From positions 1 to 47,648 of the IMG/VR virus record IMGVR_UViG_3300036851_000166: DNA of 47,648 bases. One strand, 5' to 3'. Under the pieces are notes generated by a model that worked only from the letters and a program-made list of their open reading frames with translations, made no database searches and had not been told where the DNA came from. The DNA is from a virus. The translations under genes were made by a program, and so were the position numbers. How positions within the stretch are numbered: position 1 is the stretch's first letter; each line of letters opens with the position of its first letter. This document shows positions 1 to 47,648 of the stretch, one piece after another.

Positions 1-715
1 TTGCGGTGCCGGTCAGCAGCGGCGTCAGATTTACCAGCGCCTCCGATAGCTGGACAGACAGCACCTTAGAGAGCGCGTCGAATTTCTTAGTCGTCTCGTC
101 CGCTTTGGCAATGGCCTCGTCTGACAGCACCGCGCCGAGCGCATGCGCTTCGTTGCGCAGCTTTTCGACCTCTGCGGCGCTGGCTCCCAGAAAGGCTGCA
201 AGCTTGGGGCCGGCGTCCTTGCCGAAGATTTGCGCCTGCAGAGAGGCCCTTGCGAAACTATCCTGAACCCGCCCAAGCCGCTGAGTAACGGCGATGAATG
301 CCGTATCTGTATCCTTGAACTGCGCGGGGTCCAGACCAAGCTGCTTGAACGCCTTGGCCGCCTCCGGGCTGCCGCGGCGCGCGTCCCCCAGCGTCTTGTT
401 AAACCGGGCTAGGCTGGCGTCAAGCTCTCCGACCTCAACGTCCAGTTGGCCGGCCGCAAAGCGCAGTTCCTGGTAAGCCCTTGCGCTGAGGCCCACTCGC
501 CTTGCCGTGTCTCCGATGGCATCTGCCGACTTGATAACTTCGCGGAGAACTGCGCCGATGCCAAGGCCAATAAAGGCATTGCGGACATTTCGGAGTGAGG
601 CAGACGTGCGGGACGCGAAGCGGTCAATGCGTTTTTCTACGCGCTCCATGTCCTTTTGGAATTTGGCACTATTGGCCTCAAGGCTGACAACGAGCTGGGC
701 CAGGTCGATAGCCAT
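1..715 (-). CDS. Tail tape-measure protein, N-terminal part (runs off the window)
   Basis: About 238 codons read leftward from an ATG at 715 and stay open to base 1. The protein begins MAIDLAQLVVSLEANSAKF and is helical and Ala/Lys/Glu-rich, typical of the start of lambda-H-like tape-measure proteins that set tail length and are ejected during infection. It follows the tail chaperone genes, the usual position for this gene. The C-terminal part lies at the other end of the window (46548-47648). The last complete codon is 4-2, so one base is left over at position 1; joining directly to base 47648 gives the wrong frame. A few bases, or a longer piece, are therefore missing at the junction. The function is secure from order and C-terminal motifs; the exact length is unknown. 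Confidence 0.85.
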   Translation of the reverse strand, partial: MAIDLAQLVVSLEANSAKFQKDMERVEKRIDRFASRTSASLRNVRNAFIGLGIGAVLREVIKSADAIGDTARRVGLSARAYQELRFAAGQLDVEVGELDASLARFNKTLGDARRGSPEAAKAFKQLGLDPAQFKDTDTAFIAVTQRLGRVQDSFARASLQAQIFGKDAGPKLAAFLGASAAEVEKLRNEAHALGAVLSDEAIAKADETTKKFDALSKVLSVQLSEALVNLTPLLTGTA

Positions 716-718
716 TCT

Positions 719-1042
719 TTAATTCACCTTCGGTTTTGCCAGCGCCTTAAAAACTGATACGGCGCGGCGCGAGTTACGCTCCATGCGCCCCTCGGACGAC
801 ATGAGCAGGAAGTCGGACGCAGACAGGGCGGGGCGGCCCTTGCCGCGGTTGGCGTTGTAGAACGTCGCCGTGATCTGCCCGGCGTGGAGGTTGTCCCGAA
901 CCGGACCGAACGGCTCGGACCTGAAGTAATCCATCCACTGCGAGAACTCGCGCGCGCTCATGCGCACGTTCAGCTCGGCGACCGTCATGCCCAGGCAGAG
1001 AGCGAGGTAGAAGCGGAACCTATCCTCTGCCCCGCTTACTCT
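719..1042 (-). CDS. Tail assembly chaperone, frameshift extension (gpT-like part of G-T fusion)
   Basis: This frame is open from the slippery site at 1042 to the stop at 719. It reads into the conserved block RFRFYLALCLGMTVAELNVR and then MSAREFSQWMDYFRSEPFG, which resembles tail assembly chaperones of the DUF4035/gpT type. An ATG at 988 would start the same frame internally, but the homologous-looking residues begin upstream of it, so the natural product is probably the -1 frameshift fusion with the 1036-1350 gene, about 210 residues in total. Such G-GT pairs keep the tape-measure protein soluble and recruit tail-tube subunits. The gene sits directly before the tape-measure gene, as expected. 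Confidence 0.8.
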   Translation of the reverse strand, partial: RVSGAEDRFRFYLALCLGMTVAELNVRMSAREFSQWMDYFRSEPFGPVRDNLHAGQITATFYNANRGKGRPALSASDFLLMSSEGRMERNSRRAVSVFKALAKPKVN

Positions 1043-1350
1043 TTTTTTTCGTCGTCCCCGCCCATCGCGGATAACTCGAGGGCCTTATCCGCAAGCTTCT
1101 GGATGATGCCACCCGGGTACTTGAGAAGTTCTGGCACATCCTTCTCCTTGAAAGCGGGCTGGCCATCCCTCTGCGCCGCCATGACGACAATGCGGGCGTG
1201 AATCTCCGCGATGTTCTTTGCGTCTTTGAACAGGCGGATTACCTCCCCGCGCTCCCCGGCGTTCAGCTCGCGGACGGTGACTTCCCGGCCGTTGACTGAC
1301 ACGCTTTCTGACTTCAGGGTTGCGGGGCCCAGCACATCAGCGAGGCTCAT
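1036..1350 (-). CDS. Tail assembly chaperone (gpG-like)
   Basis: A 104-residue acidic protein starting MSLADVLGPATLKSESVSVN and ending GGDDEKKE. Size, position between tail-tube and tape-measure genes, and the run of lysine codons just before the stop all match lambda gpG-like chaperones. The last sense codons are GAA AAA AAA GAG followed by TAA, and a -1 slip there joins it to the next frame. No enzymatic role is expected; it coats the tape measure during tail assembly. The function call rests on context and the frameshift arrangement more than on residue motifs. Confidence 0.8.
   Translation of the reverse strand: MSLADVLGPATLKSESVSVNGREVTVRELNAGERGEVIRLFKDAKNIAEIHARIVVMAAQRDGQPAFKEKDVPELLKYPGGIIQKLADKALELSAMGGDDEKKE
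1040..1050 (-). promoter_or_regulatory. Programmed -1 ribosomal frameshift site in tail chaperone genes
   Basis: On the minus strand the zero-frame codons GAA AAA AAA GAG contain the heptamer A AAA AAA (eight A in a row, 1049-1042), followed two codons on by the zero-frame TAA at 1038-1036. After a one-base slip back, reading resumes at 1042 as AGA GTA AGC and stays open for 107 codons. A slippery heptamer close to the stop, plus a conserved downstream frame, is the standard signature of G/GT frameshifting in siphoviruses. Confidence 0.85.
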
Positions 1351-1356
1351 TGGCGT

Positions 1357-1782
1357 TTAGCTCTTGGTGATGTCGCCCGTGATCTTGAACGAAAAGACAA
1401 TCGTTGCCCTGTCGTCCACCGAGGGCCCGACGGTCCAGCCCAGCGCCACGGCTGCCCACTGGAAAGTCTCCGTATTGCCGCGGCCGTCAGTCTCGACCAT
1501 TTGATATGCCGTCGTGGCCTTGTTGCCCACGTCGTTAATCATGTTGGTCTGTACGGCGTTGTCCGGCAGCCGGTTGCAGGTCACTGAATACTCGGACCCG
1601 TCGGCCAGACCCGGGATGTATTCCCGAACGCCATCGGAGCCGAAGTGCGTCGCCTCACGCTGCTCGTTGGTCTGCCCGAAGCCCGAAATCTCGATGACCT
1701 CGGGGACGTCTGTGAAAACATCCGGTGAGGCGCTGTTGCTGCGCTTGAGCGTATAGCCCGAAATGAAAGCCTGTGTAGCCAT
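1357..1782 (-). CDS. Major tail tube protein
   Basis: A 141-residue protein beginning MATQAFISGYTLKRSNSA and containing a DVPEVIEISGFGQTNEQREA stretch, then beta-rich sequence ending FSFKITGDITKS. Length, composition and the Thr-Asn-Glu-Gln-Arg motif (residues about 37-41) fit the lambda gpV / HK97 tail-tube family, whose subunits stack as rings around the tape measure. It lies between the tail-terminator-like gene and the tail chaperones, the usual order. It is separated from the chaperone gene by 6 bases and probably co-translated from the late operon. Confidence 0.8.
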   Translation of the reverse strand: MATQAFISGYTLKRSNSASPDVFTDVPEVIEISGFGQTNEQREATHFGSDGVREYIPGLADGSEYSVTCNRLPDNAVQTNMINDVGNKATTAYQMVETDGRGNTETFQWAAVALGWTVGPSVDDRATIVFSFKITGDITKS

Positions 1783-1785
1783 TGT

Positions 1786-2190
1786 TTAATCCTCGTCGTG
1801 CCAGATTGAAAAACTCATGGAGTTGCGGAACAGTCCCGGCTCCACGTCGGTCAGGTCAATTTCGTTGTCAAGCGATACGCGGTTGACCTGGGTCCCGCCC
1901 ATCGCCCCTCGAAAATCCAATAGCGCCGCCTTAATGGCGTCTGTGCCAGTTTCCACGTCCTCGGAAGTCGTGCCGTATACGTCCACGTTCACGCTGGACC
2001 TGACTAGGTCGTTCGTGCCGCTAAACATGGATTGCCGCGCGCGCCCGATGATCTGATAAGTCGCCGCCGGGTATGTCGGGTCTTGCGGCAAAACCTGTGG
2101 ATAGATGCGGATCTGGTCTGGGCTACTCGCGCTAAAGACGCTCGTAACCCCTGAAACTGAATTCAGGTAGTCATAAAGGTCTTGCTTCAT
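1786..2190 (-). CDS. Tail completion / terminator protein (DUF3168-like)
   Basis: 134 residues, starting MKQDLYDYLNSVSGVTSVFS. The pattern of a short helix, then PATYQIIGRARQ, then SSVNVDVYG and a C-terminal SMSFSIWHDE strand is typical of DUF3168 tail-terminator proteins (gpU-like) that cap the tail tube and join it to the head. Its start overlaps the stop of the upstream HK97-gp10-like gene by 4 bases (ATGA), so the two are translationally coupled. The call is from pattern and gene order. Confidence 0.7.
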   Translation of the reverse strand: MKQDLYDYLNSVSGVTSVFSASSPDQIRIYPQVLPQDPTYPAATYQIIGRARQSMFSGTNDLVRSSVNVDVYGTTSEDVETGTDAIKAALLDFRGAMGGTQVNRVSLDNEIDLTDVEPGLFRNSMSFSIWHDED

Positions 2191-2630
2191 TTCCGCCTCT
2201 TGGCAATCCGCTCTAGCCGATCCCTCAGAGATTTCCGGAAGCGGACCAAAACCTGCGCCTGTGTCGATTCAAATGCCGGGACCAGCCAGGGTTGCGCGGG
2301 CATCTTGGATGTGCCGCGCTCGACAAACGCCACCGCGTAAAACGCCTCTTGCGCCACCCCCACCATTCCGCGCACCACGCCCCGGGCGCGGCTGAACGTG
2401 GATACCCGCTTGATGCTGCGCTGAGCAAAGCCGGGCGTAACCGTGCGGCCCTTGTGAGTCTTATGAACCGCGGTCCCAACTGGAGCGGTAGCCCGCGCCG
2501 CAGCCTCTGTGGGCTGCATGGCGTCCCGCGCCGCGCCCCGGAGATTTCTAGCCTCTACCGCCTGCCCAAGCGCGGCGAGTTTCTGACCGAGTTCCCGTAG
2601 TCCGACAATCTTGAACTGGTTCTCAGCCAC
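2187..2630 (-). CDS. HK97 gp10-like tail-completion protein
   Basis: 147 residues, strongly basic. It starts MAENQFKIVGLRELGQKLAA and carries the APVGTAVHKTHKGRT segment and the FVERGTSKMPAQPWLVPAF segment (about residues 103-121). The last block (F-x-E-x-G-T-x-x-x-P-A-x-P-W-x-x-P-A) is the hallmark of the HK97 gp10 family, which acts at the head-tail joint in tail completion. It overlaps the following gene by an ATGA and the preceding head-tail adaptor by 8 bases. Confidence 0.85.
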   Translation of the reverse strand: MAENQFKIVGLRELGQKLAALGQAVEARNLRGAARDAMQPTEAAARATAPVGTAVHKTHKGRTVTPGFAQRSIKRVSTFSRARGVVRGMVGVAQEAFYAVAFVERGTSKMPAQPWLVPAFESTQAQVLVRFRKSLRDRLERIAKRRK

Positions 2631-2973
2631 GCCAGCCGCTTTGATCCCGCTCGCGGCACATCAGGCGCTGGTGGCGGATGAGGATTTCCACGTTCACATC
2701 CGACTGCACTTGATCCGCCTCGAAATACTCGCGGCCCTTCAGAAACTTGACGTGGCCCCAAACCGTATCCGTGGTCGCGAAGGTCTTGGTCACCCCGCCG
2801 TGCGCGCTACGGGTTTCCGTAAGCGCCTGAATCTCTACCCGGTCGCGCATCTGTCCCGCCCGAACCGAGTGCGGCGGGCGCATGATCTGGATATCCTCAA
2901 CGTCGAATAGATGCTCTACGCTGTCCGCCGGGTTGACCCATCTGATTCGATGCTTCTTAGTAACGGTCGGCAC
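2623..2973 (-). CDS. Head-tail adaptor / head closure protein
   Basis: 116 residues if translation starts at the GTG at 2973 (TAGTG overlap with the upstream stop). A second start, ATG at 2883, has a good GAGGA ribosome site about 11 bases upstream and begins MRPPHSVRAGQMRDRVEIQ, the normal N-terminus of this family; I consider 2883 equally or more likely. The core RAGQMRDRVEIQ, then VWGHVKFLKGREYFEADQ, fits SPP1 gp16 / HK97 gp7-type head-closure proteins that form a ring under the connector. It lies between the connector gene and the gp10-like gene. Confidence 0.75.
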   Translation of the reverse strand: MPTVTKKHRIRWVNPADSVEHLFDVEDIQIMRPPHSVRAGQMRDRVEIQALTETRSAHGGVTKTFATTDTVWGHVKFLKGREYFEADQVQSDVNVEILIRHQRLMCRERDQSGWRG

Positions 2974-3590
2974 TACCGCAGGACTCGATAGGGGTGCAAA
3001 AGATGCTGTGAGGCCATCGGCATTTCAAACGGCTGAGCCCCTATGACCACGTCCTCGCGATGCTCGAACAGATGCCCAACAATCAGCAGGATTGCCTGCT
3101 TGATCGCCTGTGGGATGGCGTCCGCGTAGTCGGTCGGACTGCCCTCCTCTTTTGGTCTATAGCCCGCGACATACTGGATTTCTACCGCGTTGAGCTGATC
3201 CTGTACGTCTGACGGATAGCTTTCTGTCGGCAGTGGCCGAATGCGCCCCGGCTCGGATTCGGTATCAACCGCGTATTCCGCGGCGTCCCAGGTGAGCTGC
3301 CCGCTCGGGGAGCCGCTGGATTCATACTTGACGTGATCCACGCGGATGATGGGCGGATACCGCAGAAGGATGGGCTCGTTGGTGAAGAATGGAAACCGAT
3401 CCATGACCAGTTTGTATGTTCGCTGGCATAGAGTCCGTTCTGTGTAGTTTTCTGCAGTCTCCCGAGCAGCGACTATCAGGGACGTGATGAGCGTGTCGCT
3501 GTTTGAATCGTCCACGCGACAATGGGCCTTGGCCTGGGTCAGCGTTACCGGCTCTTGATACGGGCCGTCAATGACTCTAGGTTTACTCAT
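2973..3590 (-). CDS. Head-tail connector (gp6 / phiE125 gp8-like)
   Basis: 205 residues with the opening PVTLTQAKAHCRVD (about residues 15-28), then LITSLIVAARETAENYT. This T-L-x-x-A-K-x-H-x-R-V-D pattern followed by an ARE-x-A-E-x-Y-T helix is the signature of gp6-like connector proteins that form the ring below the portal. Its start overlaps the upstream glycosyltransferase gene by 8 bases, so the sugar island is transcribed and translated together with head genes. Confidence 0.85.
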   Translation of the reverse strand: MSKPRVIDGPYQEPVTLTQAKAHCRVDDSNSDTLITSLIVAARETAENYTERTLCQRTYKLVMDRFPFFTNEPILLRYPPIIRVDHVKYESSGSPSGQLTWDAAEYAVDTESEPGRIRPLPTESYPSDVQDQLNAVEIQYVAGYRPKEEGSPTDYADAIPQAIKQAILLIVGHLFEHREDVVIGAQPFEMPMASQHLLHPYRVLR

Positions 3591-4290
3591 CGCGGGCCCT
3601 CAGCCAAATATCATCATGCTCTTTGCTAGTCCAGCCTGGGAGAAACGGTCCGCCGAGGGTGAAGTGCGCAATCTTCGGGTCGGCTGGTTTAGGCTGCACG
3701 CCTACCAGCCAGTTCCACTCGTTCGGCAGGCTTCCGATTTCATCGTCCTTGAGCCAGCAGAAGCGGTGCAGACAAGCGCCCGGCCACCAATTCACCATGC
3801 CCAACGTCAGCCGGTGATGTGCTGGGTGATCGCAGTTCCACAGAACCACGCTTGACCAATTCTTTCGGTCATAAGAGGTCTGCGCCTGGCCGTCCATCTT
3901 CACGGACTCGACCGGGTTGTGTTGATGCTTTACAACCTGCACCGCATATCTGCTGTCGGCCAGCGCGAACAATTCGGAGATGTCGCCTAGAAACACCACG
4001 TCACAATCCGTGAACAGGCACCATCCCTTCCGATGAAGAAACGGCACCAGAAAGCGCGAGGTTGCGAATTCCGTTGACTGCGGGGCGCCTGACAGATGGT
4101 CAATCATCTGTCCGTCGTCACGTACAACGGGCCTCCACAGCAGGCGTCTTGCGTACAGGTCCGGGGACTTGAGCGGGTAAACGTCCACCCGCCGACTCGC
4201 CTTCGCTTGGCATGACTTCTGTGCGACCTGGTACGCGGCTTCCTCGCGGCTGTCCCAGCCCAAGTAGAGACTAAGAGACATGCCGGCCAC
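3583..4290 (-). CDS. Glycosyltransferase, GT-A fold (GT8-like)
   Basis: 235 residues. The N-terminal SLYLGWDSREEAAYQVA (about 7-23) is a frequent opening of phage-borne sugar transferases. FTDCDVVFLGD (about 93-103) supplies the D-x-D metal/nucleotide-sugar motif at Asp95-Asp97, and a C-terminal HFTLGGPFLPGW segment fits the acceptor side of GT8-type enzymes. Predicted role: transfer of a sugar from a nucleotide sugar to an unknown acceptor. An internal ATG at 4281 (MSLSLYLGW) is an alternative start. It is the last gene of the island before the head-tail connectors and overlaps its neighbours on both sides. Confidence 0.75.
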   Translation of the reverse strand: MAGMSLSLYLGWDSREEAAYQVAQKSCQAKASRRVDVYPLKSPDLYARRLLWRPVVRDDGQMIDHLSGAPQSTEFATSRFLVPFLHRKGWCLFTDCDVVFLGDISELFALADSRYAVQVVKHQHNPVESVKMDGQAQTSYDRKNWSSVVLWNCDHPAHHRLTLGMVNWWPGACLHRFCWLKDDEIGSLPNEWNWLVGVQPKPADPKIAHFTLGGPFLPGWTSKEHDDIWLRARDE

Positions 4291-5032
4291 GCTTATTGTT
4301 CTGATCGCGCTCGATGCTTTGCCCCATGTCCTTGCGCGATCCCTTGAGATGATCTAAGTACTTACATAACGGCGATTGCCACCAGACGTGACCTATGCCA
4401 TTGGGCGTCAGGTTGTGGGCCGCAATGCCGGACTCAATGCGCGCGCGATCAAACACGAACGCCGAATGCCACTCCTTCAGTTTGAATACGCGGTCAGTCG
4501 CGTAGTAGTCGCTGAAAAGCCGAAGCATCGGCAGGGCTTCGGGAATACGGTAAAGCTGGAAGCCAATCTCGCTATGACTGGTCCTGCCCAGATAGGCGAG
4601 GGCCTTATCTTTCGGCAGAAGCTTTTCCAGAAACCCGGGCGGGATGCGCTCGAACGCAACCACGTCGGCATCGAACCAGGCCAGAAGCCCGCGCCCTAGA
4701 ATCTCTGCCGCATGCAGCGGGATGAATGCTTGCCGGCAAAACTTCCATGCGTCATAGCGCCAGTTGTAGCCGGCAGATACGGCGTTAGGCTTCCAGCCTT
4801 GAGCGGGTTTCCTGCCCTTAGCCTCTACGTTGTCCTTGTGGCGCTCCAAGAATTCCTTGCACCCTGGGATGCCGAACAGATCCCGACACTTGCCGCGATA
4901 TAGTGTCGCGGGCCGCTCGACGTAGGAAACCAGGTTGATGTAGCTCGGGAAATATGCGGAGAACGTAACGGCGAATTGTTCCGCATATTGTTTCCAGCCG
5001 TCGGGGCTCCAGCCCGTGCATACCGTCAGCAC
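4271..5032 (-). CDS. Second GT-A-like glycosyltransferase
   Basis: 253 residues from a GTG at 5032 that overlaps the end of the dehydrogenase gene. The protein opens MLTVCTGWSPDGWKQYAE and has LAWFDADVVAFERIP (about 117-131), placing a D-A-D metal-binding motif at Asp121-Asp123. A downstream HSEIGFQLYRIPEALPM stretch fits the sugar/acceptor cleft. It is not obviously a duplicate of the adjacent GT8-like gene but has the same fold signature. The acceptor is unknown; the context suggests virion or host-surface glycan modification. Confidence 0.65.
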   Translation of the reverse strand: MLTVCTGWSPDGWKQYAEQFAVTFSAYFPSYINLVSYVERPATLYRGKCRDLFGIPGCKEFLERHKDNVEAKGRKPAQGWKPNAVSAGYNWRYDAWKFCRQAFIPLHAAEILGRGLLAWFDADVVAFERIPPGFLEKLLPKDKALAYLGRTSHSEIGFQLYRIPEALPMLRLFSDYYATDRVFKLKEWHSAFVFDRARIESGIAAHNLTPNGIGHVWWQSPLCKYLDHLKGSRKDMGQSIERDQNNKRGRHVS

Positions 5033-5589
5033 ATGCGCTCCACGCGGTTACTCACTGGCGGGCCGTACAACAATTGCCTGATGACAATTGCCACTTGCTG
5101 AGAGGTCACGGTGCGGCGCTTCGTGAGAATCTCCGGGTAATCGTCGCGGCGGATCGTCATGCCCGCATCTGAAATGATCGGCGGCGCGACGCATACTAGC
5201 TGCTGGCTCGGCAAAATCCTTCGGCTCTGTATGTAGTTATGCAGGCCAGCCTTGGCGGCCGCATAGGTTTCATCGTAAGACCCGAAGATCCCTGACTCAC
5301 TGCCGATTACACAAATCCTGGCCCTGTCGTTGGTGCCCAAAATCTTCTCGCAGATTCGCATTGGGCTAACCAGATTCACGGTCAGCGTGTTTTCTATTTC
5401 CAGCGCCGACTGCTGGGCTATGGGCTTGCCGACCAAAAGGCCCGCGGCCAGCACGAAACGCTCCGCCTCCGGGATATGGAAGCCCGTATCAAACCAGGCG
5501 TGATCGCCCTCTATGCGGCTAATCGGCTCGTCGGTGAGCCGGGCAAGCTCGCGGATAATTGAGGTGCTGAGGCCGGTGACGGCGAGCAA
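5026..5589 (-). CDS. Short-chain dehydrogenase/reductase-like protein
   Basis: About 187 residues, shorter than most SDR enzymes (about 240-250). A TTG at 5589 is chosen because AAGGA lies 5 bases upstream and the protein then begins LAVTGLSTSIIREL, a minimal dinucleotide-binding start. NLVSP (about 72-76), Ser in IGSESG (95-100) and YAAAK (Tyr109, Lys113) form the SDR Asn-Ser-Tyr-Lys set. Likely an NAD(P)-dependent sugar or sugar-nucleotide oxidoreductase. It overlaps the upstream FAD-type gene by 79 bases, unusually long. The shortened N-terminal Rossmann part lacks the common TGxxxGxG and may reduce cofactor binding. Confidence 0.7.
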   Translation of the reverse strand: MLAVTGLSTSIIRELARLTDEPISRIEGDHAWFDTGFHIPEAERFVLAAGLLVGKPIAQQSALEIENTLTVNLVSPMRICEKILGTNDRARICVIGSESGIFGSYDETYAAAKAGLHNYIQSRRILPSQQLVCVAPPIISDAGMTIRRDDYPEILTKRRTVTSQQVAIVIRQLLYGPPVSNRVERMC

Positions 5590-6575
5590 ATGAGTTCCTT
5601 GATTACCCTTTCCGCATGCATGATCGCGTCGATCTTCCCAGCCCTGACCCGCAAAGCTCTCTGGCCCACCCGCACGATGTCCACCAGCCGCGCGTCGGCG
5701 CCGGAGCGCGGCATGGCGCGGATGGATGCCCGGGGCGTCTTGATTTCTGCCCGCTTCACGCCGGGCCAGAAGTGCGCCATCTGCTCGACCATTTCCCGCA
5801 CACGCTTGCGCATGGCGTCGTCGGGAGTCTCGTCCAGAATGGCCCGCGCCTCGCCCCAGGTCCTGCAAGTCTTCGACAGCGGGGTTAGCAGGGCGCTGGT
5901 GATGCTGTGCCTCGGTACCTCGTCCCCGCCCCACGGATACACGCTGGGAAACGGGCCGTCCATAATAGTTACCGCAACTTTGGGGCTCAGTTCCGCCAGA
6001 ATCCCGGTTATGCAGGGCTCGTATCGGTCGATGTTCTCCGCATCATTCGCGCAAAACGTGCAGTCAATCGTCCAATCCCACTCGCGGCTGTCCACGTCTC
6101 CCGGCGGGGTGTTCGTCTTGATTGCAGCGCCCAGGGTGGAAACAAAGTGCTCGTAAAAGTCGTCTAGCTGGATGTATCGCTCTCCGGTCAGGATCGCGCC
6201 CTCCACGTTCTGCAGCCCAAACTCGGCCGGATCGTGGATCGTCATGAACTCGATTTCGCCCCTCAGAACCTGGGTATAGGTTCCGAAGTCCACCAGCGAA
6301 TCCTTGTCCGCTACGGCGTAGATGTTTGTCGGCACGCATCGAGTCATGTGCCCGTAGCGGCGCATGAATTCTGCGGCATGGTCCTGACATGCCGCGCGCG
6401 TGAGGTGCGAGCGCGGATAATGCTGGCCTTGATGAAGCCGCGCGGGGCAGGCGCCGGAGGCGCCGGCAAAGATCGTATCGGCGATTTCGTGCAGCTCCAC
6501 CTCATGCCCATCGGCCAAAAGGCCCGCCGCGATGCTGCAGCCGTAAAATCCTCCACCGAGTACCCTTATCCGCAC
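5511..6575 (-). CDS. FAD-dependent oxidoreductase (DAO-like)
   Basis: 354 residues starting MRIRVLGGGFYGCSIAAGLL, an N-terminal Rossmann fold with GGGFYG at residues 7-12, followed by an acidic residue in EVELHEIAD as expected for FAD binding. The middle part (FPSVYPWGGDEVPRH) and the late block RSGADARLVDIVR resemble amino-acid/sugar oxidases of the DAO superfamily. The last 26 residues are read in the region that also encodes the next gene and may be poorly conserved. Within a run of sugar-modifying genes it may act on a sugar-nucleotide intermediate; substrate unknown. Confidence 0.7.
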   Translation of the reverse strand: MRIRVLGGGFYGCSIAAGLLADGHEVELHEIADTIFAGASGACPARLHQGQHYPRSHLTRAACQDHAAEFMRRYGHMTRCVPTNIYAVADKDSLVDFGTYTQVLRGEIEFMTIHDPAEFGLQNVEGAILTGERYIQLDDFYEHFVSTLGAAIKTNTPPGDVDSREWDWTIDCTFCANDAENIDRYEPCITGILAELSPKVAVTIMDGPFPSVYPWGGDEVPRHSITSALLTPLSKTCRTWGEARAILDETPDDAMRKRVREMVEQMAHFWPGVKRAEIKTPRASIRAMPRSGADARLVDIVRVGQRALRVRAGKIDAIMHAERVIKELICSPSPASAPQLSASLPGSPTSRLAA

Positions 6576-7138
6576 CGCTCAAACGCCATCCGCACGCAGC
6601 GTGGAGAGTCGCCGCCTGACCATATAAGCTTGTAGCCGTGCTGGCGCAGGTACGACAGCGCCGCCCGACTCTGGCGCTTCCTGGTGCGCGCATCGATGAC
6701 CAGTATCCCGCCCGGCCTCAGGCAGGCGTTAACAAGATCAATGTATCGGTCAACCGGATAGTGGTGCCCCCATGACTTGAGGGAAATCACCACATCAACC
6801 GGCGGGACTCTGGTGGCCGGATGCGGCTTGTGCGTGAAAACCTCGGCCTGCGTGTGCTCGCGAACGTTTGCTGCGCCGATCTGCACATCCGCCCAAGCCT
6901 GCGTGTCTGCGCGGAAGCCGTGAATCTTCTCGGCGGTTCCGTCGCCGTCTATCAGATGCACGGTTTTGATCCCGTGCTTTTTCGCCAGCAGCACGTCTAC
7001 CCACGCCCCACCGCAGCCGATATCCAGGATTGAGTCGAAATGCGCCTGCAGCAACGGAGACAATTCTCGTGCGTCCCGAACGTGGCGGGCCTCATCCTCA
7101 TGCAACCCAAGAGCGCCGGGAAGGTCGGTCTGCGTCAT
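6566..7138 (-). CDS. Class I SAM-dependent methyltransferase
   Basis: 190 residues. Motif I is ILDIGCGGAWVDV (about 37-49), the acidic residue after strand 2 is in VHLIDGDGT, and motif IV-like VDVVISLKSWGHHYP is followed by LRPGGILVIDAR (post-motif). These form a complete Rossmann methyltransferase. It overlaps the FAD-oxidoreductase gene by 10 bases and the FkbM-like gene by an ATGA. The likely substrate is a sugar or small metabolite made by the neighbours, but nothing in the sequence fixes it. Confidence 0.8.
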   Translation of the reverse strand: MTQTDLPGALGLHEDEARHVRDARELSPLLQAHFDSILDIGCGGAWVDVLLAKKHGIKTVHLIDGDGTAEKIHGFRADTQAWADVQIGAANVREHTQAEVFTHKPHPATRVPPVDVVISLKSWGHHYPVDRYIDLVNACLRPGGILVIDARTRKRQSRAALSYLRQHGYKLIWSGGDSPRCVRMAFERCG

Positions 7139-7713
7139 GCTGCATAAACCTCATCGGGCCCGTAGGCATGCACCAGCCGATAGCCTTTATCGGTAAGGAT
7201 AGCGCGCGTCTCCTCATCGCCCAGGCCAAGGCGCTTTCGGTTGTAGTGCCCAACCTCGATGATTACCACCGGCCGGCAGCCCTCAAGCGTCGATGCCGCG
7301 CCGTGGAGCGCTAGACCCTCGGCGCCCTCCAGATCAAGCTTTATCAGGCCGCAGTCTTTCAGGCCCAGCGCGTCAATCGCGGCCGCCTTAACTGCCCCGC
7401 CCTCGTCCGGCAGCACGTACCATCCTCTGTTGTTGTTCTTCTTCGTCGCCAGCGTGACGCGACACTCACGATGCAGTAGCGCCTCGGGATGAAATACGAT
7501 GTTCCTTGTGCGCGCCCTGAACATCCCGCCGGGTTCAAACGCATGCACCGTGGTAAAGAAATCCGCCATCAGCGCGGACCAGTCGCCGATGTGAGCGCCG
7601 CCGTCTACCGCAGATCCCCAATTCTTAATCAGGCCCGATTGCAAAACCCAGTACAGGGTTTGGATCTGCTCGGCTGGGAGGAGTTTTACAGGGCCGTCCT
7701 TATGTGTTCCCAC
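7135..7713 (-). CDS. FkbM-family methyltransferase
   Basis: 192 residues with VDGGAHIGDWS (36-46), VHAFEPGG (56-63), LIKLDLEGAEGLALHG and PVVIIEVGHYN, the ordered motifs of FkbM-type O-methyltransferases. Enzymes of this family often methylate hydroxyl groups of sugars in lipopolysaccharide, flagellin glycans or natural products, so a second methyltransferase here fits a glycan-tailoring island. The start overlaps the previous glycosyltransferase-like gene by 28 bases. Confidence 0.85.
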   Translation of the reverse strand: MGTHKDGPVKLLPAEQIQTLYWVLQSGLIKNWGSAVDGGAHIGDWSALMADFFTTVHAFEPGGMFRARTRNIVFHPEALLHRECRVTLATKKNNNRGWYVLPDEGGAVKAAAIDALGLKDCGLIKLDLEGAEGLALHGAASTLEGCRPVVIIEVGHYNRKRLGLGDEETRAILTDKGYRLVHAYGPDEVYAA

Positions 7714-8504
7714 GCCTCTCCTGAGCGGAATTCGTCAATAGAAAACTGGCAATAGGAAAGGTCTGCGAGCAACTGAAGCCGCTCATCGTCTGTGGCAAGC
7801 CTAGGTGTTTCAAGTTTCGTCCAGTCAGTTTCAGACAGTGATCTGGCCGGGCTGTCGCCAATGGCAAAGTGCGGCGTGCCGGAGATAACGCTGTCCAGAC
7901 CAATGTTGCCGCCGTAGCTCACGCACACTCTGGCTCGCGCCAGATCATCTGCTAGCGGACCGATTGATAACTCAGTTCCTTCAATCCCAATCGGTCGGCG
8001 CGTGGGGTGATCGTGCCGGGGGCGTGGTCTGTAGATGATCGGCAGGCTTGAGTGCTGCCTGATTTTCCTTACTACCGACTCGCCCCACTCCTGCCAATCT
8101 CCAAGATCCTTCCAGAGGCAGAACTTGTTGCTGGCCCCGTCGAACAGGATGTGCGTACCGCCGTGATATGGCGACAGGTGAATGTCGCCCAGCCTGTCGT
8201 GTGGTCTATTACGCCGGCAATAGGCTAGGGGCTGGTGGTCCCTTACCGATACCCGATAGAGCCCGCGATTTCGAAAATAGCCCTTGTCAATGTAGATCGA
8301 CTGGATTCCTGCGGCTCGGTATTCCTGATGGACCCGCAGGGCAAGCCCGCCGATCCCGAACAGCACCAGCCAGTCCGTTTTCTGCACGCCATTAAAGTCA
8401 TAGGCGATGCGGTAATCTATGTCGCTCGGAAGGCCGGCGCCGAAGGCATGGGCCAGTTCTAGCTTCCGGTCTAAGTTTGGGCGCTGGTGCCAGGTCAGAC
8501 GCAA
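7686..8504 (-). CDS. Capsule-type glycosyltransferase-like protein, paralogue 1
   Basis: About 272 residues from a TTG at 8504 (overlapping the previous stop by 10 bases); an ATG at 8537 would add 11 residues that look like read-through of the neighbour. Conserved points shared with the next three genes are YIDKGYF near the N-terminal third, IIYRPRP in the middle, YGGNIGLDSVISGTP, and a C-terminal CQFSIDEFRSGEAWEHI. The overall pattern (late His/Pro-rich strand, then G-x-x-x-x-D-S-x-x-x-G-x-P) is GT-B-like, similar in layout to capsule/Kdo-transferase proteins. Acceptor unknown. Confidence 0.6.
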   Translation of the reverse strand: MRLTWHQRPNLDRKLELAHAFGAGLPSDIDYRIAYDFNGVQKTDWLVLFGIGGLALRVHQEYRAAGIQSIYIDKGYFRNRGLYRVSVRDHQPLAYCRRNRPHDRLGDIHLSPYHGGTHILFDGASNKFCLWKDLGDWQEWGESVVRKIRQHSSLPIIYRPRPRHDHPTRRPIGIEGTELSIGPLADDLARARVCVSYGGNIGLDSVISGTPHFAIGDSPARSLSETDWTKLETPRLATDDERLQLLADLSYCQFSIDEFRSGEAWEHIRTAL

Positions 8505-9370
8505 GTTCTGTAGAACTCGCCCTTGATGTGCGCCCATGCCTCGCCGGAGCGCATTTCGTCACAGGTCCATTGACAGTAGGCCAGCGCCTGCAGCAGTCGT
8601 AGACGCTCCTCGTCGCTTGCTTTGCGCGGGCTATTGATGTCCTCAATCTGCGTTGAAGATATCGGGCGCGTTACGGCATCGCCCAGTACCAACGTTGGTA
8701 CGCCACGCAAAACAGACTCAAACACCGCATTAGAACCGTGCGTCACCATCAGCCGGCAGCCGGATAGTGCCTCTTCGATGGTACCGCCCCGAGAAAACAT
8801 AGCCCCCTCTATCGGCTGGGCTTCGTGATAGCTGGGCTTCGGCCTATAGACGACCGTGGTTTTTTCCGTGAGGCCGTCAATCCGTTTACAGATTTGCTTG
8901 TAGTAATCGTCCGGGGGCTTAAGCCCATAGAACTCATGGTATTTTTCGGACGACCCGGCCAGCAAAATCTGATCGCCCCGCGTCACCCACGGTTTGAACT
9001 TCAGCCCCAGCTTCGCCCAGCGGTCGGGCTTGAAGTGCATCTTGTCCAGATACCGCGTGGGATGGTGCGAGCCCAGCGCCACGCGCCAATACTTCCAGGC
9101 CTTCGTGTGCCCGTCGGCCTCCGAGCGGATATAGCCCTTGTCCAGATAGAGCGTGTGAATTCCCGCCGCAGAATGCGCCTCAAATCTGCGCCGGCTCTTG
9201 ACCCCAACCATGCAGGCTATGTCGCATTGCGGCAGCGGGTCTGGAATATCCCACGCCAGCGGCAGTTCCTCCGCTTCGTCGCCATGCGCCCTGACGCCGT
9301 GGCAAAAGGCGTCGGCGAGTATCCGCTCCCTGGGTTTGTCGGACCGCCAGAAAACTAAGCGGAGAGTCAA
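8495..9370 (-). CDS. Capsule-type glycosyltransferase-like protein, paralogue 2
   Basis: About 291 residues. A TTG at 9370 overlaps the upstream TGA (TTGA) and has GAGGGG 5 bases before it; it gives the start LTLRLVFWRSDKPRER, aligned with the other paralogues. Shared landmarks are YLDKGYIRS, VVYRPKPSYHEAQP, THGSNAVFESVLRGVPT and the C-terminal CQWTCDEMRSGEAWAHI. It resembles paralogue 1 most closely. GT-B-type sugar transferase by pattern; donor and acceptor unknown. Confidence 0.6.
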   Translation of the reverse strand: MTLRLVFWRSDKPRERILADAFCHGVRAHGDEAEELPLAWDIPDPLPQCDIACMVGVKSRRRFEAHSAAGIHTLYLDKGYIRSEADGHTKAWKYWRVALGSHHPTRYLDKMHFKPDRWAKLGLKFKPWVTRGDQILLAGSSEKYHEFYGLKPPDDYYKQICKRIDGLTEKTTVVYRPKPSYHEAQPIEGAMFSRGGTIEEALSGCRLMVTHGSNAVFESVLRGVPTLVLGDAVTRPISSTQIEDINSPRKASDEERLRLLQALAYCQWTCDEMRSGEAWAHIKGEFYRTCV

Positions 9371-10194
9371 ATCAACCCCTCGTTTTTCAGATGAAGCCAG
9401 GGCTCGGCGGTGCCAAGCTCGGCCACAGACCATTGCGTCCACGCAAGCGCGTGAGCCCACTCCTCCCTGTTCTCGGGCTTGTGCGGGCTTTCGATCTTGC
9501 TCAGGTCTTGCAGGCCCATGTCCTTGCCCACGCCACCCCAGACGAAAGCCGGGGCGCCGGCAGTGATCGCCTCGACCGAGACGTTACTGTGGTGGCATAC
9601 AACCGCATGGGCGCTCATCAGCGCCTTAGAGAGCGGGACATTCTGCTGATACTCCGCGCCGTGTAATGGAACCGCCCCCTTCCAGCTCGGCTTGGGCCTA
9701 TAGATGATCTGGCGGTCTGTGTATTTGCGGACCTCGCTGATCGCCCACTGTTCCCATTGATTGGGCTTGTAGCCTTCGGCTAGCGCGCCCTTGTCCGACA
9801 TGCCGGCGACAATGACGCTTCTTCCAGTTCGCCACGGCAGGATTGGGGTATTGAGTTTTTGGAACCTCGCCGCGTCGTGCTTTCTGTTCCTGTAGTACCA
9901 CGGGTGGCGGTCGTTGATAGAGAGCTTGTGATATCCAGACCAGCGCCCGCCCTCGCGCCTGCCGAAATAGCCCAAGTCGCAATAGATTGCTTTCCCGTCC
10001 CGCCGATAGTCCGCAAACATCCTCACATTGCGGCCCGTATAGCCGTAAAAGAACGCCAGCGGGCCGTCGGGGCGCTGATACTCGTGTTCCCAAGTGCGTC
10101 TCGGATTCAGGCCTGCGGCGGACATTCCACGCATGGCCGCTTCGCAGACTACGCGGGATCTGGTGTGCCCCTGGATTTGGTAGACAGCAACCAC
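9367..10194 (-). CDS. Capsule-type glycosyltransferase-like protein, paralogue 3
   Basis: About 275 residues from a GTG at 10194, chosen because GAGGAGA lies about 9 bases upstream. The protein begins VVAVYQIQGHTRSRVV. Family landmarks are IYCDLGYFGRREGG, RQIIYRPKPSWKG, CHHSNVSVEAITAGAPAFV and TQWSVAELGTAEPWLHL. Same fold and spacing as paralogues 1 and 2 but more diverged, so the duplication is not recent. The stop overlaps the start of paralogue 2. Confidence 0.6.
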   Translation of the reverse strand: MVAVYQIQGHTRSRVVCEAAMRGMSAAGLNPRRTWEHEYQRPDGPLAFFYGYTGRNVRMFADYRRDGKAIYCDLGYFGRREGGRWSGYHKLSINDRHPWYYRNRKHDAARFQKLNTPILPWRTGRSVIVAGMSDKGALAEGYKPNQWEQWAISEVRKYTDRQIIYRPKPSWKGAVPLHGAEYQQNVPLSKALMSAHAVVCHHSNVSVEAITAGAPAFVWGGVGKDMGLQDLSKIESPHKPENREEWAHALAWTQWSVAELGTAEPWLHLKNEGLI

Positions 10195-11006
10195 CGGAAC
10201 GGATCTCCTCTCGTAATCTCGTCTAAAGACCACACAGACCAAGCGAGCTGCCGGAACATCGGAAGCCTATCGCCCAAGAATGGCCTCTCTAAGTCGCCCC
10301 CAAGCGGCAGCGATGCATTTGCGCCGATCCAGTTCTGGAGCCCATAGAAAGCCGGAACGCCAGATGCGAGGGACTTCAGGGCCGCCCCGCTCGCCCACGT
10401 CACTACACACCAAGCGCTCTCTAGCTCCTTTAGCAGCCCGTGATCTACGGGCATTGGCTCTGCGGTTCCGGGGTGTTGTCTTACCCTTATAGGCCTGTCC
10501 GTGCGCTTTCGTAGCCAGGCTAGCGTCTCGTTGATCCAATTATGGGGCTGGGCAACCGGCGGGACGCCAATGCCCCTTTGGGGAAGGACGAGGATGTGAT
10601 CGCCTTTGTCTCGCCAGGACTTGAGTTCGATTCCCCAGGAGTCCCATCTTTCGGGGCCGCCGTATCGCTGGGGGGTCTGGTGCCAATTCCTGCTGACGCT
10701 GTACCAGATTCCATCGCGCCATTCCCTCCCGAGGTATCCGTTTTCAACGACGAGGACCGGGGCGCCCTTCGCCTCGAATCGCCTCGCCCAAGAATCCCTT
10801 TCGTTGTACCTGTTCCACGTTACGAGAATGTCGCCGGTTTCCGGCTCTCTTAGGGCGGTGTCGGTCTTGTAACCGCAGGCTCGCAGTCCTGCGATGAAGG
10901 CATCTCTGCGGTATACCGGGGCCTCGCGGATAATGATGTAAGCAGTTCGTCTAGCCGGCGCTTCGGGAAGCAATCTAGTGCCGACTCCATAGAGCAGTTG
11001 AAGCAT
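10149..11006 (-). CDS. Capsule-type glycosyltransferase-like protein, paralogue 4
   Basis: Up to 285 residues from the ATG at 11006, which lies 157 bases inside the upstream gene; the family-like sequence begins only at RRTAYIIIREAPVYRRDAF, about 19 residues in, and no ATG or GTG is closer (a TTG at 10973 is possible). Landmarks are VVENGYLGREWRDG, RPIRVRQHPGTAEP, TWASGAALKSLASGVPAF and VWSLDEITRGDPF. It is the most diverged copy: the YRP motif is VRQHP. Probably a GT-B-like transferase. Confidence 0.55.
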   Translation of the reverse strand: MLQLLYGVGTRLLPEAPARRTAYIIIREAPVYRRDAFIAGLRACGYKTDTALREPETGDILVTWNRYNERDSWARRFEAKGAPVLVVENGYLGREWRDGIWYSVSRNWHQTPQRYGGPERWDSWGIELKSWRDKGDHILVLPQRGIGVPPVAQPHNWINETLAWLRKRTDRPIRVRQHPGTAEPMPVDHGLLKELESAWCVVTWASGAALKSLASGVPAFYGLQNWIGANASLPLGGDLERPFLGDRLPMFRQLAWSVWSLDEITRGDPFRWLLSTKSRGTPDPA

Positions 11007-11533
11007 TCAATGCCCATGCGCTCAAGGTCTATTGCGATCCGCTGATACTTTGTAATCCAGTCCCGATAATCGCTGTTCTTGTTGAGCGGGCCCGGATGAT
11101 CGCCGAACCAGTGCCGCTTTCCTGCGATTAACTTCATGTCGAAGCCGATCAGGAGGATTCGCTTGGCCCCCCAGATCGCCGCAAGGTTTAGCGCCTGCGC
11201 GCCTGAATTGCTGTTGAAATGGATGTGCGTGGGCGTCTTGGAAATGCCGGGATGGTGATATCCCTGTATCCAGTTAAGCCCGTGCTTCTTTGCTGTCGCC
11301 TGATCCTGCGTCCAGAGTTCCCCGGAGAACCCTGAGCGCACCGAATCAATGTGGTGGTCCCACCAGAGGGGATCGCACGCATAAAGCGCCTGCGCCCACG
11401 ACACAAGGCTGTAGGCATTGTTTACCGCTATGACTCCTACGCTTTGACGAAGTAGCTCGCAATTTTCGCGTGCAGCGCTTGGGCCGCATGCAACGATGGC
11501 GACAGTCCGGGCTTCGTCGCGTAGGAGAGCGCT
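10850..11533 (-). CDS. Phage morphogenesis/glycan protein, likely expressed by -1 frameshift
   Basis: The frame is open from a stop near 11564 to 10850. Typical family sequence starts at TVAIVACGPSA (about 11490) and continues VGVIAVNNAYSLVSWAQALY, then ILLIGFDMK and HWFGDHPGPLN. Many phages carry such a protein next to the capsid gene (often labelled norphogenetic or morphogenetic); the GPS and NNAY elements recall DUF115/sialyltransferase-type Rossmann proteins. There is no ATG, GTG or TTG before the GPS motif. A GTG or ATG near 11404-11407 would remove this first strand. Translation through the slippery heptamer at 11533-11539 would fuse it to the small upstream protein, giving about 276 residues. 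Confidence 0.65.
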   Translation of the reverse strand, partial: SALLRDEARTVAIVACGPSAARENCELLRQSVGVIAVNNAYSLVSWAQALYACDPLWWDHHIDSVRSGFSGELWTQDQATAKKHGLNWIQGYHHPGISKTPTHIHFNSNSGAQALNLAAIWGAKRILLIGFDMKLIAGKRHWFGDHPGPLNKNSDYRDWITKYQRIAIDLERMGIECFNCSMESALDCFPKRRLDELLTSLSARPRYTAEMPSSQDCEPAVTRPTPP

Positions 11534-11679
11534 TTTCCCCTTATGGGCTCCGGGTGAACCAGTTCAATGACGCCGGCCGCCAGATAGCGGGCCGCGGCTT
11601 CGTCATCAAGGAAAAACTCATCTCCGACACTGTGCGCGCCGGAGCCGCTGAAATTCTTTGTCGCTTTGACTTGTGGCAT
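11437..11679 (-). CDS. Small conserved phage protein after the capsid gene
   Basis: 80 residues as a plain reading frame, starting MPQVKATKNFSGSGAHSVGD. The first 49 residues (to PEPIRGK) look like a real small domain (FFLDDEAAARYLAAGVIEL) often found just after capsid genes. The last 31 residues lie in a region where the -1 frame encodes the conserved start of the following protein, so they are probably not under selection or are made only by ribosomes that do not shift. Function unknown; it has no catalytic motif. Confidence 0.6.
   Translation of the reverse strand: MPQVKATKNFSGSGAHSVGDEFFLDDEAAARYLAAGVIELVHPEPIRGKALSYATKPGLSPSLHAAQALHAKIASYFVKA
11531..11540 (-). promoter_or_regulatory. 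Candidate second -1 frameshift site (G GGA AAA)
   Basis: Zero-frame codons here are AGG GGA AAA GCG, which contain the heptamer G GGA AAA, one base different from the lambda G-GT slippery site G GGA AAG. A -1 slip after the AAA at 11535-11533 moves translation from the small protein into the long morphogenesis frame with no intervening stop. Seen directly: heptamer and open frames. Inferred: that slipping occurs. Confidence 0.5.
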
Positions 11680-11690
11680 TGGGAAAGAAA

Positions 11691-11714
11691 GGGGCGGCCA
11701 TTGCTGACCGCCCC
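11691..11714 (-). terminator. Terminator after major capsid gene
   Basis: A 10-bp stem (one mismatch) around a 4-base loop: GGGGCGGYCA arms at 11691-11700 and 11705-11714. Read leftward it is followed by CCTTTCTTTCCC. It lies between the capsid stop and the next gene and could partly reduce transcription of the sugar island relative to the capsid gene. Confidence 0.6.
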
Positions 11715-11731
11715 TACTCAGTTAGCCCTTA

Positions 11732-12940
11732 TTAGCTGATCGGGCTATTGCTGAAGTCGCCGCGGACCAGGCCACGCGAAAGGTAAATCACGTGGGCCAA
11801 TCTTTCCTCAGCGCGGATGGTGACCATGTTGTTTTTGAAGTTGTCCCCATCCTCCGTGGAGGCGCTGACACTCATGTCCTCGCGATCCCATAGGGTAGAG
11901 GCCACAGTGAACGCGCCGCACAGGAAGCTGCCGGACGGCATGCTGTTGGTCACAACGACAGGCAGGCCCCAGATAGTGTTCTGGAGCTGTCGGCCGGGGT
12001 CACCGTAGACATACCGCAGGTTGCCGTCCTTCTGGCCCTCGATGTTCTCCCAATCTGCGGGATTGAGGACATAGGCCTCGGGCTCGTAGTTATTCTCTAC
12101 GAGCTGAAGCTTGGCCTTGCGGAGCGTGTCGAGCTTGGTATCGCCCGTCGCCGTGCCCTTGTTGAACACGGAGGCGAAGCGATACAGGCCGCGCAAACGA
12201 CCTGAAGCGCCGTCGCCCGTAACGAGGTCCGTTTCCTCCTTGAGCTTCAGGAAGTAGCGGAGGCGCCCGTCAATGTAGGACGAGAGCTGCACCGCATCGG
12301 CCAAGACCTGAGTAGACGCGCGGATGAAGTGCGCGTAGGTCGTGACGGGCACGGATTCCAGGCGGAACGTCGCGTCAGATTCGCCCTTCGCCGTGTTCTC
12401 GAACTGCGTCGGCGACTGGCCAGCCTGCGGGCCGGTGTTGTCCGTGAACGTATCCTCGTAGGGCACCTCGATCAGGTTGCTGGACGTGCGCGCGGAGGGG
12501 ATCAGATCCCGAATCCGCAGCCGGCGGTTGGGCTCTATGACGATGCGCGGAACCCGGTCGGCCGGAACAAGCGGCTGGTTCTGGCCCGTCGCGTTGATGA
12601 TCGCCTTGTATTCCTCGCCCGTGTAGCGGACCTTGATGCGGCCCGTGCCCGTGGCCACCAGCGCCTTGAACTCGGCGCTTTCGGTAAACCGCTCGCCTAG
12701 GGTTTTCTGGGACTTGCGCTGGCCGTCGGCCACGCCGTCCATCTGGGCTTCCATCTTGCCGAGACGATCAAACGCTTTCGCGCTTTTCTCGTCCAGCACC
12801 TTGATTTCAGCCTTGACCTCGTTCGCCACCTTGCCGGTTTCGGCAATCTGGCCGTTCGCTTTTTCAAGCGCCTTGACTACAACCTCATGCTGCTCCTTGA
12901 AAGCCTTCTCAAGTGCAGCGACTTCGACTACATCGCTCAT
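11732..12940 (-). CDS. Major capsid protein (HK97 fold)
   Basis: 402 residues. Residues 1 to about 95 form a charged coiled coil (KAFKEQHEVVVKALEKA and following), the scaffolding-like delta domain removed by the protease. The mature part then follows with IEPNRRLRIRDLIPSARTSS, a QPLVPAD stretch, a LKEETDLVTGDGA spine-helix region, and IWGLPVVVTNSMP near the C-terminus, all typical of HK97 gp5-like capsids. It follows the protease gene by 13 bases, the standard HK97 arrangement. Confidence 0.93.
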   Translation of the reverse strand: MSDVVEVAALEKAFKEQHEVVVKALEKANGQIAETGKVANEVKAEIKVLDEKSAKAFDRLGKMEAQMDGVADGQRKSQKTLGERFTESAEFKALVATGTGRIKVRYTGEEYKAIINATGQNQPLVPADRVPRIVIEPNRRLRIRDLIPSARTSSNLIEVPYEDTFTDNTGPQAGQSPTQFENTAKGESDATFRLESVPVTTYAHFIRASTQVLADAVQLSSYIDGRLRYFLKLKEETDLVTGDGASGRLRGLYRFASVFNKGTATGDTKLDTLRKAKLQLVENNYEPEAYVLNPADWENIEGQKDGNLRYVYGDPGRQLQNTIWGLPVVVTNSMPSGSFLCGAFTVASTLWDREDMSVSASTEDGDNFKNNMVTIRAEERLAHVIYLSRGLVRGDFSNSPIS

Positions 12941-12953
12941 TGGGAAACCTCGT

Positions 12954-13652
12954 TCAGTTTGGTAGTGGAAAACGCAGCCGGTAGTTCTCCGCTTTCAGGT
13001 CAATGACCTTTTCGCGGAATGCCTTCAACTGCTGTTCTTTCGCTGCCAACTCGTCCGGGTCGCCCAGACTCAAAGCGGCTTTGAATTGACGGATCAGGTG
13101 ATCCGTTTTCTCTTTTGAGAACCCTAGTTCGCCCAGGAAAGTTCTCACATCGCGGACGTTTGCAATGCGCCCGATTTCGTCATGTGTCATGTTCTTAACG
13201 CTCGCCAGATCGATCCGCGCGTGTTCGTCTGCGGGCCGGTCTACGACGGAGATTTCGACTAGCTCGATTTCTTTCAGCAGCCGGCCGGACTCGGTTTCTT
13301 CGAATTTCTTTACTTGGTAGCCGATGGAAAGGGCGTCCAGCGCGCCATGCTTGAGGGAGGCGTAAACGTCGGACGCCTGCGAATGGTTTGGCGTCAGCTC
13401 GCCCGTGACGTAAAGGCCGCGCTCATCCTCTGCCGCCTTGATCCATTTACCGATGACCATGCCGCGCTGATGGTTGTAGAGCATCTGGAACGGGCCCCGG
13501 CGGCGGCGGAGCGTGCCTTTGTAGGCGCCGGCCGCGATGGTGTCCCCCACCAAATCGATCTTCCCGAACACCGAGGCGTAACCCGAGAATTGCCCGGGCT
13601 GCTCAAGGAGTTTGATTTCCTGAAATTCGCCTGAGATTTGTTTTATTTCCAT
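12954..13652 (-). CDS. HK97-type prohead protease
   Basis: 232 residues from the ATG at 13652 (an in-frame TTG at 13658 is less likely). SGYASVFG (23-30), VGDTIAAGAY (35-44), MLYNHQRGMVIGKW with catalytic His61, and LDALSIGYQV with catalytic Ser109, then LLKEIELVEISVV, are the ordered motifs of the U35 prohead protease, which cuts the capsid delta domain during maturation. The C-terminal 80 residues are charged and helical and are normally self-removed. Confidence 0.92.
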   Translation of the reverse strand: MEIKQISGEFQEIKLLEQPGQFSGYASVFGKIDLVGDTIAAGAYKGTLRRRRGPFQMLYNHQRGMVIGKWIKAAEDERGLYVTGELTPNHSQASDVYASLKHGALDALSIGYQVKKFEETESGRLLKEIELVEISVVDRPADEHARIDLASVKNMTHDEIGRIANVRDVRTFLGELGFSKEKTDHLIRQFKAALSLGDPDELAAKEQQLKAFREKVIDLKAENYRLRFPLPN

Positions 13653-13665
13653 GCCCAAATGAAAA

Positions 13666-13681
13666 GCCCCCTTGCGGGGGC
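13666..13681 (-). terminator. Hairpin terminator upstream of protease gene
   Basis: Perfect 6-bp stem GCCCCC/GGGGGC with a 4-base loop. Read leftward it is followed by TTTTC. It lies just before the protease start, so it could separate the portal-collagen transcript from the protease-capsid transcript, or be bypassed by a Q-modified polymerase. Confidence 0.55.
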
Positions 13682-13701
13682 CCTTTCCGTGATCGTTTTT
13701 C

Positions 13702-14124
13702 CTATACGCTGGTATAGGTCAACTTGAAGGTGATTTCTAAAGAGAAGTCACTGGTTTTTGCGATGCTCTGTCCGTCAATCCCGGCAACCAGTGTCGCGCT
13801 GCTTGCCGTCACATTCGCGGCCGTGTTGTCATGCAGCGCTATGCGGCGAATCGTGAAATTTCCGTTGCCGGTGCCGATGGTGGAAACGTGCGTAATGGTC
13901 TGGCCGGATTCTGTCGGGGTGGCATCTAGCGCCTGATCAAAATAACTGGTCGCCGCTTCCGTTACGTCCGCCGAGTCGTTGAGTTTGGTATGGCCCGCAG
14001 CAAAGGCGGTCGTGCCGATGTCCACGCTCAGCGTCTGAATGTTGCGCGCGTCGTTGTAGTTCGTGGATTCGCTGGCCTGCTGCCCGATCCTGAGTAGCCC
14101 GCGGTTAACGACTATGCTGGCCAT
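13702..14124 (-). CDS. Hypothetical virion protein, beta-rich
   Basis: 140 residues starting MASIVVNRGLLRIGQQASES and ending KTSDFSLEITFKLTYTSV. Ser/Thr/Asn-rich alternating strands and the central GTGNGNFTIRRIALHDN suggest a beta-sandwich structural protein such as a head fibre or decoration subunit. No enzymatic motif. It follows the collagen-like genes and precedes the protease, overlapping the previous small gene by 20 bases. I do not recognise the family. Confidence 0.55.
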   Translation of the reverse strand: MASIVVNRGLLRIGQQASESTNYNDARNIQTLSVDIGTTAFAAGHTKLNDSADVTEAATSYFDQALDATPTESGQTITHVSTIGTGNGNFTIRRIALHDNTAANVTASSATLVAGIDGQSIAKTSDFSLEITFKLTYTSV

Positions 14125-14281
14125 GATATTCCTTGCCCGCGATCACAAACCCGTCATCCTGCTCCGTCACGATCTTATTTCCTGCCTGTACGAGCGCGGC
14201 CCTTAACTGACCCATTGTCTGCCCCGGTTTCGGCCGGGCCTTGACCTTGATTTCAACGCGCACCTTCATAGTTGAGTTCAT
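14105..14281 (-). CDS. Small hypothetical protein
   Basis: 58 residues from an ATG at 14281 that overlaps the upstream stop as ATGA. The product MNSTMKVRVEIKVKARPKPG continues to a hydrophobic-charged C-terminus; a MGQLRAALVQAGNKIV helix is flanked by short strands. No known family recognised. Translational coupling on both sides supports a real gene. Confidence 0.5.
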   Translation of the reverse strand: MNSTMKVRVEIKVKARPKPGQTMGQLRAALVQAGNKIVTEQDDGFVIAGKEYHGQHSR

Positions 14282-15399
14282 GCGAGCGTAAAGCTGGCCG
14301 GGCGCAGGGCAATGTGTTGCGCGCACCAGTCGCTAGCGGCGGGTTGATCGGAGTCCATCGTTGCCGTTCCAGACGCTCCGCTTGCGTTCTGTGGGCGCGT
14401 GGCAACCTCGCCAGTAACGCCCATTACGTCGCCGCTGAACTGGTCGGCGCGCTCGGTATAGTTGGCGGGCGGGACGTAGGCAACATCGACGGCGTTCGCT
14501 TGCGCACACGCGCAGATTTTCAGAGTGTTCGCCACAGTGGTCGTAATGCTGGGCGCTATTGGGTCGGTTGAATCGCCCGTATTCTCGCCCACGACATCAA
14601 CCGGGGTTGTCGTGTCCACGGCGGAAATTCTATGGATGCTGCCGAACATTCTGACCGATGCAACGGTCGTAAAGACGTAGCTCGCGCCCTCTGCGGACGC
14701 GAACTTTCTGAACGACGTTAGCGACGTATCAGTCACCAGATCGTCGCGAGACGTGTGTTCGATTTTCGTCCAGCCAGCCGGGGCAGTTACGTCATCGTCA
14801 ATCGTGTTCTTACCGATGAACGCCAGCAGAAAATCCCCATCGATCGTGCCGGCGGGCTTGTTAATCGTCAGTGAGGCCGCCGCGCCTGCCTGTGTGTCGG
14901 CCGTAGCGATTGCCTGCCAGAGCGGCGCTCCGAATGCCGAGCCGGTTACGTCAACGCCCAGGCTCTGCGCGTTGTAGTTGACCGCCATATCGTAGGTAAC
15001 ATCAATGCCTACGGATTTGGTTGAATCCAGCCCTAGGGCGTCAACGGACGCGGACACGCCGACTGTCGGCGAATTGTTGCTGTCTCCGGGCTCCAGCGAG
15101 ACAGTAGGCTTGAGCGTCAGTTCAGGGAGGGTCGAATCCCTCCCGCCGCCGCCCTTGGTCGTCGGCCCGGCCCGCGCGAAAAAAAGCTTGTCGTCGCCCG
15201 GCTTGCCGCGCAGCTCTACCCACGGGCCCCACTTGTCCCGCTCAATCTCGAATCTGAGCCTTGACTCTTTCCATTCGTGCCGCGGCATCGGGCCGATGGG
15301 CCCGCGATCCCCGAAGCCGGGAAGCCCGCGAATCGACTTGCCGGCTTCGCCGCGGGGCCCGCGCTGCCCGCGAATGTTCGCAATGAATTTCCACGCCAT
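14278..15399 (-). CDS. Collagen-like fibre protein with C-terminal beta domain
   Basis: 373 residues from an ATG at 15399 (TAATG overlap with the previous gene). The N-terminal 40 residues carry Gly-x-y repeats (GQRGPRGEAGKS and neighbours), then GPMPRHEWKESRLRFEIE, a motif shared with the gene just upstream. After about residue 95 it becomes Ser/Thr/Asp-rich with strands such as GSYVFTT-like blocks and GWTKIEHTS, ending HIALRPASFTLA, like lectin or jelly-roll domains of phage fibres. Probably a trimeric virion fibre. Its location near the portal rather than the tail fibres suggests a head or neck fibre. Confidence 0.6.
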   Translation of the reverse strand: MAWKFIANIRGQRGPRGEAGKSIRGLPGFGDRGPIGPMPRHEWKESRLRFEIERDKWGPWVELRGKPGDDKLFFARAGPTTKGGGGRDSTLPELTLKPTVSLEPGDSNNSPTVGVSASVDALGLDSTKSVGIDVTYDMAVNYNAQSLGVDVTGSAFGAPLWQAIATADTQAGAAASLTINKPAGTIDGDFLLAFIGKNTIDDDVTAPAGWTKIEHTSRDDLVTDTSLTSFRKFASAEGASYVFTTVASVRMFGSIHRISAVDTTTPVDVVGENTGDSTDPIAPSITTTVANTLKICACAQANAVDVAYVPPANYTERADQFSGDVMGVTGEVATRPQNASGASGTATMDSDQPAASDWCAQHIALRPASFTLA

Positions 15400-15611
15400 T
15401 AGCCGGGCGGGCCCTGAAAATCGATCCACGGTGACCAGCCGGCTTCCGTCTCAAACCGCAGCGCGGTCCCGCGCCACTCATGCCGTGGCATTGGACCCCG
15501 CGGCCCTAGGACACTCTCTCCTGACGGGCCTATGGTGTCCGGTCCAGGATATCCCTCCGGCCCGGCCGGGCCCTGAATCCGGAACAGCCGCCGCCAGAAC
15601 GCGCGCGGCAT
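15399..15611 (-). CDS. Short collagen-like protein with PMPRHEW motif
   Basis: 70 residues: MPRAFWRRLFRIQGPAGPEG, further Gly-x-y repeats, then GPMPRHEWRGTALRFETE and WSPWIDFQGPPG. The HEW-x-LRF-W-x-x-W element recurs in the following gene and is common in phage fibre proteins. It starts right after the stop of the gene upstream (TAA ATG). Could be a fibre subunit or a recombination-generated linker module. Confidence 0.55.
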   Translation of the reverse strand: MPRAFWRRLFRIQGPAGPEGYPGPDTIGPSGESVLGPRGPMPRHEWRGTALRFETEAGWSPWIDFQGPPG

Positions 15612-15896
15612 TTACAGATCATCCCGCATAAACACGTTGCCAGTTGTTTCGTCCAAGTAGAACCAGCCGTGTTTGCCGATGTCTCCGGTCGGTGGGCCCC
15701 GGCCGGATACCCAGCCAGCTCCATCCCGGCCGTCTCTACCGTCACGCCCATTGCTGCCCGGGATGCCGCCCATCTGCATGACGGTATCAAGCTTTTTGCG
15801 GACCCTGCGGAAACCCCGCAGCGCAAGCAGGGCTAGGATCAGGGCCTTATTCGCCCTCTTCTTCGCGCGCGAGTCGGGTAACTGCTGAATCGTCAT
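15612..15896 (-). CDS. Collagen-like protein with short fibre-head domain
   Basis: 94 residues. A basic helical N-terminus (KKRANKALILALLALRG) is followed by a Gly-x-y stretch GSNGRDGRDGRDGAG, then GWFYLDETTGNVFMRDD, a fold element found at the ends of phage fibres. The start overlaps the portal gene by 50 bases. It is the first of three collagen-like genes in a row. Confidence 0.55.
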   Translation of the reverse strand: MTIQQLPDSRAKKRANKALILALLALRGFRRVRKKLDTVMQMGGIPGSNGRDGRDGRDGAGWVSGRGPPTGDIGKHGWFYLDETTGNVFMRDDL

Positions 15897-17100
15897 CCGC
15901 GATTTGTCCTAGCTTGTCCACCGGGGCGAGATTGGTCTGGGCGGTAAATTCAGCGCCGGCCGGATATGGTTCCATGTTCTCTTTCGCGCGAACCTCATTC
16001 CGGTTCATCAATCCGTTCTGAACCATGCTTGAGTAAAACTCGCCGCGGGTCTTGGCGTCGGTGCGCAGCAGGCCGTCCACGTTGAATTCGACGTAATGCG
16101 TTTTACGGTCGTCGTCGTTGAGCAGGCGACGATTCATCACCGATTCAATGCGCTTCAGATATGGCGCAACAGTGTGCGTCAAAAATCCCAGGTTCTGCTG
16201 CTCCAGGCCCGTCCCCCAACTGGTGCTTTTCTCCATCTCCATCAGCAAGAAAAGCGGAATCCGGAAGATTCGCGCGATTTCGGCAACCTGGAATTGCCGG
16301 GTTAACAGCATCTGCGCATCCTCGGGGGGGATGGTGATGTCTTGCCACTTGCCCGGCACCGGCAGCACCCACAGACCCGCCCCCTGCGAACGAGATATCT
16401 CGTTCATATACTCCTGGAACTTGTTGCGCTGTTCGTGTTGCAGCGGCTTGTCCAGCGAAAAGATGCTGGATGCCCGCCCCCCGTTCTTGTAGAACGAAGC
16501 GGCATACATCTCGGCGGCAATGGTGATGCCCAGCGCCTGCCTTGCGTAGCCCAGTGGCGACAGGCCTACAACCCCGTCGGACCCGAAGCCCTTGTAGTGC
16601 AGGATTTTCTCCTGCCGGTAGTCCGTCTGCTGCGTGTCGTCGTGGCTGTAGATGTAGGTAATCCCGCTGTAGCCCTCGCGCCTTGTCTGCATGCGCGATG
16701 GGATCAGCGGCCATAGGAACGTCGGCGTGCCTTCCGAGTTTCGGTCTATGCGGCTGTAGGAGTTGCCCCAGCCGGCAATCTGTAGCGCCGTTGTTTCCAG
16801 GTACTCCTGCCGCGTCATCAGCGGGTTGGGATCTTCGATAACCCGTGCGGCCGGGTGGCTGTCGTCCCTCTCCCGCCCGTTGGCTACACGCCTATACACG
16901 TGCAGCGGCAGCATGCCGACTGTTTCCGCGATGAGCCTAAGCGCCGAAAGAACAACCGGCACCTGTAGCGACCGCTCATCCGTGACGATGATGTCCGCCT
17001 CGGACGTTCTAACCCGCGGTTCGCCCTCCTGGATGCCGCGCTCAGGATTCGTGAACAGCGTAAACGGAAACCAGCTCTTGAGCTTTGCGGTTATCGCCAC
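15847..17100 (-). CDS. Portal protein (HK97 gp3-like)
   Basis: 417 residues. SLQVPVVLSALRLIAETVGM near the N-terminus, LPLHVYRR, the YLETTALQIAGWGNSYSRI segment, MYAASFYKNGGRASSIFSL, and ARIFRIPLFLL later are ordered hallmarks of the HK97 portal family. It forms the dodecameric DNA channel at one capsid vertex and docks the terminase. The start overlaps the large terminase by 10 bases, the usual terL-portal order. Confidence 0.92.
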   Translation of the reverse strand: MAITAKLKSWFPFTLFTNPERGIQEGEPRVRTSEADIIVTDERSLQVPVVLSALRLIAETVGMLPLHVYRRVANGRERDDSHPAARVIEDPNPLMTRQEYLETTALQIAGWGNSYSRIDRNSEGTPTFLWPLIPSRMQTRREGYSGITYIYSHDDTQQTDYRQEKILHYKGFGSDGVVGLSPLGYARQALGITIAAEMYAASFYKNGGRASSIFSLDKPLQHEQRNKFQEYMNEISRSQGAGLWVLPVPGKWQDITIPPEDAQMLLTRQFQVAEIARIFRIPLFLLMEMEKSTSWGTGLEQQNLGFLTHTVAPYLKRIESVMNRRLLNDDDRKTHYVEFNVDGLLRTDAKTRGEFYSSMVQNGLMNRNEVRAKENMEPYPAGAEFTAQTNLAPVDKLGQIADDDSAVTRLAREEEGE

Positions 17101-18773
17101 GTTACGCCGAGCGGTTTCTGAAGGAAAGCATTGATGGCACTGGTGTCGTCCTCGGTTTTAGTCGCCTGCCCTATTGCCATAGCCAGCGCCACGATTCCGT
17201 CAATCCGGCCGGTGGACTTGGATTTGTCCAGCTTGCGATTGCCCGCCGGGTCTTTCACCGCAATTGCATTCGCCGCACACCAGCGCAGCAGGGGGTTGCC
17301 CCCGTGCCGGATGCGCTTGTTCAGGATTTCTGTTTCCAGCGAATCCAGGGCCGGCGTCATGTCCTTGAATCCCTGCCCGAACGGCTCAAGCGGCAACTCT
17401 CGTCCGAGCCTGGACAGATCCGCCTTGAATACGTCTATCCGCCAGCGGTCGAAGCTGATCTTTTCAACTGGGTAGGTGTCGCACAGATCCACCAGTTTTT
17501 GCGCTACCGCCTCGTATTCGACAGATGAGCCGGGAGTGGCCTCAAGCCAGCCCTGCTGCTTCCAAACGTCATACGGTGCCCGGTCCCTGGTCGCCCGGTC
17601 ATACAGCCCGTTCAGGGGCGCGTAGAAAAACAGGCGGCAATGCCACGCCCCATCTTCAGCTTTGGCGACCAACGCCATTGCCGTCAGATCATTTTTCGCA
17701 GAAAGATCCAGCCCGACGTAACACGGCCCTGCCCTGAAAACTTCTTCGCTCACCGCCCCCGCGCAGGCTTCCCACAGGCTCATGGGGATGAACGGCGAAT
17801 GAGCCGAAACCCGCTGATTCAGAACCAGGTTGCGGTATTGCGCTTCCCGTGAGGGCATGCGCTTTGCCGACGCTGCCGTTGCAAAGGTTTCCTCTGCGTT
17901 CAGGAAAACGCCGAGCGCGGGGTTTGCCTGCCGGATTGCCTCCTCGCTGAACGGGTCTAGCCTTTCGTCAGCGGTGTAGAGGCACAGGACCGTTTTCGGG
18001 TCTTTGTCGGTTTTGGCGTCGTCTATTAGTACCGACAGCAAATCAGCATCGGACGGCGCCTGCGTCGAGATAATGATGCTCAGGGGGTGCTCGTGCGCGC
18101 CCGCAGCAGTCTCCATCGCCTCATACAGCTCTGACCGCGGCCCGACTACCTGCCCCAGCTCGTCATGCACCACGAAGACCGGCGAGAACCCGTAGGCGGT
18201 GGAAGCTTCAGCAGAGAGGGCTCGGTACAGCGTGCCCAGCTCAGGGCAATAGAGTTGCTTGGCCGTGTCACGGATGCCGACGTACGCGCGCAGGTCTGGT
18301 GACATGCGGACAATCTTGGCGGCCAACGCGAACAAGATGGCCGCCTGCTCCCTGGACATGGCCGTGGAGTAAAGCTGAGAATTCGGCCGCGCCTTGGGGC
18401 CGACCAAATGGACAAGGGTCAGCGTCGCCGCGTCAAAGGTTTTTGAGTTTTTCCTAGCCCGACTGATGATTGCCCGGCGGGTACCGCGCGGGTTGTCGTA
18501 GATGATCCTTATGTCGTGCTTCTGGAACTCGGTAAGGCGGACGGGCTGCCCAACAAATTTCCCTTCCGGCACTCTGACGAATTTCTCAATCCAGGCAATT
18601 ACCCTGTCGCCTTCTCCCAGGGCTTGTTCGGCGAAGCCCCCGCCCTGCGCTGCGCCGCATCCGCTGCGTCTGCCCGATACCGGCTCTGCTGGGATAGGCG
18701 CATCTTCGTCGCCAGGGCCATCTTCAGCTTCCCCAGCATGTCCAGCAGCCGGAGGGTCTTTTCCTTGTCGCAT
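17091..18773 (-). CDS. Terminase large subunit
   Basis: Frame of up to 560 residues; homologous-looking sequence starts about residue 57 (VIAWIEKFVRVPEGKFVGQP). ATPase: SRARKNSKT (104-112), a Walker-A variant with Ser where Gly is usual, and VFVVHDELG (199-207) as Walker B. Nuclease: YVGLDLSAKNDLTA, then FDRWRIDVF and a C-terminal GRIDGIVALAMAIG, supplying the acidic metal ligands. The first 55 residues overlap the small subunit gene and look like out-of-frame translation. No ATG/GTG/TTG lies between 18773 and the conserved part, so the true start is uncertain (a CTG at 18620 is one option). Confidence 0.9.
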   Translation of the reverse strand: MRQGKDPPAAGHAGEAEDGPGDEDAPIPAEPVSGRRSGCGAAQGGGFAEQALGEGDRVIAWIEKFVRVPEGKFVGQPVRLTEFQKHDIRIIYDNPRGTRRAIISRARKNSKTFDAATLTLVHLVGPKARPNSQLYSTAMSREQAAILFALAAKIVRMSPDLRAYVGIRDTAKQLYCPELGTLYRALSAEASTAYGFSPVFVVHDELGQVVGPRSELYEAMETAAGAHEHPLSIIISTQAPSDADLLSVLIDDAKTDKDPKTVLCLYTADERLDPFSEEAIRQANPALGVFLNAEETFATAASAKRMPSREAQYRNLVLNQRVSAHSPFIPMSLWEACAGAVSEEVFRAGPCYVGLDLSAKNDLTAMALVAKAEDGAWHCRLFFYAPLNGLYDRATRDRAPYDVWKQQGWLEATPGSSVEYEAVAQKLVDLCDTYPVEKISFDRWRIDVFKADLSRLGRELPLEPFGQGFKDMTPALDSLETEILNKRIRHGGNPLLRWCAANAIAVKDPAGNRKLDKSKSTGRIDGIVALAMAIGQATKTEDDTSAINAFLQKPLGVTWR

Positions 18774-19006
18774 TCTTCCGTGTTCAGGAGTCTCCGCACG
18801 CCCTCCTGCTGAACGCAGGCGGTGCAGTAGTCCGCAAGTAGGGGCCAGGTATCAGGCAGGAACCAGTCGCTGGGCTTGGTCGCGACAACCGCACGCCACA
18901 CGGCGGCCTCCTCGTCGCTCAGGGGCCCCGGCGGCTCCGGGCGTTGCCCCGGAAGGGTCGCTATAACCGTCAGATTCTCAAGGGATTTGCGGCCGCGCTG
19001 GTCCAT
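18599..19006 (-). CDS. Terminase small subunit (P27-like)
   Basis: 135 residues: MDQRGRKSLENLTVIATLPG, then PPGPLSDEEAAVWRAVV and WFLPDTWPLLADYC, followed by a helical LLDMLGKLKMALATKMRLSQ. This order (RGRK tail, proline-rich hinge, L-x-x-E-E-x-x-x-W, L-L-x-x-Y-C) fits P27-family small terminases, which recognise the packaging site. It overlaps the terL frame. Preceding it by 100-250 bases is the opposite-strand small gene. Confidence 0.8.
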   Translation of the reverse strand: MDQRGRKSLENLTVIATLPGQRPEPPGPLSDEEAAVWRAVVATKPSDWFLPDTWPLLADYCTACVQQEGVRRLLNTEECDKEKTLRLLDMLGKLKMALATKMRLSQQSRYRADAADAAQRRAGASPNKPWEKATG

Positions 19007-19068
19007 GGTTCTACGGATTTAGCGATTTTTAACTGCTGCGCCGCTCACCGACGAAATCTCCCCAACAT

Positions 19069-19098
19069 TTGACCCGCCCTCCCCCATTGGGCTACAAC
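19069..19098 (+). promoter_or_regulatory. Sigma70-type promoter for rightward small membrane gene
   Basis: TTGACC at 19069-19074 and TACAAC at 19093-19098 with an 18-base spacer. The predicted start of transcription, 7-8 bases after the -10 box, coincides with the GTG at 19106, so the message would be leaderless. No Shine-Dalgarno sequence precedes the GTG, which fits. Confidence 0.5.
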
Positions 19099-19105
19099 TC
19101 CACGC

Positions 19106-19282
19106 GTGAAGATTGCCTTTGTGGTCATTGGGGCTATTGCGCTGCTGGGCGGGCTAGACGCCATGCTGAGTCCGGACTTACGCGTGGGTGGGGCTGTGGC
19201 TCTTGTGATAGCCGCCATCATGTTTGTGGGCGCCGCGGTCATTGACGGCCTAGACAAGCTCAGACGTTCCAGGGGTGATTAG
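19106..19282 (+). CDS. Small two-helix membrane protein on the opposite strand (moron candidate)
   Basis: 58 residues from GTG. Two hydrophobic segments, AFVVIGAIALLGGL (about 4-17) and GGAVALVIAAIMFVGAAVI (about 28-46), are followed by a charged tail LDKLRRSRGD. It is rightward inside an otherwise leftward late operon, has its own promoter, and its end overlaps the HNH gene by 22 bases tail-to-tail. This arrangement is that of a moron gene expressed from the prophage. Function unknown: it could alter the host membrane, exclude other phages or be a small toxin. Confidence 0.6.
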   Translation: MKIAFVVIGAIALLGGLDAMLSPDLRVGGAVALVIAAIMFVGAAVIDGLDKLRRSRGD

Positions 19283-19568
19283 CGTCTAGCGGGTGGCCGG
19301 ATGCATCGCAGCCCCTGACGCGCCCAGTGCGCTCCTGACTCTGCTTCGTTGAGTCGTGGTGCGTGTTACACAATGGGCGCCATGTCCGCTCATCCCAGAA
19401 CAACTCTTCATTCCCCTTGTGCGGGGGGTCGTGATCTACTACCTGAGCCCCCGTGATCCTGCCTGCCTGCTCACACATCCAGCACAGGGGGTGCTCAGCT
19501 AAGAACGCTGCTCTGGCCTTACGCCATCTATGGTCGTATAGGTGCTGCCAAGGCCGCTTGATCCTCAG
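19260..19568 (-). CDS. HNH endonuclease (late operon, next to terminase)
   Basis: About 102 residues if read from the CTG at 19568 that overlaps the upstream TGA; an ATG at 19478 would give 72 residues but cut the first part of the domain (WRKARAAFLAEHPLCWMCEQ). The HNH core is VVDHDPPHKGNEEL then LCNTHHDSTKQ, with Cys pairs PLCWMC and LCNTH binding zinc. HNH proteins next to terminases commonly assist cos cleavage and packaging. No normal start codon lies at the domain start, so CTG initiation by coupling is proposed. Confidence 0.75.
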   Translation of the reverse strand: MRIKRPWQHLYDHRWRKARAAFLAEHPLCWMCEQAGRITGAQVVDHDPPHKGNEELFWDERTWRPLCNTHHDSTKQSQERTGRVRGCDASGHPLDANHPWNV

Positions 19569-19738
19569 TGAATCATCCGGCTATGCGCGCAGAAGCCGCA
19601 TAGCAGCTCAAAGCTGCCGTCCAGGCTTACCCGATACAGGGCTGCGTCGGTGTAGGCGTACAGCTCGCCGTTCAGTACGCTCATGTCCCTGACGATTCCG
19701 GGAAGTTCGGCGGCCAGTAGGTATTCGGTGTATTCCAT
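19565..19738 (-). CDS. Small hypothetical protein, first gene of late operon
   Basis: 57 residues from an ATG at 19738 preceded by a strong GGAGG at 5 bases' spacing. The sequence MEYTEYLLAAELPGIVRDMS continues VLNGELYAYTDAALYRVS, with two short beta hairpins. It reads like a single propeller blade or small structural domain. It is coupled to the HNH gene downstream. Family not recognised. Confidence 0.6.
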   Translation of the reverse strand: MEYTEYLLAAELPGIVRDMSVLNGELYAYTDAALYRVSLDGSFELLCGFCAHSRMIH

Positions 19739-19844
19739 GCTGGCCTCCGGGTGTAGGGCGCGGCCCAAATCCACTGCGCGATTCAGTGCCGGGGTCTATT
19801 GGTAGGTGACACTGGCGGGGAATGGGCCGCGCTTGAACGACGAA

Positions 19845-19861
19845 GCCCGCGCTAGGCGGGC
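19845..19861 (-). other. Hairpin in late-transcript leader
   Basis: A 6-bp GCCCGC/GCGGGC stem with a 5-base loop lies about 50 bases downstream of the leftward promoter and before the first late gene. It lacks a good U-run on either strand. It could be a pause or antitermination element used by the Q-like protein; otherwise a weak terminator. Confidence 0.35.
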
Positions 19862-19909
19862 CTCATTTGTGCGGTGCACCAAGGCTGCGGGCACAACTCT
19901 GGTGAGCGG

Positions 19910-19937
19910 ATTATACCACACTGGTAGTGGTATGCAA
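19910..19937 (-). promoter_or_regulatory. Leftward late promoter with perfect TATAAT and overlapping dyad
   Basis: On the minus strand TTGCAT (19937-19932), a 16-base spacer and a perfect TATAAT (19915-19910). Within the spacer and touching the -10 box is a 21-bp dyad, ATACCAC-N7-GTGGTAT (19913-19933). It lies between the Q-like gene and the HNH/terminase genes, exactly where a late promoter pR-prime would be. The dyad is placed to block polymerase, so repression is likely. Confidence 0.6.
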
Positions 19938-19966
19938 GGGGCGCGAACACAGCCCCTTGCGACAGC

Positions 19967-20221
19967 TCAGGCCAAACTCAGGCCAATTTCCGGGCCAGTT
20001 CGTCTAGGGCCGCCTGATAGCGAGCAATTCTCTGGGCGCCAGAGCAGCCTCTGGGCGCCAGAGCAGCCGTCGCGGTGCCCGCTCCATTCCGCTCCGTTAC
20101 ACTCACAGCAGCATTGCCAACTGGTTACATCCGACCCGCCCTCAAGTCTAAATAGCCCGGCGTCGGCCTCGGCTATGCAGTCGGCAAACGTCTCGATCAG
20201 CTCTTGTTTGGTCACTATCAC
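19967..20221 (-). CDS. Small cysteine-rich protein, C-terminus shifted by a 19-bp duplication
   Basis: 84 residues. MIVTKQELIETFADCIAEAD, then a Cys-rich patch (SWQCCCECNGAEW) and GCSGAQR. At this point the DNA holds a perfect 19-bp tandem repeat (20031-20068). With one copy removed the frame would read ARYQAALDELARKLA and stop, a plausible helical end; with both copies it continues with unrelated residues to 19967. The gene overlaps the Q-like gene by an ATGA. The cysteines suggest a small zinc-binding protein. Confidence 0.55.
   Translation of the reverse strand: MIVTKQELIETFADCIAEADAGLFRLEGGSDVTSWQCCCECNGAEWSGHRDGCSGAQRLLWRPENCSLSGGPRRTGPEIGLSLA
20031..20068. repeat. Perfect 19-bp tandem duplication
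   Basis: The unit TCTGGGCGCCAGAGCAGCC occurs at 20031-20049 and again at 20050-20068 with no difference. Nineteen is not a multiple of three, so the duplication changes the frame of the gene over it. Identity of the copies suggests a recent event or an assembly artefact. Confidence 0.9.
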
Positions 20222-20781
20222 TCCAATAGTTGATGCGACAGCTCGCCCACGGCCAGCCCCTCTAGGTCCGTGAGGCGCCTATAAATGATCTCGTATCTCG
20301 CTCTCCACGGTGGCCTGCCGTGATTCCAGGCCCCCATTGGTATGCCCAGCGCCTCCCCGCGCTCGTCCGAGTCTATTTGCGTCCTGCCCGTGGCGTGGCA
20401 TGAGGGGCATGCGCGCTGCCCTATCCACTTAGCGCCCTTGCATCTCAGGCAGTTCAACACTGGCGACAGGATCTCGTACAGCGCCGCGTGGGCTAGCTTG
20501 CGATACCACATCTCCCCCTTCGGGCCATCGTCCCATTGGTGTTCTATCGCCGTATCAATCGCCATGCCCCACACTTCTTTGTAGAACCTCGGGCACTGAG
20601 CCTGTGTGACCTGATTGAAAACGTACTTGTGCAGGAGGATGTTCCCGCCTATTGGGTTGCAGTGGGCTACCCCTAGTGCAATGTCCTGTACGGTAAACTC
20701 AGGTTCTCCTTGTGGGCTTGGAGATTTCTCGGGCCACACTGAGCGGACGGTTAGCTTTGTTATTCTTTCCGCTGCGCTCAT
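20218..20781 (-). CDS. Q-like antitermination protein
   Basis: 187 residues. The centre has a zinc-finger-like pair NCLRCKGAKWIGQRACPSCH (about residues 110-129) and C-x-x-C-x-x-G spacing; the C-terminal part has a helix-turn-helix-like RYEIIYRRLTDLEGLAVGEL. Size, Cys motif and position just upstream of the late promoter match lambdoid Q antiterminators that load on paused RNA polymerase. An alternative is an unrelated zinc-binding regulator. Confidence 0.55.
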   Translation of the reverse strand: MSAAERITKLTVRSVWPEKSPSPQGEPEFTVQDIALGVAHCNPIGGNILLHKYVFNQVTQAQCPRFYKEVWGMAIDTAIEHQWDDGPKGEMWYRKLAHAALYEILSPVLNCLRCKGAKWIGQRACPSCHATGRTQIDSDERGEALGIPMGAWNHGRPPWRARYEIIYRRLTDLEGLAVGELSHQLLE

Positions 20782-20782
20782 T

Positions 20783-20935
20783 TTAGCCCTTCCCCCTCTT
20801 GTCCCGCCGCCGCTTGTAATCGCGGAAAACCCAAACCTTTCCGGAGCGGCTGATTACGCAGCCCTCACGGAAGAGCTGACACCCCGGCAGTATGCGGAGC
20901 GTGAATGTTTCGCGGGTGGGCGATGGGGCCTTCAT
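20783..20935 (-). CDS. Small basic hypothetical protein
   Basis: 50 residues from an ATG at 20935 that overlaps the upstream stop (ATGA). Contains FTLRILPGCQLFREGCVISR and ends in an Arg/Lys tail DYKRRRDKRGKG. Could bind nucleic acid; family not recognised. It is co-transcribed with the Q-like gene, two bases downstream. Confidence 0.45.
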   Translation of the reverse strand: MKAPSPTRETFTLRILPGCQLFREGCVISRSGKVWVFRDYKRRRDKRGKG

Positions 20936-21168
20936 TCGGCCCGCTCTATCGGTACGTCGCGCCACTGCCCTGCGCTGCGGACGATTTCGGCCTCAGCCGC
21001 GGATTGCACACCGAGTCTGACTTCGGTTGACAGCACTTCGCGGTACTGCAGGACGCGCACGACTTCACAGACGGTGTATTCGCCAGCCTCGCGCGACCAT
21101 TCGCGGCGGATGGGCCTCGGCCGTTCCACCCATCGCAGTTCGATCACGCCCCAGCCTCCTGTCTGCAC
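20932..21168 (-). CDS. Hypothetical early-arm protein
   Basis: 78 residues starting MQTGGWGVIELRWVERPRPI. A conserved-looking middle (YTVCEVVRVLQYREVLSTEV) suggests a small alpha/beta fold. It is coupled to the next small gene by ATGA. No motif of known function. Confidence 0.45.
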   Translation of the reverse strand: MQTGGWGVIELRWVERPRPIRREWSREAGEYTVCEVVRVLQYREVLSTEVRLGVQSAAEAEIVRSAGQWRDVPIERAE

Positions 21169-21180
21169 ATCGCTTGCCGC

Positions 21181-21525
21181 TCAAACATTCTCAGACCTCT
21201 TTGTCGCCTCTAATGTCCTCCACACGGAAACCCTCGCCTCTGCCGCCACCCGCAGCGCCCTGATCTTTTCCTCCGTCACTACCGCGTCTTTTAGGGCGTC
21301 GGTTGCGTTCTGGTACTCCGGTGATACGTACGCGCGCGCCTCGCGTTCAGCGACACTGCCTTCGTTTTGCAAAAACGCCGCGCTCTTGTAGGTCTTGAGC
21401 TTCGCTTCCAGCCATATCCGCAGGCCTCGCGCTTCGGCGTAGTCCTTTGCGCTCTCGGCGAGATAAACGAGCGCATCTTCGACCCCATCGCGGTCTAGGC
21501 GGGCGCTGCGCTGTGGGTTGCTCAT
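21181..21525 (-). CDS. Helical hypothetical phage protein
   Basis: 114 residues from an ATG at 21525 (TGATG overlap with the preceding gene). Strongly helical: LVYLAESAKDYAEARGLRIW, KTYKSAAFLQNEGSVAERE, then KIRALRVAAEARVSVWRTLE. The pattern is of an all-alpha phage early protein; helical DNA-end binding or recombination accessory proteins look like this, but no specific family can be claimed. Confidence 0.6.
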   Translation of the reverse strand: MSNPQRSARLDRDGVEDALVYLAESAKDYAEARGLRIWLEAKLKTYKSAAFLQNEGSVAEREARAYVSPEYQNATDALKDAVVTEEKIRALRVAAEARVSVWRTLEATKRSENV

Positions 21526-21833
21526 CACATGAACCACGTCTTGAACAGCCACGCGCTCAGTAACGCCAGAGGTGGATACAGAATTGCGCGGACGATCTGG
21601 TCGTCCCAATCCGCAGATTTTGAGCCGGATTGCTCAATCAGGCCGACCGCGTAGGCCACTGCGCCCAGTTGCACGGCGCTAAGGGCGGGCGCGCCCAGCG
21701 GGACGAGGAACCAAGCCCAGGCAATTGACGCGGCCCAGCCCCAATACAACGCAAAGAAGGGACCGACGAGGATGCATAGCGGCACTAGCAGCAGCACCAA
21801 TCCGGGACTGATCTCCGTTTTCTTATCGCTCAC
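21525..21833 (-). CDS. Membrane protein with about three helices
   Basis: 102 residues. Hydrophobic segments are PGLVLLLVPLCILVGPFFAL, then WAASIAWAWFLVPLGAPAL, and a C-terminal LYPPLALLSAWLFKTWFM. A charged loop SGSKSADWDDQ separates the last two. Location in the early arm argues against a holin. It ends one base into the next gene's start. Confidence 0.6.
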   Translation of the reverse strand: MSDKKTEISPGLVLLLVPLCILVGPFFALYWGWAASIAWAWFLVPLGAPALSAVQLGAVAYAVGLIEQSGSKSADWDDQIVRAILYPPLALLSAWLFKTWFM

Positions 21834-22142
21834 TCACGTCTCCAAAATCGTGATGCCGTGGCACGCCTTCAGCAGTTTGGCTTTCAGGCGGTAGGTGGGC
21901 GTCTTGATGCCCTTTACGTCCTCGATTACCTGCGCGCCCTTTTCGACGTACCCAAAGTCAGCACGGTACTTGCAGACCTTGTGGCCGTTCACGGCGATTA
22001 GGAATGTGGGCTGCTGCTTCAGGTCGCTGATAAGCCCGGCCTTCTGCTGGAGACTTAGGACGTTGCAGCGCACGGCCTCTTTCTTGCTGTCGTGCTTGTG
22101 GCCGCTGTTGCAGGCCGTTTTGACGTTCCGGTACTTACGCAT
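21834..22142 (-). CDS. DUF1064-type nuclease-like protein
   Basis: 102 residues: MRKYRNVKTACNSGHKHDSK, KEAVRCNVLSLQQKAGLIS, QPTFLIAVNG, YRADFGYVEKGAQVIEDVKG and TYRLKAKLL. The ordered residues (E of SKKEA, D of ADF, E-D-x-K of IEDVKG) form a PD-(D/E)xK nuclease core; DUF1064 proteins are common in replication regions of phages and probably process branched DNA. Confidence 0.8.
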   Translation of the reverse strand: MRKYRNVKTACNSGHKHDSKKEAVRCNVLSLQQKAGLISDLKQQPTFLIAVNGHKVCKYRADFGYVEKGAQVIEDVKGIKTPTYRLKAKLLKACHGITILET

Positions 22143-22251
22143 GGCCGTATATCCGGTTGGCCAGCCACCACGGGATCAGCAGGGCGCACACTGCTACTGA
22201 TAGCCAGGGGATGAGGGGGTCGAGCAATTCAAGAAATTCGGATTGGGTCAT
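22135..22251 (-). CDS. Very small membrane protein
   Basis: 38 residues: a short acidic head (MTQSEFLELLDPLI) and one hydrophobic segment PWLSVAVCALLIPWW. The stop overlaps the DUF1064 start by 8 bases. There is no clear ribosome site, so this remains tentative. Confidence 0.35.
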   Translation of the reverse strand: MTQSEFLELLDPLIPWLSVAVCALLIPWWLANRIYGHA

Positions 22252-22333
22252 GGGGGATTCGGTCCGCACTTCGTAGGTGCAGGGGGTCCGCAGTAACTAG
22301 ACGCCTGCGTGCGTGCTGAAAGAGTTGTGGCCT
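22252..22333. other. Short intergenic stretch
   Basis: No gene or strong signal is visible between the small membrane gene and the MmcB-like gene. Confidence 0.3.
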
Positions 22334-22834
22334 TCATGCGGCCGCCCGCGCTTCGCGTCTCGTCCAGTACCGCATCACGCCTAGGCGGGCCAGTTGATAT
22401 TTGTCGCCGTCGCCAAGTTTGATTGCGCCCCTGTTCAGCGCGCAGTTGCGGACGACGGTGCACCGCAGTTGTGTGTCGCCCTCAGAGCGCGGCGCTACAG
22501 TAATGATCCCCGCATAATCTGGGATCGCGGTTTGCGCCTTCGCGGCGAGTTCGTAAATCTTCGCCGGCATTGCGTACCAGAAGCCGCGCAGCTTCCGCCA
22601 TGCGTGGTCCTGTTCTTGCCAGCGGCGATGCTTTGGTTTTTCCAGATCGGCCTTCAGGTCTTGATGTGAAACCTTGATTTCGATTTCGTATAGATAGCCG
22701 CTCGGCGCGAGCGCAACTAGGTCGGCCTCCCAGTTGACAAGGCCCCAAGAAACATTGGGCACGACGACATAGCGCCGCCACGGAAAGGGGCCGTAGGGCC
22801 GCGTGAGGGCCATAGCAACGTCGTCGGCGCTCAC
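22334..22834 (-). CDS. MmcB-like / PD-(D/E)xK nuclease
   Basis: 166 residues from a GTG at 22834. VNWEADLVALAPSGYLYEIE (about 33-52) then IKVSHQDLKADLEKPKHRRW form an E-x(n)-D...E-x-K nuclease core with a following basic helix. FWYAMPAKIYE and AGIITV resemble the rest of MmcB-type repair nucleases. In phages these genes often sit near replication genes. Substrate unknown. Confidence 0.7.
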   Translation of the reverse strand: MSADDVAMALTRPYGPFPWRRYVVVPNVSWGLVNWEADLVALAPSGYLYEIEIKVSHQDLKADLEKPKHRRWQEQDHAWRKLRGFWYAMPAKIYELAAKAQTAIPDYAGIITVAPRSEGDTQLRCTVVRNCALNRGAIKLGDGDKYQLARLGVMRYWTRREARAAA

Positions 22835-22915
22835 GCCAGCCCCCGTCTCGGCACTGTCTTACTGCTGGCCACGCACTGACTGCCGCGCTTGCGGCGGCGC
22901 TGCGGTAATGCAAAA

Positions 22916-22937
22916 GGGACTTATATACATGACTCCC
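22916..22937. repeat. Left inverted repeat
   Basis: Reads GGGACTTATATACATGACTC, then CC. It is the inverse complement of 25481-25502 with a single C/T difference at position 5. The stop codon of the last cargo gene lies inside it. Confidence 0.8.
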
Positions 22938-23127
22938 GCCGCTGAATATTGCGGGAACGCCGCGCCCGGCGTTTTGCCTTGGGCGTCCGTGCCTTGGGCT
23001 TGTGCGCGAGGATCGCGTCGGCAATCCGGTCGATGCGCTGCCTATATGCCTCCGGGTCTCCCGCCATTGGGGTGGTTTCCATCGCCGCGTTTTGGGCGCG
23101 GATTCTTGCCAGTTTGCGGTCTTTCAT
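22921..23127 (-). CDS. Small basic protein, last gene of the transposon-like operon
   Basis: 68 residues: MKDRKLARIRAQNAAMETTP, then a helix AYRQRIDRIADAILAHK and a very basic tail (PKAKRRARRSRN). Starts in an ATGA overlap with the transposase stop and ends inside the left inverted repeat. Coupling to the transposase suggests a DNA-binding helper or regulator, but there is no recognised family. Confidence 0.5.
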   Translation of the reverse strand: MKDRKLARIRAQNAAMETTPMAGDPEAYRQRIDRIADAILAHKPKARTPKAKRRARRSRNIQRRESCI

Positions 23128-24044
23128 GCGATCAGTTCCTTGTAGGTGATTCGGCGCTTCGCAGCGGCAGCAATCAGGTCGTTGACGCGCTCCAAGGTGT
23201 GCCGCTTCACGTTGCCCTCGTTCAGCCGGAAGGTGAACTCGTTGACGTAGCGGTTCAGGTGCTTGGGGCTGGCCTTGTGGTAGACCCCGTGGATGCCGCG
23301 CTTCATCACGGCCCAGACGGATTCGATGCCGTTGGTGTGGACGCCATCGCGGACGTATTCGCCCGCGCCGTGGTTCACGCTGTGGCGGTCGAAGAACAGC
23401 CCGCCGAGGCCCTTGTAGGCCGCGTGTTCGTCGCTGTGGATCGTGCTGCCAGCTTCGATGTGCTTGTGGATGGCCTGATGCAGCGTGGCGGTATTTACGT
23501 CCTCGACGTGCAGGGCGACAGTGCGCCCGCCACGTTCACGCATGCCGAGGACGGCGGCTTTTCCCACGGCACCGCGCCCCAAGCCCTTGCGCTTGCTCGC
23601 ATGCTTGTTGGCTTCGATGCCGCCGATGTACGCCTCGTCAACCTCGACGATGCCGGTCAGGACTTTCAGGTCAGCGCCGCAAGCCTCGCGCAGCCGTCCC
23701 AGAACGAACCAGGCGGACTTCTGGGTGATGCCGATCTGCTTGGACAGTTGCAGCGAGCTGATGCCCTTGCGCGCCGTCACAAGCAGGTACATGGCATAGA
23801 GCCACTTGTGCAGCGGAACGTGCGACCGCTCGAACACCGTGCCGGTGCGGACCGTGAAGTCCTCCTTGCACTGGTTGCAGCGGTAGTAGCCGTCCGCCCG
23901 CGCCGTGATGCGCTCGGGCAGGCCGCAGACCGGGCAAACCGGGCCGCTCGGCCAGCGGCGCTTTTCGAGGTAGGCCCGCGCCGTCTCCTGATCCGGGAAC
24001 ATCTGGAAAAGCTGGAAGGTGCTGATGGTCAGGTGGTCGTTCAT
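23124..24044 (-). CDS. IS1595-family transposase (ISXO2-like)
   Basis: 306 residues. N-terminal zinc ribbon: CPVCGLPERI and YYRCNQCKEDFTV, then the helical segment IGITQKSAWFVLGRLREA. Catalytic core: GIVEVDEAYIGG (first Asp), STIHSDEHAAYKGL (second Asp) and HTNGIESVWAVMKRG (third acidic/Asn position), as in ISXO2-like DDE transposases. Full-length, with no frameshift or stop. Unusually, its ATG overlaps the stop of a cargo gene and its stop overlaps the next gene, so it is expressed as part of an operon rather than from its own promoter next to the repeat. Confidence 0.9.
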   Translation of the reverse strand: MNDHLTISTFQLFQMFPDQETARAYLEKRRWPSGPVCPVCGLPERITARADGYYRCNQCKEDFTVRTGTVFERSHVPLHKWLYAMYLLVTARKGISSLQLSKQIGITQKSAWFVLGRLREACGADLKVLTGIVEVDEAYIGGIEANKHASKRKGLGRGAVGKAAVLGMRERGGRTVALHVEDVNTATLHQAIHKHIEAGSTIHSDEHAAYKGLGGLFFDRHSVNHGAGEYVRDGVHTNGIESVWAVMKRGIHGVYHKASPKHLNRYVNEFTFRLNEGNVKRHTLERVNDLIAAAAKRRITYKELIA

Positions 24045-24241
24045 GGCGCGCTCCGATCACGGACCTGAGGGAATGCCCATGAAGGCCGCAGTATTGCTCC
24101 GTCGGCCATGTTCCGCGCTGTCTCGGGATCGTTCGTCCATCCAATCACGATGCGCTCGTTCTTGTTCGTGTCGAACGCGGTCACTTCGTACCGCTGGCCC
24201 TTGTCGCCCACTGCGTGGGGCCTCCCGCCTGAGTGCGTCAT
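24041..24241 (-). CDS. Small phage-type cargo protein
   Basis: 66 residues: GQRYEVTAFDTNKNERIVIG and TNDPETARNMADGAILRPSW. This beta-beta-alpha small domain resembles small proteins seen in early regions of other phages rather than known insertion-sequence passengers. ATGA overlaps on both sides. Function unknown. Confidence 0.6.
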   Translation of the reverse strand: MTHSGGRPHAVGDKGQRYEVTAFDTNKNERIVIGWTNDPETARNMADGAILRPSWAFPQVRDRSAP

Positions 24242-24729
24242 GGCTTGCCCCCGCGCTTGCGGCGCTGTTCTTCCATGATCTTCGGCACCACATCGCGCTT
24301 CACGCGGTCGGTGTGTTTCTCGATTTCTTCTCGCGTAGCGGGGACCAAGCCGTGCGGTCCGATTTCCCCCAGTTTGTACGATGGGTGGAGCGTCTTGGCG
24401 ATGGCAGCCTTCGCTTCATCCAGAGCGCCCACAAACGTCCCGGCGAGCCGCACGGCCTTGACGCTCGACTTGCCGTTGTCCAGTTGGAAAACGGGGACGT
24501 GTTCGCAAAGCTCCGTCAGCCTCACCAAGGCTGGCAGCAACAGGCCGCGCTCGTCCGCCGCCACCACGCGCTGGAAGGGCTGGGGGGCGGTATAAGGCAC
24601 AAGCTGGTCGAACAGCGCGCACAGGTGCGTGATGGCCTGCTGTGCCGGCTTCGACGCTCGGTAGCGTTTGCCGCCGATGGCGTTGCGGGTGGCGATGAGT
24701 TCTTCGACTTCAGGCAGATGCGCGGCCAC
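24238..24729 (-). CDS. Cargo protein paralogous to a rightward early gene
   Basis: 163 residues. The central ELCEHVPVFQLDNGKSSVKA and following VRLAGTFVGALDEAKAAIA closely match the C-terminal half of the rightward gene at 29990-30334 (VELCEHVPVFQLDGGRSSVK...). The C-terminus is charged and helical. The first third (LIATRNAIGGKRYRASKPAQ) is unique. A shared small domain of about 45 residues of unknown function. Confidence 0.6.
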   Translation of the reverse strand: MAAHLPEVEELIATRNAIGGKRYRASKPAQQAITHLCALFDQLVPYTAPQPFQRVVAADERGLLLPALVRLTELCEHVPVFQLDNGKSSVKAVRLAGTFVGALDEAKAAIAKTLHPSYKLGEIGPHGLVPATREEIEKHTDRVKRDVVPKIMEEQRRKRGGKP

Positions 24730-24913
24730 GTTTCACTCCGTTGCGGAAGATGATTACTTCCTGCGCTGTATGCTCATGGGGCTTGTTGTTGCCGCACAGC
24801 GGGCAGGTCTGCCCCGGCAATGGGCTAGGCTCCGGGACTGCGTTGTGAAGGTCGTCCTCGAAGTTCGTGCTGCTCGTACCGGGCCAAGTCACCGGGCTGC
24901 GCTGCTGCGTCAT
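24710..24913 (-). CDS. Small zinc-ribbon-like cargo protein
   Basis: 67 residues with TCPLCGNNKPHEHTAQE (C-x-x-C and H-x-H) followed by VIIFRNGVKRGRASA. Probably a small metal-binding protein. Overlaps the next gene by 20 bases and the previous one by ATGA. Confidence 0.5.
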   Translation of the reverse strand: MTQQRSPVTWPGTSSTNFEDDLHNAVPEPSPLPGQTCPLCGNNKPHEHTAQEVIIFRNGVKRGRASA

Positions 24914-25143
24914 GGCCGCTCCTTGGCGAGGGCGGCACGATGAAACTCGATGCGCTCGGTCTGGTACGCGGCAGCCGCCTGGAAACTCTCCGCCGTTACC
25001 CCCGGAAACTTGGCGTTAACGTCGGCCGAGGCCAGTTCGCAAGCCCTCTGAAGGATATGGCGCTCGCGCGCGGCGCGCGGGCTGTTGTCGCGTGAACGCT
25101 CCTGTTCGCGCTTGGTTGCTGCGTAGCGTGTCTCGTAGCTCAC
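24910..25143 (-). CDS. Small helical cargo protein
   Basis: 77 residues, highly charged and helical: MSYETRYAATKREQERSRDN, RHILQRACELASADVNAKFP, and YQTERIEFHRAALAKERP. ATGA overlaps on both sides. No recognised family. Confidence 0.5.
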   Translation of the reverse strand: MSYETRYAATKREQERSRDNSPRAARERHILQRACELASADVNAKFPGVTAESFQAAAAYQTERIEFHRAALAKERP

Positions 25144-25382
25144 GGCACGCTCTCGTCGTCGCGGTCGGAACGCTCGACCGACCCGTAGTGCCGCGTGTCG
25201 CGGGCATCGGTGCCGTCAGATTCCTCGCAGCCTTCGAGCGCCGCATCGTAGAGGTCGCTATCCGTCTCGACGTGGCGGCCGCAAAACAGGGTCACGGCCT
25301 CGTTCGCGTCTCTGGCCCACTGCGCCCCCGCGAACGCTCCGCCGAGGTCCTCGCGGTAGCGGATTGTGTAGAGTTTGGTCAT
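25140..25382 (-). CDS. First cargo gene, resembles rightward early gene at 29.7 kb
   Basis: 80 residues: MTKLYTIRYREDLGGAFAGA, then QWARDANEAVTLFCGRH and an acidic tail. The opening K-x-Y-T-x-x-x-x-x-D-L-x-x-x-F-x-G and later DARDTRHYGSVERS resemble the product of 29709-29933 (GKTYTVILNDDLDEVFGGF). ACGGAG lies 6 bases before the ATG. First gene after the promoter. Confidence 0.55.
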   Translation of the reverse strand: MTKLYTIRYREDLGGAFAGAQWARDANEAVTLFCGRHVETDSDLYDAALEGCEESDGTDARDTRHYGSVERSDRDDESVP

Positions 25383-25421
25383 CGGTTTCTCCGTCTATCC
25401 GGCCACTTCGACCGTAGGCGT

Positions 25422-25450
25422 ATAGTAGTTAACTCCCATGAGGTAGTCAA
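25422..25450 (-). promoter_or_regulatory. Sigma70-type promoter inside the right inverted repeat
   Basis: On the minus strand TTGACT (25450-25445), a 17-base spacer and TACTAT (25427-25422). Transcription would start about 30 bases before the ATG at 25382 and run through all seven genes. It lies 31 bases inside the right inverted repeat, so the unit carries its own promoter. Confidence 0.65.
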
Positions 25451-25480
25451 GTGCCTAACGCCATGAACCGACGAACGGTA

Positions 25481-25502
25481 GGGAGTCATGTATATAAATC
25501 CC
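25481..25502. repeat. Right inverted repeat
   Basis: Reads GGGAGTCATGTATATAAATC, then CC; partner of 22916-22937. Outside it follows TAATCTTT. Confidence 0.8.
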
Positions 25503-25518
25503 TAATCTTTTCCATCCC

Positions 25519-25677
25519 TCACCACCCCAGCCACAGCCAGAACAGAACAGCTACTGGTACGGAGATAACCCCGGCAATCAGCAGATCCCATAGGAGCTGC
25601 TTCTGCGCTAGCCGTTTCTGCATTGCCTTCAGGTGTTGCGCGTTGCGCAGCGTTCTGGCCTCAGGCGAAAAGACCAT
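25519..25677 (-). CDS. Small membrane-anchored protein
   Basis: 52 residues: a basic helix (RTLRNAQHLKAMQKRLAQ) and one membrane segment LLIAGVISVPVAVLFWLWLG. A GGAGG-like site precedes the ATG. It ends 16 bases outside the right inverted repeat, so it may be the last gene before the insertion. Confidence 0.45.
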   Translation of the reverse strand: MVFSPEARTLRNAQHLKAMQKRLAQKQLLWDLLIAGVISVPVAVLFWLWLGW

Positions 25678-25699
25678 GATTCACCCCCTCCCACTTCCC

Positions 25700-26020
25700 C
25701 TAGAAACCCAGTCCGGGGACGGCCACAGTTCCGCCTCCAGCCTTTGCAGCTTTGCTTGCCGCGCCTTTTCGCTTATCAGGTGGCGCAAGCCCAGCTCGGC
25801 GAGCCGCGATGCTCTCAGCGCGTTCCTGAGCTTCTTTGTACTCGCGCTTTGCCTGCTCCCACTCCGGCGGCTCGGTGTCGCTCCATTCGCTGCTGTCATT
25901 GCGTCCGGCCTCCTGGCCGTTTTCTGAAACGTGGATTACCCGCGGCTCAAACCCAGCCCTGCGCCAACGATCCACAAAGGCCGCTGCCTGCGGAAACCTT
26001 GCGCGGTTCTCGCGGCTCAT
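25700..26020 (-). CDS. Hypothetical early-arm protein
   Basis: 106 residues: FPQAAAFVDRWRRAGFEPRV, then a charged middle (EWEQAKREYKEAQERAESIA) and an Ala/Gly/Lys-rich end. It overlaps the preceding gene by ATGA. The N-terminal part is a plausible small alpha/beta domain. No known family. Confidence 0.5.
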   Translation of the reverse strand: MSRENRARFPQAAAFVDRWRRAGFEPRVIHVSENGQEAGRNDSSEWSDTEPPEWEQAKREYKEAQERAESIAARRAGLAPPDKRKGAASKAAKAGGGTVAVPGLGF

Positions 26021-26217
26021 GCGGCCCTCCGTAGAGCCGCCCAGGCCGCTTCAATCTCGGCGATGCGCTTGGCTCTGCCGGCGTCGAATTGCTTGCGCTG
26101 CGCCCGCTTGAGGCGCTTCCACTCGTTGCGGCGGATGTCCAGAGTCCCGCCGATCCAGAGGTAGCGGATTGTTCTCTTCGCGCGCCGGCTGGCGTTGGTA
26201 GTGCGCTCGTAGGTCAT
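26017..26217 (-). CDS. Small basic helical protein
   Basis: 66 residues, Arg/Lys-rich: MTYERTTNASRRAKRTIRYL and WKRLKRAQRKQFDAGRAKRI. ATGA overlaps on both sides. Possibly nucleic-acid binding; family unknown. Confidence 0.5.
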   Translation of the reverse strand: MTYERTTNASRRAKRTIRYLWIGGTLDIRRNEWKRLKRAQRKQFDAGRAKRIAEIEAAWAALRRAA

Positions 26218-26765
26218 GCGGCCGCCTCGATGGCCTCTCGCTGCTCGTCCAGAAAATCCAGCGCAAGGCCGCTGCGATCAATCAGGTTCGCCGCACGCTC
26301 GTACTGCCACTGCGCCTGCCGCAGCATTTCCTTGGTGGGCATCTGGTCGAGGTTGAACCAGTCCAGGCTCTTCCTGATTTCGGCGCATGCCGGCCCGTAG
26401 TCGTTCTTCCGATCCAACACTTGCGCCAGCGTCGGCAGGTCCAAGCACAACGCCTTGAACTGCGGCACGGTAGGCGGCCATTCCCGGTACTCCGATTCCA
26501 GCCGCTTCATGGCCCGCAGGATCGCGTGCGGCGGAAAGTCAGCCAGGTCATGTGCCCACTGCTTTGCGGCCAGCGTCAGTTCGCCCTTCCCGTTTACCGC
26601 CTTGCCGTAGTTCGTCGTCCAGCGGTGGCCGTACAGATGCTCCATGCGGGCAAAGAACTGCGGCACCAGAGACTCAGCCGTCTGCGGTTTGCCGCTCGGC
26701 AAAACGCTGGAGCCCGAGTTCCGTTTCCTCGGCAAGAGATAGTTTCCGATTCGCTGTGCTTCCAT
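26214..26765 (-). CDS. Replication protein P-like helicase loader
   Basis: 183 residues. LVPQFFARMEHLYGHRWTTN (about 33-52), WAHDLADFPPHAILRAMKRL and YREWPPTVPQFKALC follow the order seen in phage P-type replication proteins that bring the host DnaB helicase to the origin. It overlaps the end of the O-like gene by 92 bases in another frame. Called from sequence pattern plus the O-P neighbourhood. Confidence 0.65.
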   Translation of the reverse strand: MEAQRIGNYLLPRKRNSGSSVLPSGKPQTAESLVPQFFARMEHLYGHRWTTNYGKAVNGKGELTLAAKQWAHDLADFPPHAILRAMKRLESEYREWPPTVPQFKALCLDLPTLAQVLDRKNDYGPACAEIRKSLDWFNLDQMPTKEMLRQAQWQYERAANLIDRSGLALDFLDEQREAIEAAA

Positions 26766-27471
26766 TTCTGCCGCTCCTTACTTCCGCCCAGTCCTTGCGG
26801 ATGGCGTTCATAAACCCCTCGTCCCAGTCGGCGTAGGTGTAGCCCTTCGCCCGGCACTGGCCGATGAAGTTTTCAAGGTGGATGTCCAGCCCGCCGAAGC
26901 CTTTGCGCTCGGCCCACGCCCTGACTCGCTCGGAAACCGCGAAGTTTTCGGGGAGTGGCGTTTCTGGCGTTTTCTTCTCGCGCGCGCGCTTCTTTTCTTT
27001 TTCTTTTGATGTATCTGCTTCTGTATCTGCATCTGCCTGCGCGACTTCCGCGACTACCTGCGACAGTCCGCGACTACCTGCGACTTTTGCGACTGTTCCG
27101 CGTGGACCATTCGCGCGTTTTTGGCGCTGTCGTTCGGCATCAGCCTCGCGCTTGTCGGCTTCAGCCTGCAGCGCTCTGAACTTCGCGTGATTCAGCAGCA
27201 CCCAGCCGCCGTCAATCTCTGCGATACGGCGGCCATCATGGTCTTTGGTGCGCGAATACGGGTCCGGCCTAAGGAACGCTTTCAGCGCCGTCTCGCAATC
27301 TGCGATAGGCACGCGGGCTCTATTGGCTAATCCCGGAATTGCTGCCCAAACTCTGCCACGACGATCCGCCATCGCCAGCATCGTGATCCACACGATGCGA
27401 GTATTCGACGACTCTGCCCACACGGTGCTTTCCGTGATGGACGAAAACAGCTTGGTATACGACTCGCTCAA
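26674..27471 (-). CDS. Replication initiator, O-like
   Basis: 265 residues. The N-terminal half, SYTKLFSSITESTVWAESSN, TRIVWITMLAMADRRGRVWA and IPGLANRARVPIADCETAL, is a winged-helix replication domain as in many phage O/DnaD-like initiators. A low-complexity charged linker (about 105-165) encodes the phased repeat array below. The C-terminal FAVSERVRAWAERKGF and NFIGQCRAKGYTYADWDEGF helps recruit partners. The start overlaps the upstream gene by ATGA. As in lambda, the origin probably lies inside the gene. Confidence 0.75.
   Translation of the reverse strand: MSESYTKLFSSITESTVWAESSNTRIVWITMLAMADRRGRVWAAIPGLANRARVPIADCETALKAFLRPDPYSRTKDHDGRRIAEIDGGWVLLNHAKFRALQAEADKREADAERQRQKRANGPRGTVAKVAGSRGLSQVVAEVAQADADTEADTSKEKEKKRAREKKTPETPLPENFAVSERVRAWAERKGFGGLDIHLENFIGQCRAKGYTYADWDEGFMNAIRKDWAEVRSGRNGSTANRKLSLAEETELGLQRFAERQTADG
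27041..27094. repeat. Helically phased GCGAC repeats, candidate replication origin
   Basis: Six copies of GCGAC start at 27041, 27050, 27060, 27070, 27080 and 27089 (steps of 9-10 bases), including an 18-base block repeated exactly at 27047-27064 and 27067-27084. Direct repeats on one face of the helix inside an initiator gene are the usual form of phage iterons. Upstream is a T-rich stretch near 26990-27010 that could unwind. Confidence 0.55.
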
Positions 27472-27698
27472 TCGTTGTACCTTCTTATCCGCCGGCTGCC
27501 GTACTGCCCCTGCCGGCCTCGTTTTGGTTTGCGTACTGCTGCCGGCCCTTGTTGCCGCGCCTCCTTGATTTGCTCATCAATCTGCATTAGCTCGCGGATC
27601 GCCCAGGCTTCTGCCTCGCAATCCCCAACCCTGTACGCCGCCTCGAACCGAAGCTTTGCCGATGCCCGCTCGGCCTCAAGCTCGGTGGCGGTTTTCAC
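27468..27698 (-). CDS. Small coiled-coil early protein
   Basis: 76 residues: ATELEAERASAKLRFEAAYR, AEAWAIRELMQIDEQIKEAR, then a basic tail (KPKRGRQGQYGSRRIRR). Coupled to the initiator by ATGA. No recognised family. Confidence 0.5.
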   Translation of the reverse strand: MKTATELEAERASAKLRFEAAYRVGDCEAEAWAIRELMQIDEQIKEARQQGPAAVRKPKRGRQGQYGSRRIRRYND

Positions 27699-27991
27699 GC
27701 AGGCGGCTCCGGCAGATTCGTTTCTGGCGTCCAGTAAGCAACCGTCCCGATAATCCAGATGGCCGCCGTCATAAACAGGCCGAAGAACACATCGAACGGG
27801 ACCATGGACACGCCGCCCTGACCAACGCCGTCATGCGTGATGGCGATCATCGTGGTCATCCCGCCGCACACAACGACCCAGAGCGCGGACACCAGAAGCC
27901 ACACGGCGAACTTGGCAACGAAACTGCGAACGTTTAAGCGCGAGGCGCGGGAAAGCGGCGCAACGGAGTTAGGGTCCGTACCGACGCCCAT
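27695..27991 (-). CDS. Two-helix membrane protein
   Basis: 98 residues from the ATG at 27991. Membrane segments FVAKFAVWLLVSALWVVVCG and FDVFFGLFMTAAIWIIGTVA are separated by a short loop. ATGA overlap with the next gene. Longer frames upstream are Arg/Pro-rich and look non-coding. Confidence 0.55.
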   Translation of the reverse strand: MGVGTDPNSVAPLSRASRLNVRSFVAKFAVWLLVSALWVVVCGGMTTMIAITHDGVGQGGVSMVPFDVFFGLFMTAAIWIIGTVAYWTPETNLPEPPA

Positions 27992-27996
27992 AATCT

Positions 27997-28344
27997 TCAA
28001 ACCCCCCAAACCTTCAGCACGAAGTCCAGCACCAGGAACAGCGGCCACGCCAGCCCTAGCAGGGCTCCGGCTATGCAGGCTTCCAGCCGCTCTCTGGTCA
28101 TGCGGCCACCGACAGTCTCTTGGCGGCGCGATTCGTCCGGCGTGCGGCTCTGCGGGCTCTGCGCGCGCTGGCCGGATTGCGCGGCAAGGATCAGGCGATG
28201 CATCAAAACGCCGTTGCGGGCGGTCGCGGCATAAGGGTGGCCATTGTTTATGAACAGCCGCCAACTACGGCCGCTGACAATTACAAGGTCGGCATCATCG
28301 ACAAGGGCGACGCCACGCGCTTTGGCCAAAATGATTTCAGCCAT
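27997..28344 (-). CDS. Truncated HNH-type N-terminal domain joined to a membrane tail
   Basis: 115 residues from the ATG at 28344. The N-terminal part (ILAKARGVALVDDADLVIV and NGVLMHRLIL) matches the start of the HNH/AP2 protein encoded just upstream, but the HNH catalytic part is absent. After low-complexity Arg/Ser/Gln sequence it continues in frame into MTRERLEACIAGALLGLAWP and a hydrophobic end. A separate 34-residue membrane protein starting at the ATG at 28101 is the simpler reading for the end; the HNH part is then a decayed remnant. Confidence 0.5.
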   Translation of the reverse strand: MAEIILAKARGVALVDDADLVIVSGRSWRLFINNGHPYAATARNGVLMHRLILAAQSGQRAQSPQSRTPDESRRQETVGGRMTRERLEACIAGALLGLAWPLFLVLDFVLKVWGV

Positions 28345-28357
28345 GCTGTGAAGGAAA

Positions 28358-28372
28358 CCCCGCAACGCGGGG
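28358..28372 (-). terminator. Leftward terminator hairpin
   Basis: Perfect 6-bp CCCCGC/GCGGGG stem with a 3-base loop; read leftward it is followed by TTTCCTT. It lies after the HNH/AP2 gene and could limit early transcription, as lambda tR1 does, so an antitermination step may be used. Confidence 0.5.
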
Positions 28373-28458
28373 AAGGCAAGCAAGCGCCGTCGGGAGGATC
28401 GGCGCTGCGCCGTCAGTCTTGTTCTGCCGGGGAGTCGGCGAGGCTGACGGAGGGGGCA

Positions 28459-28920
28459 TTAGGCGGCGTCCTTGGCGAACTGGCCGAAGTGCGCCCTCGC
28501 CGCTGTGTTGTAGGCGGCAATTGCCTCTTCGCGAGAATCGAAAACGCCGAGCGCAATCTCGCGCCGGCTTACCATAATCCTGGCACGCCAGCGGCTTATG
28601 TCGGTGCGCCAGGAAACGCCCTTAACGCCGCTCCGGCTGGATTTGCTACCGCGTCGGTTACGCGCGTTGTCGCGCTGGTGGCAAAGCCTCATGTTCTCGC
28701 GCCGGTTATCAAGGCCGTTGCCGTTTACGTGATCTACGACTTCGCCGTGACCGGCGCCCATCAGGAGCCGGTGCATCAGAATTCGCTCCCTGCCGACAGA
28801 TGTCTCCGCGTAATTTGTGGATTTGCGGCGCACGCTGTACCAGCGATAGCGGCCAACAAGATCGGCGTCGGCATCGGAAACGCTTGCCAAACCGCCATTG
28901 GTGAGCGGCACGGTCGCCAT
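28459..28920 (-). CDS. HNH homing-type endonuclease with AP2 domain
   Basis: 153 residues. The N-terminal domain TNGGLASVSDADADLVGRYR leads to the HNH core LMHRLLMGAGHGEVVDHVNG, NGLDNRRENMRLCHQRDNAR, followed by an AP2 DNA-binding part GVKGVSWRTDISRWRARI and YNTAARAHFG. This is a complete free-standing homing endonuclease. It ends one base before the Cro-like gene and may have invaded the early operon. Confidence 0.85.
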   Translation of the reverse strand: MATVPLTNGGLASVSDADADLVGRYRWYSVRRKSTNYAETSVGRERILMHRLLMGAGHGEVVDHVNGNGLDNRRENMRLCHQRDNARNRRGSKSSRSGVKGVSWRTDISRWRARIMVSRREIALGVFDSREEAIAAYNTAARAHFGQFAKDAA

Positions 28921-29124
28921 TTACGCGGCCCTCTGCGCGCGGTCCATGTAGGCCCTAAGGGCTTGGTAATTGTGCAGGCGCGGCTCTTTGATCTTGCCGC
29001 CCGCGAACTTCGCGAGCCAGCTCGTACTCAAACCAGCTCCGAACGCGATGGAGTCAAGCGTCATGGATTTGCCGCGGTTGCGGACCTTGGCCCGGAGGGC
29101 CTCAATTTCTCTTTCATCCATCAT
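28921..29124 (-). CDS. Cro-like helix-turn-helix regulator
   Basis: 67 residues: MTLDSIAFGAGLSTSWLAKF is a helix-turn-helix with the second helix STSWLAKFAGG. It is the first leftward gene of the early arm and divergent from the repressor at 29195, the classical Cro position. The ATG follows the -10 box by 8 bases, so the message may be nearly leaderless. Small size excludes a self-cleaving repressor. Confidence 0.7.
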   Translation of the reverse strand: MMDEREIEALRAKVRNRGKSMTLDSIAFGAGLSTSWLAKFAGGKIKEPRLHNYQALRAYMDRAQRAA

Positions 29125-29194
29125 GGGTGCCAGTTATAGCACGCCATTTATTGCACGCGCAAGGGGGCGTCGGTGGCAGGCGACGGACGGCAAA
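29125..29194. promoter_or_regulatory. Immunity operator/promoter region
   Basis: Contains two 11-bp direct repeats, TTATAGCACGC (29134-29144) and TTATTGCACGC (29148-29158), 14 bases apart. Leftward promoter: TTGCGC, an 18-base spacer and TATAAC on the minus strand, which the repeats overlap. The repeats are good candidate binding sites for the Cro-like protein and/or the repressor. Confidence 0.5.
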
Positions 29195-29569
29195 ATGGAC
29201 GACATGGGACGCAGGGAGCGCACAGCTACGGTCGTCGGCCGCAACGTCGTCATGCTGGCCAAGCGGCATTCGCTAGACATTCAGGCGGTGGCCCTCAGGG
29301 CCGGGATTGGGATTAGAACCATCCACCACATCACGGCCGGCCGAAACACGACCATAGAGACCGCAGACGCCGTCGCCCGGGTTTTCGGCCTTACCTGCTG
29401 GCACTTACTCAACCCGGAGCTTGAGACAGACCTAGAGAACCAGGAGTGGGTTGATCGGGTCCGGCATGTATTCGGGACCGCTCCGGCCAAGGGCACTGAT
29501 CTGGTGAAGGACGCCATTAAGGCCGCCGAAACAGTTACGGCCATCGAACAAGCCAAGAAGTCGGCCTAA
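29195..29569 (+). CDS. XRE-family repressor (CI-like position)
   Basis: 124 residues from the ATG at 29195 (29204 also possible). ATVVGRNVVMLAKRHSLDIQ, AVALRAGIGIRTIHHITAGR and TTIETADAVARVFGLTCWHL form a complete five-helix XRE DNA-binding domain. The tail (DLENQEWVDRVRHVFGT...) is too short for a LexA-type self-cleavage domain, so induction must act by another route. Divergent to the Cro-like gene. Confidence 0.75.
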   Translation: MDDMGRRERTATVVGRNVVMLAKRHSLDIQAVALRAGIGIRTIHHITAGRNTTIETADAVARVFGLTCWHLLNPELETDLENQEWVDRVRHVFGTAPAKGTDLVKDAIKAAETVTAIEQAKKSA

Positions 29570-29627
29570 GCTAGACCCCTGTGGATAAGTCCGGCCCGCC
29601 GCTCGTCGGTTGAGTGCCATTTGTTGC

Positions 29628-29656
29628 TTGCATTCTATGGCGGCATGCCCTATATT
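29628..29656 (+). promoter_or_regulatory. Rightward early promoter (pL analogue)
   Basis: TTGCAT (29628-29633), a 17-base spacer and TATATT (29651-29656). The spacer contains the palindrome GGCATGCC (29642-29649). It uses the same -35 hexamer as the late promoter at 19.9 kb and precedes the rightward operon. Confidence 0.55.
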
Positions 29657-29708
29657 GCAGCCATCAAGCCGCGGGCACCCCGCCCCGGCACTGGAGGGAG
29701 CAAGGCAA

Positions 29709-29933
29709 ATGGGCAAGACCTACACCGTCATCCTCAATGACGATCTGGACGAAGTGTTCGGCGGCTTCAAGTCGATCACAGCGGCCCGCTGCTTTGCCCG
29801 CCACGGCAGCGAAGACTACGAAATCACCGAGGGCGACGAGTACGGCCGCACCGTCGAGCGGTCTGCGATTCACTCCGACGACGACCGCGTCCTGCAGGGC
29901 ATGGGCCTCGCCAACGCCTCCGAGGCGCCCTAG
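29709..29933 (+). CDS. Small early protein, related to transposon cargo gene 1
   Basis: 74 residues from ATG with GGAGGG about 10 bases upstream: MGKTYTVILNDDLDEVFGGF, SITAARCFARHGSEDYEITE, then GRTVERSAIHSDDDRVL. An acidic alpha/beta protein. The first third and the x-V-E-R-S element resemble the protein encoded at 25140-25382. Function unknown. Confidence 0.6.
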   Translation: MGKTYTVILNDDLDEVFGGFKSITAARCFARHGSEDYEITEGDEYGRTVERSAIHSDDDRVLQGMGLANASEAP

Positions 29934-29989
29934 CAGCCTCCCGCTAATCCCCCCCCCACCCCCCCACCCCCTACAGGAGACGCTACGAA
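29934..29989. other. C-rich spacer
   Basis: Contains two long C runs (about 29948-29969) before a GGAGA ribosome site. Such runs are prone to length variation. Confidence 0.5.
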
Positions 29990-30334
29990 ATGGATACGAA
30001 GATTCTGACCGTCGGTTGCGAGCCGGGGCCGTCCGTGAGTGTTTCCAGCGCCTCGCGCTCAACGCCGGGCAGTTCCGCTTCGGAGGAGCGCGCCATGCCA
30101 ACTGTCGAGCATTCCTACGTCGAGCGATTGGAGGCCGAGCGCGACCGCCTCCGCGCCATCAATGCGGAACTGCTGGCGGCGCTGGAGGGGCTGGTCGAAC
30201 TCTGCGAACACGTCCCCGTTTTTCAGCTTGACGGCGGAAGGTCCAGCGTCAAAGCCGTGCGGCGCGCTGGCAAGTTCGTCGGCGCTCTGGATACCGCCCG
30301 CGCCGCCATCGCTGCCGCGAAGGAGACGCCATGA
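29990..30334 (+). CDS. Early protein with domain shared with transposon cargo
   Basis: 114 residues from 29990. A second ATG at 30095 with a strong GGAGGAG gives 79 residues starting MPTVEHSYVERLEAERDRLR and may be the main start; the first 35 residues are Ser/Pro-rich. The C-terminal half ELCEHVPVFQLDGGRSSVKA, GKFVGALDTARAAIAAA matches the protein encoded at 24238-24729. N-terminal coiled coil. Function unknown. Confidence 0.6.
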   Translation: MDTKILTVGCEPGPSVSVSSASRSTPGSSASEERAMPTVEHSYVERLEAERDRLRAINAELLAALEGLVELCEHVPVFQLDGGRSSVKAVRRAGKFVGALDTARAAIAAAKETP

Positions 30335-30549
30335 CCGACGCCGAATATCTGGCCGATATGGAACGCCTGCTTGAGTTGCGCAGAATGGACATTTGCCTAT
30401 TCGATGCCGCTCTTCACAACCGCGGATGGTCCGGCCCTGAAATCGCGGCATTCGCTACGCATATCCGGCCCGAAGAACTAGGGGCGGCAATGGATCATGC
30501 GTTCGAGAAGCGCCGCGCCGCTCTCGACTCAACCAAGGAGCAGCCATGA
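30331..30549 (+). CDS. Small early hypothetical protein
   Basis: 72 residues: MTDAEYLADMERLLELRRMD and IAAFATHIRPEELGAAMDHA. Helical and acidic; ATGA overlaps with both neighbours. No recognised family. Confidence 0.5.
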   Translation: MTDAEYLADMERLLELRRMDICLFDAALHNRGWSGPEIAAFATHIRPEELGAAMDHAFEKRRAALDSTKEQP

Positions 30550-30848
30550 GCCGCGCTGATTCCGCCGCACTCGCAGAAATGCTCTACGTCCACCGCTCGC
30601 CGTCAGTCAGGAAAGACGGCGTGGATACGGTCCGCGAAGCTCTGGACGACACCCAGTTCCTGCGCGACCTCGCCAAACATCTGCACCGGGAAGTCGATGC
30701 CGAATACGAGGACGACGGCGTACTGGCGCGGATGGTGCGCAATCGCGTGCGTGCCTATGCGCGATCGTGCCCGACGTTTGAGGACCAACTGGACGAACTG
30801 GAACTACATGTAGCCGCCGCGCGCGGCATCGCAAAACAAGGAGCGTGA
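30546..30848 (+). CDS. Small early hypothetical protein
   Basis: 100 residues, helical: DTVREALDDTQFLRDLAKHL, MVRNRVRAYARSCPTFEDQL. Starts by ATGA overlap. No catalytic motif. Confidence 0.5.
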   Translation: MSRADSAALAEMLYVHRSPSVRKDGVDTVREALDDTQFLRDLAKHLHREVDAEYEDDGVLARMVRNRVRAYARSCPTFEDQLDELELHVAAARGIAKQGA

Positions 30849-30849
30849 A

Positions 30850-31239
30850 GTGGATATTTATTCGGCTGTGGTGAGGGCGGCAAACCACATTGAGAGGAAT
30901 CCTGGTGACTTCGATTTCTTTGAAATCCGAATTCCACACTGCGGCACTCCCGGATGTGCGCTCGGTTGGATCGGACATTTCTGCGGTTATCGCGGAGTCG
31001 GTGTCATGCCGGTGGCGTCCGGGGCGCTTCATTGCGCGGTTGAAGGCTGGGAAGCTACCCGTGTGTTCTACGACCGGATGGACGCAAGTGAGAGTGACTG
31101 GCGCACAAACGCCGTCGCCTGCGCCCGCGCCCTCCGCGCCTACGCCGCCAAGTATTTACGTGCGCCTCAGGCCCCGCCGGATTGGGAGGCGCTTGCGCAT
31201 CGCCTTTCTTCTAGCGCGCCAGTCGGTGAAGTCGCGTGA
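30850..31239 (+). CDS. Hypothetical early protein
   Basis: 129 residues from GTG. MDIYSAVVRAANHIERNPGD and PHCGTPGCALGWIGHFCG (two Cys near 31 and 35) form a recurrent phage domain; a C-terminal helix WRTNAVACARALRAYAAKYL follows. Function unknown. GTGA overlap with the HNH gene. Confidence 0.5.
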   Translation: MDIYSAVVRAANHIERNPGDFDFFEIRIPHCGTPGCALGWIGHFCGYRGVGVMPVASGALHCAVEGWEATRVFYDRMDASESDWRTNAVACARALRAYAAKYLRAPQAPPDWEALAHRLSSSAPVGEVA

Positions 31240-31724
31240 GAGTGCGTCCGCTCCGACACAGAAACCGCCCGTGTCTGCCCGCTGAAAGGTTCTGGCAGCG
31301 CGTGGACAAGAGCGGCGATTGCTGGACATGGCTAGGCGGAGCGAGCGGCTCAGGCTACGGCAGTTTCGCCATGAACAAGAAAAACGTTTTGGCCCACCGC
31401 GCGGCTTGGATTCTAACGCACGGCCCCATCAACGACGATTTGTGCGCCCTGCATCGCTGCGACAACCGCAAGTGCGTTAACCCATCGCATCTGTTTCTCG
31501 GCACCAGGACCGACAACGCAGCGGATCGGGATGCAAAGGGCAGAAATGTTCCGCCACGGGGCGAGCGAAATCCTCGCGCGAAGATAAGAGTTGGCGATGT
31601 TGTGGCAATCCGAGCCCGGCGCGCCGCCGGCGAGCTATGCCGCAGTATCGCCGACGAATATGGGCTTGACGAGTCAACTGTTGCTGGAATTTGCCGACGG
31701 CGCATTTGGAGGCACGTTCCATGA
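31236..31724 (+). CDS. HNH endonuclease with C-terminal helix-turn-helix
   Basis: 162 residues from GTG. RFWQRVDKSGDCWTWLGGAS, then LAHRAAWILTHGPINDDLCA, LHRCDNRKCVNPSHLFLGTR (HNH core with the second Cys/His set), DNAADRDAKGR, and a C-terminal GELCRSIADEYGLDESTVAG resembling helix-turn-helix. A typical phage homing-type HNH_3 protein. Confidence 0.85.
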   Translation: MRVRPLRHRNRPCLPAERFWQRVDKSGDCWTWLGGASGSGYGSFAMNKKNVLAHRAAWILTHGPINDDLCALHRCDNRKCVNPSHLFLGTRTDNAADRDAKGRNVPPRGERNPRAKIRVGDVVAIRARRAAGELCRSIADEYGLDESTVAGICRRRIWRHVP

Positions 31725-31918
31725 GCGTCATTCAAGGCCCGTGGAAGTCCGGCGAAACGCTGCCGGAGTACGTCAAGCAATTGCATGCCTCAGTCGAGCG
31801 GGAGCCGCAGAAAGTGGTGAGCCTGGAGGCCGCGCGGACTCTGAAAGAGGCCCTGACACGATGGCACATGAACCTCACACCGCCGGGGCAACCCGGCAAA
31901 GGAATTCCTGACCAATGA
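31721..31918 (+). CDS. Small protein upstream of RecT
   Basis: 65 residues: MSVIQGPWKSGETLPEYVKQ, then a helix KVVSLEAARTLKEALTRWHM. ATGA overlaps with the HNH gene and with recT. Could be a recombination accessory protein; not recognised. Confidence 0.5.
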   Translation: MSVIQGPWKSGETLPEYVKQLHASVEREPQKVVSLEAARTLKEALTRWHMNLTPPGQPGKGIPDQ

Positions 31919-32940
31919 GCGACCAGCAGGCAGAGACGGTGGACGCCAACACTGGCGAAGTGATGGTGGTCCCCAGGTGGAAACAGGCCATCATTGGAGC
32001 GCGCGAGCGTTTCGTGGCCATCGCCAGCCACGACCAAATGGTCGATTGGGCGCGCGAGTCCATGTTTGCGCTACAGGCCCTTGAGCGCAACGAATACCTG
32101 CGCGACATCGCCGAAAACAACCCTGGAAGCCTGCGCAACGCCATCATCAATGTTGCGGCCTGCGGCATTACCCTAAATCCGGTGAGCCAGTACGCCGCCC
32201 TGGTTCCTCGGGATGGGGCCGTGTGCCTCGATGTGATGTATCGCGGCTTCATCAAGATCGCGACGGACGCCGGGTCCATCCGCTTTGCCAAGGCTGAAAT
32301 CGTGCATGAGGCCGACACGTTCCTCTATCGCGGCCCGGTGGCGGCGCCTGACCACCACGCCGACCCGTTCCGCAAGGATCGTGGGGCCATCGTCGGCGTC
32401 TACTGCGTCGCCAAGACGGCCGACGGGGATTTCCTGACCGAGGTCATGCCGGTTGCCGACATCGAGGGCATACGCGACCGCAGCCCCGCGTGGATGAAGG
32501 GAAAGAAAGGGCCGTGGCTGACCGACTTCGGCGAAATGGCAAAGAAGGTGGTCATCAAGCGTGCGCGAAAGACATGGCCCGAAACCAAGAACGAGCGGGC
32601 CGCACAGCGCCTCCAACTGGCCGCCGAGCTTGCCAACGCTGCGGACGGCTTCACCAATGGCCTGCCTGCGCTGGAACACATCGGCCCGACCGCGGGCGTA
32701 GCAGAATCCATTCCCGCCGAGATTCGCGAGGGGTTGATCGAGTTCGCCGCCAATGCGGAGGAAACGTTTCGCAAGGACGGGGCTGAGGCCACGAATGAGT
32801 ACATCGCCTCGCTCGGGCTCGACGTGGATCAGCAAACCTTTCTATGGTCCCGCCTGGACTCAAAGACCCGCACGGCCGCTAGGAAGGCGGCGGGCTACGG
32901 CGAGAAGCGCGACGGCCACTATGGCGAGGCGCGGACATGA
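31915..32940 (+). CDS. recT: RecT-family single-strand annealing recombinase
   Basis: 341 residues. WARESMFALQALERNEYLRD, LRNAIINVAACGITLNPVSQ, YAALVPRDGAVCLDVMYRGF, then MAKKVVIKRARKTWPE are the conserved steps of RecT. It anneals complementary strands for phage recombination. No exonuclease gene is adjacent; the exonuclease-like gene of this phage is at 37.3 kb in the late strand, so it would have to act with that or host enzymes. Confidence 0.9.
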   Translation: MSDQQAETVDANTGEVMVVPRWKQAIIGARERFVAIASHDQMVDWARESMFALQALERNEYLRDIAENNPGSLRNAIINVAACGITLNPVSQYAALVPRDGAVCLDVMYRGFIKIATDAGSIRFAKAEIVHEADTFLYRGPVAAPDHHADPFRKDRGAIVGVYCVAKTADGDFLTEVMPVADIEGIRDRSPAWMKGKKGPWLTDFGEMAKKVVIKRARKTWPETKNERAAQRLQLAAELANAADGFTNGLPALEHIGPTAGVAESIPAEIREGLIEFAANAEETFRKDGAEATNEYIASLGLDVDQQTFLWSRLDSKTRTAARKAAGYGEKRDGHYGEART

Positions 32941-33089
32941 GGCCATGCCAGAAATGCGGTAGAAGCCTGCCGTCTACGCAAGCCTGGATGTGCAGGCAAT
33001 GTTACCGGAGAGCCGCCGAGCGGAAGTGGCCGCGCAAAGCGCTGACTCCGTACCCGCGCGAACCGCTGCTGTTTTGGAGAACCGCATGA
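32937..33089 (+). CDS. Small zinc-ribbon protein
   Basis: 50 residues from ATGA overlap with recT. RPCQKCGRSLPSTQAWMCRQ gives C-x-x-C...C-x-x-C (Cys 4, 7, 19, 22), followed by a basic helix YRRAAERKWPRK. A small nucleic-acid-binding or partner protein; not identified further. Confidence 0.55.
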   Translation: MRPCQKCGRSLPSTQAWMCRQCYRRAAERKWPRKALTPYPREPLLFWRTA

Positions 33090-33301
33090 AAACCCTGTTT
33101 ACCCACCTACGCATCTTCTGGTGGAGGTTCTGGCTGCAGAACCGGCGAGCGGGTGCGATTCAGGCCGGAGTGACAAGGCGGGCGCGTCGGGCAATGAAGG
33201 CCACGCTTGCATCAGGTTGCGCCACAGCGTCTAGCGGCACGGACCCCCTCTCACTACGGAGTGCGGAACAAATGTCACCAAAAGATTCTGTCTCGCCATG
33301 A
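33086..33301 (+). CDS. Small hypothetical protein
   Basis: 71 residues. Trp/Phe-rich start MKTLFTHLRIFWWRFWLQNR could sit in a membrane surface; then Arg/Ala helix and a Ser-rich tail. ATGA overlaps on both sides. No known family. Confidence 0.4.
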   Translation: MKTLFTHLRIFWWRFWLQNRRAGAIQAGVTRRARRAMKATLASGCATASSGTDPLSLRSAEQMSPKDSVSP

Positions 33302-33867
33302 CCACCGCCGACCGAGCCGAGCCGGCGCTGCGACAGGCGTTGAAAGCCCTGAACTACGCGCTTCCGTATCTACAGACAGACGGGCACGGAAACGGGCCGG
33401 ATTGTGCTCCGGTCCTCCAGGCGATCATCGACCTTAATGCTGCCCTCTACGCCGGGGCAGCCCCCGTAGCGCCCTCCGTGGCAGAGCCGGAATTGCTGCG
33501 TTATAGGCGCGATATTGATGGAGACATTATCGGATACGAAGTCGCCCCGCCCGTAGCAACTCAGGCCGCACAGCCAACCTGTCAAGCCGCGCCCGGCGAC
33601 GGTCACGGCTATGGCGTCGAGAACTGCACCTGTGGAACGACCCCTCCGTCGGCAGAGCCAGCAGCCCGAGAGGAACTGACCGACGCCGATCTGACGCTCG
33701 CCGGGACGGCCCTGTTCCTTGCGTGGGAAGCCGGCCCTCTGAGCGAGGGACAGGTCGCCAGCGCCCTGAAAACAGACCGCCTGACTTGCCGCATCCGGTG
33801 CGACGATATGATCCAGCGCGGCCTCAAAGTGTTCGAGGCCCTGCGACGTGCCGGAGGCAGCAAGTGA
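33298..33867 (+). CDS. Early protein with repeated GNGPDC domain
   Basis: 189 residues. LNYALPYLQTDGHGNGPDCA and the helix VLQAIIDLNAALYAG recur in the protein encoded at 34739-35173. The C-terminal half, LTDADLTLAGTALFLAWEAG and KVFEALRRAGG, is helical. Between them is a Pro/Ala linker with CTCGTTP. Function unknown. Confidence 0.5.
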   Translation: MTTADRAEPALRQALKALNYALPYLQTDGHGNGPDCAPVLQAIIDLNAALYAGAAPVAPSVAEPELLRYRRDIDGDIIGYEVAPPVATQAAQPTCQAAPGDGHGYGVENCTCGTTPPSAEPAAREELTDADLTLAGTALFLAWEAGPLSEGQVASALKTDRLTCRIRCDDMIQRGLKVFEALRRAGGSK

Positions 33868-34142
33868 GCGAGCCTGAGAAGTTCCGCGAATGGCCCGCAG
33901 TGGACAAGGATGGCTGGTGCGAGTGGCAGATGCCGGTGATGCAGGGCTACAAGTTGAAGTGCTGCGACTGCGGCCTCGTCCATGAAGTCGAGTTCAACGT
34001 CGCCGAGTGGAGGGGCAGGCAGCGCGTAGAGTTCAGGATGCGCCGCGCAGCCGCGTGCCAAGACGCGCCTCATTGGCCCGCCCACAACGAACAGACATTC
34101 TTGACTCAAGCATTCCGGTGGCTGAAAGAGAAACTGTCATGA
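33864..34142 (+). CDS. Small protein with Cys pair
   Basis: 92 residues from GTG (GTGA overlap). WCEWQMPVMQGYKLKCCDCG, LVHEVEFNVAEWRGRQRVEF; a CCDCG knuckle followed by strands. This small domain recurs in phage early operons. Function unknown. Confidence 0.5.
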   Translation: MSEPEKFREWPAVDKDGWCEWQMPVMQGYKLKCCDCGLVHEVEFNVAEWRGRQRVEFRMRRAAACQDAPHWPAHNEQTFLTQAFRWLKEKLS

Positions 34143-34330
34143 CCGCTGAGGAAGAACTAGTCCACGAACTTGATGAGTGGCAGTCCGGCCGTTGCAAGGG
34201 ACACGCTGACTGCCCGCTGCCGCATGACTTGTTTGATCGACTCATAGCCGCCCTCCGAGCACAGCCAGCAGCGCGTGGCCGACGGCCAGCAAAGGAACAC
34301 GGGGCAGCACAACAGGAGACTCCAAAGTGA
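34139..34330 (+). CDS. Small hypothetical protein
   Basis: 63 residues: MTAEEELVHELDEWQSGRCK, GHADCPLPHDLFDRLIAALR. ATGA start overlap and GTGA end overlap. Two cysteines and two histidines could bind metal. Confidence 0.45.
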   Translation: MTAEEELVHELDEWQSGRCKGHADCPLPHDLFDRLIAALRAQPAARGRRPAKEHGAAQQETPK

Positions 34331-34461
34331 GTTGCCAAAATCCGCATTGCACTCACCCGGACTGTGCCGACTTTGTTCGTCGATATAAGGCGCTTTGGTG
34401 GAAACGCGCGGGCTATCGGCGGCGGAGGCGGAGCAAAGCACAACGGGAGACGAAGGAATGA
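34327..34461 (+). CDS. Very small basic protein
   Basis: 44 residues from GTG overlapping the previous TGA. SCQNPHCTHPDCADFVRRYK has closely spaced Cys and His; the tail WKRAGYRRRRRSKAQ is strongly basic. Overlaps the next gene by ATGA. Confidence 0.4.
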   Translation: MSCQNPHCTHPDCADFVRRYKALWWKRAGYRRRRRSKAQRETKE

Positions 34462-34742
34462 ACGAGGAACTAAAGCGCGATTTAGCGCGAATGCACGAAA
34501 TTTTGCGCACTCACACTGGAGAACGGCCGGCACCGCGAGACGAACGCTTCAAGGCGTTGCTTGAGTGTGCGCATACCGTCTTGGTTCTCAAGGAAACTAT
34601 GGATGGCGAAACACGGCAAAGTTTGATTGCCGGAGCAATCGCCTTCGCTGAGGCAGCACTTCCAGATCTGCCCTATGAGTCGTCAGCAGACCACTACGTT
34701 CCGCCCTCGGAGCACGACGAAATGGGACAGACGAAGCCATGA
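34458..34742 (+). CDS. Small acidic early protein
   Basis: 94 residues: MNEELKRDLARMHEILRTHT, FKALLECAHTVLVLKETMDG and SLIAGAIAFAEAALPDLPYE. Helical. ATGA overlaps at both ends. No recognised family. Confidence 0.45.
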   Translation: MNEELKRDLARMHEILRTHTGERPAPRDERFKALLECAHTVLVLKETMDGETRQSLIAGAIAFAEAALPDLPYESSADHYVPPSEHDEMGQTKP

Positions 34743-35173
34743 CGACCACCCCCTCCTCCGGTAGCGCCACGCCGCTGCTGCCGTGCAAATACCACGCGGC
34801 ATTCGTTCAGTCGTGCCATGGCTGCTGCTATACGAGCCTGTTCGGCCGCGCCTCCCCCGCTGCCGCCCCACGGGAGCATATGGCCAGTCTGGAGCCAAAC
34901 AACGACGAGGTAATTTGTCCGAACTGCACTCACCAGTTCCGTGCGATCCCCGTCAACGTGCAGAGGTTGCTCCTGTCACTCGGTGCAGAGCCGCCGTTCG
35001 CTGCCGCCCCACGGGAGGGCCGGGAGGAGTTGTTGCGGGAGGCGCATAAGGCACTTCTATACGCTCTTCCGTATCTACAGCAGGACGCTAGCGGCAACGG
35101 CCCAGACTGCACGCCAGTCTTTCAGGCGCTAATTGACTTGGGAGCCGCGCTGGGAGAAGCGACCAATGAGTGA
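34739..35173 (+). CDS. Early protein with zinc ribbon and repeated GNGPDC domain
   Basis: 144 residues. VICPNCTHQFRAIPVNVQRL is a short zinc ribbon; the C-terminal LLYALPYLQQDASGNGPDCT and VFQALIDLGAAL repeats the domain of 33298-33867. N-terminal Cys/His positions (LPCKYHAAF, CHGCCY) may bind a second metal. Confidence 0.5.
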   Translation: MTTTPSSGSATPLLPCKYHAAFVQSCHGCCYTSLFGRASPAAAPREHMASLEPNNDEVICPNCTHQFRAIPVNVQRLLLSLGAEPPFAAAPREGREELLREAHKALLYALPYLQQDASGNGPDCTPVFQALIDLGAALGEATNE

Positions 35174-35408
35174 TCTTCCGTGGTTTGGCCGCAAGGTGGG
35201 GGTAAGACCCGCCAGCGATGAGCGGCTCCGTAAAGTGGCCGCGCGGTGCGCAGCGATCCTGGACAGCTACGGGCTCTACTATCGCATCTGGTCAGAGGAG
35301 CCAGAGCCGCCGCCGGATGTGCTGATGGCACCGCCGCGCGTCTACCTCGGGCGCGAGCCAAGCCCCCTGCGCAAGCCGCAAAACTGGATGCGCTGTCGGG
35401 GAGGCTAG
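35166..35408 (+). CDS. Small hypothetical protein
   Basis: 80 residues: MSDLPWFGRKVGVRPASDER, then RKVAARCAAILDSYGLYYRI and a Pro/Arg-rich end. Overlaps the preceding gene by 8 bases. Confidence 0.45.
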   Translation: MSDLPWFGRKVGVRPASDERLRKVAARCAAILDSYGLYYRIWSEEPEPPPDVLMAPPRVYLGREPSPLRKPQNWMRCRGG

Positions 35409-35414
35409 ACCGAA

Positions 35415-35606
35415 GTGAGCGGCTACCTGACCATTACCGACCTGGCGGCCCGCTGGAAGTGCAAGCCCAAGACAGTGCGGGAGGATGTGGTGCGCCGGGC
35501 GGATTTTCCGAAACCGTTGATGCCGACGGGGTCGGCGCGGCTTAGACTGTGGCCGGAAACGGAGATAGCGAAATGGGAAGCGAAAGAGGGGCGGAAAGCG
35601 GCGTGA
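35415..35606 (+). CDS. Excisionase-like winged-helix protein
   Basis: 63 residues from GTG: LTITDLAARWKCKPKTVRED, VVRRADFPKPLMPTGSARLR, WPETEIAKWEAKE. This is the MerR/AlpA-type DNA-binding fold used by phage excisionases. It faces the integrase gene two genes away, the position expected for xis. Confidence 0.7.
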   Translation: MSGYLTITDLAARWKCKPKTVREDVVRRADFPKPLMPTGSARLRLWPETEIAKWEAKEGRKAA

Positions 35607-35812
35607 CCTACGCGGAGCTATCAGCGGCCCACAAAGCCCTGATTGATGCCGTTGAGCGCGGCTCAGAATACCGCTGGGATGCAGGTATATCCGCTTGGGT
35701 TTGGAGCAGCGGCAACCCGAAACATCCCGGCATCGTGTTTCCGGGCACAAACACGCTTTGGAAGCGCGCGAAAGCTCGGCTAATCCAGTTTCTTCGCGGC
35801 CTCCGTAGGTGA
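35603..35812 (+). CDS. Small hypothetical protein at the end of the rightward operon
   Basis: 69 residues from GTG (GTGA overlap with the xis-like gene): TYAELSAAHKALIDAVERGS and WDAGISAWVWSSGNPKHPG. The end overlaps the integrase gene tail-to-tail by 33 bases. Unknown function. Confidence 0.4.
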   Translation: MTYAELSAAHKALIDAVERGSEYRWDAGISAWVWSSGNPKHPGIVFPGTNTLWKRAKARLIQFLRGLRR

Positions 35813-36741
35813 GGGGCTGTAGTAGACCTTCAAAAGCGTTTTTAAGTCGCGGTGCCCGGTCATCGCCGCGAGTTCGTAGGGCTGCAGCTTCTTCGATAGC
35901 GCCGTGACGGCGGCTCGTCTTGTATCGTGGAAGTGCAGATCGCCTAGCTTCGCCTTGTCCCGCGCCTTACGGAACAGGGCGTCCAGCGACCCGGACCTAA
36001 GCTGAAACATCCGCCCATCGTGAGGAACCAGCAGCTTGAACAGCCTGACCGCCGCTTTACTCAGCGGCACGTCCCGGCTATCACCGTTCTTTGTCAACTC
36101 CAGGTGCACGTATCGGCGGTCTAGGTGAACTTGGTCAGGCGAGAGTGACAGCAGTTCCCCGGCCCGCATTGCCGTTTCGATTGCCAGAAGGAAGGCCACG
36201 GCTACCTGGTCGTTCATGGACTGCACTTGCCGGCGTTTCCAGCCAAGTGCCGACAGGAGCGCCTTTTGGTCTGCCGACGATACCCGGCGCTTTCTTGGCG
36301 GGTTGCCCTTCGGCCAGCGGATCGAGTGACAGGGGTTAGACTGTACCCAGCCCTTTTCGAGCCGCGCCCACTGGAACACGGCGGACAAAACCGCCAGCTC
36401 CCGCATGACCGATGCGCCGGAGACTTCTCCCGCCCGCTCATCGCGCCAAACTGATAGGTCGTCCGGCGTAATGCGGTCTATGGGCTTCCAAACGAAGGGC
36501 AGATCGCGCAGGAACTTGCCGATCCTGACCCGCTCCCAGCGGCTACCGCGCCTTGTGGGCGTGACCTTGGCGCTGTAGACGCGCGGGCGTCCGCTAGCGT
36601 CGTTACGTTCCTGGGGGCTCCCGCGAAGCCTGCGGCCCAGCTTTCGGCCTGTGCGCGGCTGCGGAAGGTTCGCGAATAGCGAATGCCCTTGCGCATGACC
36701 TTGACCCGAACCGAATCCCCGCGCCGCTCATACGTCGGCAT
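35780..36741 (-). pseudogene. Tyrosine integrase, reading frame broken by a CG dinucleotide
   Basis: The N-terminal part (from the ATG at 36741) reads MPTYERRGDSVRVKVMRKGI through TTLADA, an arm-binding domain. At 36580-36585 is a (CG)3 run; after it the matching sequence is in another frame: VYSAKVTPTRRGSRWERVRI, then VSGASVMRELAVLS and the catalytic part AMRAGELLSL (Arg), LHFHDTRRAAVT (His-x-x-Arg), TGHRDLK and Tyr. Removing one CG gives TLADARVYSAKV and one frame of about 320 codons. So this is either a recent inactivating insertion, a phase-variable site or a base-calling error. Without it the phage could not integrate by itself. Confidence 0.75.
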
Positions 36742-36771
36742 CCCCCGCCCCCGTGGGAACTTTCGCGGGAC

Positions 36772-36799
36772 ACTTTAGGGAGTTCTAACCGCCGGTCAA
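36772..36799 (-). promoter_or_regulatory. Promoter for integrase
   Basis: On the minus strand TTGACC (36799-36794), a 16-base spacer and TAAAGT (36777-36772), about 30 bases before the integrase ATG. A separate integrase promoter (pI analogue) is expected here. Confidence 0.5.
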
Positions 36800-37040
36800 G
36801 TTATTTCGGGGAGAGAAAGCGTCCTATAGGGGCGCTTCGGGGCCGCCGCTGGTTGCCACTCCTTCGGCATACCATATGGCCTCGCATGGGACAGTTTGTG
36901 GGCCACGGCCCTATCAGGGCGCACGGAGGGGCGTCTACGAAGCGCCCGACCCCCTCTCCCTACAGGGCGCGGACCGAATCTCAAAACATCGGTCTTTGTG
37001 TGTCGTTACCCCATTTTGTCCGGCCATTACCCTATTTGGC
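36800..37040. other. Gene-free stretch next to integrase; possible attachment region
   Basis: About 240 bases with no convincing gene. It holds a 10-bp perfect inverted repeat, GGGCGCTTCG (36830-36839) and CGAAGCGCCC (36938-36947), and a small GGGCC/GGCCC hairpin (36899-36910). Regions beside integrase usually carry attP with arm-type sites; no tRNA-like core was recognised. Confidence 0.4.
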
Positions 37041-37352
37041 CTACTTCACCAATCTCAAGGGCTGCTTGGGGCGTGGCGCAGTTTGCCCCATGCCGCGAAG
37101 CCAGCGCCGATCAACCCACATCGCCACAAGTGAGCCTGTTCCAGCCCCGAGCCCCATGAAGAAAACCTGAGTCCAGTCCTGCGTTGCAAAAGCATGGACG
37201 CCGATCCCCCACGTCGCGCACTCTACGAACTGCATCACCATGGAGACGGCTGGGATGAGCTTGGTGCGCCCTTCCTCCACGTTGCGTTGCTGCGTGACCG
37301 CTAGGGCAATCTTGGTAAAGACGACAGCAAAGGCGGCTAGGTTGCCGATCAC
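37041..37352 (-). CDS. Small membrane protein
   Basis: 103 residues with hydrophobic stretches NLAAFAVVFTKIALAVT, VSMVMQFVECATWGIGVHAF and FFMGLGAGTGSLVAMWV. The C-terminus is basic. The start overlaps the exonuclease-like gene by ATGA. It is the last gene of the leftward late strand. No function known. Confidence 0.6.
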   Translation of the reverse strand: MIGNLAAFAVVFTKIALAVTQQRNVEEGRTKLIPAVSMVMQFVECATWGIGVHAFATQDWTQVFFMGLGAGTGSLVAMWVDRRWLRGMGQTAPRPKQPLRLVK

Positions 37353-38095
37353 GCCGCCACCAGTTCAGGTTTTGGCTCGTATGGCAACAGATTCCGTCCG
37401 CGTGACCATGCACCGCAGGATTTGCAGTAATGCCGCGCGTAGGTGTGGACAGCCGCCCGGTAAACCCCACGTCGTTGCAGCTTGTCTGACCCGCACCGGG
37501 GACACACCGCGCCCTCGCCCTCATGGAACTGCCCATGATTCGGATGATTCGGCAGCCACGGCAAAAGACGCTCATACAGCCGCTCGGTGAGCCTCACGTC
37601 ATGGCGGTTATATCGTTCCATGATTCGCCAGGATGCCTCGTCGCCGGCCATACACCCGCGCCACAGGTCCATGCCCTTGTGTTCGACCTTGGCCCCCTCG
37701 CCCAATGCCTGCGCCAGATAGTCGAGCTTGTTGCTGGCGAACTTGAAGAGCTGCCTGCAGGCCCACAGGAGGTCTACGTGTTTGAACGGGGCCGGCGGCG
37801 GGAGATCGTGCAGGAGGAATTCTTTGTTGAGGGTGGGCACGTCGAAGTTGCGCCCGTTGAAGTGCACTACCGCGTCGCACTCGTCCAGCAGCTTGTGAAC
37901 GCTGCGGACCATTTGTTTTTGCCCGTGGCGGTGTGACGAGCCGAAAAGGACTTCTGAGCGCCCCCTCCATTTGGCCGCCCAGCACAGCGTATATCCGGGC
38001 TCCACGATCTGATTGATGCCGATGTTTACGTCGTGCAGGCCCCATGCGTAAACCTTATGGGGCGCCGTCTCTATGTCCAAAATCAGAATCTTCGT
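37349..38095 (-). CDS. DnaQ-like 3'-5' exonuclease with zinc ribbon
   Basis: About 248 residues. ExoI: KILILDIETAP (D-x-E at residues 7 and 9). ExoII: VVHFNGRNFDVPTLN. ExoIII: ERYNRHDVRLTERLYE. The C-terminus has CPRCGSDKLQRRG and HYCKSCGAWSRG, a zinc ribbon. A TTG at 38080 would start at the catalytic Asp itself and is not credible. The best start is an ACG at 38095, placed where homologues have Met-Lys-Ile, with AGGGGG 5-6 bases upstream. Probably a DNA-processing nuclease that could pair with RecT. Confidence 0.75.
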   Translation of the reverse strand, partial: TKILILDIETAPHKVYAWGLHDVNIGINQIVEPGYTLCWAAKWRGRSEVLFGSSHRHGQKQMVRSVHKLLDECDAVVHFNGRNFDVPTLNKEFLLHDLPPPAPFKHVDLLWACRQLFKFASNKLDYLAQALGEGAKVEHKGMDLWRGCMAGDEASWRIMERYNRHDVRLTERLYERLLPWLPNHPNHGQFHEGEGAVCPRCGSDKLQRRGVYRAAVHTYARHYCKSCGAWSRGRNLLPYEPKPELVAA

Positions 38096-38104
38096 TTGAG
38101 CCCC

Positions 38105-38278
38105 CTAGTGCAATTTGGCGTAATCGCCCTGCAGGATTGGGATGTGCTGGCGCTCCATGCGCTCCATGTTCTCAACGAACTCCAGCGCCTCAGCCCGCAC
38201 GCGGCGACTCGTTTTCTTGCGCGCACGGTTCCGGGAACGGCCCTTCTTGCGGACCCTCGTCGAGGTCATCGTCGTCAT
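38105..38278 (-). CDS. Small, very basic protein overlapping an acidic one
   Basis: 57 residues from ATG at 38278 (or 55 from 38269... in frame): TSTRVRKKGRSRNRARKKTS, then ALEFVENMERMERQHI and a short end. About half of the first 30 residues are Arg/Lys. It is encoded over 89 bases of another gene in a different frame. Possibly nucleic-acid binding. Just downstream is the AGGGGG used by the exonuclease gene. Confidence 0.55.
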   Translation of the reverse strand: MTTMTSTRVRKKGRSRNRARKKTSRRVRAEALEFVENMERMERQHIPILQGDYAKLH

Positions 38279-38342
38279 CCTCCGGCGGGCAATCGCAGAT
38301 TCGCTTCGCGCATTCGGGACAAATGAGACGCTGCGGCGTCAT
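38190..38342 (-). CDS. Small acidic protein with zinc knuckle
   Basis: 50 residues from an ATG at 38342 that overlaps the upstream stop (ATGA). LICPECAKRICDCPPED has three or four closely spaced Cys, then a run of Asp/Glu. Much of its second half is read in the DNA that encodes the basic protein. Confidence 0.5.
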   Translation of the reverse strand: MTPQRLICPECAKRICDCPPEDDDDDLDEGPQEGPFPEPCAQENESPRAG

Positions 38343-38440
38343 GTGCCGAGCTGGTAGAGCAGCCACATGCCCACCCAGAACGGGTAGGTGGCGACCAGAA
38401 ACACAGCGATCAGCAGGGCGGTGACGAGTTTCCGCCTCAC
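38339..38440 (-). CDS. Tiny membrane protein
   Basis: 33 residues from GTG (GTGA overlap with the preceding gene): RRKLVTALLIAVFLVATYPF, then WVGMWLLYQLG. One membrane segment. Ends in ATGA overlap. Lies in the lysis region but is shorter than typical holins. Confidence 0.5.
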   Translation of the reverse strand: MRRKLVTALLIAVFLVATYPFWVGMWLLYQLGT

Positions 38441-38625
38441 ACAAACGCCAGCTTTGCCAGAAAGGCGATGATTGCCCCGCCGCCTATCCAGATCGTCCAC
38501 TCAAGGCGGAAGATGCGCTTTTTGATCCACTCCGTATTGACCTTGATGGCGTCGTGCTTCTCGGAGCATTCGGTGACGTGGGCGTTGAGGGCCTGGGCGA
38601 CTTCGGAAACGGTTGGGCGCGTCAC
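38437..38625 (-). CDS. Membrane-anchored small protein (XhlA-like layout)
   Basis: 62 residues. An N-terminal amphipathic/coiled part VSEVAQALNAHVTECSEKHD, then IKKRIFRLEWTIWIGGGAII and a hydrophobic end AFLAKLAFV. This layout resembles XhlA-type haemolysin/holin-associated proteins in lysis cassettes. ATGA overlap with the lipoprotein gene. Confidence 0.55.
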   Translation of the reverse strand: MTRPTVSEVAQALNAHVTECSEKHDAIKVNTEWIKKRIFRLEWTIWIGGGAIIAFLAKLAFV

Positions 38626-39056
38626 GTTGCGTCCCTCGGGTCGCCGGCCGGGATCGTCAGGTAGGCGGCGTGTCCATTTTCGTTAGCTAGGCAGAAAATC
38701 CCGCGGCGCTTTTCCAGTTCCTTGCAGAAGATGATCCGCACGCCCTTTTCGGGCTGGTTATCCTCCACGGTGATTTCGTCCCATTGACCGGTTGCCAGCA
38801 GGAGCGGGACTTTGTATTCCAGGGCGGGGGGGGTTACATCGGCATTCGCGACACTAGGCCCGAGTTGCGCCTGGTTTTGCGACACCGGCCCGGGCGTTAC
38901 GGGTGAATTACTGTCACGCAACTCCCAGGGGCAGGTGAAGCCCACCACCCCCTCGGGCCGACAGCCATTTGGGAGTTCAGGAAGGAGCGCGCAGCCTGTT
39001 ATCAGGGCGGTAACAATCGTTATCAAAATGAGAGCGGTCGCGGTGTGTCGTTTCAT
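38622..39056 (-). CDS. Lipoprotein
   Basis: 144 residues from an ATG at 39056 (ATGA with the Rz1-like gene). Signal peptide MKRHTATALILITIVTALIT ends at the lipobox LITGC (Cys22). The mature part has Pro/Asn-rich sequence and then VPLLLATGQWDEITVEDNQP. A second lipoprotein next to Rz1; it could be a lysis regulator or a lysogenic surface factor. Confidence 0.6.
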   Translation of the reverse strand: MKRHTATALILITIVTALITGCALLPELPNGCRPEGVVGFTCPWELRDSNSPVTPGPVSQNQAQLGPSVANADVTPPALEYKVPLLLATGQWDEITVEDNQPEKGVRIIFCKELEKRRGIFCLANENGHAAYLTIPAGDPRDAT

Positions 39057-39301
39057 TGCAGTGCTTCCTTCGCGGCCTTCTTGTCGGCCTCGCATGACAG
39101 GAATGACTCGCGCAGGTGCAGTGCGTGGTCGGCCAAGTCCCGATAAGTCTTACCGGCCATCGTCGGTTCCTCTCTCGGCTCCAGCGCTGGGATTTCCGTC
39201 TTTGCCGACGGGAGCAAGGAGCAACCCGAGAGCGTCAGGAATGTTGCGATCAAGACAGCCGTCGTCAGGAATGGCGCGCAGTTCGCGCTCGCGTTTCTCA
39301 T
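39053..39301 (-). CDS. Outer-membrane spanin subunit (Rz1-like lipoprotein)
   Basis: 82 residues. Signal sequence FLTTAVLIATFLTLSGC with lipobox LSGC (Cys27), then SLLPSAKTEIPALEPREEPT. It starts inside the Rz-like gene in a different frame and extends beyond it, the classical Rz/Rz1 nested arrangement. The protein would sit in the outer membrane and bind Rz. Confidence 0.75.
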   Translation of the reverse strand: MRNASANCAPFLTTAVLIATFLTLSGCSLLPSAKTEIPALEPREEPTMAGKTYRDLADHALHLRESFLSCEADKKAAKEALQ

Positions 39302-39485
39302 AATCGGCCCTCAGTTGGTGCAGCTCTTTCTGCAGCGCCTTGTGCGCCGTAATGACTTGCAGCGCCGCTTGCTCGCGCGCTTTGGCGTGAGCGGCCTCCA
39401 GCTTCAGCGCCTTACCGCGTTGCCACAGGCCCCACGCTGTTACTGCTAAAAGAATTATTGCGATGTAGGGCGCGAAGCGGATCAC
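39150..39485 (-). CDS. Inner-membrane spanin subunit (Rz-like)
   Basis: 111 residues. An N-terminal membrane anchor RFAPYIAIILLAVTAWGLW, then a long coiled coil (LEAAHAKAREQAALQVITAH, KALQKELHQLRADYEKRERE). Together with the overlapping Rz1-like lipoprotein it links and fuses inner and outer membranes in the last step of lysis. Its presence implies a Gram-negative host. Confidence 0.75.
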   Translation of the reverse strand: MIRFAPYIAIILLAVTAWGLWQRGKALKLEAAHAKAREQAALQVITAHKALQKELHQLRADYEKRERELRAIPDDGCLDRNIPDALGLLLAPVGKDGNPSAGAERGTDDGR

Positions 39486-39709
39486 GTCTTGGGCTGATTC
39501 AGGCGCTTATCGGCAACGTCAGCGGCGCCGTAGATCGTCAGGATCAGCGTGGCGAGCGTCACCCACTCGCTGCCCGTGAGCATCCCAGCGGCGCAGAGCA
39601 GCGTCCCTACGCCCGCGAAGAACGCGGCGAACAGGAATTTGCGCGAGTGATATGCGGATCTGTGCCCGCGCCAGGGCGGTCTGGGGTGCGCAGTGGATAC
39701 GTCGCTCAT
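39482..39709 (-). CDS. Holin-like membrane protein
   Basis: 75 residues, with two hydrophobic segments FLFAAFFAGVGTLLCAAGML and WVTLATLILTIYGAADV and a basic N-terminus (RPPWRGHRSAYHSRK). Located between the endolysin and spanin genes with ATGA overlaps, the standard place for a holin. Confidence 0.65.
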   Translation of the reverse strand: MSDVSTAHPRPPWRGHRSAYHSRKFLFAAFFAGVGTLLCAAGMLTGSEWVTLATLILTIYGAADVADKRLNQPKT

Positions 39710-40098
39710 GCGTTGTCGCTCAGGTATTTAATGGGGTCCACATGGGAGCCGCGCACTACGCACTCGACGTGGTAGTGCTGGGTAATCCCCTCGTATGGGA
39801 GTTCCTGACAGGTGCCGAGCATTTCCCCCGGTGCGATCTGGTCGTTTACCTGCACCGTTGGGGAAACGTAGAAGTAGCGGATCGCGTCCCCGTTGGGCCG
39901 GCGGACTTCCACAAAGCGAAACTGCGGCTTGTCGGCATACGGGAAGCCAAGCTTGGAAACGATGCCGCCGAGGAAGGCCCGCACCGGATCGCCGGGCCTG
40001 GCGACGAAATCGACCCCTATATGGGTCCGATTGCCGCGCGGTGCCCCGAAATATCCCCTGCCCTGTTTGTCGGAGCCGCGAATGGCCGGAATTATCAC
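39706..40098 (-). CDS. M23-family peptidase endolysin
   Basis: 130 residues from a GTG at 40098. GYFGAPRGNRTHIGVDFVAR contains the H-x-x-x-D zinc site (His, Asp) and ITQHYHVECVV the H-x-H site of M23 (LytM-type) metallopeptidases. VNDQIAPGEMLGTCQ is the usual loop. It cuts peptidoglycan cross-bridges. No signal peptide, so release depends on the holin. Confidence 0.85.
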   Translation of the reverse strand: MIIPAIRGSDKQGRGYFGAPRGNRTHIGVDFVARPGDPVRAFLGGIVSKLGFPYADKPQFRFVEVRRPNGDAIRYFYVSPTVQVNDQIAPGEMLGTCQELPYEGITQHYHVECVVRGSHVDPIKYLSDNA

Positions 40099-40184
40099 GG
40101 AAGGTTCTGGGTGGTTCCCCGCTTGGTGATGCCCGGTAGAGGGCGCGGGCTCTTACGGCAGGGAAAGCCGAATAAGCCAATCAT
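40095..40184 (-). CDS. Tiny protein before endolysin
   Basis: 29 residues: MIGLFGFPCRKSPRPLPGIT, then KRGTTQNLP. Linked by ATGA and GTGA overlaps on both sides, which supports translation, perhaps only as a coupling leader. No homology signal. Confidence 0.35.
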   Translation of the reverse strand: MIGLFGFPCRKSPRPLPGITKRGTTQNLP

Positions 40185-40285
40185 CTTTTATCCTTCGGCC
40201 CCTCAAACCACCCCACCAGCCACAGCAGAAAGCACATCAGCAGCCACTCCCCCTGCTCCTTCAGCCAGTCGCTAAGCTTCTTCAT
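40181..40285 (-). CDS. Tiny membrane protein after the tailspike gene
   Basis: 34 residues with one hydrophobic segment WLLMCFLLWLVGWF and a basic end. Between tailspike and endolysin; could be a second holin component. Size is below typical. Confidence 0.4.
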   Translation of the reverse strand: MKKLSDWLKEQGEWLLMCFLLWLVGWFEGPKDKR

Positions 40286-40340
40286 CCGTCACCACACTGA
40301 TACTGGAAGGACAAGGACTAGCGCCTCGGCCATGTCTGGC

Positions 40341-42035
40341 TCATCGAATTAGGTGCCAATCAACAACGGCGGTACTTGTGGCATTGCTGCTGTTCAGCGT
40401 GAATCCGCCCGTGCCCTTAGCTGTGACCCAAAATGTTTCGTTTACGTTGCCGCTTATAGAAATGAAATACGAGTTGTTCACCTCGGCCGTTCCGAATGTC
40501 ACCGTAGCGGTGGCCGCAGAAGCAAATGTGACTTGGCCGCGCAGATTCTTAGACTGCGCTGCAGTGGCGGAAATACCGGCGATGCTAATAACCCCGGCAT
40601 CGCTGAAAGACGCTGGTCCAAAACCGCTGCCACCGCCGAGAAACAAGGATTTAGTAAGTGGCGTCGTGATCGAAATGCCACCCACGGTGTTGTTTATTAG
40701 CAGGTTGCCCGAGACAACCGATGTGAGCCCAGTTTCCAATTTTAGCGTGCCGTTTTCAAGGCGGTAAAACGCTCGCCCAGCCCCGCTCTCTCTGGTGGCT
40801 TCGGCGTAGCTCCCGCCGAGGTCAACAAAATCCGTGGTGCCAGCTTCCACATAAAAGGTCGAAACGTTGTGCCCGGCGGTGTCCATCCCGGCCACTACAA
40901 CTGCGTCCGCCTTTCCAAGGCCAATCGCATGATTGACGTTCGCGTTACCGGAGTAATGGCCACCGTTCACGAATATCCCGACCGAAGCGTTGACGGCTGC
41001 AGCACGACCGATCTGGATTTGCCCTTCGTTCGCTGGTGTTTGGTTGTTTTCCAAATATGGATTGATGATCGAAACGCCCTTCACCGCTTCGGTGGCCCCG
41101 ATCAGGATGCCGGGCGCATCCGTGGTGAGACCGTTCGATTCCACGACGACTCCGCTTATCGTCGCGCCGAAAGTGTTCGGCCCATCCACATTTATGCCCG
41201 CCCCGTTGCGGCTATTCGATATGCGTCCGCCCGTAATGCTTAGACCGTTCGCTTGGCTGTGAGCGTAAACGTTGGCGTTAGTGCTGTCGGTAATTTTGCA
41301 ATTGATGATGTGAGGCTTCAAAACGAAGTTGAGTTCTATTCCATAGTTGCCGGCGTTCAGAATTCTAAGGTTTCGGAAGGTCGGCATATCGTTCTGGTAA
41401 AGGCGAATGCCAGTCCCGGAAGTCCGACTGTTGCCGTCAATGAAAAAGTCCTCGAACGTCGTAAACCGCGTGTGTGCGGTGCCAGAATTGACCTCAATTA
41501 CCGGGCCGTAGTTGGACCCGTTGGTTTTTAGTTTTGTCGTAGACATGCCATCGCCCCGGATGGTCACGCCGGGTCCGGTCCATGCAAGCGTGGCACTTAC
41601 CTTGTACGTGCCTGCCGGCAGATGAACCACACCCGCAGATGCTTCATCTGAGTTGATCGCCTGTATCGTCAGGGCGTTGATAGCCGCCTGAATCGCGGTC
41701 GTGTCGTCGTTGGAACCATCCCCCTTCGCGCCAAACCACTTAACATTTATCGCCCCGCTATAAATCCTCAGCCACCTTCCCGCCCCACTCACTGCCGTAG
41801 GCTTGATGACCGTGCCGGAGTTGTCGGTGGCGGTGCTGAAGGCGTCGTAATGGAAAGGGCCGCCGCCGCCAGCGGGATTTGATGGCGACCCGTCCTGATC
41901 GTAATAATTTGATACGAAAGCCTGCTGGCCGTGCCTCATGCCGGTTAGGGACTGCAAGACGGCAATGGTGGACACAGGAATCGTGTCCAGGGCGTTGAAG
42001 TTGGTCCCTGTAGTTGATGGCGCTATTGCGAACAT
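40341..42035 (-). CDS. Tailspike with right-handed beta-helix (pectate-lyase-like)
   Basis: 564 residues. An N-terminal adaptor (to about 95) leads to NVKWFGAKGDGSNDDTTAIQ, AAINALT, the exact start motif of Pectate_lyase_3 beta-helix spikes, followed by VVHLPAGTYKVSATL, then many short strands with N-G and D-G turns to about 440, and a C-terminal beta domain (about 470-564: TFASAATATVTFGTAEVNNS). It probably binds and may degrade a surface polysaccharide, deciding host range. Confidence 0.85.
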   Translation of the reverse strand: MFAIAPSTTGTNFNALDTIPVSTIAVLQSLTGMRHGQQAFVSNYYDQDGSPSNPAGGGGPFHYDAFSTATDNSGTVIKPTAVSGAGRWLRIYSGAINVKWFGAKGDGSNDDTTAIQAAINALTIQAINSDEASAGVVHLPAGTYKVSATLAWTGPGVTIRGDGMSTTKLKTNGSNYGPVIEVNSGTAHTRFTTFEDFFIDGNSRTSGTGIRLYQNDMPTFRNLRILNAGNYGIELNFVLKPHIINCKITDSTNANVYAHSQANGLSITGGRISNSRNGAGINVDGPNTFGATISGVVVESNGLTTDAPGILIGATEAVKGVSIINPYLENNQTPANEGQIQIGRAAAVNASVGIFVNGGHYSGNANVNHAIGLGKADAVVVAGMDTAGHNVSTFYVEAGTTDFVDLGGSYAEATRESGAGRAFYRLENGTLKLETGLTSVVSGNLLINNTVGGISITTPLTKSLFLGGGSGFGPASFSDAGVISIAGISATAAQSKNLRGQVTFASAATATVTFGTAEVNNSYFISISGNVNETFWVTAKGTGGFTLNSSNATSTAVVDWHLIR

Positions 42036-42052
42036 TCATTGCCCCAAAAGAA

Positions 42053-42075
42053 AAGGCCCCGTTTTCAGGGGCCTT
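42053..42075 (-). terminator. Strong terminator before tailspike gene
   Basis: Perfect 8-bp stem AAGGCCCC/GGGGCCTT with a 7-base loop; read leftward it is followed by TTCTTTTG. It lies between the tail protein gene and the tailspike, so it could lower or separate spike expression. Confidence 0.7.
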
Positions 42076-42097
42076 GTGATTTATCTTGCGTCCGTAG

Positions 42098-43117
42098 TTA
42101 AGGCGTTACGTCCTCAACAAGTTCAAGTACGAAGCCGTAATGCTTGGCGGTGTCGATGGCGTGTGCGCTGGTGTGCTGGGCCAGAATCATCCGAACAAAG
42201 GGCTTGTAGACAATCACCGGCTCGTTATCAGATGGGGCCGTCCGGATGAACGGCTCAAACTCCAAATAGCCGGCCCCCGTGGTGTCTGTGTCGAAATCTG
42301 AGGTCAGGCGCTTAAGCTCGTACTGATTGCCGCCCCTGAAGCACACGAACTCGCCGGCCTTGAGGGCGGCATTGACGCCTAGCGTCGGCGAGCTGGCGCT
42401 AGTCGGCCCGCCGTCCACACGCAGCTTGTTGCCGATCTGCTGAGAGCCGTTCACCAGCAGGCAGCGGGCAAGGCTGACGTTCCCGAAGTAAACGTAACCC
42501 TCCGTCAGTTGGGAGCGGTTGTAGAGATTGACCCGCATGGCCGCAACGGTTGGCGTTACCGAAAGCGCAATGAGATTGGGGGCCGTCATGTTGGTGGTCG
42601 TGGCCTCGTCCACCTGGTCTGATTGACGGTCAATCGTGGCGGACACCGCCTCCCCGTTTCCGGGGAACGCGCTGGCAAGCAGAATGTGGGGCTTGCCGGC
42701 CTCCATCGTGACGTTTTGAAGCGCCGCCCCGTCTTCTGTTGGGGAGCCGGTTGAGCCGTTGGATACCTTCAGGCGGCGGGCGTTGTTTGACAGTGAGCCT
42801 GAGTAGCCGGCAGTCCACCCTGATATGGACTCGTCGGAAAGGTCGCCATTGGTTATCAGATTATTGATTGACCAGTTCCCGGCGGTTTCCGCCTGTGGAA
42901 CGGGCAAGAATATCCAGCGGTCCCCCCTGGACGCCTGATCCATGAAGGCGGCCATGAGGCGCGCATCTTGTCCAGCCAGGGTCGGATATTCGACGGTCGC
43001 GCGCCAGCGCGGGCCCGATCTGACAACGCGCTGCAGCGTATTGCCCAGCGGATTGATGGACACCCCTACGTTGTGCTCTAGGGTCCAGGTAACCGCCCGA
43101 GGCTGGAGTAGTCCCAC
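42098..43117 (-). CDS. Minor tail protein
   Basis: 339 residues. TWTLEHNVGVSINPLGNTLQ and QASRGDRWIFLPVP resemble the start of tail-tip associated proteins. The central part, LITNGDLSDESISGWTAGYS, is a carbohydrate-binding-like jelly roll, and FEPFIRTAPSDNEPVIVYKP is near the end. It follows the hub protein by one base and precedes the tailspike, so it may link spike and tail tip. Confidence 0.65.
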   Translation of the reverse strand: MGLLQPRAVTWTLEHNVGVSINPLGNTLQRVVRSGPRWRATVEYPTLAGQDARLMAAFMDQASRGDRWIFLPVPQAETAGNWSINNLITNGDLSDESISGWTAGYSGSLSNNARRLKVSNGSTGSPTEDGAALQNVTMEAGKPHILLASAFPGNGEAVSATIDRQSDQVDEATTTNMTAPNLIALSVTPTVAAMRVNLYNRSQLTEGYVYFGNVSLARCLLVNGSQQIGNKLRVDGGPTSASSPTLGVNAALKAGEFVCFRGGNQYELKRLTSDFDTDTTGAGYLEFEPFIRTAPSDNEPVIVYKPFVRMILAQHTSAHAIDTAKHYGFVLELVEDVTP

Positions 43118-43118
43118 G

Positions 43119-45560
43119 CTACGGAACCTGCATGGTTTCTACGTCATAGATGTCGGTATGATCTTCTTGGAGGGTCATAGCAATGCCCTTGCGAGTTCGA
43201 TTCCAGGATTCAATGCGGAACACGCGCCCGGACAAATCAATGCCGGGTAGATCAACGAAGCCAGACTCGAACACCTCAACATCTAGGGCCTTCAGATTGC
43301 AGATAAGGTCAATGGTCATCTGGTATCGTGATTTTTTACCCAGGATTTGACTGAGGTATTGAGCGTCATAGGTATTTGAAACCATGGGCAGGTTCAAGTC
43401 CCGCCACACGCGCTGGCCGCCGTCCTGATCCTCGTAATCGCCGTTCGTGTATGGGGGCGCATCAATGGTTTTGTAGTCCAGAGTGGCGTCGTTGTAGTTG
43501 ACCCGCACGGCGTTATAGACCGATTCCAGGGGATCGCGTGTGCTGATCTTGTAGCCGCCGGCCAGCCAAGTGTCGTCAATGGTGAATGTGGGCGCGCGGT
43601 AGGCCGCCGCATAAAACTTGAATTTCCCGCCGATCCGAATCCTGCGCCCCAGACAGGCATCTAGAATCTTTTGGAGATTTATTTCTCGCTTGTCTTGACT
43701 GAGCAGAACGCCATTTCCTACAAACCTATTTCGAGTCCCGCCGGGCACCGTCTTGGTTTCGTCGCAAATGTTGGCCGCCGAAGTGACGGTGCCCCAATCA
43801 ATCTGGTCTGTCGGTATGCCCCAGCCCCCATCTGACTCGGCCATGATGCTGTAGGTGGCGGCCTGTAAAATGGGGTTGTCTGACCATAGCCACGAATAAG
43901 GGTCCGTGAGCCGCATGACCTGTGCCGGGCTATGCGATGAGTCCGTTCCGCCTTGCGTGCTGTCCAACCTTGGGTCGTAGCACTTGATGCCCTTTAATTC
44001 TACGGTGAGCCTGGGGACAGAAAAATGATAAAGATCGCTAAAATCTGCATCAGCGGCGGGCCTGCGAAACCTGCACCACGTCCAGGCAATTCCACGACGG
44101 TGCGCGGTGTCTGGCTCTATGCCGTTCGCGACGAGCGTGGCATCGGCATTTTGAATGCCTGTCCCTCTATAGTGACGAAACCTGATAGCGCCGTACTCAG
44201 CAGGAAACATGTCCCGCGAGGTCCACGTGATGCCGGTGCCGCTGGTCATGGCCTCGTTGTCAGAAACGGCGACGAACTGCGTGCCGTCCCATGCAATTGC
44301 CCTCCAGGTCAGGTCTGCGGCGGATGTGCGTATGGTCCACGTAATGCCATCCGGAGAGGTCATTACGCGGTTGCCGGTGCCGCTCTGTGCAACCGCGACA
44401 AAAACGCTACCGCCGTAAGTAACGGCGAACCAAAAGTTATCTGCCGGCGTCACGCGATCTGTCCACGTGATGCCGTCCGGAGAGGTCATCACCCGGTTGC
44501 CGGTGCCAGAAGATCCCACCGCAACAAAAACGCTACCGCTCCAGGCTATGTCTTGCCACGTCTTATCAGAGGAGGCCGTACGGCTCGTCCACGTAATGCC
44601 ATCCGGAGAGGTCATCACCGTGTCTGTTCCGGAGCTGCTTGCGACAGCACAGAACACACTGCCATTCCACGCAACGCCCGACCAAACCTTGTTGCTTGAT
44701 GGTGTGCGGGTCGTCCACGTGATGCCGTCCGCGGAGGTCATTACCGCAGTGGCGTTCGCGTTCCCCGCAACGGCGACGAGTGTAGTGCCGTTAAAGGCAA
44801 GTGCTGAAAATTGCTTGTTGTCGGAGGCTGCGGTTCGTAAGGTCCAGTTAATGCCGTCGGGAGAGGTCATCACGGAACTGAAGTCGCCTATGCCACTCGT
44901 TGCGACGGCGACAAAAAGCTCTAGTTCTTCAGCCCAGATCGCTGCCCGCCACTGGCGGTCTGGACAAATAAGATTGATCCACGACGCGCCGTGATCGAAC
45001 GACACCGCTAAGCGGGCCGCATCGTTGCCGGAGCTACCCGACAGAGCAACCATCACCGAATCATTAAAGGCCACTGCATAGAATTGCTTGCTCAGCGCCG
45101 TATCAATCTGCGCTTCCGCTGAATTTGGATCAGCGGTCATAATGTCGCTCGCGATGCGCCTATCGTCTACCCAGATATCTGCAATCCCCTCGCATCCGCC
45201 GGCATGTGACAGGCTGTGATCTACGGCGATATATAGGTCTTCGTTGTTCTGTGAAGCGCCGGATGGCGTGTGGGTGCCTTGAGCGGCGACTATCCCGCCA
45301 ACGCGGGCCTTTCCGAAAACCAGCGTATGGTGTTCATAGCTGCCCCTGATGTTGGTTTTTAAGACCGCCTGTCTTGGGTCTCCCGTTATGCTGGAGGTTC
45401 TGGCCCTGGCCTCCGCTTCCTTTTGCGCCTGGCGAGCGCCAGAATAAGAAAGCGCGGCACCAAGGGCGATTAGGGCGTACCCGACAAATGGAATTTCGAC
45501 AAGGGCATAACCAACAATGGCCAAAACTGAGCCCACTGTCTGCTTGGTCTTGGCGCTCAT
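43119..45560 (-). CDS. Tail tip/hub protein (J-like) with inserted seven-blade propeller
   Basis: 813 residues. N-terminus: hydrophobic pair SVLAIVGYALVEIPFVGYAL (11-30) and ALIALGAALSYSGARQ, then the hub part KTNIRGSYEHHTLVFGKARV. Residues about 159-450 hold seven degenerate repeats of about 40 residues ending VMTSPDGITWTxRT, a beta propeller. The hub continues at DADFSDLYHFSVPRLTVELK, and the end GFVDLPGIDLSGRVFRIESW is J-like. The propeller interrupts the hub between two conserved parts and may contact a receptor. Confidence 0.75.
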   Translation of the reverse strand: MSAKTKQTVGSVLAIVGYALVEIPFVGYALIALGAALSYSGARQAQKEAEARARTSSITGDPRQAVLKTNIRGSYEHHTLVFGKARVGGIVAAQGTHTPSGASQNNEDLYIAVDHSLSHAGGCEGIADIWVDDRRIASDIMTADPNSAEAQIDTALSKQFYAVAFNDSVMVALSGSSGNDAARLAVSFDHGASWINLICPDRQWRAAIWAEELELFVAVATSGIGDFSSVMTSPDGINWTLRTAASDNKQFSALAFNGTTLVAVAGNANATAVMTSADGITWTTRTPSSNKVWSGVAWNGSVFCAVASSSGTDTVMTSPDGITWTSRTASSDKTWQDIAWSGSVFVAVGSSGTGNRVMTSPDGITWTDRVTPADNFWFAVTYGGSVFVAVAQSGTGNRVMTSPDGITWTIRTSAADLTWRAIAWDGTQFVAVSDNEAMTSGTGITWTSRDMFPAEYGAIRFRHYRGTGIQNADATLVANGIEPDTAHRRGIAWTWCRFRRPAADADFSDLYHFSVPRLTVELKGIKCYDPRLDSTQGGTDSSHSPAQVMRLTDPYSWLWSDNPILQAATYSIMAESDGGWGIPTDQIDWGTVTSAANICDETKTVPGGTRNRFVGNGVLLSQDKREINLQKILDACLGRRIRIGGKFKFYAAAYRAPTFTIDDTWLAGGYKISTRDPLESVYNAVRVNYNDATLDYKTIDAPPYTNGDYEDQDGGQRVWRDLNLPMVSNTYDAQYLSQILGKKSRYQMTIDLICNLKALDVEVFESGFVDLPGIDLSGRVFRIESWNRTRKGIAMTLQEDHTDIYDVETMQVP
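44211..45086 (-). repeat. Tandem propeller-blade repeats in tail hub gene
   Basis: Seven units of about 120-135 bases. Near-identical cores encode VMTSPDGITWT at blades 2, 4, 5 and 6, a close variant at 3 and weaker ones at 1 and 7. Blades 5 and 6 also share SSGTGNR/QSGTGNR before the core. Similar cores favour recombination between blades. Confidence 0.8.
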
Positions 45561-45976
45561 CCTAGTGGCCAGAATCCCTTGATTTCAGAAAGTCTGAACC
45601 GCGAAAGGCCATCTGGGGTCAGGCAAATCACTCCGCAATTTTCAACCACCCCCAGAACCTCGCCGTCCTGTCCGTCACACACGGCGATATCCCCGCGCTG
45701 GGCCAGAGCGCGGCAGGGGTTGGCCTCTCCTCCGAAAAATGTTTCTGCGATCCCGCGCATCCCGCCGCGCTCAATGAGCAGCCTGGTCACGCCAATTTCT
45801 GACGATGGGAGTTCAATCCCAAGCCTGTGCAGAACTGATGCGGGAATCTCTCCGGTGACGGCCTCAATTGCGCCTAGCGCGAAATGTGCGCAGTTGTGAG
45901 TGGTTTGGTGATATGGCTCTTTAGAGGTCTGGGTTAGAAATGAATTAAGCCTTTTTAGCCAATCCTTCCGCCTCAT
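45557..45976 (-). CDS. Tail assembly protein, NlpC/P60-like (DUF6950-like)
   Basis: 139 residues from an ATG at 45976 (ATGA). RKDWLKRLNSFLTQTSKEPY, then HNCAHFALGAIEAVTG with a Cys in an N-C-A-x-F context, then RGDIAVCDGQDGEVLGVVEN. This follows the DUF6950/NlpC-P60 tail-tip layout, with a Cys-His-based hydrolase core that can cut peptidoglycan on entry. It lies before the hub gene as in lambda K. Confidence 0.65.
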   Translation of the reverse strand: MRRKDWLKRLNSFLTQTSKEPYHQTTHNCAHFALGAIEAVTGEIPASVLHRLGIELPSSEIGVTRLLIERGGMRGIAETFFGGEANPCRALAQRGDIAVCDGQDGEVLGVVENCGVICLTPDGLSRFRLSEIKGFWPLG

Positions 45977-46551
45977 GTTCTCTGAAAGGCCCCGCCCCAC
46001 TCAATTTCTTCTGTAAGAATCGCCGCAACCCTGTCCTGTCCTGTATCGCCCGGATACCGGATTTTCTGAGTCTCCGGGGTAGCAAGAACGGCCGCATCTC
46101 TTGTGCCGAAAAGCTCCCAACTGTCCGCGGCCACCTCGATCTCTTGCGATCCCTCGTCTGCGGTGATGGTGCAGTTGCTCATCAGAAGGCTATCGATGAG
46201 GGGGTATGGGTCAGCTACCAGTTGCCAGTTCTCGTTTACAAAGCCCAGCCAGACATTGATAACCGCGTAGTGGTACGTATCCGTCAAAACGCGATTCAGA
46301 AGCGTTTCGTCTATGCCGGAGAACTTGAAAACGATCTTGTGGCTTTTCATGGTGGACAATTCCACCGCATCGCCCATCTCAAGAAGTGGGGGTGATGGCG
46401 AGAAGGTGTTACCGCCCCAGGTAATAGAAACGTTAGAACTGTTTACGCGAATGGTGCCGCTGGGGAATCGCAGCTCAACAAACTCAACCTCTCGGACCAC
46501 CGGCTTTTCGGTTTCATTTCGGTTGGTCTGTCCAAGGGAACTGCGGGTCAT
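45973..46551 (-). CDS. Minor tail protein (DUF2163/L-like position)
   Basis: 192 residues. VVREVEFVELRFPSGTIRVN, SSNVSITWGGNTFSPSPPLL and FKFSGIDETLLNRVLTDTYH, then a beta-rich second half (YPLIDSLLMSNCTITADEG). This matches the minor tail proteins that lie between tape measure and the NlpC/P60-like protein, building the tail tip. ATGA overlaps on both sides. Confidence 0.7.
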   Translation of the reverse strand: MTRSSLGQTNRNETEKPVVREVEFVELRFPSGTIRVNSSNVSITWGGNTFSPSPPLLEMGDAVELSTMKSHKIVFKFSGIDETLLNRVLTDTYHYAVINVWLGFVNENWQLVADPYPLIDSLLMSNCTITADEGSQEIEVAADSWELFGTRDAAVLATPETQKIRYPGDTGQDRVAAILTEEIEWGGAFQRT

Positions 46552-47648
46552 ATCGGCGCGGTGCCCCTACGAATCTCGTCGTACATTTCCGCCTTGAGTT
46601 TCTGATTGCTGGCCTGCAGAGCGCGGATCATGTTGGCGGTAGAGGTCGGGTCGGCCCCGCGCGCGTCAATGTTCTGGGTGATGGTTACGCCGCCCATCAT
46701 TCCGCCGCTCGGGACAACCATCCCAGATGAGCGTGGGACAAACAGCTCGGGCCCGGCCTCTCCTACAACGTAAGGGGCCCCGCCAGAAACGGGGCCGCCA
46801 TGTTCGCGGCCGCCAATGGCCGCGCCCACGGCCGTCCCGAGCATTTGCAAGAATGCGCTATCGCTGCTGGAGGCGGCGCCGCTGACGCCCCTAAGGATGG
46901 TTAGGGTGATAAGTTCTGCCGCTATTCTTCGCAGAGCCGCCGTTACTGCGTCGCCCAAATCCTCACCGGCCAGAGCAGCGTCTACCATGCTGGCGGTAAA
47001 CGTCTGCATGTTGCGCGCCGCTTGATCGGCAAAAGCGCTGAGCTTGTCCTCGGCCTCCGCGCCCTTTAGGTTGAGGTCGTCTAGCTCGTTGCTGGCCTCC
47101 TCAAGAAACGCTAGGTAGGCGTCCTGCGGGATCTTGCCCTTGGCGTATAGCTCATTGACGAGGGCGCGCATCTTGGCGGCCTCGCCCTCGGCGTCGTTGA
47201 GGAGCATGACCTCTTCGCGGGTCTTGGCGAGCAGCTTTTCGTGGTCCTCAATGGCCTTTAGCTGGGCCTCTGTGAGGATTTTTATAGTGGACGAGGCGAC
47301 AGCCGCTGTGGTGGGCCCGACAAGCGCTCGGGGGGTGCCGGTCAGCGCGTCCATTTCGGCCTTAATCTCGGAGCGCCGCTTTTCGAGAATGGCGATTCTG
47401 GTCTGGGCAGTAGACCCGCCAGCCTCGCCAACTCTGGCAATGGCGCGGCCCAGTTCGGCGTATGTTTCTCTTAGCGCCTCAACTTTGCGCTGGTGTTCCT
47501 CGTTTGTTTTGGCGGGATCGAATCTGTCGCCAAGCCTGCTCGGGCCCATTCCGCCAGGGCCAAAGGCCGCAAGTCTGGAAAGTTCATCAGCAAGGCCTTG
47601 GGCGTCCCTAAAAGCCTCTCCCATCCACCTCGCGACCGTGGCAAGAAT
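46548..47648 (-). CDS. Tail tape-measure protein, C-terminal part (enters from window end)
   Basis: 367 codons open from base 47648 to the stop at 46548. Contains coiled coil (NEEHQRKVEALRETYAELGR, TEAQLKAIEDHEKLLAKTRE), then a hydrophobic region LITLTILRGVSGAASS and GTAVGAAIGG, and the end block GGPVSGGAPYVVGEAGPELF, which is the diagnostic C-terminal motif of lambda-H-like tape measures. First codon reads at 47648 exactly in frame; the N-terminal part ends one base into a codon at position 1. Confidence 0.88.
   Translation of the reverse strand: MLATVARWMGEAFRDAQGLADELSRLAAFGPGGMGPSRLGDRFDPAKTNEEHQRKVEALRETYAELGRAIARVGEAGGSTAQTRIAILEKRRSEIKAEMDALTGTPRALVGPTTAAVASSTIKILTEAQLKAIEDHEKLLAKTREEVMLLNDAEGEAAKMRALVNELYAKGKIPQDAYLAFLEEASNELDDLNLKGAEAEDKLSAFADQAARNMQTFTASMVDAALAGEDLGDAVTAALRRIAAELITLTILRGVSGAASSSDSAFLQMLGTAVGAAIGGREHGGPVSGGAPYVVGEAGPELFVPRSSGMVVPSGGMMGGVTITQNIDARGADPTSTANMIRALQASNQKLKAEMYDEIRRGTAPI

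Follow-up and report, generated by a model that had tools for sequence, protein, structure and literature searches.

Small accessory genes inserted between phage genes are known as morons, and are defined by their position and by their promoter and terminator, not by transposon ends. The arrival of accessory genes between phage genes is mostly ascribed to illegitimate recombination. Integron gene cassettes are interchangeable genes located between fixed parts. Phages are considered to harbor few insertion sequences (ISs; PMC8136500). Among ISs, the IS1595 family is described as including passenger-bearing transporter ISs (Siguier, Gagnevin and Chandler, 2009, as cited in PMC3129680 and PMC8101967). 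According to the family outline in PMC8101967, an N-terminal zinc ribbon is present in all groups but IS1016, and members ‘usually’ contain a single transposase gene. Transposase-less units with IS ends are represented by mobile insertion cassettes (MICs) such as MIC231 and the qnrD cassette (PMC3913671), and by MITEs; MICs also carry a passenger gene and are thought to move in trans.

The window is the whole stretch of viral DNA that was analyzed (47,648 nucleotides; IMG/VR record IMGVR_UViG_3300036851_000166). It contains one member of a large family of genuine transposons, in which we demonstrate the ends and target duplications, the turnover of cargo, a conserved second gene and the recent movement of relatives. 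The unit in the window is very probably a phage-borne member of this IS1595-type cargo transposon family, with a fixed core and a variable slot. Its features are:

22916..25502, minus strand: whole transposon, 2,587 bp, delimited by its inverted repeat (IR) pair and by relatives with matching ends and 8-bp target duplications
25481..25502: IR at the operon upstream end; minus strand, outer to inner, GGGATTTATATACATGACTCCC
25422..25450, minus strand: promoter-like site TTGACT-17-TACTAT (TTGACT 25450-25445, 17-bp spacer, TACTAT 25427-25422)
25140..25382, minus strand: cargo gene 1, 80 aa, without a Pfam, PHROG, NCBIfam or phage-record match
24910..25143, minus strand: cargo gene 2, 77 aa, without an assigned family
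24710..24913, minus strand: cargo gene 3, 67 aa, with a CPLCGNNKPH zinc-knuckle-like motif
24238..24729, minus strand: cargo gene 4, 163 aa, without relatives in IMG/VR or phage records
24041..24241, minus strand: cargo gene 5, 66 aa, of the GDKGQRYEV family of small phage proteins
23124..24044, minus strand: IS1595-family transposase, 306 aa, zinc ribbon and DDE domain, intact-looking
22921..23127, minus strand: second core gene, 68 aa, small basic protein of the LDxIADxVLAYRPKPKSKPAKKRxRR type
22916..22937: IR at the operon downstream end, in which the last gene terminates with TAA (its peptide ends in ESCI*)

The initial annotation had described a 2.6-kb unit with 22-bp IRs differing at one position, its own TTGACT/TACTAT promoter, and seven coupled genes with an IS1595 transposase in sixth place, the last gene ending within the repeat. 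All of this holds, the promoter as a promoter-like site. The IRs are complementary at 21 of 22 positions (22 of 23 with the next base added), and their pattern, allowing up to three mismatches, is found at two places only in the whole window and in none of 100 shuffles. Both termini carry GGGAYTTATATACATGACTCCC, so that the IRs start with GG as in the IS1595 family. The promoter-like site is covered by a palindrome, TTGACTACC-TCAT-GGGAGTTA, in which the inner IR half recurs. The seven genes, all on the minus strand, overlap at all six junctions, five times by a 4-bp ATGA-type overlap and once by 20 bp. The transposase matches the Pfam domains DDE_Tnp_IS1595 (PF12762, E = 2.3e-48) and, N-terminally, the zinc ribbon PF12760 (E = 4e-12), and scores 205 bits against the NCBIfam model NF033547 (IS1595 transposase; cut-off 75).

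Of the five cargo genes, four lack known relatives. The exception, cargo gene 5, belongs to a family present in 13 IMG/VR contigs: 11 times it occurs without IRs, as an ordinary phage gene, and once (L251) it is the cargo of a different element, in a different slot than in the window. For its product a small beta-beta-alpha-beta fold is confidently predicted, and this model had no significant match among viral models and solved structures. The window copy is not flanked by a target-site duplication (ATGCAAAA versus TAATCTTT, 0 of 8 positions identical in register), a feature absent from the initial annotation. No empty site for the element was found because neither flanking gene has a found relative.

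Transposase relatives were found in 218 stretches in IMG/VR, and at least about 147 distinct related elements could be delimited in viral contigs and bacterial assemblies. The same boundaries recur with other flanks. At least 104 distinct elements have perfect 8-bp target duplications, versus about 0.24 expected by chance when composition is allowed for; the scan preferred duplication-bearing pairs where several pairings were possible, and a preference-free scan gave the same picture. The duplicated octamers are 84% A+T versus 41% in the flanks, with G/C just outside. About one quarter of the testable copies have no target duplication, including the near relatives L002, L006, L011, L013 and L064. 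Recent movement is evident from a single 1,561-bp element found in three viral contigs (L018, L019, and L020) as copies 99.7-99.9% identical, with three different target duplications and mutually dissimilar flanks; the gene interrupted in L019 has an uninterrupted homologue in L197. The proposal of the initial annotation that the unit is a mobile module for phage accessory genes is thus supported at the level of the family, where near-identical copies lie at different sites in unrelated contigs and cargo differs between elements that retain the same ends and transposase, and by the presence of cargo gene 5 outside elements, but not by the window copy itself, which lacks a target duplication.

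The core of the family is organized as IR, transposase, small basic second gene, IR. The second gene is present in 93 of 98 elements (transposase ≥60% identical), and in 61 of 91 cases its start codon and the transposase stop codon share an ATGA. Cargo is located upstream of the transposase, between both core genes, or downstream of them. In L002, L004, L012, and L064, the cores are 87-94% identical while the cargo is wholly unrelated, also at the protein level; what they have in common is ~125 bp on the left and 1,051 bp on the right, with homology restarting at the transposase start codon. This pattern is repeated in at least five further groups. Recognizable cargo consists mostly of DNA methyltransferases and PAPS-reductase-like proteins, the former accounting for 15 of 94 cargo ORFs versus about 1 of 106 neighboring ORFs. 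A -35 box in the left IR followed by a -10 box is present in 21 of 31 downstream-cargo elements, versus 4% by chance. In 11 of 42 upstream-cargo elements, the promoter and an internal copy of the inner IR half overlap, so that the repeat sequence probably has a regulatory role too.

These elements share with the IS1595 family, as outlined in the sources above, the DDE_Tnp_IS1595 domain with an N-terminal zinc ribbon, GG ends, passenger genes and, in the relatives with perfect duplications though not in the window copy, 8-bp target duplications. A single transposase gene, a usual rather than strict trait of that family, is not what we find here, given the second conserved gene and the passengers. 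Compared by descriptions, they also differ from the IS1595 family in that this gene is small, basic and conserved, that cargo and transposase form an ATGA-overlap operon, that slots lie at the start/stop codons of the core genes, that promoter parts are built from the repeat, and that phage residence is frequent. The IS1595 family is divided into subgroups, among them ISNwi1, ISSod11, ISPna2 and ISNha5. Unlike phage morons, they show their ends, target duplications, and enzyme. Unlike integrons, they have a DDE transposase with terminal repeats and no integrase, attC sites, or ordered array.

The same IRs also enclose units of 0.3-1.4 kb without a transposase, mostly containing one gene; L106 and L110, for instance, have units of 605 bp. 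At least 25 distinct units of this kind in viral contigs have duplications matching at 7-8 of 8 positions, and the L012 viral record contains both transposase-bearing and transposase-less kinds. With IS-type ends, a passenger, no transposase, and a target duplication, they have the features of MICs and resemble, as far as these are described in PMC3913671, MIC231 and the qnrD cassette, as well as MITEs. They are distinct from MIC231 and the qnrD cassette as phage cassettes of 0.3-1.4 kb of a different IS family, and from MICs in their cargo (DNA methyltransferase, PAPS-reductase-like, TnpB-like) and in some ORFs that start or stop inside the repeats. A stop inside the downstream repeat is an occasional trait (7 of 25 cassettes). 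The repeats are no general source of start and stop codons, as only L090, L116, and L148 span from repeat to repeat. That every single-gene cassette is driven by its own repeat is not supported either, since a -35 and a -10 box were present there in just one cassette out of 25. In autonomous downstream-cargo elements, a repeat-borne promoter is found.

We propose that the fixed parts, namely the two 22-bp IRs, the DDE transposase, and the small basic second protein, would surround a variable cargo slot. The transposase, whose catalytic role is predicted from its sequence, would bind the IRs and insert the unit at A+T-rich 8-bp targets, which are thereby duplicated. Stop/start overlaps would link the cargo to the transposase operon, and cargo joined in this way would hence be transcribed from the element promoter and co-translated with the transposase. 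The -35 box would be supplied by the left IR in relatives and by the internal copy of the IR inner half in the window, and the transposase may repress its own expression by acting at this promoter. Transposase-less units, being mostly single genes, are presumably moved in trans. Cargo turnover far outpaces change in the core, probably because elements that meet in one cell recombine, their common ends and core acting as homology arms. Presumably, the scheme also includes a route by which cargo is captured and some advantage that it gives the phage.

The strongest alternative, to which we give almost even chances, is an ordinary IS1595 transporter IS that traps passengers by chance, without a special slot or exchange and with phages as one host among several. 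The transposase is clearly IS1595, and the initial annotation rightly held that passengers are known in this family, passenger-bearing copies being already recognized in the family paper cited in PMC3129680. Virus and genome copies are also mixed together in the transposase tree. A phage-only clade is rejected, as 45 of 124 transposases of the window’s larger clade come from bacterial assemblies; same-clade elements in large MAG contigs have neighbors that look chromosomal, and the family is therefore not a phage-only system. A terminase or portal was detected in 26 of 48 viral records (four profiles tried). Named phages in phage records contained no transposase above 37% identity and plasmids none at ≥60% identity. 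No preference for co-directional insertion relative to phage genes was seen, based on naive ORF calls that are unreliable in G+C-rich DNA. Chance trapping does not account well for cargo borders that coincide with a core-gene start or stop codon, cargo turnover between elements with near-identical cores, the conserved second gene, or the concentration of recognizable cargo in DNA modification.

It is also quite conceivable, though short of probable, that the window copy is a composite resulting from homologous recombination between elements of two phages, with flanks from different insertions and perhaps still active. We should note that this refines the main explanation and is not opposed to it. 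The duplication is missing in the window copy and in the five near relatives named above, cargo turnover with conserved ends is the expected trace of such recombination, and the window phage encodes a RecT-like annealing protein; against this, no second record with either window flank was found. A dedicated phage gene-exchange system, in which the transposase and its basic partner, besides moving the element, take up and replace single genes at start/stop-codon borders and transposase-less units serve as currency, appears unlikely.

Far less credible is a fixed phage operon with a domesticated transposase that now acts as a regulator, the repeats being relics, as the initial annotation had offered as its second option. 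The lack of a target duplication would fit, as would the tightly coupled genes, which are co-directional with the adjacent phage genes. However, both window repeats are near perfect, the transposase is full-length with zinc ribbon and DDE domain, and its closest relatives have unrelated cargo and flanks, often with perfect duplications. The searches revealed neither a related phage with this operon nor any conserved place. That the repeats are operators rather than transposon ends, as the internal IR copies over promoters might suggest, can be dismissed as the sole explanation. Of 48 records searched over their full length, 47 contained the repeats, which almost invariably form facing pairs with 8-bp duplications at their borders, one or few pairs per genome, and are not scattered like regulatory sites.

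The preferred reading, a phage-borne cargo transposon, gives the arrival of accessory genes a visible scar, made up of well-defined ends with 8-bp duplications, of a transposase, and of single-gene units with DNA methyltransferases and other modification-type genes. If the exchange system were real after all, one enzyme pair would provide a whole phage community with exchangeable accessory genes, of which many would act against restriction. The conserved second gene is, from its sequence conservation, a new candidate transposition factor, and these marks provide a search pattern by which genes that moved recently, and that probably counter restriction, could be picked out from unknown phage proteins. 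The family offers a tangible way in which phages may gain further genes, and makes accessory-gene acquisition testable.

The window, a virus record, encodes terminase, portal, capsid and tail genes and carries a 2,587-bp unit bounded by 22-bp inverted repeats with a single mismatch, as the initial annotation had described. The features referred to here are:

22916-25502, minus strand, IS1595-type element with seven genes
22921-23127, minus strand, second core gene, 68 aa
24041-24241, minus strand, cargo gene 5, 66 aa
22334-22834, minus strand, neighbouring gene
25519-25677, minus strand, neighbouring gene
31915-32940, RecT-like annealing protein, a possible helper in recombination between elements

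The repeat pattern (up to three mismatches) has no further site in the window and none in 100 shuffles. Gene calls and domain matches agree with the proposed series of seven coupled genes (overlaps of 4 bp at five junctions and 20 bp at one), the sixth being an IS1595 transposase with a zinc ribbon and a DDE domain; the other six have no match in Pfam, PHROG or NCBIfam. The predicted promoter is likewise present, with TTGACT and TACTAT separated by 17 bp, 40 bp upstream of the first gene. This copy has no visible target duplication, since its two outer 8-bp stretches differ (ATGCAAAA versus TAATCTTT).

The window unit is one of a large family of transposons. At least 218 stretches in IMG/VR encode transposase relatives (63-81% identity among the best 80, which were examined), and at least 80 matched a near-exact repeat pattern. 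When repeats were paired within the viral and genome loci retrieved (numbered L), 146 distinct elements resulted, or 147 including that of L251. Duplications match at 7-8 of 8 positions in 107 of the testable elements; the pairing script favoured duplication-bearing pairs where several pairings were possible, and an earlier scan without this preference gave the same picture. The 104 perfect 8-bp duplications in the first set (about 0.24 expected by chance, target composition allowed for) have an A+T content of 84%, compared with 41% for their flanks, and G/C is favoured immediately outside. That the repeats are regulatory sites alone is very unlikely, as whole records nearly always contain them as pairs, one to three each. 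Terminase or portal was detected with four profiles in 26 of 48 viral records, and the terminase types are clearly different; the elements therefore reside in unrelated phages.

Relatives of the window element have moved recently, in other contigs. The boundaries recur with other flanks, as in L018, L019 and L020, which share one 1,561-bp element (99.7-99.9% identity) with distinct perfect duplications (ATATATTA, GAAATTTA and CATACCAA) and flanks without detectable similarity to each other. After in silico removal of the element and one duplication, L019 aligns unbroken to an intact gene of L197 (74% over 113 bases spanning the junction). Different sites are also occupied by a TnpB-bearing cassette in L089/L138 and L142 (95.7% identity) and by a 2,057-bp element in L039 and L046 (96.4%).

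The core consists of the repeats, the transposase and the small basic second gene, of which a homologue occurs in 93 of 98 elements with a transposase at least 60% identical, and in just 3 of 15 with more distant transposases. The core of its protein, LDxIADxVLAYRPKPKSKPAKKRxRR, begins with a short helix-like segment and ends in a basic tail. The transposase stop and the start of this gene share an ATGA sequence in 61 of 91 elements. Four loci with more distant transposases (L208, L225, L229, L230) form a sister IS1595 group in bacterial contigs, with one common long gene directly 3' of the transposase and the small basic gene mostly absent.

Cargo lies ahead of the transposase in 42 elements, including that of the window, after the second gene in 34, between the two core genes in nine and in combinations in 11. 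Comparison of related copies indicates that it turns over faster than the core. The elements of L002, L004, L012 and L064 are 87-94% identical from the transposase start codon, where homology restarts, to the right repeat (about 1,050 bp), and their left ~125 bp are related (76-97%), while the slots between (223-608 bp) are unrelated, also as proteins, as are the flanks. Similar turnover is seen ahead of the transposase in L028/L035, L068/L070/L154, L081/L176 and L021/L024/L027, and behind it in L017/L018/L163 and part of L047/L054. L003, with the nearest transposase relative, shares only transposase and repeat DNA with the window element and has its cargo on the opposite side.

Cargo gene 5 encodes a member of a family of small phage proteins whose GDKGQRYE core is invariant. 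Of its 13 IMG/VR relatives, 11 are in retrieved stretches that lack the repeat altogether, one (L249) is located outside an element remnant, and one (L251) is cargo of another element of the transposon family, in the opposite slot and with a perfect duplication. The family (window and L241-L253) has a predicted beta-beta-alpha-beta fold and no known function. For the other four cargo genes of the window, the searches made found no relatives. Pfam matches among 94 cargo ORFs comprise seven N6/N4 and six C5 DNA methyltransferases, two Dam, three PAPS reductases (nine by PHROG), two TnpB-like proteins and one each of QueD-like, Lar restriction-alleviation, Mrr and ASCH. The 106 flank ORFs gave at most one methyltransferase-type match among the 25 families listed, five weaker families lying outside that list (Fisher p = 8e-5 if one in flanks, 0.002 if three). 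Recognisable cargo, which is the smaller part of all cargo, is thus enriched for functions in DNA modification and against restriction.

Promoters seem to be built from the repeats. In elements with downstream cargo the left repeat contains TTGAC in 24 of 31, with a correctly spaced -10 in 21 (random place, 4%). In those with upstream cargo, the inner half of the repeat recurs internally and supplies the -35, and a TTGAC...GGGAGTYA palindrome covers it in 11 of 42, including the window element (0-0.2% elsewhere). Since the transposase must bind the same sequence at the element ends, it may also repress its own operon here.

The family is not confined to phages. In the larger clade, 79 transposases of viral contigs are intermixed with 45 of bacterial assemblies (raw counts, not per base), the window's sub-clade has 19 viral versus three MAG members, and genes flanking the element in large MAG contigs look chromosomal. 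One 50,118-bp contig is both L018 (virus, IMG/VR) and L164 (part of a Myxococcales MAG), so some MAG copies are phage contigs binned with bacteria. Annotated plasmids yielded no transposase copy at 60% identity or more, and named phages none above 37%.

The transposase, zinc ribbon and ends, with the 8-bp duplications seen in its relatives, place the element in IS1595 (PMC8101967). Insertion sequences that carry passenger genes are an established kind, the transporter ISs (PMC3129680, where the 2009 IS1595 paper is cited for them), and MICs, transposase-less units with IS ends, are also known (PMC3913671). The open literature searched, the passenger examples of the 2009 paper being outside the comparison, yielded no description of a phage-borne branch combining a conserved second gene, codon-bordered fast-turnover cargo slots, repeat-built promoters and modification-gene cassettes.

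We propose as the most likely mechanism that the operon would be transcribed from the repeat-derived promoter, so that cargo, transposase and basic protein are made together. The transposase would bind the 22-bp ends and drive insertion of the unit at A+T-rich 8-bp targets, frequently within a second phage or prophage sharing the cell, and units without transposase would be carried in trans. Recombination between two elements that meet, within the left end, core and repeats common to both, would swap cargo and mix flanks. It would also erase target duplications, which the window copy and several of its near relatives lack. Of this picture, the ends, the duplications, the movement of relatives, the cargo turnover and the second gene are observed, and the enzymology, the trans-mobilisation, the repression and the capture of genes are inferred.

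The same repeats and 8-bp duplications bound transposase-less units of 0.3-1.4 kb, mostly with one gene. Two lie head to tail in L110 (477-1081 and 1090-1956), separated and flanked by one 8-bp sequence, CTATATTG, like a small array from repeated insertion at one target. Three single-gene cassettes (L090:1733-2407, L116:1017-1325, L148:2779-3423) have their ATG in one repeat and TAA in the other, and two of them encode C5 DNA methyltransferases. In L084 (9791-10945), a QueD-like gene adjoins a putative transglycosylase relative (recognised by eye; the cargo set has one Pfam PTPS match), which suggests candidate cargo for 7-deazaguanine DNA modification. TnpB/OrfB-like genes without TnpA are the sole cargo of L089:2751-3928, L138:3886-5063, L142:2001-3178 (with a perfect 8-bp duplication) and L134:1648-2804, each ORF stopping within the IS1595-type repeat. 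If the TnpB guide RNA extends beyond the repeat, the guide would be the flank of the insertion site.
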